From contig JAUNKV010000030.1 of NCBI GenBank assembly GCA_030532575.1, positions 1 through 36,675 on the forward strand: a stretch of DNA of 36,675 bases, written 5' to 3'. This DNA is from Propionibacteriaceae bacterium. GTDB taxonomy: Bacteria; Actinomycetota; Actinomycetes; Propionibacteriales; Propionibacteriaceae. Under the pieces are notes generated by a model. That model saw nothing but the letters and a program-made list of their open reading frames with translations. It ran no database searches and was not told where the DNA came from. The position numbers were made by a program, and so were the translations under genes. Numbering within the stretch: position 1 is the stretch's first letter; every line of letters starts with the position of its first letter. Positions 1 through 36,675 of the stretch are shown here, piece by piece.

Positions 1-1724
1 TGTTCGTGGCCGTCAACGGGCAACCGCTGCGCAGCGTGGAATGGTTCGGGGACCAACGGGTCTCCGCGGTGGTGGCCCTCGAACGGCTTGCGAATTCCAA
101 GCCTGACGGGGTCTACCCCGTGGTGGACCCGGCCCGGTTGGGTGAGGCAGCTGCCGCGCTGAGGGCTGAGGGGATTGGTGTCACTGTGACCGAGGCCTCC
201 GTGCTCGACACGGTACGGTCGCTGGTCTCGGTCTCACAGAGCGGTTTCATGGCTCCGGTCGCGGCAGCTGCTCTGCTCGTGGCAGCTCTCACGGTGTTCT
301 GGCTTGCAGCCAAGGCCAGGTCCCGCGCACTACGGGTGCTGGCCGGGGGCTCACCGTGGCGCATCCAGGCCCAGGACATCGGAGGGTATCTGCTGTATCT
401 GGTGGGCAGCGCTGTTCTGGTCGGGCTGCTGTGCTGTGGGTTCGTCGGGTTTTCTCGTGGCTGGTTCCAGGTTCCGCTCTTCGCCCAAGCGATGGTCTTC
501 TTCGAGATCGTCGCCTTCGTGCTGTGCGGGGTCGTGATCCTCCTGCTGTCGGTGGTGGCCTGGCCCAGCGCAGCACTCTTCGCCACCCGAAAACCTGCGG
601 TGACGATGCTGCAGGGGCCAGCTTGCATCGTCCAGGTGGTGACGCTGTTTGCCCTGGTTGCTTCTGCAGGGCCAGCGTGGCTGGCTGCCCAGGAGGCGGA
701 GCAGAGCGCCCGACAGCTTGCAACGTGGTATGAGTTCTCGGATCAGGTCATGTTGGGCTTCGAGATGGCCCTAGATGATCTCGATGTTGTGGCGAATCGG
801 GTCCAGCAGGCAGTGTCCAGTGCTGAATCCGAAGGCCAGGTCGTCATGTCTTACACCATCAAGGAAACGGACTGGTCCGCTGATTTTGGGCCCTACTCGG
901 CAGTTTCCATCGTCAACTCCGGTTGGATCAATCTCGTCTCGAAATCGGTTGGACATGATGCGCTCGTTCCGGTTTCCCAGGAGCAGGAGATGTTGATGGT
1001 CCGACAGGAGCTGCGTGATTCGTGGGTTATCTGGAACAGAAACGCGCATTCCGAAGGAGAGGTTCTGGCAAGCCTCAAATTTCATGTTCCAGCCGCAGGA
1101 GTGGCATACCCGGTGGCTGATGGCGGCAAGCCGGGGCAACTGAGTTTCCTGAACGATGTCCTGGTGATCGAGGTCCCGACGATTGATGCCGTATTTGATC
1201 CGCCAAACCTCGTCAGCCTCGCTTCCACCGGAAATGTTCTACTGACGGGAGTGGCTGAGACGAACGAGCTGCTGAAGGAGGCCGGGCTGGATGAGGCCGG
1301 GTTGGCCGAGCTGGGTGTGGATGGAGCGATCCGTCCGCTGTATGCGGCGGAGCAGGGCATCCTGCGAGCACAGTTCGCAGCTCACCTGGCGCGCATCCTG
1401 ACTGTCGCCGTGGCGGCCATGACAGCTGCCTTCATCGTCGCTGCCGGGGTGAACGCAGTGATCGCAGCCCTGCTCAACACCCGCCGTGACTTCCCGATGC
1501 GGCTGAGTGGTGCGACATGGGAGCAGGTGACCCGGCCACGTGCCCGCCGCGAGCTGATCCTTGGCGTCGTGGTGGTGGCTGTGGTCCTGTTCCTCCAGCT
1601 GGGGACCCCTGCGGCTCTGCTCGCGACGGCGGTCGCGGGGGTTGCAGGGCTGGCCGTGCTGTACCTTGCCCATGCTGCTGCCGCCGCGACGATCTTTACC
1701 CGCATCACGCGCCGAAAGCTCTAG
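1..1724 (+). CDS. Bacteriocin-associated ABC permease (DUF1430-like), 5' end outside window
   Basis: The reading frame is open from the first complete codon (position 3), so the true start lies upstream and about 573 residues are visible. Hydrophobic segments fall near residues 80-100, 126-150, 158-185 and 203-227. A soluble, probably extracytoplasmic, domain of about 230 residues follows, then three more membrane segments near 462-490, 515-535 and 540-565. This four-plus-loop-plus-three layout matches the bacteriocin-associated integral membrane proteins (DUF1430 type) that work with lactococcin-972-group ATPases. The ATPase gene starts 15 nt downstream behind a strong GGAAGGAG ribosome site, so the two form one exporter or immunity pump. 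The loop-coding part (about 720-1100) is visibly AT-richer than nearby genes, which suggests transfer. The matching bacteriocin gene, if present, should lie upstream of the window. The family assignment rests on topology and partner. Confidence 0.75.
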   Translation, partial: FVAVNGQPLRSVEWFGDQRVSAVVALERLANSKPDGVYPVVDPARLGEAAAALRAEGIGVTVTEASVLDTVRSLVSVSQSGFMAPVAAAALLVAALTVFWLAAKARSRALRVLAGGSPWRIQAQDIGGYLLYLVGSAVLVGLLCCGFVGFSRGWFQVPLFAQAMVFFEIVAFVLCGVVILLLSVVAWPSAALFATRKPAVTMLQGPACIVQVVTLFALVASAGPAWLAAQEAEQSARQLATWYEFSDQVMLGFEMALDDLDVVANRVQQAVSSAESEGQVVMSYTIKETDWSADFGPYSAVSIVNSGWINLVSKSVGHDALVPVSQEQEMLMVRQELRDSWVIWNRNAHSEGEVLASLKFHVPAAGVAYPVADGGKPGQLSFLNDVLVIEVPTIDAVFDPPNLVSLASTGNVLLTGVAETNELLKEAGLDEAGLAELGVDGAIRPLYAAEQGILRAQFAAHLARILTVAVAAMTAAFIVAAGVNAVIAALLNTRRDFPMRLSGATWEQVTRPRARRELILGVVVVAVVLFLQLGTPAALLATAVAGVAGLAVLYLAHAAAAATIFTRITRRKL

Positions 1725-1739
1725 GAAGGAGCGAGAACC

Positions 1740-2387
1740 ATGCTCATCGAAGCCCATGACGTCGGAGTCAAGATCGGCCAGAAGCAGATCATCGCGGGGG
1801 AGTCCGTGCGGTGTGTGCCCGGGGTGATGACCGCCCTGATCGGGCCGTCGGGATCCGGCAAGACCACCCTGCTGCACACCCTCGGGCTGCTGTTGCCACC
1901 CAGCAAGGGCAAGGTGACTGCCGATGGGGTGGTGATCTCAGGGGGAAGTGCGCGGGCCTGTCGCGCTTTCTGGCGGGATCATGCTGCCTTCGTGCTGCAG
2001 GACTACGGGATCATCGACGACGAATCGGTGGCCTTCAACGTCACCCTGCGTCGAGGAAGTGGAACCTCTGAGCTGAAGGCCGTGTTGGAGCATGTTGGCC
2101 TGGCGGGGCGGGAGGACGAGCTGGCCAGCCATCTCTCCGGCGGGGAGAAGCAACGCCTCGCCCTGGCTCGCGCCATTCACCGTGATGCCCAGGTGCTCTT
2201 CGTGGACGAGCCGACGGCCTCGTTGGATGCGGCGAACCGTCGCCTGGTGGTGGAACTGTTCGCCGATTTCGCAGCCAAAGGAGCCACAGTCGTCATCGCC
2301 ACGCACGATGATGAGATGATCGCGGCCTGCCAACAGCATCATCAGATGAACAGCTCCCTGGCTGGAAGAGAGCAAAGGGCTTCATGA
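1740..2387 (+). CDS. ABC transporter ATP-binding protein, lactococcin-972 exporter group
   Basis: This 215-residue ATPase is compact, as is usual for the lactococcin-972 export and MacB/LolD-like groups. The Walker A motif GPSGSGKTT lies near residues 36-44. The signature LSGGEKQR and the Walker B VLFVDEP follow near 130-160, and the switch histidine is in ATHDDE. The Q-loop reads FVLQDYGIIDDESV. It should energise the membrane protein encoded just upstream, and together they would export or expel a small bacteriocin. The ATG is preceded by GGAAGGAG at good spacing. The ATPase at 10795-11436 is a distant relative within this window, so two peptide-type ABC systems lie about 8 kb apart. The cargo cannot be read from this sequence. 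Confidence 0.85.
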   Translation: MLIEAHDVGVKIGQKQIIAGESVRCVPGVMTALIGPSGSGKTTLLHTLGLLLPPSKGKVTADGVVISGGSARACRAFWRDHAAFVLQDYGIIDDESVAFNVTLRRGSGTSELKAVLEHVGLAGREDELASHLSGGEKQRLALARAIHRDAQVLFVDEPTASLDAANRRLVVELFADFAAKGATVVIATHDDEMIAACQQHHQMNSSLAGREQRAS

Positions 2388-2551
2388 AAGTCGGCTCCTC
2401 CCCAAGGGTTTGGTGGTGCTTGGACAAGGGGGTGGAAGGTTCCTGCTTGGTTGCTTCGGGGCAAGTGCGGTTAACCAATGGTCAGATTTCTGGGTGAAGG
2501 GTTGTCGGGGTGTTGCTGCTGCGGCATCCTTGGGGCAGGTAGCGCGGTGAG

Positions 2552-3055
2552 GTGCCTACTGCTGCATGTCGGTACTGGAGGGGGACGCTGTCGTTCGAGG
2601 AGATCTACACACAGCATTACGCTTCGCTGCTGGCAACTGTTGAGAGGAGGGTCAACTCAAAAGATGACGCTGAGGAGATTGTAGCTGAGGTTTTCAGGGT
2701 TGCGTGGGGGTACCATTGCTCTGGAGGAGTTCTCGAGGTGCCTTGGCTCTTTGCGACTGCAAGAAATCTGATAGGGAACGAGTACCGAGCTCGGCGTAGA
2801 AGGGCTGCGTTGCAGGCCAAGATTACTCTGAACTGTTTAGCTCAGGCGCAGGGCTGTGATGGAGCGAGTGGGGTTCGAGAAGCAGTTGACTGCTTGTGTG
2901 AGCAGCATCGAGAGGTTCTTGTGCTTGCCTATTGGCAAGGGTTGAAGGCTACGGAAATTGCCTCGCTGTTGGATGTCTCTGCGGAGACTGTGCGCGCTCG
3001 GCTGGCTCGGGCGAGGAAGAACCTACGAACGATCCTGGAGGATCGGCAGCCGTGA
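2552..3055 (+). CDS. RNA polymerase sigma-70 family (ECF-like) factor
   Basis: The protein is 167 residues if read from GTG 2552. Region 2 is seen as FEEIYTQHYASLLATVERRV followed by DDAEEIVAEVFRVAW. Region 4 is the helix-turn-helix REVLVLAYWQGLKATEIA leading into VSAETVRARLARARKNL. There is no long C-terminal extension. The start is uncertain: GTG 2552 has no clear ribosome site and adds 12 residues not typical of the family. A CTG at 2588 sits 5 nt after GGAGGGG and would begin at LSFEEIY, exactly where such factors usually start. Codon use is AT-richer than the neighbourhood. An ATG opens 2 nt after the stop, in the position expected for an anti-sigma or target gene, but it runs only 21 codons before a rearrangement junction. 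Target promoters are unknown. Confidence 0.8.
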   Translation: MPTAACRYWRGTLSFEEIYTQHYASLLATVERRVNSKDDAEEIVAEVFRVAWGYHCSGGVLEVPWLFATARNLIGNEYRARRRRAALQAKITLNCLAQAQGCDGASGVREAVDCLCEQHREVLVLAYWQGLKATEIASLLDVSAETVRARLARARKNLRTILEDRQP

Positions 3056-3578
3056 CCATGCTGGAATCAAGTGGGGGAAACCTGCTTGGGCAAGCGGTTT
3101 CCTCCAGAAGGCGCTCGAAGTAGTCCTCACCGAGGAAGGGGCCGTTCTCCATCCGTTTCCGGTCGATGACGTAACCCCTGAGAGCGAAGTCCCGCAGCAC
3201 CCGGGTGGCCCACTGCCGGAACTGGGTGGCGCGCACCGAGTTGACCCGGTAGCCCACCGAGATGATGGCGTCGAGGTTGTAGTGGTCGATTCCGCGCTCC
3301 ACCCGGCGTGACCCTTCGGCTCGAACCATCCGGATTTTCCGGATGGTTGCCTCCCGCTCCAACTCACCGGTGGCGTAGATGTTGCCCAGGTGCTCACTGA
3401 CAGTACGGACATCGACACCGAACAGCTCAGCCATCAGCCGCTGGGTCAGCCACACCGTCTCATCCTCGTAGCGCGCCTCGATGCTCTCCCCACCGTCCTG
3501 GGCGGTGAAGATCAAGAACTCCACGGTGGAGTTGCGGATCAGCTGGCCCGGGGGCCGGGAGGGACCGTCGTCGTGCAT
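2949..3578 (-). pseudogene. RhuM-family protein, truncated at the 3' end
   Basis: Residues 20-160 match the RhuM (virulence/Fic-associated) family as I know it: WLTQRLMAELFGVDVRTVSE, then HLGNIYATGELE, TIRKIRMVRAEGSRRV, YNLDAIISVGYRVNS, TQFRQWATRVLRDF and GEDYFERLLE. Normal members run to roughly 330 residues and continue with a conserved helical region after LLERI. Here similarity stops at about residue 160 (near position 3098). The remaining 49 residues are only the antisense of the sigma-factor end. The gene is therefore a fragment whose 3' half was lost at a junction with the sigma locus. RhuM genes commonly sit in mobile or defence islands, and their biochemical role is not established. 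The start ATG at 3578 is the first convincing one. Confidence 0.75.
3058..3123 (+). pseudogene. Possible remnant of the gene downstream of the sigma factor
   Basis: An ATG begins two bases after the sigma-factor stop and reads 21 codons to TAG. From about position 3098 it lies over the sequence antisense to the RhuM-like gene. Only the first 13 or so codons can be original. It could be the severed beginning of an anti-sigma or regulated gene, or simply chance. No family is recognisable. Confidence 0.25.
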
Positions 3579-3813
3579 GGAGCCATGCTACGGAGCCGAC
3601 GACCGGCGCGGGCGGAAATCGTTGTTTTCCTCGATTTACGGGTGCGCTCGTGTCCTTCGCTTGATGGGCTTTCCGGGGGTCAGTTGTGCGTTTCGTCGAA
3701 AACATGCCCAACAACTCGCTGAAATGACATAACGTGCGGGTGGGGTGGGGGTGATGGTCAGGTGGCGGCCGGGGGGCTGCGGGCTCGCACTGGGAACTGT
3801 CGGTGGGGCCGTC

Positions 3814-3819
3814 TAGACT
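3814..3819 (+). promoter_or_regulatory. Candidate -10 element for the Bax-inhibitor gene
   Basis: TAGACT lies 36 nt before the ATG at 3856 and fits the actinobacterial TAnnnT consensus. The candidate -35 (TGGGAA, 3791-3796) is weak. A GAAGGG ribosome site follows before the start. Confidence 0.4.
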
Positions 3820-3855
3820 GGAGGGAACAGTCAACGACATTTGAAGGGCATCAAC

Positions 3856-4737
3856 ATGGCCAACCCCGTGTTCTCCCGTAGTGAGACGTTCAACCGACCG
3901 CCTCAGCCGACCGGCTACGGCTACCCGCAGCAGGGCTACGGGCAGCCCCAGCCGGGCTATGGCTACCCCCAGCCCGGGCAGGTCCCGTACGGGCAGTACG
4001 GTCAGGACCCGTACGCCCAGCCGGGCGCGCCGCTCGGCTACCAGCAGCAGCCGACGCGCGTCGGCGGCGTCATGACCATGGACGACGTCCTGGCCAAGAC
4101 CGCCATCGCACTGCTCGTCGTCTTCGCCGTCGCTGCGGCCACCTTCTTCCTGGTGCCGCCGCAGCTGGCGCTGCCCGCCGCCATCGCCGGTGGCGTCGCC
4201 TCCTTCGTGTGCGCCCTCGTCGTCGGGATGCGCGCGACGATCAGCCCCGTGATGCTCATCATCTACGCGCTGCTCGAGGGCGTGTTCGTCGGTGGCCTGT
4301 CGAAGTTCTTCGAGTTCATGTGGCCCGGCATCGTGATGTCCGCGGTGCTCGCCACCTTCGTCACCGCCGGTGCCACCCTGGCCGTCTACAAGTTCTTCAA
4401 CATCCGGGTCAGCGGCAAGTTCCGCAAGATGGTGACCATCGCCACCCTCTCCTTCGCGGGTGTGATGCTGGTGAACTTCGTGCTGAACATGTTCGGCATC
4501 GGCACCGGCCTGCGTGAGATCGGCTCCGGCGCGGGCTGGCTCTCCATCGGCGTCTCGGTGCTGGCCGTCTGCCTCGCGGTGTTCAACCTGGTGCTCGACT
4601 TCGACTTCATCGAGCGCGGCATCGCCGCCCAGGCCCCGGCTTCGGAGTCCTGGCGCGCGGCCTTCGGCGTCACCGTCACCATGGTGTGGCTCTACGTCGA
4701 AATCCTGCGCATCCTGTCCTACTTCCAGCAGGACTGA
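3856..4737 (+). CDS. Bax inhibitor-1/YccA family membrane protein
   Basis: The protein has 293 residues. The first 70 or so are a low-complexity cytoplasmic tail rich in Tyr, Gly, Gln and Pro, with GYGYPQ-type repeats. About seven hydrophobic segments follow, including ALLVVFAVAAATFFLVP, IAGGVASFVCALVVGM, MLIIYALLEGVFVGGLSKFF and FNLVLDFDFIERG. The last carries the conserved acidic motif of the family near the C terminus. Homologues act as pH- or calcium-dependent leak channels or stress-related membrane proteins, but the role in actinobacteria is unproven. I chose ATG 3856 (MANPVF) because GAAGGG lies 8 nt upstream; the in-frame TTG at 3841 overlaps that site. The gene ends 19 bp inside the convergent NUDIX gene. 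Confidence 0.9.
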   Translation: MANPVFSRSETFNRPPQPTGYGYPQQGYGQPQPGYGYPQPGQVPYGQYGQDPYAQPGAPLGYQQQPTRVGGVMTMDDVLAKTAIALLVVFAVAAATFFLVPPQLALPAAIAGGVASFVCALVVGMRATISPVMLIIYALLEGVFVGGLSKFFEFMWPGIVMSAVLATFVTAGATLAVYKFFNIRVSGKFRKMVTIATLSFAGVMLVNFVLNMFGIGTGLREIGSGAGWLSIGVSVLAVCLAVFNLVLDFDFIERGIAAQAPASESWRAAFGVTVTMVWLYVEILRILSYFQQD

Positions 4738-5411
4738 CCCGCGATGCGTTCGAGGTGCTGACTCAGCGCCTCGAACGCAGGCCGCGTCCAGCGACGCTGC
4801 CGCCACATCTCAACCGGCACCCAGTCGGCCCGCTCCGTCGATCCCCCCAGGTCGTGGAGCACGGGCTGGCTGGGTGTCTGGCATGTGGCGGCGTGGATCA
4901 GCCGCAGCGCGTGGAAGTCCTCCAACACCCCGGTCACCGAACGCCCGATCCAGTGATCGGACTGCACCGACACCAGATCACCCAGCTGGATGTGCTGTCC
5001 CGTCTCCTCGAACACCTCGCGACGAGCCCCGTCAGCCGGGTCCTCGCCCGCATCCAACCCACCGCCGGGCAGCGCCCACGTGCCCGGCGCCCGGGTCAGC
5101 GACGAATTCACCGTCCCCAACACCCCCCACGGCGAGACGACGATGGCGTAGGCCCCCACGCGCTGATGCACCACCGGGGTCTCAGCACTGCCCGGCTCCT
5201 CATGATGGACCGACCGCGCGGCCGGGGCCGGGTCCTGGGGGCGACGACGCCGCACCTCCACATCGACCTCCACCACACCGTCGACCAGCCGGGAACGCAA
5301 CGGCCGCAGCAACACCCACCCCTCGCGGAACAAGGTGTGATCCGGGTGCTGCCCGTGACCCACGACGAAGCTCGCAACCTGGGACCCACTGCTGAAACCA
5401 CACACGCGCAC
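4719..5411 (-). CDS. NUDIX hydrolase
   Basis: This 230-residue protein has a full NUDIX box, GGLDAGEDPADGARREVFEE followed by TG (about residues 117-138), matching GX5EX7REUXEEXGU, so the metal site is intact. It should hydrolyse a nucleoside diphosphate linked to some group; the substrate cannot be told. The first 75 residues are a variable N-terminal extension rich in Arg and Val. GTG 5411 is favoured as the start because TAGGAT ends exactly 6 nt before it, a leaderless arrangement seen repeatedly in this window. The 3' end overlaps the Bax-inhibitor gene tail-to-tail by 19 bp. Confidence 0.85.
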   Translation of the reverse strand: MRVCGFSSGSQVASFVVGHGQHPDHTLFREGWVLLRPLRSRLVDGVVEVDVEVRRRRPQDPAPAARSVHHEEPGSAETPVVHQRVGAYAIVVSPWGVLGTVNSSLTRAPGTWALPGGGLDAGEDPADGARREVFEETGQHIQLGDLVSVQSDHWIGRSVTGVLEDFHALRLIHAATCQTPSQPVLHDLGGSTERADWVPVEMWRQRRWTRPAFEALSQHLERIAGQSCWK

Positions 5412-5417
5412 CCGATG

Positions 5418-5423
5418 ATCCTA
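5418..5423 (-). promoter_or_regulatory. Leaderless -10 element of the NUDIX gene
   Basis: On the minus strand TAGGAT is followed by 6 nt and then GTG (5411). Transcription would start at or next to the start codon. Confidence 0.5.
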
Positions 5424-5521
5424 TGCCCGATCCCGGGAGAGCTGTCCCCGCTGGTCGCCCGGGGCTGGGTCTTGGGCTCAGCGGGGGTGACCTGGGCTGG
5501 GGTTCCTGCCCAAGGTCACCA

Positions 5522-5574
5522 GGTCTCGACACGGATTCCCTCGCTTCGCATCGGGAACCCGGCTCGACCAGCGG
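5522..5574. repeat. Family A repeat, right palindrome (partial copy)
   Basis: The element runs from GGTCTCGAC to GCTCGACCAGCGG, with CCCTCGCTTCGCATCGGG in the middle. A degenerate spacer resembling that of complete copies lies upstream (about 5444-5521). The left palindrome is not recognisable here. Confidence 0.8.
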
Positions 5575-5619
5575 AGGGGTGGGGGAACGACGATCCGGGA
5601 CCAGAGGAGTCCTCCAGAG

Positions 5620-5625
5620 TAGGAT
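5620..5625 (+). promoter_or_regulatory. Candidate -10 element for the metallopeptidase operon
   Basis: TAGGAT lies 30 nt before the GTG at 5656. The implied leader of about 24 nt carries GAGGAGGAA as ribosome site. Confidence 0.45.
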
Positions 5626-5655
5626 TGGGCGACGACTTCTTCTCGAGGAGGAACC

Positions 5656-6570
5656 GTGGACTATCGCGACAGCGCAGACCTGTCCGGCACCCGCACCCGA
5701 CGCGCCCAGGGCGGCTCCCGCTCCGGTGGCGGCCTCGGTGGGGGCCTCGGCGGGGGGCTGGGAGGCCGTGGCCGGGGCATGGCCGTCGGCGGTGGATTTG
5801 GCGGCGTGGTGATCCTGCTGCTGGCCCTGTTCATCGGGCCCTCGCTCGGACTCAACGTCGGCGACCTGATGGGGGCCCAGAACCCCGGCTCCAACGCCCG
5901 CCCCGGAGGCTACGAGACCAACTGCAACGGCGTCTCGGTGGAGCAGAACCGCGACTGCCGCTGGACCTACTACGAGGTCGCGGTGCAGCAGTACTGGTCC
6001 AAGGCCATGAAGGGATACAAACCCGCCGAGATGGTGCTGTTCAGCGGCACCATCGCCACCGCCTGCGGCACCGGGCAGACCCAGATGGGACCGTTCTACT
6101 GCTCCGGCGACTCCACCGTCTACATCGACGACACCTTCATCGGTCAGCTTCTGAAACAGCTCGGGGCCAGCGGCGGCGACGCGGCCGAGCTGTACATCGT
6201 CGCCCACGAGTACGGCCATCACGTGCAGAACCTCGACGGCACCCTGCGCTCCGTCAAACGCGACTCCGGGTCCGACTCCCAGCAGGTGCGCCTCGAACTC
6301 CAGGCCGACTGCTACGCGGGGGTGTTCTTCCACAACACCCTCAAGGACCCGAACTCGCCCATCGCCTCGGTCTCCCGCGACGACCTGCTGCGCATCACCG
6401 ACGCGGCGCGCGCCGTCGGCGACGACCACATCCAGCGCCAGCAGGGTGGTTTCGTCAACCCCGAGTCCTGGACCCACGGCAGCTCCGAGCAGCGGCAGCG
6501 CTGGCTGGGCATCGGCTACGACACCGGCGACCCGGCGGCCTGCAACACCTTCGCCACCAACGACCTGTGA
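5656..6570 (+). CDS. Neutral zinc metallopeptidase, YpfJ family, membrane anchored
   Basis: The protein has 304 residues. A basic, Gly-rich N-terminal tail (about 1-48) is followed by one membrane segment (GVVILLLALFIGPSLGL, about 50-70), then a long extracytoplasmic domain. HEYGHH at residues 184-189 is the zinc-binding HExxH motif. LELQADCYAGV, about 30 residues later, supplies the third ligand region typical of the YpfJ/neutral zinc metallopeptidase family. Four or more cysteines in the outer domain may form disulphides. Substrates are unknown. GTG 5656 is the start because GAGGAGGAA lies just upstream. The CoA-transferase gene begins 8 nt after the stop, so the two are likely co-transcribed although no functional link is evident. 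Confidence 0.9.
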   Translation: MDYRDSADLSGTRTRRAQGGSRSGGGLGGGLGGGLGGRGRGMAVGGGFGGVVILLLALFIGPSLGLNVGDLMGAQNPGSNARPGGYETNCNGVSVEQNRDCRWTYYEVAVQQYWSKAMKGYKPAEMVLFSGTIATACGTGQTQMGPFYCSGDSTVYIDDTFIGQLLKQLGASGGDAAELYIVAHEYGHHVQNLDGTLRSVKRDSGSDSQQVRLELQADCYAGVFFHNTLKDPNSPIASVSRDDLLRITDAARAVGDDHIQRQQGGFVNPESWTHGSSEQRQRWLGIGYDTGDPAACNTFATNDL

Positions 6571-6578
6571 GGACATCG

Positions 6579-7808
6579 ATGCGGATCATCGCCCCCGAGC
6601 AGCTGGGCGCCTGCCTGCCCGTCCTGCCCACCAACCCGCGCATCGTCACCCAGGGCAGCTTCGGCACCCCTCGCGCCCTGCTCGGACTGCTGGATGCCGC
6701 CATCGCTGAGTACCGGCTGTTCATCGTCAACGGTCTCGGTGCGCTGCCCGACCGCGACGGCGTACGCATCGAGACCACCTTCGTCGGCTCCGGGCTGCGC
6801 GACCACCCCCGTCTCGACTACCACCCGGCTCGGCTGTCGCTGACCCCCAGGCTGTTCACCTCCACGCTGCCGCCGGACGTGGTTGCCGTGCAGACCTCCC
6901 GCATCATCGACGGGAAGGTCAGCCTCGGTATCGAGGTGCAGGTCATCCCCGGGGCCATCGAGGCGGTCAAGGCCCGTGGCGGCATCGTCGTGGCACAGAT
7001 CAACGAGAACATGCCCTTCATCCAGGGCGACGGTGTGCTGGATGTTGCCGACATCGACCTGGCGGTGGAGATCGCTGAGGCGATCCCCGTCGCGCCGGAT
7101 GTCCCCATCGACGACGAATCCGCCGCGCTCGGGGAGCGTCTGGCCGCGATGATCCCGGAGGGTGCGACCCTCCAGATGGGGATCGGGGCGTTGCCCGGAG
7201 CGGTGCTGAAGGCCCTCGGTGGGGCGCGACGGCTGCGGGTGTGGACCGAGCTGATGGCCGACGGGTTCCACCACCTGGCCCGAACCGGGGCGTTGGATGC
7301 GGACCACCCGATCACCGCCACCTTCGCCTACGGCTCGGCCGAGATGTACGCCTGGGCCGACAACAACCCGCAGCTTCGGCTGCTGCGCTGCGAGACCACG
7401 AACAGTCCCGGGATGATCGCCCAGCAGCCTGCAATGGTCAGCATCAACACCGCGTTGCAGGTGGACCTGTTCGGCGCGGTCAACGCCACCCGGGTCAACG
7501 ACCGGATCATCTCCGGCACCGGCGGACAGGCGGACTTCGTGGTGGGGGCGCTGCACTCCCCGGGCGGGCAGGCCATCATCGCGTTGAAGTCGTGGCACCC
7601 GAAGGCCGACCGCTCCACCATCGTGGCGAAGCTGCCGGAGGCGACGACGTCGCTGCAGCCCTCGTGGGTGGTGACGGAGCAGGGCGCGGCCCGCGTCTTC
7701 GGGGCCAGTCAGCGTGACCAGGCGCTCGGGCTGATCCAGGCCGCACACCCCAGGGCCCGTGAGCACCTGACCGCCGAGGCTGAGCGAATGGGGCTGCTGG
7801 GTCCGTGA
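6579..7808 (+). CDS. Acetyl-CoA hydrolase/4-hydroxybutyrate CoA-transferase family protein
   Basis: The protein has 409 residues, the short form of the class I CoA-transferase family that includes 4-hydroxybutyrate and acetate CoA-transferases. The conserved block WTELMADGF carries Glu224 in the position of the glutamate that forms the thioester intermediate. Other family blocks seen are MGIGALPGAVL, YAWADNNP, INTALQVDLFGAVNA, GTGGQADFVVGA and VVTEQGAARV. It moves CoA between short carboxylic acids or hydrolyses an acyl-CoA; which acid cannot be told from sequence. The ATG lies 8 nt after the metallopeptidase stop, with GAGGA overlapping that stop. It is an operon partner of the peptidase and converges on the lipoprotein gene (1 nt gap). 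Confidence 0.9.
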   Translation: MRIIAPEQLGACLPVLPTNPRIVTQGSFGTPRALLGLLDAAIAEYRLFIVNGLGALPDRDGVRIETTFVGSGLRDHPRLDYHPARLSLTPRLFTSTLPPDVVAVQTSRIIDGKVSLGIEVQVIPGAIEAVKARGGIVVAQINENMPFIQGDGVLDVADIDLAVEIAEAIPVAPDVPIDDESAALGERLAAMIPEGATLQMGIGALPGAVLKALGGARRLRVWTELMADGFHHLARTGALDADHPITATFAYGSAEMYAWADNNPQLRLLRCETTNSPGMIAQQPAMVSINTALQVDLFGAVNATRVNDRIISGTGGQADFVVGALHSPGGQAIIALKSWHPKADRSTIVAKLPEATTSLQPSWVVTEQGAARVFGASQRDQALGLIQAAHPRAREHLTAEAERMGLLGP

Positions 7809-7809
7809 G

Positions 7810-8799
7810 TCAATGCAGCTCGGCCTCGGTGTACTCGGTGCCCGCCAGGTCGGTCCAGGTGATCTTGCCGTTGCAGTCGTAGCGCACCGTCGGGGAGACC
7901 TTCTCGAAGCGCGAGTCGATCTCGACGCTGCACGGTTTGGTCTCGTCGGGGCTGTGCTTCTCGATGGCCCGGGCCAGCACCAGGGGATCGATCTTGGCGG
8001 GGTCGAAGGGGGTTCGGCTGCTGCCCTCGCTGCGTCGGGTCACATAGACGGGCAGCGCCCCCATGCGGGAGCGTCGCTCCGTCACCCCAGAGCTGGGGGG
8101 CAGGTCCAGCCAGTAGCCGGTGTTGGGGTTGAAGCCGACCTGGGCGGCAGCCCTGGCGCCCGCCACGACCTCCTTCAGCCCCTGGGTGATGTCGGCGACG
8201 GAACGGAAACCGAGGGTGCGCACCGCTTCGCCCCTGCGGGTGAAGAAAACGGTGCTGGTCTCGGGGCTGGTGGTGACGGTCATGTACACCTCGCCGGGGC
8301 GGTACTCCACGATTTGCAGCACCTTCTGGTCGCCCGTGGCTCCCAGCTCCTCGGCGGTGTCGAAGATCGCCGCGATGTTGGAAAGGGGAAAATCGGAGGG
8401 CTGGAAGGTGGTCTGGTTCAGGTAGGTCACATCGGAGTCGGCCCGGGAGATCATCCCGTCGCGCCACCGCAGGGTGAGCAGCTGCTTCTGCCGGTCCAGC
8501 AGGGTGATGACCAGTTCGGTTCTTGAGACATCCAGTTTGATCGCGGGCAGGCTGCCGTAGAGGGTGTTGAGGTGTTTCAGCACCGTCTCGGCCCCGCCGT
8601 GGGTGAGGTCTCTGGCCAGCGGGAGCCTCACCGGCAGTGAAGGGCTGGGGGAGGGGCTGGGTGTGGCGGTTGTCGGGGAGGCTGAGGACGCCGTCGCAGT
8701 GGGGGCGGCAGAGGTGGAGGGTGGGGCCTCGGGGGCCTGGGGGGAGCATCCCGCGAGCAACGCGAACACCACGACGGTGGCGGCGCGGGACATCTTCAC
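7810..8799 (-). CDS. Secreted lipoprotein of unknown function
   Basis: The protein has 329 residues. The signal MKMSRAATVVVFALLAGC ends in the lipobox LLAGC (Cys18). A Pro/Ser/Thr/Ala-rich linker of about 40 residues follows, then a domain of about 270 residues beginning near LPLARDLTHGGAETVLKHLN. The C-terminal part contains two cysteines (PCSVEIDSRFEKVSPTVRYD, then CNGKITW) that could pair. I do not recognise the domain; overall it resembles actinobacterial lipoproteins that anchor a sensor or substrate-binding-like fold on the outer face of the membrane. GTG 8799 is preferred over GTG 8805 and ATG 8793 because TAGAAT ends exactly 6 nt upstream (leaderless pattern). Confidence 0.75.
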   Translation of the reverse strand: MKMSRAATVVVFALLAGCSPQAPEAPPSTSAAPTATASSASPTTATPSPSPSPSLPVRLPLARDLTHGGAETVLKHLNTLYGSLPAIKLDVSRTELVITLLDRQKQLLTLRWRDGMISRADSDVTYLNQTTFQPSDFPLSNIAAIFDTAEELGATGDQKVLQIVEYRPGEVYMTVTTSPETSTVFFTRRGEAVRTLGFRSVADITQGLKEVVAGARAAAQVGFNPNTGYWLDLPPSSGVTERRSRMGALPVYVTRRSEGSSRTPFDPAKIDPLVLARAIEKHSPDETKPCSVEIDSRFEKVSPTVRYDCNGKITWTDLAGTEYTEAELH

Positions 8800-8805
8800 C
8801 CCCAC

Positions 8806-8811
8806 ATTCTA
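8806..8811 (-). promoter_or_regulatory. Leaderless -10 element of the lipoprotein gene
   Basis: Minus-strand TAGAAT, 6 nt before GTG 8799. It decides between three possible in-frame starts. Confidence 0.5.
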
Positions 8812-9012
8812 GGGCGTGCCCCGGGCAGTGTGAGATGTGCTCGTCGTCCTTCCGGGTGGGGTCAACCGAAGTCAGGGCGAATTTGAGGGGTAACAAAGTG
8901 GGATGGTCGAGGGTGAGGGCAAATCGTGTTCCCGGCTGCTCCGAGGTGACGATCAGGTAACGGGTCGAGCAGTGACAGTGACCCCGAGCTGAGTTTCCAA
9001 ACGTGGGTTGAT

Positions 9013-9018
9013 TAGGAT
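9013..9018 (+). promoter_or_regulatory. Leaderless -10 element of the AlkD-like gene
   Basis: TAGGAT lies 6 nt before GTG 9025. No convincing -35 is visible. Confidence 0.5.
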
Positions 9019-9024
9019 GGATGC

Positions 9025-9699
9025 GTGCTTCGACCTGTTCTTCCCGATGTGCTTGCCGAATTGGAATCCCTGTCGGATCCCAAGGCACTGGCCATCAATC
9101 GCCGTCACGGAGATGCTCATTCCGTGAACCTGACAAAGGTGCGTGGAATTGCGAAACAGCTCGGGGCGCAACCGGAGCTGGCGCGGGCGCTGTGGGCGAC
9201 CCGGAAGCCGAACGCCAGGCTGGTCGCGGTGCTCGTCGCCAGGCCGAAGCAGTTCACCGTCGCGGAGCTGGACCGGTGGCTGAGGGAGGCGGCCACGAAC
9301 AAGGAGACCGACTGGTTCGTCAGCTACCTGGCCGCGAAGTCGAAGCACGCTGAGGAGTTGCGGACCCGCTGGCTGACCGATGAGGAGCCGAGGATCGCGG
9401 CGGCCGGGTGGACGCTGACCACCGACCGGGTGGTGAAGAAACCGGACGGCCTGGACCTGGCTGCCCTGCTGGATGTGATCGAGGCCGAGCTGGTGGCGGC
9501 CCCGGGACGGCTGCAGTGGGCGATGAACGCCTGCCTGGCAGCCATCGGCATCGAGCACGAGGCCCACCGGGAGCGGGTACTGGAGATCGGGGAGCGGCTC
9601 GGGGTGCTGAAGAACCACCCGACCCCGAGCGGCTGCATCTCCCCGTACGTCCCCATCTGGGTGCCGGAGGTCGTCCGCCGTCGCACCGGGAGGGCATGA
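9025..9699 (+). CDS. DNA alkylation repair protein, AlkD-like
   Basis: This 224-residue, all-helical protein resembles the AlkD/HEAT-like DNA glycosylases, which remove positively charged N3- and N7-alkylated purines without base flipping. Supporting stretches are [30 protein letters not shown]-type helices (here [10 protein letters not shown]), [11 protein letters not shown] and [15 protein letters not shown]. Family members carry a Trp and an Asp near the lesion; candidates here are W97 and D96 in ETDWFVSYL, but I cannot confirm this without alignment. GTG 9025 is chosen for its leaderless promoter spacing. The gene converges on the exporter operon with only 13 bp between stops, so no large terminator fits between them. 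Confidence 0.8.
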
Positions 9700-9712
9700 G
9701 AGCCGGGCCGGA

Positions 9713-10798
9713 TCACGCGGTGCGCATCACGGACACCGGGTCCCGGTTCGCTGCGAGTACCGCGGGTGGGATCGCCGCCAGCAGGGCGGTCAGACAGGCC
9801 AGCACCGCGACGGCGAGGGCGAAGTCCAGACCCGGGACCTGGCTCCAGATCGCGCCCAGCCCGAGTCCCAGGGCCAGCCCGGCAGCGGCACCGAGACCGG
9901 CGGGGACGGCGGTGCGCAGCGCGACCAAGGCGACGAGATCGGCGCGGGTGATGCCGAGGGTGCGCCGTCGGCCGAGGTCACGGCGTCGGATCAGCACATC
10001 GGCCAGCACCACGACGGCGACGAAGAAACCCCCGGCCCCCAGGATCAACAGCAGCAGGGAACGGCCGAACCCGGTGACCTGCCGCTCCACGAGCTGTCCG
10101 GCCGCAGCCGCGGCCAGCGGGGAGTCCACGCTGAGCTTGTTCGCCCCCGCAGCCACGATGCCGAGAGCCGCATTCTGGGTGGCGGCGGCGACCTCGATGC
10201 CTGCGGAGATGGTCTTCACCTGACGCAGCGGCTGGTCGTCGCTCACCGTGGTCACGGCCATGCTCGCCAATTCCTGAAAAGGTGTCTGAGGGGTGAAGGT
10301 CCCGACGATGGCCCACTGGTGGCCGTTCGGGCCGTTCAGGAAACCGACGGGCTCGGCCAGTCCGAGCCTGCGCTGCACCTCGACGGAGACCACGGCCTCC
10401 CCGGGGGTGCGGGGCAGGCGGCCACGGGTGAGGGTGACGGCGCGTTCGATGTCGCCGACGAGCCCGACGAGCGCCACCTTGGGGTCCCCCACCGCGCCGT
10501 TGACCACGTCGACGGGGGTGTTGCTGCCGACAACCGCCTCGACGGTGGACAGGTTCCGCAGCACGGCCACGGCGGCGGGGTTGAGGGTCTTGGAGCCGTT
10601 GACATCGGTCACGGTCAGGGTCCGGGCGCTCGGGCCTGCCAGGTCGCGGGCCAGGTCGGCCTCGAGTGCTGCCTGACGGCCGACGGTGATGAGGGCCACG
10701 CACGCCGTCGCCGCGACGACGAGGGCCACGAGGGCGCTGGGGACGGGGGAGCAACGGGCGGCGGCGAAGGCCTCGCGGAGCAGATCGACGGGTCTCAC
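9713..10798 (-). CDS. MacB/FtsX-like ABC transporter permease
   Basis: The permease has 361 residues. One membrane segment lies near residues 20-42 ([20 protein letters not shown]). An extracytoplasmic domain of about 190 residues follows, then three segments near 243-270, 295-320 and 325-350. This is the topology of MacB/FtsX-type permeases that extrude or move substrates on the outer face of the membrane. The C-terminal block [20 protein letters not shown] is the usual coupling loop of the family. The start GTG overlaps the ATPase stop by 4 nt, so translation is probably coupled. It is the last gene of the six-gene operon 14187-9713. The likely job is export of, or defence against, a peptide together with the ATPase and the peptidoglycan-binding partner. 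Confidence 0.85.
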
Positions 10799-11436
10799 AG
10801 GCTCAGCACCTCGTCGGCTCGGGCCACGACGGTGGGGTCGTGGGTGGCGACGACCACGGTTCGGCCCTCCGCGGCGGCCTCGGCGAGGGCGTCGAGGACC
10901 AGGGTGGAGTTGTCCGGGTCGAGGTTGCCGGTGGGCTCGTCGGCCAGCACGATGCCGGGCGAGTTGACCAGAGCCCGGCAGATCGCCACGCGCTGCGCCT
11001 GCCCGCCGGAGATCTGGCCGGGACGGTGGTCGGCGCGTTCGGCCAGCCCGAAGCGGGTGAGCAGGTCGCGGGCGCGGGTGCGCAGCTCGTCGCGGTCGGC
11101 CCCGGCGTAGAGGCCGGGCTCGGTCACCGAGTCGAGGATGATGCGGGACGGGTCGAGCTCGGAGTCCTGGAAGACGAAACCGATGCGGGTGGCTCGCAGC
11201 TGTGCGCGCTGGTGGTCGGGCAGGGTGGAGGCCACCTCGTCGCCGATGGTGACCGTGCCGACGGAGGGGGTGAGCATGAGCCCCAGCACGTACAGCAGTG
11301 TGGACTTGCCGCGCCCGGAGGCCCCGGTGAGGGCGGTGACCGCACCCGGGGTGAACCGGTGGGTCAGGCCGTCGAAGAGTTCGGTCTGTCCCTTGGCGTA
11401 GGCGAAACGCAGGTCGTCGACGCTGAGGGTGGTCAT
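10795..11436 (-). CDS. ABC transporter ATP-binding protein (MacB/LolD-like)
   Basis: The protein has 213 residues from ATG 11436 ([11 protein letters not shown]). Upstream in-frame codons lie over the neighbouring gene and give Arg/His-rich nonsense, so a longer start is rejected. Walker A is GASGRGKST (about 36-44). The Q-loop is [14 protein letters not shown], the signature is ISGGQAQR and Walker B is IVLADEP, followed by TGNLD; the switch histidine is in ATHDP. The ATG overlaps the stop of the peptidoglycan-binding gene (ATGA), and its own stop overlaps the permease start (GTGA). It powers the permease encoded next to it. Confidence 0.9.
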
Positions 11437-12494
11437 GACGGGGAGGACTCCGGTGTGGGGGTGGCCGACCCGAGGAGGCGCACCTGCTCCCCGGCGGTCA
11501 CGCCGTCCACCACGGCGAGCCCTTCGGCGACGGTGCGGATGGTGACCGTGCGTTGCTCGTCGCCGCTGCTGGTCACGACGGTGACGGTGGTGGTGGCATC
11601 CGGTTGGGTGGTGAGGGCGGCGACGGGGACGACCGGCCCGGTCTCCGGCGGGATGATCTGGACGTCGGTGAGGAGGTTGGCCTTGCCGGGTAGCGCGGCG
11701 CACTGGTCACCGCACAGCAGGGTGCCGTCCTGGGCGGTGATGGGGACGCTCACGCCCTGGTCGTTCGGGATGTGCTCGCCGGTGATGCCTTCCCAGGTGT
11801 GGTCGCCGTGGCGAACCTTCACGGTGGTCTGGGGTGGGACGAGCTCGGCCTGCTGTGGGGTGAGCACCATCGCGAAGGTGGGGTCGCCGCTCGTGGCGCG
11901 CACCACGACCTCGCCCCCGGCCAGGGCGGCACCGGGCCACAGCAGAGTGCCATCGAGGGTGACCTGGGTGGGCAGGGTGGGCACGGCCACCAGCTCGCCC
12001 AGGGCCATCGCCCCGGTCTCGGGTTGGCCTGCGGCCTTCTGCCAGGCCCGCATCGCGGCGGTGGTGGAGGAGCGCCACTGCCCGTCGGGGGTCTCGGTGG
12101 TGTGCCCGGCAGCGACGAGGGCCGCCTGCACCTGTGTGACGTCCGGTCCGCTGTCGCCCTCCCCGAGGGGGCGGTGGAAGGGGGTGGTGCCTGCGATGAC
12201 CCGCACTGCCACCCCGTCGACGGCGTACAGCACGTCGCCGTTGGTCACCTCACCGCCGGGACCAACAGCGGTGACGGTGCCGTCGAGTCGGTTGACGGCT
12301 GCCGGTGCACCGGCGCGCTCGACGGTGGTGCTGAGGGTCAGCACCCGGCCGAGTTGCTTCTCCACCACCTCGACGGTCACCGACGAGGTGTCGGCCTGGC
12401 CGGTCGCCTGGGGCGGGGAAAGGGTGACCCGCCCGGCCCAGAAACCGGCTGCTGCGGCCAGCACGACGGAGCCAACGATGAGTGCCTTCTTCAT
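11433..12494 (-). CDS. Membrane-anchored peptidoglycan-binding, HlyD/MacA-like adaptor
   Basis: The protein has 353 residues. An N-terminal anchor (residues 4-24) is followed by a short beta-rich part with VNRLDGTVTAVGPGGEVTNG, typical of a membrane-fusion lipoyl/barrel half. Next is a PG_binding_1-type helical domain (about 112-157, with GDSGPDVTQVQAALVAAG and MRAWQKAAG), then a C-terminal beta-barrel region resembling HlyD-family adaptors. A CGDQC motif lies near residues 261-265. Proteins of this kind replace MacA in Gram-positive ABC systems and tie the pump to the cell wall. The ATG directly abuts the preceding lipoprotein stop (TGAATG) with GGAGG just upstream. The 3' end overlaps the ATPase start by 4 nt. 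Confidence 0.8.
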   Translation of the reverse strand: MKKALIVGSVVLAAAAGFWAGRVTLSPPQATGQADTSSVTVEVVEKQLGRVLTLSTTVERAGAPAAVNRLDGTVTAVGPGGEVTNGDVLYAVDGVAVRVIAGTTPFHRPLGEGDSGPDVTQVQAALVAAGHTTETPDGQWRSSTTAAMRAWQKAAGQPETGAMALGELVAVPTLPTQVTLDGTLLWPGAALAGGEVVVRATSGDPTFAMVLTPQQAELVPPQTTVKVRHGDHTWEGITGEHIPNDQGVSVPITAQDGTLLCGDQCAALPGKANLLTDVQIIPPETGPVVPVAALTTQPDATTTVTVVTSSGDEQRTVTIRTVAEGLAVVDGVTAGEQVRLLGSATPTPESSPS

Positions 12495-13181
12495 TCATCC
12501 TCCATACAGGGCTTTGTCAGGTGGGAGTTCAGGGCAGGCCTTGGATACATTGTCAGGGACTGCGGTATCCCGGGGGTAGGGCCACCAGGGGTCGCTGTCC
12601 GGGTCGTTGAAGGTGGCGATGTAGACGTCGCGGGTGGGTTTGTCCTTCTCGTTGACGGGCTGATCGTGGGCTTTCATGCAGGGAATGTAGTACTGCTCAA
12701 AGTAGTCGTAGAGCAGTGCAAGTTGTTCCTCGTTGTATTCGTCATAGAAACGTGGGTCCAAGCTGTATTGTGCTTGGCACACATAGACGGCGGTGGCGAG
12801 TGGTTCATCCTGTTCTTCTGGAATGCCGCCGCCCGGGAAGGAGACGCCTCTGAGGCCTGCTTCGGCTGGGAAGCCTTGATCGGTGAGGCATTGGGCGATT
12901 GTCTTCATGTGTTCTTCGGTGCCTTCGATCCAGCGGATCAATTCCACATCTTTGGGTGAGGTGTCGCTCGGTTCGATGTGTTTCAGGAAGTCAGCACGAA
13001 TGGCCCAGCGTTCTTCCTCGGTGAAGGTCTTGGGGGTGACCTTCACGGTTGGCTCCCACGCCTTGGGGTCCCAGGTCTGGGGGGTACTGGTGGGTGCGCT
13101 GGGTTCTGGTGGGGGTGTGCAGCTGGTCAAGCCGAGGCTGCACACCCCCACCAGGAGAGCTGCGAGGTGGGTTCTGGTCAT
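12495..13181 (-). CDS. Paralogous cysteine-containing lipoprotein, copy 2
   Basis: The protein has 228 residues. The lipobox LTSC places the lipid Cys at residue 21, followed by a short Pro/Ser/Thr linker. The mature domain starts at TWDPKAWEPTVKVTPKTFTE and carries four conserved cysteines: in AQCLTDQGF, YVCQAQYSLDPR, YYIPCMKAH and SKACPELPP. It ends WWPYPRDTAVPDNVSKACPE, LPPDKALYGG. It is clearly a duplicate of the gene just upstream (13184-13873): both share the TFTEEERW, DYFEQYYIPCMKAH and DTAVPDNVSKACP blocks, and the last 55 or so bases are nearly identical in DNA. I know no named family. Position between a secreted two-cysteine protein and a pump suggests an immunity, receptor or folding role. 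ATG 13181 gives a clean signal peptide. Confidence 0.8.
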   Translation of the reverse strand: MTRTHLAALLVGVCSLGLTSCTPPPEPSAPTSTPQTWDPKAWEPTVKVTPKTFTEEERWAIRADFLKHIEPSDTSPKDVELIRWIEGTEEHMKTIAQCLTDQGFPAEAGLRGVSFPGGGIPEEQDEPLATAVYVCQAQYSLDPRFYDEYNEEQLALLYDYFEQYYIPCMKAHDQPVNEKDKPTRDVYIATFNDPDSDPWWPYPRDTAVPDNVSKACPELPPDKALYGG

Positions 13182-13183
13182 CG

Positions 13184-13873
13184 TCAGCTGCCGTAGAGAG
13201 CCTTGTCGGGAGGTAGGTCTGGACAAGCCTTGGATACATTGTCAGGGACTGCGGTATCCCGGGGGTAGGGCCACCAGCGTCCTTCTTCCGTGGTGAAGAA
13301 GGTCGAGACGTAGGTCTCGCGGGAGGGCTTCCCGTCTTCCACCACTGGCTGGTTGTGTGCCTTCATGCAGGGGATGTAGTACTGCTCGAAGTAGTCGTAG
13401 ACCAGTCGTATCTGGTCCTCGGACCAGTCGCCTTCAAGGCGCGGGTCCAAGCTGTACTGGGCTTCGCACGTGTAGCTGGCCACGTCGAAAGCGGGAAGCT
13501 GGCTTTCTGGGATTCCCTCTCCGAGGTCTGGTTCTCTGGGGCCGGGGGTCACGTCAAAACCGGCGTCATTCAGGCACTTCGAGATGGTGGTTGAGTAGTC
13601 CTCGTAACTTTGGGTCCAGCGGATGAACTCCACTTCCGGTACTGGCCCTGTCGTTGGCTCTTTGTGCTTGAGCCACTCAGCGCGGGCAGCCCAGCGTTCC
13701 TCCTCGGTGAAGGTCTTGGGGGTGATCTTCACGGTTGGTTCCCACAGGTTGGGGTCCCAGGTCTGAGGTGCGGTGCTGCTGGGGGAGGCGCTGGGCCCCG
13801 ACGGGGGCGTGCAGCCAACCAAGCCGAGGCTGCACACCACCGTCAAGGCAGCGAGAGCTACGGACAACCTCAT
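13184..13873 (-). CDS. Paralogous cysteine-containing lipoprotein, copy 1
   Basis: The protein has 229 residues. The signal MRLSVALAALTVVCSLGLVG ends at lipobox Cys21. The mature domain begins TWDPNLWEPTVKITPKTFTE and has the same four-cysteine pattern as copy 2 (SKCLNDAGF, YTCEAQYSLDPR, YYIPCMKAH, SKACPDLPP). The centre diverges from copy 2 (TTGPVPEVEFIRWTQSYEDY against DTSPKDVELIRWIEGTEEHM), so the pair is not simply a recent duplication along its whole length. The start overlaps the stop of the small secreted protein gene (ATGA), and the stop is 2 nt before copy 2, so all three are translationally coupled. The lipid anchor puts it on the outer membrane face, where it would meet the secreted protein. 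Confidence 0.8.
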   Translation of the reverse strand: MRLSVALAALTVVCSLGLVGCTPPSGPSASPSSTAPQTWDPNLWEPTVKITPKTFTEEERWAARAEWLKHKEPTTGPVPEVEFIRWTQSYEDYSTTISKCLNDAGFDVTPGPREPDLGEGIPESQLPAFDVASYTCEAQYSLDPRLEGDWSEDQIRLVYDYFEQYYIPCMKAHNQPVVEDGKPSRETYVSTFFTTEEGRWWPYPRDTAVPDNVSKACPDLPPDKALYGS

Positions 13874-14187
13874 GCTGGTGGGGTGCAGTATCCGTAGCTG
13901 CCAGACCGCAGGAGGGTGTAGGCGCTCGCTGACCAGTTGGTCACCCTGGCGTACGAGTGGCCGTGTCCGACGTAGGAGTTGCTGCCCCTGTAGACCACGC
14001 GGGATCCGATCTTGAGGACAAGTGCTCCTCTGTTGAGCCGCTGCATCTCTCCGCGCACGGACACGGTTGCTCCGCCGCCCGAGCAGTTCTGTCGCCCGTA
14101 TTCAGTGTAGGCTTGGGCGGGCGTGGCCATCGAGCCGAACAGCATGGCGGCTGCCGCGAGGGCGATGAGTCGCTTCTTCGTCTTCAT
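13870..14187 (-). CDS. Small secreted two-cysteine protein, possible bacteriocin-like cargo
   Basis: The protein has 105 residues. The signal peptide MKTKKRLIALAAAAMLFGSM ends ATPAQA (cleavage after residue 26). The mature 79 residues begin YTEYGRQNC and end SGSYGYCTPPA. The only two cysteines (mature positions 9 and 75) sit near the two ends, as if a disulphide closes the chain. The middle is Gly-, Ser-, Tyr- and Arg-rich with IGSRVVYRGSNSYVGHGHSY and no acidic patch, so the mature protein is basic. I do not recognise a family; the layout is loosely like lactococcin-972 proteins but their conserved motifs are absent. ATG 14187 is chosen over TTG 14193 and GTG 14190 because GGAG lies 9 nt upstream. 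It is the first gene of the exporter operon. Confidence 0.75.
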   Translation of the reverse strand: MKTKKRLIALAAAAMLFGSMATPAQAYTEYGRQNCSGGGATVSVRGEMQRLNRGALVLKIGSRVVYRGSNSYVGHGHSYARVTNWSASAYTLLRSGSYGYCTPPA

Positions 14188-14220
14188 CACCAATCACTCC
14201 TTTGGTAGTTGGGTGGCAGC

Positions 14221-14226
14221 AGCCTA
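14221..14226 (-). promoter_or_regulatory. Candidate -10 element of the secreted-protein/exporter operon
   Basis: On the minus strand TAGGCT lies 33 nt before ATG 14187, giving a leader of about 26 nt that holds AGGAG. The AT-rich stretch 14285-14300 further upstream may also matter, but its TTGTCA and TATAAC hexamers are only 11 nt apart. Confidence 0.4.
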
Positions 14227-14315
14227 GCAGCCGGTGACTCCCTGGGGAAGGGGTTTCGGCGAAGAGGTGCCGAAGTCTACCCGAAAGTTATATTTTTCCG
14301 CACTGACAAGGGGTT

Positions 14316-14834
14316 TTACCCTTGGGTCTCCGGTTGGGAGGTTGCCTGTCTGGTGGTGATGAGACGGGCTGTGGTGGGTGGGTCGAGCAGCTCGGTGGCG
14401 TAGAAGGCCGGGTGGGCGGGGCGGGTGCGACCGTAGTCGGTCAGCGGCACCCAGACCGGCTGCTCCCTGCGCCCATCCGTCGTCACCCCGCCCGGGCGGA
14501 TCGGCTGCTCGGGGTCGAAGGTCATGAGGAAGTGGAAGGACACCTCGTGGCAGGCCCGGCCCACCAGCAGCGGTGAATGGGGGTCGGTGAAGAAATTCTG
14601 GTGGATGAACAACAGCCGATCAATGCCGCATTCAAGCCCCAACTCCTCCCGCACCTCCCGGATCACCGCCTCCTCGGCGGTTTCCCCGTGCTGCACCCCA
14701 CCGCCAACCGTGTACAGGTACGGATCGGTCTGGTTGCTCATCATGAGCACCGAGCCCTCATGGAGGATCACCGCGACGGCGCGCAGCCTGAACCAGCGCG
14801 CGCCGTCGTCGAAACCACAGTCAGGCTCAGCCAC
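14316..14834 (-). CDS. NUDIX hydrolase
   Basis: The protein has 172 residues. The NUDIX box is [20 protein letters not shown] followed by ELG (about residues 44-66), with all metal-binding acidic residues present. Upstream, [17 protein letters not shown] is the first strand pair. Downstream there is a typical substrate strand [11 protein letters not shown] and the late motif PVWVPLTDY. Substrate unknown. The start lies 8 bp inside the end of msrA, so the two are co-transcribed and perhaps translationally coupled. Pairing with methionine sulphoxide reductase fits a clean-up role for oxidised metabolites, but that is inference. Confidence 0.85.
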
Positions 14835-15480
14835 ACCGCACGCCCGTGGCGTGATTCGGGCAGTAGCCGCCCGGGTTCTTGTGGAGGTACTGCTGATGCT
14901 CCTCCTCCGCCGGGTAGAAGACCGCGCCCGGGGTGATCTCGGTGGTGATCTGCCCGTAGCCCGACTCCGTCATCCGGGCCTGGAAGGCGTCACGCGACGA
15001 GGTGGCGGCGGCCAGCTGGGCCTCGTCGGTGGGGAAGATCGCCGAGCGGTACTGGGTGCCGACGTCGTTGCCCTGCCGGAACCCCTGCGTGGGGTCGTGG
15101 TTCTCCCAGAACAGCCTGAGCAGGTCGTCGAAGCTGATCCGCGCCGGGTCGTAGACCACCTGCACGGTCTCGGTGTGCCCGGTCTGCCCGGTGCAGGTCT
15201 CCCGGTACGTCGGATTCGGGGTGATGCCACCCATGAACCCGACGGCGGTGTTGACCACACCGTCGGTCTCCCAGAACAGCCGCTCCTCACCCCAGTAACA
15301 ACCCATCGCGAAATAGGCCACCTCGCAGCCCTCCGGCACCTCACCGAGCGGAAGCCCCAGCACGACGTGACGCGGCACCGGGTCCAGGATCGGCTGCTCG
15401 CGCCCGGGCAGGGCCTGCTCCGGGGTCACCAGCTGCGGGTTGAGCCTGCGTCGAAGAAAACCAGCCACGTCAATGTCCAT
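14827..15480 (-). CDS. msrA: Peptide-methionine (S)-S-oxide reductase
   Basis: The protein has 217 residues. The catalytic motif is MGCYWGEE with Cys61 as the nucleophile; Tyr replaces the usual Phe of GCFWG, a common conservative variant. Other MsrA blocks are [56 protein letters not shown] and [16 protein letters not shown]. The C-terminal cysteines in GGYC and VRCG are placed to resolve the disulphide. It reduces the S-form of methionine sulphoxide in proteins, probably in the cytoplasm since there is no signal peptide. ATG 15480 has TACCCT ending 7 nt upstream (leaderless). The NUDIX gene overlaps its end. Confidence 0.95.
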
Positions 15481-15487
15481 GAGGACA

Positions 15488-15493
15488 AGGGTA
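15488..15493 (-). promoter_or_regulatory. Leaderless -10 element of msrA
   Basis: Minus-strand TACCCT ends 7 nt before ATG 15480. No ribosome site is visible. Confidence 0.45.
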
Positions 15494-15585
15494 AAGGGGA
15501 CACCAAAGCCAGGGCATCTCAGCAGACTCCCGCTGGTCGAGCTTCAGCGCCCCGGCGCCCGACAGCCGAGACTGCTCCTCCTTCC

Positions 15586-15762
15586 CGCTGGTCGAGCCGG
15601 GCCCGGAATTCTACGGAGGGCCCGTGTCGAGACCCCTGGCATCCGGTGCAGAGTCTTTCGCCGAGTGGGGTTGGTCTGGGGTCAAGTCCCTGCGGATGGT
15701 CACGGGGTCTCGACACGGGATTCCCTCGCTGCCGCATCGGGAAATCCCGGCTCGACCAGCGG
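15586..15762. repeat. Family A unit 1
   Basis: Left palindrome CGCTGGTCGAGC to GTCGAGACC with stem CGGGCCC/GGGCCCG, a 90-nt spacer, then the inverted palindrome GGTCTCGAC to GCTCGACCAGCGG. 177 bp. Confidence 0.85.
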
Positions 15763-15769
15763 GGGGTTC

Positions 15770-15938
15770 CGCTGGTCGAGCCGAGGGCGCTCAGCGCCCG
15801 ACAGTCGAGACCCCTGGCGCCTGGTGCTGGGTCTTTCGCCGAGTGGGGATGCTCTGGGTCCAAGTCCCTGCGCAAGGTTGCGGGGTCTCGACGCGGGATT
15901 CCCTCGCTTCGCATCGGGATTCCCGGCTCGACCAGCGG
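15770..15938. repeat. Family A unit 2
   Basis: 169 bp. The left stem is GGGCGCT/AGCGCCC and the right stem is GGGATTCCC paired with CGGGATTCCCGG-type sequence. The spacer is the same as in unit 1 with scattered changes. Confidence 0.85.
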
Positions 15939-16018
15939 AGAAAAGGTCCGGCTCGACCAGCGGATACCCCCGCTGGCCGTGGGGTCCAGTACCCGAGTGT
16001 CGAGGCTGTCCCGTTTTC

Positions 16019-16188
16019 CGCTGGTCGAGCCGAGGGCCGTCTGCGGCCCGACAGTCGAGACCCCAGGCGCCTGGTGCTGGGTCTTGCGCTGAGCGGGGTT
16101 GGCTTGGGGTCGGGGTCCTGCGGATGGTTGCGGGGTCTCGACACGGGATTCCCTCGTTTCGCATCGGGATTCCCGGTGTGAGCAGCGG
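16019..16188. repeat. Family A unit 3
   Basis: 170 bp. The left stem is GGGCCG/CGGCCC. The right end reads GTGTGAGCAGCGG instead of GCTCGACCAGCGG. Confidence 0.85.
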
Positions 16189-16243
16189 ATACCCCCGCTG
16201 GTCGTGGGGTCCAGTACCCGAGTGTCGAGGCTGTCCCGTTTTC

Positions 16244-16412
16244 CGCTGGTCGAGCCGAGGGCGCTCTGCGCCCGACAGTCGAGACCCCTGGCGCCCGGTG
16301 CAGAGTCTTTCGCCGAGTGGGGATGCTCTGGGGTCGGGGTCCTGCGGATGGTTGCGGGGTCTCGACACGGGATTCCCTCGCTTCGCATCGGGAATCCCGG
16401 TGTGAGCAGCGG
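16244..16412. repeat. Family A unit 4
   Basis: 169 bp. The left stem is GGGCGC/GCGCCC and the right stem is the perfect GGGATTCCC/GGGAATCCC. It shares the variant GTGTGAGCAGCGG end with unit 3. Confidence 0.85.
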
Positions 16413-16454
16413 AGAAAGGCTCAGTTCGACCACGGGAATACAGCAAGCGGTGGA

Positions 16455-17126
16455 CTACAGTGCCCAGGTGATGGGGGCCGCCCCTTGGGACTGCAGGGCC
16501 TCGTTGGCCCGGCTGAATGGCTTGGAGCCGAAGAAACCGTTGCGGGCCGACAGCGGCGACGGGTGGGCGCTCGCGATGATCGGGACCTCACCCAGCAGCG
16601 GCGCGGCCGATTGGGCGTCGCGACCCCACAGGATCGCCACCAGCGGGCCACCGCGCGCGGCCAGCGCCGAGATCGCCGCCGTCGTGACCTCCTCCCAGCC
16701 CTTGCCGCGATGCGACCCCGGGTTGCCGGGGGCCACCGTCAACACCCGGTTCAGCAGCAGCACCCCCTGCTCGAACCAGGCGCTCAGGTCGCCGTGCGGG
16801 GCGGGCGCGACGCCGAGGTCGTCGTGCAGCTCCTTGTAGATGTTGATGAGGCTCTTCGGCAGCGGCCGCACATCCGGGGCGACGGAGAAGGACAGCCCGA
16901 CGGCGTGGCCGGGGGTGGGGTAGGGGTCCTGGCCGACGATCAACACCCGGACATCGGCCAGGGGCCGGGTGAAGGCACGCAGCACGTTCGCGCCGTCGGG
17001 AAGGTAGCTGCGACCAGCCGCCAGCTCGTCGCGCAGGAAATCGCCCATCGCGTGGATGCGGGGCTCGACATCGGCCAGTGCCTCCGCCCAGTCGGGGGCG
17101 ATGAGGTCCTTCAACGGTTGTGCCAT
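16455..17126 (-). CDS. ung: Uracil-DNA glycosylase
   Basis: The protein has 223 residues, the usual size of family 1 UNG. The water-activating motif is GQDPYP (residues 65-70, Asp67). The following blocks are [30 protein letters not shown], and the DNA-intercalation loop HPSPLSA near residue 190. It removes uracil from DNA in base excision repair. ATG 17126 (MAQPLKDL) is preferred to GTG 17135, which would lie inside the promoter hexamer. TAGAGT ends 7 nt before the ATG, a leaderless arrangement. The hemolysin-III-like gene upstream ends 18 nt away on the same strand. Confidence 0.95.
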
Positions 17127-17133
17127 GGCAGCC

Positions 17134-17139
17134 ACTCTA
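17134..17139 (-). promoter_or_regulatory. Leaderless -10 element of ung
   Basis: Minus-strand TAGAGT, 7 nt before ATG 17126, in the 18-nt gap behind the upstream gene. Confidence 0.45.
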
Positions 17140-17144
17140 TGGCA

Positions 17145-17813
17145 TCAGAACACGGCCAGTCCGATGGCGACGGCGTGACAGACGGCGGCCGCGATGGTGC
17201 AGGCGTGGAACAGCTCGTGGAAACCGAAGACACGCGGCGACAGCTTGGGCCACCGGGTGCCGTAGGAGATGGCCCCGATGGAGTAGATGACCCCGCCCGC
17301 GGCCATCAGGATCACGACGGCGGGGCCGCCGCTGGCCCAGAACTCACCGAGCCAGCCGAGAGCCACCCACCCCATCGCCACGTACAACAGCGTGTAGAGC
17401 CAACGCGGTGCGCCGATCCAGCAGGTGCGAAACACCACACCCAGGATCGCGATGCCCCAGATCAGACAGAGCAGCACCCAGCGGGAGGAGCCCTCCAGCA
17501 GGGTGAGGGTCAGCGGGGTGTAGGTGCCCGCGATGAAGACGAAGATGTTGGAGTGGTCGAGGCGGCGGAACAGCTCCAGGGTGGCGTCGCGCCAGGTGCC
17601 GCGGTGGTAGGCGGCGCTCACGCCGAACAGCTGCACCCCGCTGAGGGTCCACACGGCGACGCCGATCCGCCCCTCCAGCGTGGGCGCGAAGACGGTGAGC
17701 ACCAGGCCCGCGATGAGCAGGGCCGGGGTGAAACCGAGGTGGAGCCAGCCCCTCAGCAGGGGCTTGACACCGCGTGAGTCGAGGCGGGGCGGGGATGTGG
17801 GAGAGTGCTGCAT
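17145..17813 (-). CDS. Hemolysin III/TrhA family membrane protein
   Basis: The protein has 222 residues with seven predicted membrane segments, part of the PAQR/hemolysin III superfamily. The conserved metal-site motifs are present: SAAYHR, LDHSNIFVFIAGTYTP and the C-terminal FHELFHACTIAAAVCH, whose histidines and aspartate coordinate zinc in related receptors. Bacterial members have been linked to membrane lipid homeostasis; the hemolysin name is historical. The ATG at 17813 is used rather than TTG 17819. It diverges from pabB, with about 90 nt between the starts. Confidence 0.9.
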   Translation of the reverse strand: MQHSPTSPPRLDSRGVKPLLRGWLHLGFTPALLIAGLVLTVFAPTLEGRIGVAVWTLSGVQLFGVSAAYHRGTWRDATLELFRRLDHSNIFVFIAGTYTPLTLTLLEGSSRWVLLCLIWGIAILGVVFRTCWIGAPRWLYTLLYVAMGWVALGWLGEFWASGGPAVVILMAAGGVIYSIGAISYGTRWPKLSPRVFGFHELFHACTIAAAVCHAVAIGLAVF

Positions 17814-17901
17814 CGCCAACCTACGCTACCGTAACCTCCGCAGGAACCGCGCAGTGTTTTCAGCCATTCCTGGCAACGAAACCGGGTATCTTGGCCGAAG
17901 A

Positions 17902-19038
17902 ATGGCAGAGAACACCGATCAAGCAGTGCTGGCCCGGTTCGACGACCTCCGCGCCGGGACCGCCCTGCAGTTCAGCACCTGCGACGCCCGGATCGTGGCC
18001 ACCCACCCGGGCCGGGTGCAGCAGGCGCTCCACGCCGTCGAGCAGGCCGTGGCCGAGGGGAGCTGGGCCTTCGGGTACGTCGCCTACGAGGCGGCCCCCG
18101 GTCTGGACCCCCACGCCCGGGTCCACGACCCGACCCCCGGTCTGCCCCTGGTGTGGTTCGGGATCAGCGAACGCCCGGACCCCACACCCGGGCCGCTGCC
18201 TGCGGGAGGACACCGCAGCGAACCATGGCGGATCGAGTGGTCACGTCCCGAACACGCGGCCAAGGTGGTCCGGGTCCACGACGCCATAGCTGCCGGGGAC
18301 AGCTACCAGTGCAACCTCACCACCCGGATGCGCAGCCGCATCGACGGCGACCTGCTCGGCTACCACGGCGACCTGGTGCGCAGCCAGCAGGCCGCGTACA
18401 ACGCCTACCTCGACCTCGGCCGCTGGGTGGTGGCCAGCGCCAGTCCCGAGTGTTTTCTCCGCTGGAATGACGACGTGCTGGTCTCGGTCCCGATGAAGGG
18501 CACCGCCCCCAGGGGTGCCTCACCGACGGCGGACCAGGCGGCCCGCCGCGACCTGCTGGCCAGCGCCAAGGACCGCGCCGAGAACGTGATGATCGTCGAT
18601 CTCATCCGCAACGACCTCTCCCGGGTCGCTCGAAGCGGCACCGTCACCGTCGCCGAGCTGCTGGCCTGCGAACAGTACCCGACGGTGTGGCAGCTGACCT
18701 CGAGCGTCACCTCCCGCACCCGGCCGGGGACCACCCTGGTGGACGTGTTCGCCGCCCTGTTCCCCTGCGGCTCGGTCACCGGCGCCCCCAAGACCTCCAC
18801 GATGGCGCTCATCGCGGACCTGGAGTCCGGCCCGCGCGGGGTCTACTGCGGCGCCATCGGGTATCTGGCCCCGGGGCCGCTCCGGCGGGCGTCGTTCAAC
18901 GTCGCGATCCGCACGGTGCTGGTGGACCGCAGCGACGGCAGCGCCGTCTACGGGGTCGGGGGTGGGGTCACCTGGTCCTCGAGGGCCGAGGCCGAGTACC
19001 GCGAGATGGAGGCCAAGGCGCGTGTGCTCGCATTCTGA
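17902..19038 (+). CDS. pabB: Aminodeoxychorismate synthase component I
   Basis: The protein has 378 residues. The chorismate-binding enzyme fold is recognisable from SYQCNLTTRM, ASPECFLRW, PMKGTAPRG (the Lys expected to attack chorismate in PabB), MIVDLIRNDLSR and FPCGSVTGAPK. It makes 4-amino-4-deoxychorismate for folate synthesis, with ammonia from a separate glutamine amidotransferase subunit that is not in this window. ATG 17902 sits inside GAATGGC, which can pair with GCCATTC at 17863-17869, so the start codon could be occluded in a leader hairpin. pabC overlaps the 3' end by 17 nt. An identical 13-nt sequence recurs just beyond pabC. Confidence 0.92.
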   Translation: MAENTDQAVLARFDDLRAGTALQFSTCDARIVATHPGRVQQALHAVEQAVAEGSWAFGYVAYEAAPGLDPHARVHDPTPGLPLVWFGISERPDPTPGPLPAGGHRSEPWRIEWSRPEHAAKVVRVHDAIAAGDSYQCNLTTRMRSRIDGDLLGYHGDLVRSQQAAYNAYLDLGRWVVASASPECFLRWNDDVLVSVPMKGTAPRGASPTADQAARRDLLASAKDRAENVMIVDLIRNDLSRVARSGTVTVAELLACEQYPTVWQLTSSVTSRTRPGTTLVDVFAALFPCGSVTGAPKTSTMALIADLESGPRGVYCGAIGYLAPGPLRRASFNVAIRTVLVDRSDGSAVYGVGGGVTWSSRAEAEYREMEAKARVLAF

Positions 19039-19636
19039 CCTGCAGCTGCTGGAGACCTTCGCGGTTCACGGCTCCCGCCCGGCGAACCTGCCCCGACACC
19101 TGGACCGGTTGGCGGCCTCGGCCAGGTATTTCGGTTTCCCCTTCGACCGGGCAACGCTCGAGCAGCAGGTGGCGCAGCTGAGCGGCACGGCCCTGGTGCG
19201 GGTGAGGCTGAGCGCGGACGGCCGTCTCACCGTCGAGCCCCGCGAGCTGGCCCCCCTGCCGAGCCCGGCCCGGCTGGCCATCGACACCGTGCCCATCGAC
19301 CCCGCATCCGAGTACCTGAGACACAAGACGACAATCCGCGACCACTGCACCGAGGCCCTGGCCCGCCACCCCCGGGCCGACGACGTGGTGCTCATCACCC
19401 CGGACGGGAACGTCACCGAGACCACCATCGCCAACCTCGTGGTGCAGCTTCGCGGACGCTGGGTCACGCCCCCCGTCGCGGACGGCTGCCTGCCAGGGAT
19501 CGGTAGGCAGCTGCTGCTGGAACAAGGAGTCACCGAGCGTTCGGTGAGCGTGACGGAGCTGCGGGAGGCCCGAGGGATCGCCCTGGTCAGCTCGGCGCGG
19601 GGGGTGCGTCGCGCCCGGCTCGCCCGACTCGAGTGA
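19022..19636 (+). CDS. pabC: Aminodeoxychorismate lyase (class IV aminotransferase fold)
   Basis: The protein has 204 residues from GTG 19022, which overlaps the end of pabB by 17 nt. The PLP lysine is likely in YLRHKTTIRDHCTEAL. The later block LITPDGNVTETTIANLVVQL is the conserved cofactor-phosphate region, followed by PPVADGCLPGIGRQLLLEQG. It releases pyruvate from aminodeoxychorismate to give 4-aminobenzoate. At about 200 residues it is shorter than typical PabC (260-270), because the N-terminal domain begins late; the branched-chain-type domain is otherwise complete. Adjacency to pabB makes the assignment secure as far as context goes. Confidence 0.85.
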   Translation: MCSHSDLQLLETFAVHGSRPANLPRHLDRLAASARYFGFPFDRATLEQQVAQLSGTALVRVRLSADGRLTVEPRELAPLPSPARLAIDTVPIDPASEYLRHKTTIRDHCTEALARHPRADDVVLITPDGNVTETTIANLVVQLRGRWVTPPVADGCLPGIGRQLLLEQGVTERSVSVTELREARGIALVSSARGVRRARLARLE

Positions 19637-19642
19637 AGTTTC

Positions 19643-19690
19643 CTGCCATTCTTCGGGCAGAAAGCCCCTTCCGGCGGCGAAGAATGGCAG
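19643..19690. terminator. Perfect 13-bp inverted repeat between convergent genes
   Basis: CTGCCATTCTTCG (19643-19655) pairs with CGAAGAATGGCAG (19678-19690). The 22-nt loop contains a smaller hairpin, GGGC-AGAAA-GCCC. It lies between the stops of pabC and the minus-strand VWA gene, so a two-way terminator is the simplest reading, but no clear T-run follows on either strand. The right arm is identical to 17896-17908 around the pabB start. Confidence 0.5.
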
Positions 19691-19702
19691 AAAATACCGG
19701 CC

Positions 19703-21514
19703 TCAGCTCATCTCGAAGAAGTCTCCCCTGGGACGAAACGGCAGCTGACAGCCCTTCGGGACCAGGAAGGCGTGGTCGCGGGGGACGGTGAAGACGTCGC
19801 AGTCACCGTCGGTGATGATGAGGATCGGGCCGTTCTTCGGGAAGTCCGGGTCATCGACGAGCTTCCGCACCCCCGGGGCCAGCACCGTCCCGCCCCGGCC
19901 CTTGACCTGCACCTTGCCCGCGATGTCGCCCGGCGCCAGCCAGCCCAGGTCGTAGGCTGCGGCGTCGCAGCAGATCACCCGCACATAGGGCACCTCCTTG
20001 GCCTCCGCGTAGCTCGCGATCGACCCCAGCGCCTTGGCCAGGGTGTTGCGCTCCATCGAGCCGGAGGTGTCCAGCACCACCCCGAAGGTCCGGCCATCGA
20101 TGAGGTCCGGCTCCCGGTGCGGGCGCGGGATGTCGGGGCTGCTCGACTGGCGACGACTCAGCCGCTTCCACGTCCGATGCGTCTCGACGGCGGGGAAGTG
20201 GCGGTCGAACCACTGCGCCAGCTTCACCTCCCACGGGATCGGCGGCTGCAGCAGCGCCTTGATCTCCTCCACCAGCCCCAGCGGCAGAAAACCACGCTCC
20301 TGCTGCTGGTGCAGCATCAGGCCCTTGCCCAGCTGGTCGCGGCAGAACGCATCCAGGTCGGTGAACCACGGGGTCCCCTCCATCAGCGGCCGCTCCAGCA
20401 TGTCGCCCTGCTTCCCGGCCAGCGTCATGAGTTTGCGCTTCAGCCGGATGTCGGTGACGATCCGGTCGTAGACCTCCTCCGCCGAGAGCCCCCGCAGCTC
20501 CTCGTCGAACAACAACCCGTGGTCGGGGGCCTCACCCACCTCCATCTGGATCAGCCAGTCGTTGATGACGTAGTCGCAGGCCGCGTTCCACAACAACGGG
20601 TCCCGGCCCGCCCGCCTGGAATGGTGCCGCAGCGCCACGTGCAGCACCTCGTGGGCGATGACGAACTTCGTCTCCTCCACCCCCAGCCCCGCCGCCGGGT
20701 TGAGGTAGATGGTGCCGAGTTCCTCGTCGACGGCGGCGATCATCACCTTCTCCCGCTGGCACACCTCCACGTTCTCGACGAAGGTGAAGGAGGCCACCAT
20801 GCTCGCCAACAGCGGGAACGACGAGGTGAACCAGTCGCGCGCCCGCAACGTCGTCGCCGACAGCTTGTCCTTGCGCTGTCTGAGCCCACCCTCCCCGAAG
20901 GACTCCCGCAGCCCGGCGGCCATCTCGACGGCCTGGGTCACCGACTCGGCGATCCCGGAGGCGAAGACCTCCGGCCACGACAGCCACGTCGGCTCCCGCC
21001 ACCAGCGGCTCCACGCCTCGGGCCGTTCCATGCTGGAGACATCCGGCCCGGCCAGGGACAGCGTCGCCGCCCAGCCCGGAATGCCCTGGGTGGTGAACTC
21101 CCGGTACCAGCGCTGCTCGTCCCACTGCGGCAGGTTCGGCGGCAGCTGCATCTCCCTCGGTGCGGTGCCGAACTTCAACCCCGCGACGAACCGGGTGGTC
21201 ACCACGTCGCAGGCCGCCGACCACGCCACCCAGTCACCGTGATCGGGCTGCCACAGCTCCATCGCGTGGTACAGGCTGGCCCTGGCCAGCAGGAAAGCCC
21301 ACTCCTCGGCAGGGACAAGGCGCTTCGGGTGCACGTGGAGGCTGTGGTTGCGGCCAACCAGGAGGTAGCCGCGCTCCGGGTGGTCGCCCAACTCGCGACG
21401 CTGCAGCGAGATGTGGTCCAGCAGATGACTGAACACCGGGTGGGCGTGCACCAGCCGCACCCCGTCCTCCCAGGCCTGCTGGGCAGGGGTGACGCGCGAC
21501 TTGGAGCGGCTCAC
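19703..21514 (-). CDS. Putative metallopeptidase with C-terminal VWA-like domain (DUF2201 type)
   Basis: The protein has 603 residues. An N-terminal helical region is followed by a zincin-like block: FVIAHEVLHVALRHHSRR, with HEVLH at residues 288-292, then LWNAACDYVINDWL. A VWA-like domain follows, with the MIDAS start VVLDTSGSM (Asp482) and a later ILIITDGDCDVF. This combination matches the DUF2201 metallopeptidase/VWA-like family as I recall it. Such proteins work with MoxR-type AAA ATPases, and exactly that gene precedes it with a 4-nt overlap (GTGA). The VWA domain would bind a metal and a partner protein; the ATPase would remodel the complex. The target is unknown. No signal peptide is seen. 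Upstream in-frame codons lie over the ATPase gene and were rejected. Confidence 0.85.
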   Translation of the reverse strand: MSRSKSRVTPAQQAWEDGVRLVHAHPVFSHLLDHISLQRRELGDHPERGYLLVGRNHSLHVHPKRLVPAEEWAFLLARASLYHAMELWQPDHGDWVAWSAACDVVTTRFVAGLKFGTAPREMQLPPNLPQWDEQRWYREFTTQGIPGWAATLSLAGPDVSSMERPEAWSRWWREPTWLSWPEVFASGIAESVTQAVEMAAGLRESFGEGGLRQRKDKLSATTLRARDWFTSSFPLLASMVASFTFVENVEVCQREKVMIAAVDEELGTIYLNPAAGLGVEETKFVIAHEVLHVALRHHSRRAGRDPLLWNAACDYVINDWLIQMEVGEAPDHGLLFDEELRGLSAEEVYDRIVTDIRLKRKLMTLAGKQGDMLERPLMEGTPWFTDLDAFCRDQLGKGLMLHQQQERGFLPLGLVEEIKALLQPPIPWEVKLAQWFDRHFPAVETHRTWKRLSRRQSSSPDIPRPHREPDLIDGRTFGVVLDTSGSMERNTLAKALGSIASYAEAKEVPYVRVICCDAAAYDLGWLAPGDIAGKVQVKGRGGTVLAPGVRKLVDDPDFPKNGPILIITDGDCDVFTVPRDHAFLVPKGCQLPFRPRGDFFEMS

Positions 21515-22578
21515 TGCTTCTGCTCGGGACGCTTCTCGATCAGCCGCGGCAGGTCTCGCACCACCTCGACCATGTACCACGACGGCAGCATCTCGCCGCC
21601 CTCCTCGGCCACGACGATCTGCGCCAGCTCCAGGCTGATCTGCGCCAGCTGCTTCAGCAATCCCTTCGACGTGTGGACCAGGGCCTGCACATCCGCGCTC
21701 ACCTCACTCTTCGCGGCGGGCAGGCTCTTCAGCAGCCGGGCCCGGAACGCCTGCGCCAGGAAGTACAGGATGTCGCGATCCTTCGGGTCCGACGGCCATG
21801 AGGCGTCGCCCTTGAGGATGGCATCCAGCAGGTGCCGGTCGTCGGCGAGCTTCGCGAACGCCCGGAACTGGGCCGCGTGCTGCGGGGTCAGGCAGCCCGA
21901 GGAGATCGCCTCCACCATGTGCGCGGGCGCGTCGTCGCTGAAACCGTTCAGGGCGTCGCTCAGCATGTGCCACGACCGCGGGGTGGAGAACGGCTCCTCG
22001 TGGCGTGGCGGCTGGCTCCACAGATGATCGGGCCGCTGGCTGAGGTACTCGATCACCAGCGGATGGATGCCCGCGCCGTTCGCCCAGTCCAGCCACTGGC
22101 CGGGCGAGACCCGCATGTGGACGTGCACCATCCGGTTCATCAGTGCCGACGACATCGGCTTCACGATGGCCGAGTCCTGGGCGCGGTTGCCCGCCCCGAT
22201 CACCACGGACCCCTCCGGCAGCTCGTACTCGCCGATCCGGCGGTCGTGGATCAGGCTGTAGAAGGCCTTCTGCACGTCCTGCGAGCAGGCGTTCAGCTCG
22301 TCGAGGAACAGGCAGTACGGCTCGTCGCGGGCGATCAGCGACGGCGGGCAGAACCGGGTGATGCCCTCGGTGATCTGCGGCACCCCGATCAGGTCCTCCG
22401 GCGCCAGCTGGCTGCCCAGCAGGGAGACACACGGCAACCCCACCGACTCGGCGAACTTCTCCACCAGGGCCGACTTGCCGATCCCGGGCGGCCCCCAGAT
22501 GAACACGGGACGCACGGTGGCGACGTTGAGCAGGAACTCGCTCAGTTCGTTCGGGGTCAGGGACGCGGCGGCCTGCAC
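21511..22578 (-). CDS. MoxR-type AAA+ ATPase
   Basis: The protein has 355 residues. Walker A is GPPGIGKS (residues 29-36), Walker B is CLFLDELNA, sensor 1 lies in VVIGAGNR and the arginine-finger region in SSALMNRMVHVHM. The C-terminal 120 residues (lid and a helical extension ending RPEQKQ) are longer than minimal MoxR. Such ATPases act as chaperones that insert metals or activate VWA-partnered proteins. GTG 22578 is chosen because upstream in-frame codons fall inside trpB. It begins 2 nt after the trpB stop and overlaps the VWA gene by 4 nt, so the three genes form one transcript. Confidence 0.88.
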   Translation of the reverse strand: MQAAASLTPNELSEFLLNVATVRPVFIWGPPGIGKSALVEKFAESVGLPCVSLLGSQLAPEDLIGVPQITEGITRFCPPSLIARDEPYCLFLDELNACSQDVQKAFYSLIHDRRIGEYELPEGSVVIGAGNRAQDSAIVKPMSSALMNRMVHVHMRVSPGQWLDWANGAGIHPLVIEYLSQRPDHLWSQPPRHEEPFSTPRSWHMLSDALNGFSDDAPAHMVEAISSGCLTPQHAAQFRAFAKLADDRHLLDAILKGDASWPSDPKDRDILYFLAQAFRARLLKSLPAAKSEVSADVQALVHTSKGLLKQLAQISLELAQIVVAEEGGEMLPSWYMVEVVRDLPRLIEKRPEQKQ

Positions 22579-22580
22579 GC

Positions 22581-23777
<1,197 letters not shown>

Positions 23778-23784
23778 GGGGCGA

Positions 23785-23790
23785 ATGTTA
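23785..23790 (-). promoter_or_regulatory. Leaderless -10 element of trpB embedded in the uracil permease stop
   Basis: Minus-strand TAACAT starts with the TAA stop of the upstream gene and ends 7 nt before ATG 23777. Confidence 0.4.
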
Positions 23791-25233
23791 GCGCCTGCTG
23801 GACTCGGGCTCGTCGGGGTCCGCGTCGTAGATGCCGGGGGCGTCGTAGATCAGCGACGCACCGTCGGCGGCCTGGCGCAGCTCCTGCGGGGCGATGGCCC
23901 GGGCGATGTGGTAGACCGCGATGACGACGATGGTGCCGAGCGCGATCCCGCCCAGGGAGAACCCGGCGATGGGCAGCTGCACGTCGCCGATGCCGATGAT
24001 GATGCCAGCGGCGGCGGGGATCAGGTTGATGGGGTTGCCGAAGTCGATCCGGTTCTCCTTCCAGATCTTCGCGCCCAGCAGGCCGATCATGCCGTAGAGC
24101 ACCACGCAGATACCGCCCAGCACCGCGCCGGGGGTGGCGGAGATCACGGCCCCGAACTTCGGGGAGAAGCCGAAGCCGATGGCGACGAGTGCGGCGACGA
24201 CGTATGCGGCGGTGGAGTAGACGCGGGTGGCGGCCATCACACCGATGTTCTCGGCGTAGGTGGTGGTGGGTCCGGCGCCCACGAGGGTGGCGAGCATGGA
24301 GCCCGCACCGTCGGCGGCGATGGCGCGGCCCATCATCGGGTCCAGGTTCTCATTCGTCATCTCGGCCACGGCCTTGACGTGTCCGGCGTTCTCCGCGATG
24401 AGTGCGATCACCACGGGCAGGGCGATGACGATGGCCCCGAGGCTGAACTGCGGCAGGTGGAAGCCGACGACGTTGCTGGCACTTCCCTGCGCCCAGGTGC
24501 TGAGGTCGGTCACCGGGGGCAGGCCGAACCATGCGGCGTCGTGCACGCTGGTCCAGTCCACGCGCAGGGCGGTGATGGTCTCGCCCTGTTCGCCCACCGT
24601 GGTGGTGGGGCCGAGGACCAGGTCGAAGAGCCAGGCCAGCACGTATCCGATCACCAGGGACAGGAAGATCGCGATGCGGCCGAGGAAGCCGCGCAGACCG
24701 ACACTGAGTGCGATCACGATGAGCATCACGATGAAGGCCAGCCACGGGTCCTTGGGCCAGTACACCTTCGCCACGACGGGGGCCAGGTTGAAGCCGATGA
24801 GCATCACCACGGCCCCGGTCACCACCGGGGGCAGGGCGCGGTGGATCACCTGGGAACCGGCGAAGTGGATGATGAGACCGACCATGAACAGGGTGAGTCC
24901 GACCACGAACAGCGCCCCGGACAAGGTGGCGGGGTTGCCGCCTGCGTTGTAGACCGCCGTCGCGACACCGACGAAGGAGGCCGAGGAGCCAAGGTAGCTC
25001 GGCACCTTGTGCTTCACCACGAACAGGAAGATCAGGGTCGCGATGCCGGACATCATCACCGCCAGCTGCGGGTTGAGCCCCATGAGCAGCGGGAACACGA
25101 AGGTGGCGCCGAACATCGCGACGACGTGCTGGGCACCCAGCCCGATGGTGCGTCCCCAGCCGAGCCGCTCCGTCGGAGCAACCACCGCTCCGGGTTCAAG
25201 CGTGCCGTTGTTGTGCAGTTTCCACCCGAACAT
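23788..25233 (-). CDS. Uracil/xanthine permease (NCS2 family)
   Basis: The protein has 481 residues with about 14 membrane segments. NCS2/UraA signatures are [47 protein letters not shown] and [19 protein letters not shown]. It should import uracil, or a related nucleobase, with protons. The C-terminal cytoplasmic tail is unusually acidic ([16 protein letters not shown]). ATG 25233 is preceded by GGAAGGA, and TAACAT (25265-25270) is a possible -10. trpB begins 10 nt downstream on the same strand, which is odd because the two pathways are unrelated; trpB seems to have its own leaderless promoter. Confidence 0.92.
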
Positions 25234-25264
25234 TGCCGTCCTTCCCTCTGGCGGGTCCGCCGGA

Positions 25265-25270
25265 ATGTTA
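25265..25270 (-). promoter_or_regulatory. Candidate -10 element of the uracil permease gene
   Basis: Minus-strand TAACAT lies 31 nt before ATG 25233. The leader includes the small hairpin GGCGG-ACC-CGCC and GGAAGGA. Confidence 0.3.
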
Positions 25271-25394
25271 CGCCCTTGGGGCCTTGGATGTGGAAAAACA
25301 TGAAGTGCTGGAACTGGCGGAACGATCTGGGGTGCGAACGAGCAAGGCTTCAGGCGGCCCCCACCTCGGCGGCCCTCTCAACAGACGCCCCCGT

Positions 25395-25467
25395 GCACGA
25401 ATCGCTGGCGAAAAACGTTGGCGCGTCGTGACGCGACGGTGGATCGTCGATTCTTGGCGGTTCGTGC
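25395..25467 (+). repeat. Family B 73-nt repeat, copy 1
   Basis: Ends GCACGAATCGC and GGCGGTTCGTGC are inverted repeats. The inner hairpin is CGACGGT-GG-ATCGTCG. Solitary copy between the uracil permease and FAD oxidoreductase genes. Confidence 0.85.
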
Positions 25468-25509
25468 CCGGAAAGGCCTGGTGGAGGGGAGGGGGCGGGA
25501 GCGATCATC

Positions 25510-25515
25510 TAGGGT
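25510..25515 (+). promoter_or_regulatory. Leaderless -10 element of the FAD oxidoreductase gene
   Basis: TAGGGT, 6 nt before ATG 25522. Confidence 0.5.
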
Positions 25516-25521
25516 TGAGGC

Positions 25522-26610
25522 ATGGTGCGAGACGTCGTGGTTCTGGGGGCGACCATTGCGGGGTTGACTGCGGCTCGAAGACTTGCTGCCGAGGGGTTCT
25601 TGGTGGCGGTGCTGGACCCGAGTCAAGAGCTGGTCTCCGCTGCCATCGGGCACGGGGTGGCGGCCTCGGCCCACGCCAGCACCTGCGCCAACATGGCGGG
25701 AGCCTACGGTGATGGGGCCGTCGCGGAGCACGTGCGGCGCAACCTGGCCGGGCTGGAGGAGATTCGCAAGGTCTTGGCAACGTCCGGGATCGCACCGGTG
25801 GAGACGACGCTGCACGACCACTCACTCGGGGTGGCGCTGGTGCGTGAGCTGGACCGGGTGCGGCGGATGATGACCGACGCGGGGGCCGAGATCGGGGTCG
25901 TCGACGGGCCGAGCGGGCCAGGCCTGACCTCGACGGCGCTGCTGGTGGACCCGCACGAGTACGCGACGGCGTTGCACGCTCAGGCCAGTCAGGCAGGGGC
26001 ACGGATCACCCACGACGTGACGGTCACCCACATCCGTAGGCTCGACGGGGTCACTGAGATCACGATCCGCCGGAACCTGGCCTGGGTGCGCGAGCCCGAG
26101 GTGGTCTCGGCACACGCCGTCGTGGACACCCTGGGGGTCAGCCCGTGGGGGTCGCTGGCCGGTACCGGGCAGCCGCAATGGGTGCCGGTGCTGCGGGTCC
26201 CGGTGGCGAGCCAGGGGGTGTTCCTCCACGCGGGACCGCCGGTGTGGATGAGCCGCCCCGACGGCCAGCACACTGTGCTGCTCGGTCCGAAGTGCACCCG
26301 CACGCAGTACGAGGCGGTGGCGGGGGCGCTGGCCACGTGGGCGCGCACCGAGTATCGCTGCGACGACGTGACGCCCGGTCAGCTGGTGATCGACCCGAGC
26401 GACCACGGCCGCCCCGTCGTCGGGGCCTCGGCGATCCCCGGTGGTTTCTACACGCGCGGCAACGGGCGCGGCGAGCTGATGAACGGCACCGCCTCGGGCT
26501 GCTACCTGGCGGCCCTGCTGCTGGGCGTCGATGCGGCCCGAGGGGTCGGCCTGCCCTGGGCCTCGAAGCTCCGGGCCGTCGCCACCAGGAAGCTGCTCCG
26601 CCGCAGATGA
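25522..26610 (+). CDS. FAD-dependent oxidoreductase, substrate unknown
   Basis: The protein has 362 residues. The N-terminal FAD-binding Rossmann motif is VVVLGATIAGLTAARRLA, followed by AVLDPS at the end of the second strand. The C-terminal block GGFYTRGNGRGELMNGTASG resembles the end of the FAD domain in DAO/glycine-oxidase-like enzymes. The middle holds a substrate domain with many Arg and His. No cofactor-linking Cys or second nucleotide site is evident. There is no close operon partner. ATG 25522 is fixed by the TAGGGT hexamer 6 nt upstream. It lies between family B repeats on both sides. The exact substrate cannot be told. Confidence 0.7.
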   Translation: MVRDVVVLGATIAGLTAARRLAAEGFLVAVLDPSQELVSAAIGHGVAASAHASTCANMAGAYGDGAVAEHVRRNLAGLEEIRKVLATSGIAPVETTLHDHSLGVALVRELDRVRRMMTDAGAEIGVVDGPSGPGLTSTALLVDPHEYATALHAQASQAGARITHDVTVTHIRRLDGVTEITIRRNLAWVREPEVVSAHAVVDTLGVSPWGSLAGTGQPQWVPVLRVPVASQGVFLHAGPPVWMSRPDGQHTVLLGPKCTRTQYEAVAGALATWARTEYRCDDVTPGQLVIDPSDHGRPVVGASAIPGGFYTRGNGRGELMNGTASGCYLAALLLGVDAARGVGLPWASKLRAVATRKLLRRR

Positions 26611-26634
26611 TGAGGACGACGAGGGTCCCCCTGA

Positions 26635-26707
26635 GCACGAATCGCTGGTGAAAGTCGTTGGCGCGTCGTTTGGCGACGGTGAACCGTCTTTTCTCGGCGG
26701 TTCGTGC
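26635..26707 (+). repeat. Family B 73-nt repeat, copy 2
   Basis: Starts 24 nt after the oxidoreductase stop. The inner stem is GACGGT-GA-ACCGTC, perfect. A 27-nt linker joins it to copy 3, a period of exactly 100 nt. Confidence 0.85.
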
Positions 26708-26734
26708 CTGACCTTCCCTGCGGGGCTTCCCCGT

Positions 26735-26807
26735 GCACGAATCGCTGGTGAAAGTCGCTGGCGCGTCGTTTGGCGACGGTGAACCGTCCCTGCTCGGCGA
26801 TTCCTGC
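26735..26807 (+). repeat. Family B 73-nt repeat, copy 3
   Basis: Same as copy 2 for the first 50 nt. The right end is GCGATTCCTGC instead of GCGGTTCGTGC, so the outer stem is weakened. Confidence 0.85.
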
Positions 26808-26833
26808 TCGGGATGGGACGGGAGGTGGGGCGT

Positions 26834-26906
26834 GCACGAATCGCTGGTGGAAGACGCTGGCGCGTCACATGGCGACGGCGAACTGTCTTTTCTCGGCGGT
26901 TCGTGC
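26834..26906 (+). repeat. Family B 73-nt repeat, copy 4
   Basis: Ends 61 nt before the stop of the mannosyltransferase gene. The rest of the gap 26611-26967 holds only linkers and no gene. Confidence 0.85.
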
Positions 26907-26967
26907 CTGGGGGGTGGGGGAGTTGGGGGCTGCGGCTGGTTCGTCCGGGTGGGCCTGCGGTGTCGGT

Positions 26968-28680
26968 TCAGATCCAGGTGCCGAACCACATCCGCATCAG
27001 CCACTGGGTGCGGGTGAGCAGGCCGTCGGTGAGGATCGGGTACATGAAGGCGAAGTTGAGGACCACCAGGGCGATGGCCACGCCGATGAGCGTCGCGTTG
27101 CGTTGCCGCTTCGGGCCGTCCGCCGGGCCGAGTAGCCTGCCCATCGCCATGGCCAGCCCCGTCACGTAGAACGGCAGCAGCACGACGGCGTAGAAGAAGA
27201 ACAATGGACGACCCGCGTACTGGAACCACGGCAGCCATACCGCCAGCACCCCCAGCACCGGCACGGCGAACCGCCAGTCACGACGACCCAGCCACCACCA
27301 CAGCCCCGCCACCAGCGCGGCGCAGGCCATCCACCACAGCAGCGGGGTGCCAGCGCCGGAGATCACCCTGAGGCAGGTGTCACCGACAGCCTCGCAGCCC
27401 TGTTCGCCGGGCTTGATGTCATTCTGGGCGTCGATGCCGATGGGGCGTGCCATCACCAGCCAGCCCAGCGGATGGGCCTCGTAGGTGTGGGTGGCGTTGA
27501 CCATCATGCCGTCGCCGACGTGGAACTCGTAGGCCGAGACGTGGTACTTCCACAGTGACCCCAGCGGGGCACCGAACAGCCTCACCGCCAGGTCGTCGGG
27601 GTTCTGCTCCCCCCAGTTGCGGAAATAGCCGCCGGAGGTGAGCAGCCAGCCCGTCCAGCTGGCGATGTAGACGGGGACCGCCAGCACCACCGTCGAGACG
27701 AAGGCCATCGGGGCGTCGACGAACAGCGAACGCAACATCCCGACCGAATGGGCGTAGAGCACCAGCGCAGCGAACGTGCCTACCAGCAGGGCCGCCATCA
27801 CGTACCCCACCTTGCCGCCGAGCAGCGCCGTCGCCCCACCGACGAGGACGACGGCCGCCGTCCAGCTGCGCCAGGTGAGCACGTGGAGCCTGCCACCCCC
27901 AGCCAGGGCACGCGCCCCGATGTCCCAGGCGACGGTGACGATGCCGAAGACCGCCACCAGGTACACCGAGTTCCACTTCACCGCGCAGGCGGCCCCGAAC
28001 AGCAGCCCTGCCGTGATGCGCCACGGCCGCCACAGCAGCAACGGCCCGAAGGACCCGCCCAGATCGGTGAGATCGTGTTTTCGCAGATGCGCGGCGAGCC
28101 GGGCACGGAACCAGTCGCGATCCACCACCAGAGCCAGCACCGCGGCCAGGCAGAACACCGCCTGGAAGATGTCCAGCAGCGCGATCCGGCTCATGGTGAA
28201 GGCCAGGCCGTCGAAGGTCAGCAGTACCCCCGCGATGGCCCCGACCAGGGTGGAGCGGGACAGACGACGTGCCAGCAGCACGGTCAGGAACACCAGAAGC
28301 GCCCCGAAGACGCAGGCCATGAACCGCCAGCCGAAGGCGTTCATGCCGAACCAGTTCTCGCCCAGCGCGATGAGCCACTTGCCCAGCGGGGGATGCACCA
28401 CATAGGCGGGATCGGGTAGCAGCCCGCTCAGGTCTCCCTGGGCGATCTTGTCGTTGGTCTGGAACTGCTCGTCGCTCGCCCACTGCCGTTCGTAGCCGGA
28501 CTGGAGCATCCCCCAGGCGTCCTTGGCGTAGTAGGTCTCGTCGAAGACGATCTTCGACGGGAAACCGAGACCTGCAATTCGCAGTCCGAAGGCCATCAGT
28601 GCGATCACGGAGGCGACGATCCAACCCCGCCGGGTGTCGCGGAGCCTGCCGTCCTCGAGGGCCTGGATGGTGGTCAGCAC
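26968..28680 (-). CDS. Polyprenol-phosphate-mannose-dependent protein O-mannosyltransferase
   Basis: The protein has 570 residues. Multiple membrane segments run throughout, with the PMT family acidic motif FDETYYAKDAW near residues 47-57 in the first extracytoplasmic loop. Next is a long loop with ALGENWFGMNAFGWRFMACV, then further GT-C fold segments. The C-terminal four-segment PMT part includes WFQYAGRPLFFFYAVVLLPF and ends MRMWFGTWI. In actinobacteria these enzymes add mannose to Ser/Thr of exported proteins. GTG 28680 is fixed by TAGACT 6 nt upstream (leaderless). Same-direction family B repeats lie on both sides: three copies downstream and four upstream of the gene. Confidence 0.92.
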   Translation of the reverse strand: MLTTIQALEDGRLRDTRRGWIVASVIALMAFGLRIAGLGFPSKIVFDETYYAKDAWGMLQSGYERQWASDEQFQTNDKIAQGDLSGLLPDPAYVVHPPLGKWLIALGENWFGMNAFGWRFMACVFGALLVFLTVLLARRLSRSTLVGAIAGVLLTFDGLAFTMSRIALLDIFQAVFCLAAVLALVVDRDWFRARLAAHLRKHDLTDLGGSFGPLLLWRPWRITAGLLFGAACAVKWNSVYLVAVFGIVTVAWDIGARALAGGGRLHVLTWRSWTAAVVLVGGATALLGGKVGYVMAALLVGTFAALVLYAHSVGMLRSLFVDAPMAFVSTVVLAVPVYIASWTGWLLTSGGYFRNWGEQNPDDLAVRLFGAPLGSLWKYHVSAYEFHVGDGMMVNATHTYEAHPLGWLVMARPIGIDAQNDIKPGEQGCEAVGDTCLRVISGAGTPLLWWMACAALVAGLWWWLGRRDWRFAVPVLGVLAVWLPWFQYAGRPLFFFYAVVLLPFYVTGLAMAMGRLLGPADGPKRQRNATLIGVAIALVVLNFAFMYPILTDGLLTRTQWLMRMWFGTWI

Positions 28681-28686
28681 CCGGAC

Positions 28687-28692
28687 AGTCTA
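28687..28692 (-). promoter_or_regulatory. Leaderless -10 element of the mannosyltransferase gene
   Basis: Minus-strand TAGACT, 6 nt before GTG 28680. Confidence 0.5.
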
Positions 28693-28755
28693 TGAGGTCG
28701 GCCGGGCAGGGCCGATCAACCGGTCGTCGAGGGTCCCACCCATCCGTGTGTCCGA

Positions 28756-28828
28756 GCACGAAACGCTGGTGAAAGACGTTGGCGCGTCGCCTACCGACGG
28801 TGAACCGTCGGTTCTCGGCGGTTCGTGC
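28756..28828 (+). repeat. Family B 73-nt repeat, copy 5
   Basis: First of four copies upstream of the mannosyltransferase gene. It begins GCACGAAACGC (A for T at position 8). The linker to copy 6 is nearly identical to that between copies 2 and 3. Confidence 0.85.
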
Positions 28829-28856
28829 CTGACCTTCCCTGCGGGGCTCCCCCCGT

Positions 28857-28929
28857 GCACGAATCGCTGGTGAAAGTCGCTGGCGCGTCGCCTACCGACG
28901 GTGGATCGTCGGTTTTCGGCGGTTCGTGC
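28857..28929 (+). repeat. Family B 73-nt repeat, copy 6
   Basis: The inner hairpin is CGACGGT-GG-ATCGTCG. The linker to copy 7 is only 16 nt. Confidence 0.85.
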
Positions 28930-28945
28930 CCAGGGTCCTGTGCGT

Positions 28946-29018
28946 GCACGAATCGCTGGTGAAAGACGCTGGCGCGTCACCACGCGACGGTGGATCGTCG
29001 GCCCTCGGCGGTTCGTGC
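28946..29018 (+). repeat. Family B 73-nt repeat, copy 7
   Basis: Followed by a degenerate family A spacer and a family A right palindrome before copy 8. Confidence 0.85.
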
Positions 29019-29062
29019 CAGAAGGGGGGCCGCTCGGCGCAGGTTTCAGCGAATGGTCGCCA

Positions 29063-29115
29063 GGTCTCGACACGGGGTCCCTCGCTCCGCATCGGGACCC
29101 CAGCTCGACCAGCGG
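29063..29115. repeat. Family A right palindrome inserted between family B copies
   Basis: GGTCTCGAC to GCTCGACCAGCGG with the stem GGGGTCCC/GGGACCCC, changed on both sides relative to other copies. The left palindrome is absent. Confidence 0.8.
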
Positions 29116-29125
29116 TGGGGGGCGT

Positions 29126-29198
29126 GCACGAATCGCTGGTGAAAGACGTTGGCGCGTCACGTGGCGACGGCAAATCGTCGGCCCTCGGCAATTCCTGC
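29126..29198 (+). repeat. Family B 73-nt repeat, copy 8
   Basis: The right end is GGCAATTCCTGC. It lies 30 nt beyond the siderophore-reductase stop. The gap 28681-29228 contains only these repeats and no gene. Confidence 0.8.
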
Positions 29199-29228
29199 CA
29201 GAAGGGGAGAGGACCCTCGGGCAGGAGG

Positions 29229-30125
29229 TCAGGCCTGGGCCCGGCCTTTCTTCCAGTAGCCCATGAAGGCGATACGACAGCGCTCGATGCCCCTGCGGAC
29301 CAGGGTTCGGCGCAGTCCCGCGACCACCCCTGCCTCGCCCGCGATCCACCAGTATGTCCCCGACGGTGCCGCCTCACCCGAAAGGGCCTCGCCCAGGCCC
29401 GAGTAGGTGGGGGTCTCCCAGATCATCTCCGGGGCATCACCTGCGACGACCTCGCCCCCGCCTCCCGGGGCCAGGGCCAACACGCGCGGAGCCAGCAGCT
29501 CGCCGTGCTCGGCACCGTCGCGGGGCAGCCACGCCACCTCGAAGCCCGACGGTGCGTCGATGGGCAGCTGGTCGGCAGCTGTCGGCACCTCGATCAATGC
29601 CACCCCCAAGGCGTCACGCGGCAGGTCCTCCAGAATGCGGGCCATCGCCGGGGCCGCCGTCTCGTCACCGGCCAGCACCAGCCGATCCGCCCCGCCAGGG
29701 GCGAACTCCACCCCGACCCGCTCGCCCTCGCCCGACGGCCCCACCAGACACACCTGATCCCCGACCGTGGCGGAGGCCGCCCACTCCGAGGCCGGGCCAC
29801 TGGCACCCTGTGCGGTTTCAGGTGTGGTGTGCAGCACGAAATCAACAACCACTGTGGCACAGCGTGCGGTTTGGGTCAGGGAGCGGATGGAATAGGTGCG
29901 CATCACGCCCCGCTCGGCCTCCGGCAGGGCCGACCACGCCTCGTACCAGTCATCCCCCTCGTGCCGGAACACCCCGGCACTCCCGGGCAGCAGCACCTTG
30001 AGCCGCTGATCCCACACCGGTCCCGCACCGCCGAACCCGGGCGGGGTGGAGAAGGTGATCCGGGCGAAACCGGGGGACAGGCGCTGCACCTGCTCCACCG
30101 TCGCGATCACCGCGGCGATGCTCAC
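29229..30125 (-). CDS. Siderophore-interacting protein (FAD-binding ferric-siderophore reductase)
   Basis: The protein has 298 residues. The FAD-binding motif RTYSIRSL lies near residues 82-89, the pyridine-nucleotide side includes LVLAGDETAAPAMARIL, and the C-terminal block is YWWIAGEAGVVAGLRRTLVR followed by FMGYWKKGRAQA. It should reduce ferric siderophore imported by the transporter and so free the iron in the cytoplasm. GTG 30125 overlaps the ATPase stop by 4 nt, making it the fifth and last gene of the iron operon. Confidence 0.92.
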   Translation of the reverse strand: MSIAAVIATVEQVQRLSPGFARITFSTPPGFGGAGPVWDQRLKVLLPGSAGVFRHEGDDWYEAWSALPEAERGVMRTYSIRSLTQTARCATVVVDFVLHTTPETAQGASGPASEWAASATVGDQVCLVGPSGEGERVGVEFAPGGADRLVLAGDETAAPAMARILEDLPRDALGVALIEVPTAADQLPIDAPSGFEVAWLPRDGAEHGELLAPRVLALAPGGGGEVVAGDAPEMIWETPTYSGLGEALSGEAAPSGTYWWIAGEAGVVAGLRRTLVRRGIERCRIAFMGYWKKGRAQA

Positions 30126-30937
30126 GTCCCCTCACCCATCATGACGTGGTGCCTTCCGATCGGCATCACCAACGGGGCCCCGGAGACCGGATCCGGCATC
30201 ACCACCGACTCGATGCCGAACACCTCCCGCACCGTCTCCACCGTCACCACCTCCGCCGGGGCGCCGGAGGCGACGATCTGCCCACCCAGCATCGCGACCA
30301 GCCGGTCCGAGTACCGCGCCGCCAGGCCCAGGTCGTGCAGCACCATCACCACCGTGGTGCCCTTGCGCTGGTTGAGATCGGTCACGAGATCCAGAATCTC
30401 CAGCTGATTCGCGACATCCAGGTAGGTGGTGGGCTCATCCAGCAGCAGGATGTCGGTCTCCTGGGCCAGTGCCATCGCAATCCACACCCGCTGCCGCTGC
30501 CCACCCGAGAGCTCATCGACGGGTCGCTCCGCCAGCTCGGTGACGTGCGTCGCCGCCAGGGCCTCGGCCACCACCTCGTAGTCGCGGGGACTCCACCGTC
30601 CCAGCATCCCCTGGTGCGGGTGTCTGCCCCGCCCCACCAGGTCCGCAACCACGATCCCCTCCGGTGCGGTCGGCGACTGCGGCAGCAGCCCCAGCACCTT
30701 CGCCACCTCCTTCGTCGACTGCGTGTGCAGGGCCTTGCCGTCCAGGATCACCTGTCCCTGCTTCGGTGGCAGCAGCCGCGCCATCGCCCGCAGCAGCGTC
30801 GATTTCCCGCAGCCATTGGCCCCGACGATGGAGGTGATCTCCCCCGGAGCCACCTCCAGGTCGAGGTGTTCGACGACGAGCCGGTCGCCATACCCCAGGG
30901 CGAGGCCGGTGGCGGACAGGGAACGTTGCGTGGTCAT
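30122..30937 (-). CDS. Iron-siderophore ABC transporter ATP-binding protein
   Basis: The protein has 271 residues. Walker A is GANGCGKST (residues 38-46), the signature is LSGGQRQR, Walker B is ILLLDEP, and the switch histidine is in VLHDLG. The stretch IVVADLVGRGRHPHQGMLGR is typical of FepC/FhuC ATPases. It drives uptake with the two FecCD-type permeases encoded 9 nt upstream. The end is extended by about 30 residues (VVMPDPVSGAPLVMPIGRHH), as is common in FepC-like proteins. Confidence 0.93.
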   Translation of the reverse strand: MTTQRSLSATGLALGYGDRLVVEHLDLEVAPGEITSIVGANGCGKSTLLRAMARLLPPKQGQVILDGKALHTQSTKEVAKVLGLLPQSPTAPEGIVVADLVGRGRHPHQGMLGRWSPRDYEVVAEALAATHVTELAERPVDELSGGQRQRVWIAMALAQETDILLLDEPTTYLDVANQLEILDLVTDLNQRKGTTVVMVLHDLGLAARYSDRLVAMLGGQIVASGAPAEVVTVETVREVFGIESVVMPDPVSGAPLVMPIGRHHVMMGEGT

Positions 30938-30946
30938 GGCAGCCTC

Positions 30947-31981
30947 TCAGGAACGGCGGGCGCGGTTGGCGCGGACGAGCAGATACACCAGGAACGGGGC
31001 ACCGAGTGCACCCGTGATGACGCCGACCGGGTAGCGGGTACCCAGCAGGTACTGGCCCACCAGGTCCGAGGCCAGCACGATCACCGCCCCCACCAGGGAG
31101 GCGGGCAGGACCAGCGACGGCGTGGACGGGCTGAGCCGCATCGCGATGGGGCCGGCCATGAAGGCCACGAAGGCCACCGGACCGCAGGAGGCCGTCGCCA
31201 CCGCCACCAGCATCACCGCCCCGACGATGGTCCACAACCTCACCGAACGCACCCGTACCCCCAGACCGGAGGCGGTGTCGTCGCCGAAGCGAAGTGTGGC
31301 CAGCTGCGATGACGAGGCCCACATCACGGGCAGCACGACGGCGCAGACCACGGCCAGCGGCAGCACCTGCGCCCACGTCGCGCCGTTCAGGGAGCCGGTC
31401 AGCCAGCGGGACGCGGTGGCCAGGTCCCACTGGTTGGCCTTCGACAGCACCCAGCTGACCACCGAGCCGAGCATCGCGGAGACCCCGATCCCGATCAGGA
31501 TCAGCCGGGTCCCGGCGAAACCGCCCTTGAAGCTGAGCGCGTAGATGGTCACGGCGGTGCCGAGGGCCGCGACGAGCGCGAACCCGGAGACCAGCGGTTG
31601 CGGCCAGCCGAGCAGCACGATCCCGAACACCCCGGCCGCGCTGGCCCCGGCGGAGATGCCGATGATGTCCGGGGAGGCCAGCTGGTTGCGCAGCAGGGTC
31701 TGGAAGCTCACCCCGGCCGCGCCGTAGGCCAGCCCCGCCAGCAGCGCCAGGGTGGCTCGCGGCAACCGCAGCTCACCGACGGTGAAGCTGGCCCCGGGCA
31801 CGGTTTCGCCCAGGATCACCCGCCACACCTGATCGGGGGTGTAGAGCCTCTCGCCGACCATGAGGGAGGCTGCCCACAGGCCTGCGGCCAGCACCGCGAG
31901 CACCGCCGCCACCGCCAGGTGGGATCGGGTCCGGCGACGGCGGCAGGCGCGGAGTTCGGTGGGGGTGAGGGTTGCGGTCAC
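30947..31981 (-). CDS. Iron-siderophore ABC permease (FecCD family), second subunit
   Basis: The protein has 344 residues and about nine to ten membrane segments. FecCD signatures are LPRATLALLAGLAYGAAGVS, FQTLLRNQLASPDIIGISAG, and the late CGPVAFVAFMAGPIAMRL. GTG 31981 overlaps the first permease stop by 4 nt. It pairs with that permease in a heterodimer that moves ferric siderophore across the cytoplasmic membrane. Confidence 0.93.
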   Translation of the reverse strand: MTATLTPTELRACRRRRTRSHLAVAAVLAVLAAGLWAASLMVGERLYTPDQVWRVILGETVPGASFTVGELRLPRATLALLAGLAYGAAGVSFQTLLRNQLASPDIIGISAGASAAGVFGIVLLGWPQPLVSGFALVAALGTAVTIYALSFKGGFAGTRLILIGIGVSAMLGSVVSWVLSKANQWDLATASRWLTGSLNGATWAQVLPLAVVCAVVLPVMWASSSQLATLRFGDDTASGLGVRVRSVRLWTIVGAVMLVAVATASCGPVAFVAFMAGPIAMRLSPSTPSLVLPASLVGAVIVLASDLVGQYLLGTRYPVGVITGALGAPFLVYLLVRANRARRS

Positions 31982-33018
31982 AGCTCACGCACCTTCTGGC
32001 GTCGAACGATGAAGATGAAGAAGGGGGCGCCGATGAGGGGGGTGATGATCCCGACCTCCACCTCCTCGGGGCGCGCGACGACTCGGCCCAGGGTGTCAGC
32101 GGCCACCAGCAGGCAGGCCCCCACCAGGGCGGAGAACGGCAGCAGCCAGCGGTGGTCCGGCCCGATCAGCAACCGCACAATGTGCGGGACGACCAGGCCG
32201 ACGAAGCCGATGGGCCCGCAGGCTGCCGTCGCGACGCCGCACAGGATCACCGCCCCCAGGGAGGCGACGACGCGGGTGCGCATCACGTTCTCGCCCAGCC
32301 CGGTGGCGACGTCGTCGCCGAGCGCCATCGAGTTCAGCCCCCGCGCGGTGGCGAAGCAGATCAGCATCCCGACCAGCAGGAACGGGGCCACCAGGGCCAG
32401 CCGGTCCCAGGTGCCGCCGCCCAGCCCGCCGATCTGCCAGAACCGGAACGAGTCCATCACCTGCAGCCGGGGCAGCAGTACCGCGCTGACCAGCGATGAC
32501 GCGGCGGCCGAGGTCGCGGCCCCGGCCAGGGCCAGCTTCAGCGGGGTGGCGCCGCCGCGCCCCAGGGAGCCGACGGCGTAGACGAAGGCGGCCGCCGTCG
32601 CGGAGCCGATGACGGCGACGAGCAGCGTCGCGTAGGGGTGGTTGAGCTGGAAGAAGGCCATCCCGATGGCCACGGCCAGCGAGGCCCCCGAGAGCACCCC
32701 GAAGATACCGGGATCGGCCAGCGGATTGCGTGTGACGGCCTGCATCGTGCCTCCCGCCACCGCCAGCGAGGCCCCGGCGAGCAGCCCCAGCAGGGTGCGG
32801 GGGATGCGGACCGCGGCTGCCGCCTGGTCGGTGCTGGCGGCCAGGCCTTGCAGTGCGCCGAGGGCGTCGGTGAAGGAGATGATCCGCACCCCGAACATCA
32901 CCGAGACCACGACCAGCAGGCCGACCGTCACCAGGGTGACGGCCAGCCAGCCGAGCCGACGCCCCGTCGAGGCACGGATGATCTCCGTGCTCGACGAGGC
33001 GGTGGGGCTGGAGGTCAC
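31978..33018 (-). CDS. Iron-siderophore ABC permease (FecCD family), first subunit
   Basis: The protein has 346 residues. Family blocks are IPRTLLGLLAGASLAVAGGT, MQAVTRNPLADPGIFGVLSG and CGPIGFVGLVVPHIVRLLIG. The N-terminal 20 residues are a Ser/Thr-rich cytoplasmic tail. GTG 33018 overlaps the binding-protein stop by 4 nt (GTGA). It is the translational and structural partner of the second permease. Confidence 0.93.
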   Translation of the reverse strand: MTSSPTASSSTEIIRASTGRRLGWLAVTLVTVGLLVVVSVMFGVRIISFTDALGALQGLAASTDQAAAAVRIPRTLLGLLAGASLAVAGGTMQAVTRNPLADPGIFGVLSGASLAVAIGMAFFQLNHPYATLLVAVIGSATAAAFVYAVGSLGRGGATPLKLALAGAATSAAASSLVSAVLLPRLQVMDSFRFWQIGGLGGGTWDRLALVAPFLLVGMLICFATARGLNSMALGDDVATGLGENVMRTRVVASLGAVILCGVATAACGPIGFVGLVVPHIVRLLIGPDHRWLLPFSALVGACLLVAADTLGRVVARPEEVEVGIITPLIGAPFFIFIVRRQKVREL

Positions 33019-34070
33019 TTGACGCCTTCAGCCATCTTCGCGAAGTACTGATCCAGCATGGCCGGGATCGACAGCGGCGACGGGTTGGCCGACGCGGCGA
33101 GCGCCCCATTGCCCAGGAAGACCAGCCGGTTCTCGGCGACGGCCTTGATGCGTCCGACCAGCGGGTGGGCCTGCATCGCGGCGACCAGGGGGGCGTTGTC
33201 GTCGGAACCGTAGAGCAGGAAGAAGTCCACGTCGTCGAACAGCTCCGGCTGCTCCGAGGACAGCTCCACGAAGAAGGACTCCGAGGCCTTGGTCTGCTCC
33301 TCGACGACGCCGGGGGAGGCGAGTCCAGCCTCCAGCAGGAACGAGGCGCGCGGGTCGTGACCGGTGTAGATGCTGACCTTCGACAGGTCGTCGGCGTTGA
33401 AGGCGGCCCAGGCGGCCTTCTTGCCCTTCAGCTCGGGGTGCTTCTCGGCGGTGGCCTTGACCTGGGCGGCGAGGTCGGCGACCAGCGCGTCGCCCTTGTC
33501 CTTCATGCCCATCGCCTCGGAGTTGAGCTGGATCATCTCGTTCATCGTGGTGCCCCACGCCACCTTCGGGAAGGCGATCACGGGGGCGATCTTGCTCAGG
33601 GTGTCGTAGTCCTCCTGGCTGATGCCGGAGTAGGCGGCCAGGATCAGGTCGGGCTGGGTCTCGTCGACGGCCTCGAAGGGGATGGAGTCGGTCTCGTCGA
33701 ACAGGACGGGGGTTGGGGCGCCGAGCTCCTCGAGCTTCGCCTTGACCCAGGGCAGCAGGCCGTCGCCGTCCTCGTCGCCCCAGGTGGCCTTGGACATGCC
33801 GACGGGGACGATGCCGAGGGCCAGGGGAACCTCGTGGTTGGCCCAGGCGACGGTGGCGATGCGCTCGGGCATCTTCTCGATGGTGGTCTCGCCGAAGGCG
33901 TGCTTGATGGTGATGGGGAAGGAGGCCTCGGTGGCGGGGGCGGAGCTGGAGGCCTCCGCCGTCGGGGATGCGGAACCGCTCGGGGTGGCGGGGGAGTTGT
34001 TGGAGCAGGCGGCGACACCGGCCGTGGCGGCCATCGCGAGCAGCGCGCCAAAGGTCCTTCTGGAGAGCAC
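33015..34070 (-). CDS. Iron-siderophore ABC substrate-binding lipoprotein
   Basis: The protein has 351 residues from GTG 34070. The signal SRRTFGALLAMAATAGVAAC has a twin-arginine-like start and a lipobox Cys22, so it is probably a Tat-exported lipoprotein. A Ser/Pro/Ala linker follows, then the periplasmic-binding domain starting ITIKHAFGETTIEKMPERIA, with VAWANHEVPLALGIVPVGMS typical of FepB/FhuD-like proteins. The longer start at TTG 34115 is rejected because it would fall inside the iron box. This is the first gene of the five-gene operon and binds the ferric siderophore outside the cell. Confidence 0.9.
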   Translation of the reverse strand: MLSRRTFGALLAMAATAGVAACSNNSPATPSGSASPTAEASSSAPATEASFPITIKHAFGETTIEKMPERIATVAWANHEVPLALGIVPVGMSKATWGDEDGDGLLPWVKAKLEELGAPTPVLFDETDSIPFEAVDETQPDLILAAYSGISQEDYDTLSKIAPVIAFPKVAWGTTMNEMIQLNSEAMGMKDKGDALVADLAAQVKATAEKHPELKGKKAAWAAFNADDLSKVSIYTGHDPRASFLLEAGLASPGVVEEQTKASESFFVELSSEQPELFDDVDFFLLYGSDDNAPLVAAMQAHPLVGRIKAVAENRLVFLGNGALAASANPSPLSIPAMLDQYFAKMAEGVK

Positions 34071-34103
34071 TGGGATTCCATTCTTCAGACAACAAGAACG
34101 GCC

Positions 34104-34109
34104 ATGGTA
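34104..34109 (-). promoter_or_regulatory. -10 element of the siderophore operon, overlapping the iron box
   Basis: Minus-strand TACCAT lies 33 nt before GTG 34070, giving a leader of about 27 nt. Confidence 0.5.
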
Positions 34110-34121
34110 AGGCAAGCCTTG
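34108..34121. promoter_or_regulatory. DtxR/IdeR-type iron box
   Basis: TAAGGCAAGCCTTG contains the palindrome AAGGC-AA-GCCTT and matches the core of the DtxR/IdeR consensus (AGG..AGCCT). It overlaps the -10 hexamer, so iron-bound repressor would block the siderophore operon. Confidence 0.6.
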
Positions 34122-34173
34122 GGGGAAAAGGAAGTGAAACCTTTCTCAAAATCTGGCTCCCGGCAGGCGACTC

Positions 34174-34260
34174 CCCGCTGGTCGAGCCGGGTGGGCGAGC
34201 TTGCGAGAACACCCGTGTCGAGACCTCTGGCGCGCGGTGCTGGGACCTGGGGCAAGCTTG
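34174..34260. repeat. Family A left palindrome plus spacer, truncated
   Basis: CGCTGGTCGAGC to GTCGAGACC with stem CGGGTG/CACCCG. The spacer continues to about 34260, but the right palindrome is missing and a family B copy follows. Confidence 0.8.
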
Positions 34261-34267
34261 GCCCCGG

Positions 34268-34340
34268 GCAGGAACTGCCGGGGCGGGACGGTTCACCGTC
34301 GCATGGCAACGCGCCAGCGACTTTCTTCGGCGATTCGTGC
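34268..34340 (-). repeat. Family B 73-nt repeat, copy 9 (only minus-strand copy)
   Basis: Reads GCACGAATCGC to GCAGTTCCTGC on the minus strand. The inner stem is GACGGT-GA-ACCGTC. It abuts the truncated family A element and lies 80 nt before mshA. Confidence 0.8.
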
Positions 34341-34382
34341 CCGCTGGGGTCGCGGGTCACGGCCCGGGAGACGGGCGGCGGC

Positions 34383-34388
34383 TACCAT
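34383..34388 (+). promoter_or_regulatory. Candidate -10 element of mshA
   Basis: TACCAT lies 32 nt before ATG 34421; the leader of about 26 nt includes GGAAGGAG. Confidence 0.45.
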
Positions 34389-34420
34389 CGATGCACCGGA
34401 CCAGCCGGAAGGAGCCTGCC

Positions 34421-35614
34421 ATGACTCAACCCCCGCTGCGGGTGGCTTTCGTCACCCTGCACACCTCCCCGCTCGAACGCGCCGGGACCGCCGACGCCGG
34501 GGGCATGAACGTGCTCATCCTGGCCCTGGCCCGCTCCCTGGGGGAGCTTGGGGTGGAGGTGGAGTTCATCACCCGGTTCTCCGGTGACGACCAGGCCGAG
34601 TTCCAGGAGATCGCGCCCGGGGTGAGCCTTCGTCGCCTCGACGCCGGTCCCAGGACGCCGCTGCCGAAGAGCCGCATCGACCAGCACATCGAGCAGTTCC
34701 GCGACGCCCTGGCCCAGCTTGACCCCTATGACATCGTCCACTCCCACCACTGGATGTCAGGGGTGGCGGCCCTGCCCGTCGCAAGGGCGTGGGGGGTGCC
34801 CCACGTGATGACCTTCCACTCCGTGGCTGCGCACCCCAACTCCCCGCTGCGCGACGGTGAACCCCCGGAATCTCCCGCCCGCGTGGCCGGTGAGGTGGTG
34901 TGCGCGGAGCAGTCCGACCTGGTGCTGTGCGTCTCCCACCACGAGGCGGCGGTGGTGATCGGGCGCTGCAACGCCGACCCCGAGCGGGTGCGGATCGTGC
35001 GCCCCGGCGTGGACGTGGAGCTGTTCCACCCCACCACGACGACCTGGAGTCCCGACGGGGTGCGCCCCGGATACGTCGTCCTCGCGGCCCGGCTGCAGCC
35101 ACTGAAGGCCCCGGATGTCGCGATCCGGGCCCTCGCCGTCGTGCCTGCTGAGCTGCGTCCGGACCTGCTCATCGTCGGCCAGGGGTCGGCGGACTTCAGC
35201 CACTACGAGGCCGAGTTGCGGCGGCTCGTCGCTGAACTCAGGCTGGAACGCTGGGTGCACTTCATGCCCGGCCAGGACCGCGAATCGCTGGCCAGGATCA
35301 TCCGGCACGCCTCGGTGATGCTGGTGCCGTCGCACTCGGAGACGTTCGGGCTGATCGCGCTGGAGGCCTCCGCCTCCGGGATACCGGTGCTGGCGGCCGC
35401 CGCCGGGGGGCTGACCGAGGCGATCTGCAACACCCACACCGGGCTGCTGATCCCCACCCATGACCCGTGGGCGTGGGGGACGGCGCTGGCCGGGCTGCTG
35501 GCGGACCCGGAGCGCCGCGCCGAACTGGGCCGAACCGGGCGGCAGCGCGCTCTCGACATGACGTGGCGGGTCTCGGCCACCCGCACCCTGGAGCAGTACC
35601 GGAGGTTGCTGTGA
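34421..35614 (+). CDS. mshA: D-inositol-3-phosphate glycosyltransferase (mycothiol synthesis)
   Basis: This 397-residue GT-B glycosyltransferase belongs to family GT4. The MshA-like start is AFVTLHTSPLERAGTADAGG, followed by MNV for UDP-GlcNAc/inositol-phosphate positioning. Later come HSHHWMSG, VLAARLQPLKAPDVAIRALA, and the E-x7-E block SETFGLIALEASASGIPV. It joins GlcNAc to inositol 3-phosphate, the first step of mycothiol synthesis. ATG 34421 has GGAAGGAG upstream. The next gene, a PIG-L deacetylase of MshB type, starts in its stop codon. Other GT4 enzymes are alike, so the specific role rests on this neighbour. Confidence 0.85.
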   Translation: MTQPPLRVAFVTLHTSPLERAGTADAGGMNVLILALARSLGELGVEVEFITRFSGDDQAEFQEIAPGVSLRRLDAGPRTPLPKSRIDQHIEQFRDALAQLDPYDIVHSHHWMSGVAALPVARAWGVPHVMTFHSVAAHPNSPLRDGEPPESPARVAGEVVCAEQSDLVLCVSHHEAAVVIGRCNADPERVRIVRPGVDVELFHPTTTTWSPDGVRPGYVVLAARLQPLKAPDVAIRALAVVPAELRPDLLIVGQGSADFSHYEAELRRLVAELRLERWVHFMPGQDRESLARIIRHASVMLVPSHSETFGLIALEASASGIPVLAAAAGGLTEAICNTHTGLLIPTHDPWAWGTALAGLLADPERRAELGRTGRQRALDMTWRVSATRTLEQYRRLL

Positions 35615-36342
35615 GAATCGCATTCGTCCACGCCCACCCCGATGACGAGTCGCTGTGGTCGGGCGCACTGACCCTGCACCTGGTGGCCGCCGGTCACGAC
35701 GTGTGGTTGTTGACCGCCACTCGCGGCGAGCGCGGTGAGGTGGTGCCGGGGCCGCTGTCGGAGCTCGCCGGGACCCCGGAGCTGGAGCGACGGCGCGGGC
35801 TCGAGCTGGCCGGGGCCGTCGCCAGCCTCGGGTTCGCCGGACATGCGTTCCTGGGCGATGCGCCGGTGGGGTCGGGGCGTCGCTACAAGGACTCCGGCAT
35901 GACCTGGATTCGCCCCGGGCTGGCCGGTCCCGCTGACGATGCGGAGCCGGACTCGCTGTGCCAGAGCGATTTCGGCGAGGTCGTGGCCGACCTGACGGCG
36001 TGGTTGCGCAGCGTCGGGGCGGAGCTGGTCATCAGCTATGACGACGACGGCGGCTACGGCCACCCCGACCACGTGCGCCTCCACCACGCCGCCCGTGACG
36101 CAGCCGCCCGGCTCGGCCTCGACTTCGCCGCCGTCGTCCACGCCCCGGCCGAGGACGTGCAGTGGTTCGAGCTGGAGCACCTGCTGCCCCAGGTGGAGCA
36201 GGCCCTGGCCCACCACGCCACCCAGCTGACGGTGAACGGCGACGGCACGATCACCCACTCCGGCGGCCAACAGGAAGAGATCGTCACCTCGGTGGGCCTG
36301 AGACCACCCCAGCCCGGTCTGCAGCGAGTCGTCCGCTGCTAG
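35611..36342 (+). CDS. mshB: PIG-L family deacetylase, MshB-like
   Basis: The protein has 243 residues. The zinc site motif HAHPDDE (residues 7-13) and the later GYGHPDHV (third ligand histidine) are both intact. The block ATRGERGEVVPGPL is characteristic of N-acetylglucosaminyl-inositol deacetylases. It would remove acetyl from the MshA product, the second mycothiol step after dephosphorylation. MshB proteins are usually 280-300 residues, so this one is short, mainly at its C terminus (ending LQRVVRC). GTG 35611 overlaps the mshA stop (GTGA). A family A repeat begins directly after the stop at 36342. Confidence 0.82.
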   Translation: MRIAFVHAHPDDESLWSGALTLHLVAAGHDVWLLTATRGERGEVVPGPLSELAGTPELERRRGLELAGAVASLGFAGHAFLGDAPVGSGRRYKDSGMTWIRPGLAGPADDAEPDSLCQSDFGEVVADLTAWLRSVGAELVISYDDDGGYGHPDHVRLHHAARDAAARLGLDFAAVVHAPAEDVQWFELEHLLPQVEQALAHHATQLTVNGDGTITHSGGQQEEIVTSVGLRPPQPGLQRVVRC

Positions 36343-36675
36343 CACCGAGGGCGCCCGACAGTCGAGACTCCACCCCCGCTGGTCGAGCCGAGGGCGTTCA
36401 GCGCCCGACAGTCGAGACCTCTGGCATCCGGTGCTGGCACTTGCGCCGAGCGGGGATGGTCTGGACCTGAGTCCCTGCGCAAGGTTGCGGGGTCTCGACA
36501 CGGGCGTTCTCGCAAGCTCGCCCACCCGGCTCGACCAGCGGAGAAAGAGCCCAGCTCTGAAGCGGAATACTCCCGCTGGTCACACTGAGGACCGTCTGTG
36601 GCCCGACAGTCGAGACCTCCACCCCCCCGCTGGTCGAGCCGAGGGCGTTCAGCGCCCGACAGTCGAGACCTCTGG
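36343..36675. repeat. Terminal family A repeat array, no gene seen
   Basis: The 333 nt after mshB hold a partial left palindrome, one complete unit (36377-36541), a decayed left palindrome (36574-36617) and another left palindrome (36628-36670) cut by the window end. No gene or promoter is visible. Confidence 0.85.
36377..36541. repeat. Family A unit 5
   Basis: 165 bp. The left stem is GGGCGTT/AGCGCCC with one T-G wobble. The right stem is GGGCG/CGCCC around TTCTCGCAAGCT, the same inner sequence (inverted) as in the copy at 34174. Confidence 0.85.

What the first reader, a model, noticed from the sequence alone, without database searches (positions are those of the whole stretch)
9713..14187. 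Six-gene secreted-protein, twin-lipoprotein and wall-anchored exporter operon
Seen: six minus-strand genes joined by overlaps or gaps of 0-2 nt, encoding a secreted two-Cys protein, two paralogous lipoproteins, a peptidoglycan-binding adaptor, an ABC ATPase and a MacB/FtsX permease. Known: MacB-type pumps with MacA-like adaptors export or expel peptides and antibiotics. Inference: the small protein is the cargo or target, the lipoproteins give immunity or assist folding through cysteines, and the pump is tied to the wall. I know no named system with this gene set. This is the strongest candidate here for an undescribed system.
Basis: partly seen in the sequence, partly recalled or inferred. 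Interest (0 to 1): 0.85.

Follow-up and report, generated by a model that had tools for sequence, protein, structure and literature searches.

The report
Bacteriocin-like cassette beside an export pump
An Arachnia-like bacterium carries an operon that pairs a small, fast-changing secreted protein with membrane-anchored partners and a cell-wall-linked pump; the pattern looks like a swappable antibacterial protein plus self-protection, but no activity has been shown.

Summary
The six-gene operon is real. It encodes a Sec-type secreted two-cysteine protein (mature about 79 aa, net charge +7), two acidic lipoproteins, a peptidoglycan-binding adaptor, an ABC ATPase and an FtsX/MacB-type permease. 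Adaptor, ATPase and permease match known families; the small protein and lipoproteins do not. Lipoprotein plus transporter recurs in other genera and families. By a fixed rule, a two-cysteine secreted protein lies beside the lipoprotein in 25 of 52 transporter-plus-lipoprotein loci and in 1 of 22 lipoprotein-only loci. Between the window and strain L003 the signal peptide (85%), transporter and most flanks (89-96%) are conserved, but the mature small protein (32%) and lipoproteins (56%, 70%) are not. Small gene and first lipoprotein gene together resemble strain L002, while permease, ATPase and several flanking genes resemble L003. This fits a Sec-exported bacteriocin-like protein with a cognate immunity lipoprotein on a MacAB/YknXYZ-like pump. 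Killing, immunity and transport are inferred. It does not match lactococcin 972 by sequence. Eight searches of a held open-access library showed no named system with this gene set.

The parts
13870..14187 (-). small secreted protein: signal peptide plus mature ~79 aa, two Cys, net charge +7, pI 9.9
   Evidence: no Pfam family at E<=1, no NCBIfam family over cut-off
13184..13873 (-). lipoprotein A (lipobox Cys21), acidic (net -17), four further Cys invariant in a 17-sequence alignment; 4-nt overlap with the small gene
12495..13181 (-). lipoprotein B, paralogue of A (62% identical), ATG at 13181; closer to the two L003 lipoproteins (69-70%) than to A or L002
11433..12494 (-). MacA/YknX-like adaptor with N-terminal hydrophobic segment, PG_binding_1 domain and two Cys (CxxxC) invariant in 14 aligned adaptors
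10795..11436 (-). ABC ATPase of the MacB/LolD/FtsE type
9713..10798 (-). FtsX/MacB-type permease, four hydrophobic segments by a simple hydropathy count
   Evidence: PDB matches MacB 5gko and 5xu1 chain M
14188..14315 (-). leader region upstream of the operon, well conserved between window and L003 (promoter expected here; none recognised)
   Evidence: alignment

Best explanation
A bacteriocin-type competition operon with a swappable effector/immunity pair. The small protein is made with a Sec signal peptide, secreted, and closed by a disulfide between its two ends (inferred). It acts on close relatives (inferred). The lipoprotein encoded in an overlapping gene sits on the outer face of the membrane, is strongly acidic, and binds and neutralises the matching, mostly basic, small protein (inferred). 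Adaptor, ATPase and permease form a MacAB/YknXYZ-like machine anchored to peptidoglycan that drives the protein away from the membrane into or beyond the wall, giving self-protection and perhaps aiding release (inferred from family). The second lipoprotein is probably a retained immunity gene for another variant (inferred). Shown here: the gene set, its recurrence, divergence concentrated in the mature small protein and the lipoproteins, and joint exchange of small protein and lipoprotein A among three strains.
For: Linkage: 7 of 7 small-protein genomes have a lipoprotein match within 140 bp. Secreted two-Cys ORFs by a fixed rule: 28 in 156 kb near lipoproteins, 3 in 580 kb elsewhere in the same 56 loci (three of the 28 look spurious and the rule was shaped on these loci). 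In 20 later loci of another family: 3 near, 0 far, all 3 within the 4 loci that have a transporter. Overall 25 of 52 transporter-plus-lipoprotein loci against 1 of 22 lipoprotein-only loci, Fisher p 3.4e-4. Slot logic: small-lipo-small-lipo in L046, three tandem small genes in L083, the pair downstream of the permease in L057, L059 and L113, on the opposite strand in L092. Divergence: window versus L003, signal peptide 85%, mature part 32%, lipoproteins 56% and 70%; transporter and the other flanking genes compared 89-96%, except the lipoprotein-like gene at 7810-8805, 76%. Exchange: site patterns favour window+L002 for small (92:32) and lipoA (150:45), window+L003 for permease (40:177), ATPase (21:66), AlkD-like (35:102), MsrA (10:37) and a CoA-transferase-like gene (51:103). 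Partial Mantel small-lipo given transporter 0.29, p 0.004, 23 loci. Charge: 23 of 28 small proteins net positive, 22 of 22 lipoproteins net negative. Precedents: propionicin T1, a Sec-processed bacteriocin with an ABC transporter gene just downstream proposed as immunity (PMC5756557, passages); YknWXYZ protects against the SDP toxin (PMC4887032, passages).
Against: No activity data. By the fixed rule 27 of 52 transporter-plus-lipoprotein loci have no small protein (L041 and L087 have one by eye; the one in L043 appears frame-broken). In a second family 16 of 20 examined lipoprotein loci have no transporter. dN/dS of the small gene is below 1 (0.66, 0.35) and dS is raised too, so positive selection is not shown. 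Not all flanks argue for window+L003: in Ung the largest class (59 sites) joins L002 with L003, Nudix is 40 against 39, and the adaptor is mixed, 56:68. Small-protein distances also follow the permease (Mantel 0.26, p 0.002). The small-protein types do not match each other by profile (best 18% over 15 columns), though the profiles are shallow. Acidic lipoproteins may be generic. The structure model is poor (pLDDT 53.7).
Confidence: 0.5

Rival explanations
1. Assisted secretion: after Sec export the small protein is handed by the lipoprotein, as a chaperone, to the MacAB-like machine, which moves it through the wall to the surface. The protein could be a signal, adhesin or inhibitor rather than a toxin.
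For: PG_binding_1 in the window adaptor; small protein found mainly where the transporter is (25 of 52 versus 1 of 22); paired evolution with the lipoprotein also fits a chaperone; MacAB-TolC is implicated in enterotoxin secretion in E. coli (PMC4887032, passage).
Against: About half of the transporter-plus-lipoprotein loci have no cargo recognised by the rule; two lipoproteins for one small protein in the window and L003; small-protein types without detectable mutual similarity.
Confidence: 0.2
2. Defence or sensing module: lipoprotein plus pump protect against foreign antimicrobial peptides, and the small protein is a secreted decoy or co-sensor.
For: Response-regulator-like genes (judged by eye from the sequence, not by a family search, not counted systematically) near L051, L054, L056 and L174 and an annotated two-component pair beside the related transporter in L114; lipoprotein-plus-pump without small protein is common; S. 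pneumoniae Spr0693-0695 contributes to LL-37 resistance (PMC5768738, passages).
Against: None was seen by eye or in the family scans among the genes next to the window operon; the small gene is first in the operon, overlaps the lipoprotein gene, and the two were exchanged together.
Confidence: 0.17
3. The small protein is a cell-envelope structural or wall-maturation factor and the pump an FtsEX-like regulator of wall enzymes; variation is drift.
For: FtsX-like permease, FtsE-like ATPase scores and PG-binding domain.
Against: Patchy presence (7 of 197 genomes for the small protein), cassette exchange, tandem copies (L083) and several dissimilar small-protein types.
Confidence: 0.08

Closest known systems
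Lactococcin 972 clusters (PF09683 bacteriocin with a large permease and a TIGR03608-like ATPase)
   Same: Small protein with a signal peptide encoded beside an ABC transporter; PF09683 genes occur in the same genome and in 14 of 197 family genomes, and the transporter part of one cluster lies at window 3-2387.
   Different: The small protein does not match PF09683 nor a profile of nine Lcn972-like ORFs (hhalign probability 0.2%); here there are lipoproteins, a PG-binding adaptor and an FtsX permease instead of the ~650 aa permease.
Propionicin T1 / thoenicin 447 (Propionibacterium thoenii)
   Same: Sec-processed 96-aa precursor with an ABC transporter gene 68 nt downstream proposed to give immunity (review PMC5756557, passages).
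YknWXYZ of Bacillus
   Same: MacA-like adaptor, separate ATPase and MacB-like permease; protects against the SDP toxin (PMC4887032, passages).
   Different: YknW is a Yip1-family protein, not a lipoprotein; the toxin is the sdpC product, not described there as part of the operon; no PG-binding domain is mentioned in the passages.
Spr0693-0694-0695 of Streptococcus pneumoniae (MacAB-like)
   Same: Adaptor, ATPase and permease; chain 5xu1_M, a permease, is a sequence match to ours (E 6.8e-4; that 5xu1 is this system is recalled).
   Different: Our adaptor finds no PDB chain at E<=0.01 and carries PG_binding_1; no linked small protein or lipoprotein is described in the passages read.

Membership tests
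Lactococcin 972 family | match to PF09683 | tested here: not met
   no Pfam hit at E<=1 for the window protein; PF09683 not among hits of 10 relatives at E<=10; profile comparison probability 0.2%
Lactococcin 972 family | large bacteriocin-associated permease plus TIGR03608 ATPase | tested here: not met
   ATPase 153.4 bits versus cut-off 254.85; permease is a 361-aa FtsX protein
MacAB/YknXYZ-like transporter | MacB-type permease (FtsX domain) with an ATPase | tested here: met
   PF02687 E 3.4e-8, PF00005 E 3.9e-27; MacB match in PDB
MacAB/YknXYZ-like transporter | MacA-type adaptor with alpha-hairpin, lipoyl and barrel domains | tested here: inconclusive
   only a C-terminal RND_mfp match below cut-off (E 0.0093); PG_binding_1 present; no structure obtained
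MacAB/YknXYZ-like transporter | expels or exports peptides or proteins from the extracytoplasmic side | not testable with these tools
   needs experiment
Bacteriocin with cognate immunity | secreted small protein linked to, and inherited with, a specific partner gene | tested here: met
   linkage; joint exchange in one three-strain case
Bacteriocin with cognate immunity | kills relatives; partner protects producer | not testable with these tools
   needs experiment
Propionicin T1 type | sequence homology of the mature peptide | not tested
   sequence not at hand (paper not held)

The most novel reading that the evidence does not exclude
An undescribed, recurrent actinobacterial competition system: a conserved peptidoglycan-anchored MacAB-like pump with one or more interchangeable pairs of a hypervariable disulfide-closed secreted protein and its acidic lipoprotein immunity partner, where several unrelated small-protein families occupy the same slot and immunity genes are kept after toxin loss.
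Probability: 0.4. Interest if true: 0.75.

Novelty: new variant of a known kind. Interest (0 to 1): 0.6.

Why it matters
If right, it gives a recognisable genomic signature for a class of protein bacteriocins that family-based annotation misses, with partner lipoproteins as candidate immunity determinants in actinobacteria. It would also suggest a function for PG-binding MacAB-like pumps that are annotated only as generic ABC transporters (for example in L114).

Tried and rejected
Lactococcin 972 homology: rejected by Pfam and profile comparison. Chance run of genes: rejected by recurrence. Fold of the small protein: not settled; the model has low confidence (mean pLDDT 53.7), so no fold claim is made. 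PDB sequence relatives of the lipoprotein and small-protein profiles: none credible. Plasmid search with the L083 lipoprotein: no match. Small-protein profile in 245 genomes of the order: 9 matched, the 7 strong ones being those already found beside lipoproteins; of the two weak ones, G114 has no lipoprotein or transporter match in the 12 kb fetched and G167 was not examined. Literature: searches showed no named system with this gene set; I saw listings and abstract starts only, except passages of three papers.

Rows dropped or chosen: three fragment rows of the 60 adaptor places before the count; L173 (no full set) of 24 loci, with one small protein per locus used; the gene at 7810-8805, whose count (68:531) looks like a frame-shift artefact of my L002 start; three ORFs judged spurious (L046 at 8372, L175 at 9496 and 9896). 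The 20 regions were the best distinct ones by E-value among 70 places in 40 of 179 genomes, leaving out G530, already seen.

Limits: loci are not independent (L041/L042 and L057/L059 are near-identical; window, L002 and L003 are close relatives). Of the 22 lipoprotein-only loci, L042, L181 and L189 are cut by contig ends inside or beside the transporter; without them it is 0 of 19. Large searches score only part of the first-look candidates, so absences are uncertain. Signal peptides, ribosome sites and genes were judged by my own simple rules and gene caller, which misplaces some starts. The names Ung and MsrA for neighbours are by eye, not from a family search.

Full report
What is there. 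The window (36,675 bp) is contig C57 of a 3.19 Mb genome in 75 contigs. The nearest named loci are two strains titled Arachnia propionica; genomes with contigs of the same lengths count as the same genus. Six minus-strand genes at 14187-9713 form a tight unit with 4-nt overlaps or 0-2 nt gaps. They encode a 105-aa secreted protein, two lipoproteins (229 and 228 aa), a 353-aa adaptor with PG_binding_1, a 213-aa ABC ATPase and a 361-aa FtsX-type permease. The small protein and lipoproteins match no Pfam or NCBIfam model over its cut-off.

Recurrence. In 197 Propionibacteriaceae genomes (own included) the small protein has a match in 7 and lipoprotein A in 26; all 7 have a lipoprotein match within 140 bp of the small one. 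With an alignment of 17 lipoproteins, 33 of 197 genomes match at 52 places; with 14 adaptors, 40 of 197 match at 60 places. Of the 52 lipoprotein places 43 lie within 4.5 kb of an adaptor; of 57 adaptor places (three fragments dropped) 37 lie near a lipoprotein. The lipoprotein also occurs in three other families of the class (11 of 394 genomes in all, own included, at E<=1e-6; about 7 candidates per genome scored).

The small-protein slot. Looking around lipoproteins by eye and by rule showed other small secreted proteins of about 100-120 aa with a cysteine soon after the signal peptide and one near the C-terminus. A fixed rule (85-135 aa, signal-like start with a ribosome site, a Cys between residues 25 and 61, a last Cys within 20 of the end) finds 28 within 1 kb of lipoproteins in 156 kb and 3 elsewhere in 580 kb of the same 56 loci. 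Three of the 28 look spurious, and the rule was shaped on these loci. On 20 later loci from another family it finds 3 near and 0 far; all three are among the four loci with a transporter. Over all 76 loci, 25 of 52 with transporter and lipoprotein have such a protein, and 1 of 22 with lipoprotein only (L189, whose contig ends inside the adaptor); Fisher p 3.4e-4. Two further loci, L179 and L188, have a transporter without a lipoprotein match. The small-protein types show no convincing relation by profile comparison (0.3-3%; 18% over 15 columns), though the profiles are shallow: probably one slot, several families. The pair lies upstream of the adaptor, downstream of the permease (L057, L059, L113), or on the opposite strand (L092). 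L046 has small-lipo-small-lipo (its second small protein has one mature Cys and fails the rule), and L083 has three tandem small genes.

Divergence and exchange. Against L003 the transporter and flanking genes compared are 89-96% identical in protein, except the lipoprotein-like gene at 7810-8805 (76%). The small protein's signal peptide is 85% identical but its mature part 32%; the lipoproteins are 56% and 70%. Nucleotide identity to L003 is mostly 45-78% between about 14170 and 12800, with an island of 84-86% at the lipoA/lipoB junction, and mostly 82-98% on either side. Three-strain site patterns reverse for the pair: small 92 sites for window+L002 against 32 for window+L003, lipoprotein A 150:45 (139:42 against the other L003 lipoprotein); but permease 40:177, ATPase 21:66, AlkD-like 35:102, CoA-transferase-like 51:103, MsrA 10:37, Nudix 19:40, Ung 9:21. 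Not all is clean: the adaptor is mixed (56:68), in Ung most informative sites (59) join L002 with L003, and in Nudix 39 do. The simplest reading is that small protein and lipoprotein A were exchanged together relative to a resident transporter, with a boundary in or near the adaptor gene. Across 23 loci small-protein distances follow lipoprotein distances beyond the mean transporter distance (partial Mantel 0.29, p 0.004); they also follow the permease (0.26) and adaptor (0.17) but not the ATPase. dN/dS of the small gene is 0.66 against L003 (the highest of the genes compared) and 0.35 against L002 (second to the gene at 7810-8805); dS is raised too, so exchange is the safer reading than positive selection.

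Chemistry. The window small protein is basic (+7, pI 9.9) and the lipoproteins acidic (-17 and -20). Of 28 small proteins 23 are net positive; of 22 lipoproteins 22 are net negative (mature ends set by a simple rule). Besides the lipobox Cys, four Cys (C100, C136, C169, C217) are invariant in 17 lipoproteins; C261 and C265 are invariant in 14 adaptors.

Mechanism. Best supported: a Sec-secreted bacteriocin-like protein, a cognate membrane-anchored lipoprotein that neutralises it, and a peptidoglycan-anchored MacAB-like pump that clears it from the cell surface. Killing, binding and pumping are inferred from co-inheritance, charge and precedent: propionicin T1 (Sec-processed, ABC transporter gene downstream proposed for immunity; PMC5756557, passages), YknWXYZ and the SDP toxin (PMC4887032, passages), Spr0693-0695 and LL-37 (PMC5768738, passages). 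The second lipoprotein would be an orphan immunity gene. The main rival is assisted secretion through the wall; searches do not separate it from immunity.

What weakens it. 27 of 52 transporter-plus-lipoprotein loci lack a small protein by rule (L041 and L087 have one by eye; L043's appears frame-broken). In the second family 16 of 20 examined lipoprotein loci have no transporter, so the lipoprotein family has members outside this system. The fold of the small protein is unresolved: a beta-rich model with mean pLDDT 53.7.

Known or new. It is not lactococcin 972 by sequence, although that system is present in the same genome: two PF09683 genes on contig C69, and a truncated large permease plus ATPase at window 3-2387, with the bacteriocin gene expected beyond the contig start, as in L195 and L198. 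The pump belongs to the MacB type by permease and ATPase sequence; adaptor membership is inconclusive. Eight literature searches showed no system with this gene set; most subscription papers are not held.

Noticed in passing
window 3-2387 (+): Truncated large permease (no family match) and ATPase of lactococcin 972 type (best NCBIfam hit TIGR03608, below cut-off). In L195 and L198 a PF09683 gene lies just upstream, so here it probably falls off the contig start. The genome has two further PF09683 genes on contig C69.
   Followed up: partly
window 15530-16422: Intergenic block of imperfect direct repeats (families of 43-182 nt, 2-4 copies, spacing mostly 178-250 nt) between the MsrA-like and Ung-like genes.
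   Followed up: partly
window 2949-3578 (-): Gene matching the first third of the RhuM model (PF13310), perhaps a fragment.
   Followed up: no
window 7810-8805 (-): Lipoprotein-like gene without a family match that also diverges faster than its neighbours (76% identity to L003; the L002 value rests on an uncertain start).
   Followed up: no
L041 587-5950 and L042: A second, divergent adaptor/ATPase/permease-like set with a lipoprotein-like gene and two-component-like genes (by eye) lies beside the small-lipo-pump operon.
   Followed up: no
L226 6562-9399: Four tandem lipoproteins of the same family with no adaptor or permease match in the fetched 17 kb, in another actinobacterial family.
   Followed up: no
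L182 2342-2809 and L179 7834-8304: A different, similar-looking pair of 155-156 aa secreted proteins near the same kind of transporter; no Pfam family for the L182 one at E<=0.001.
   Followed up: no
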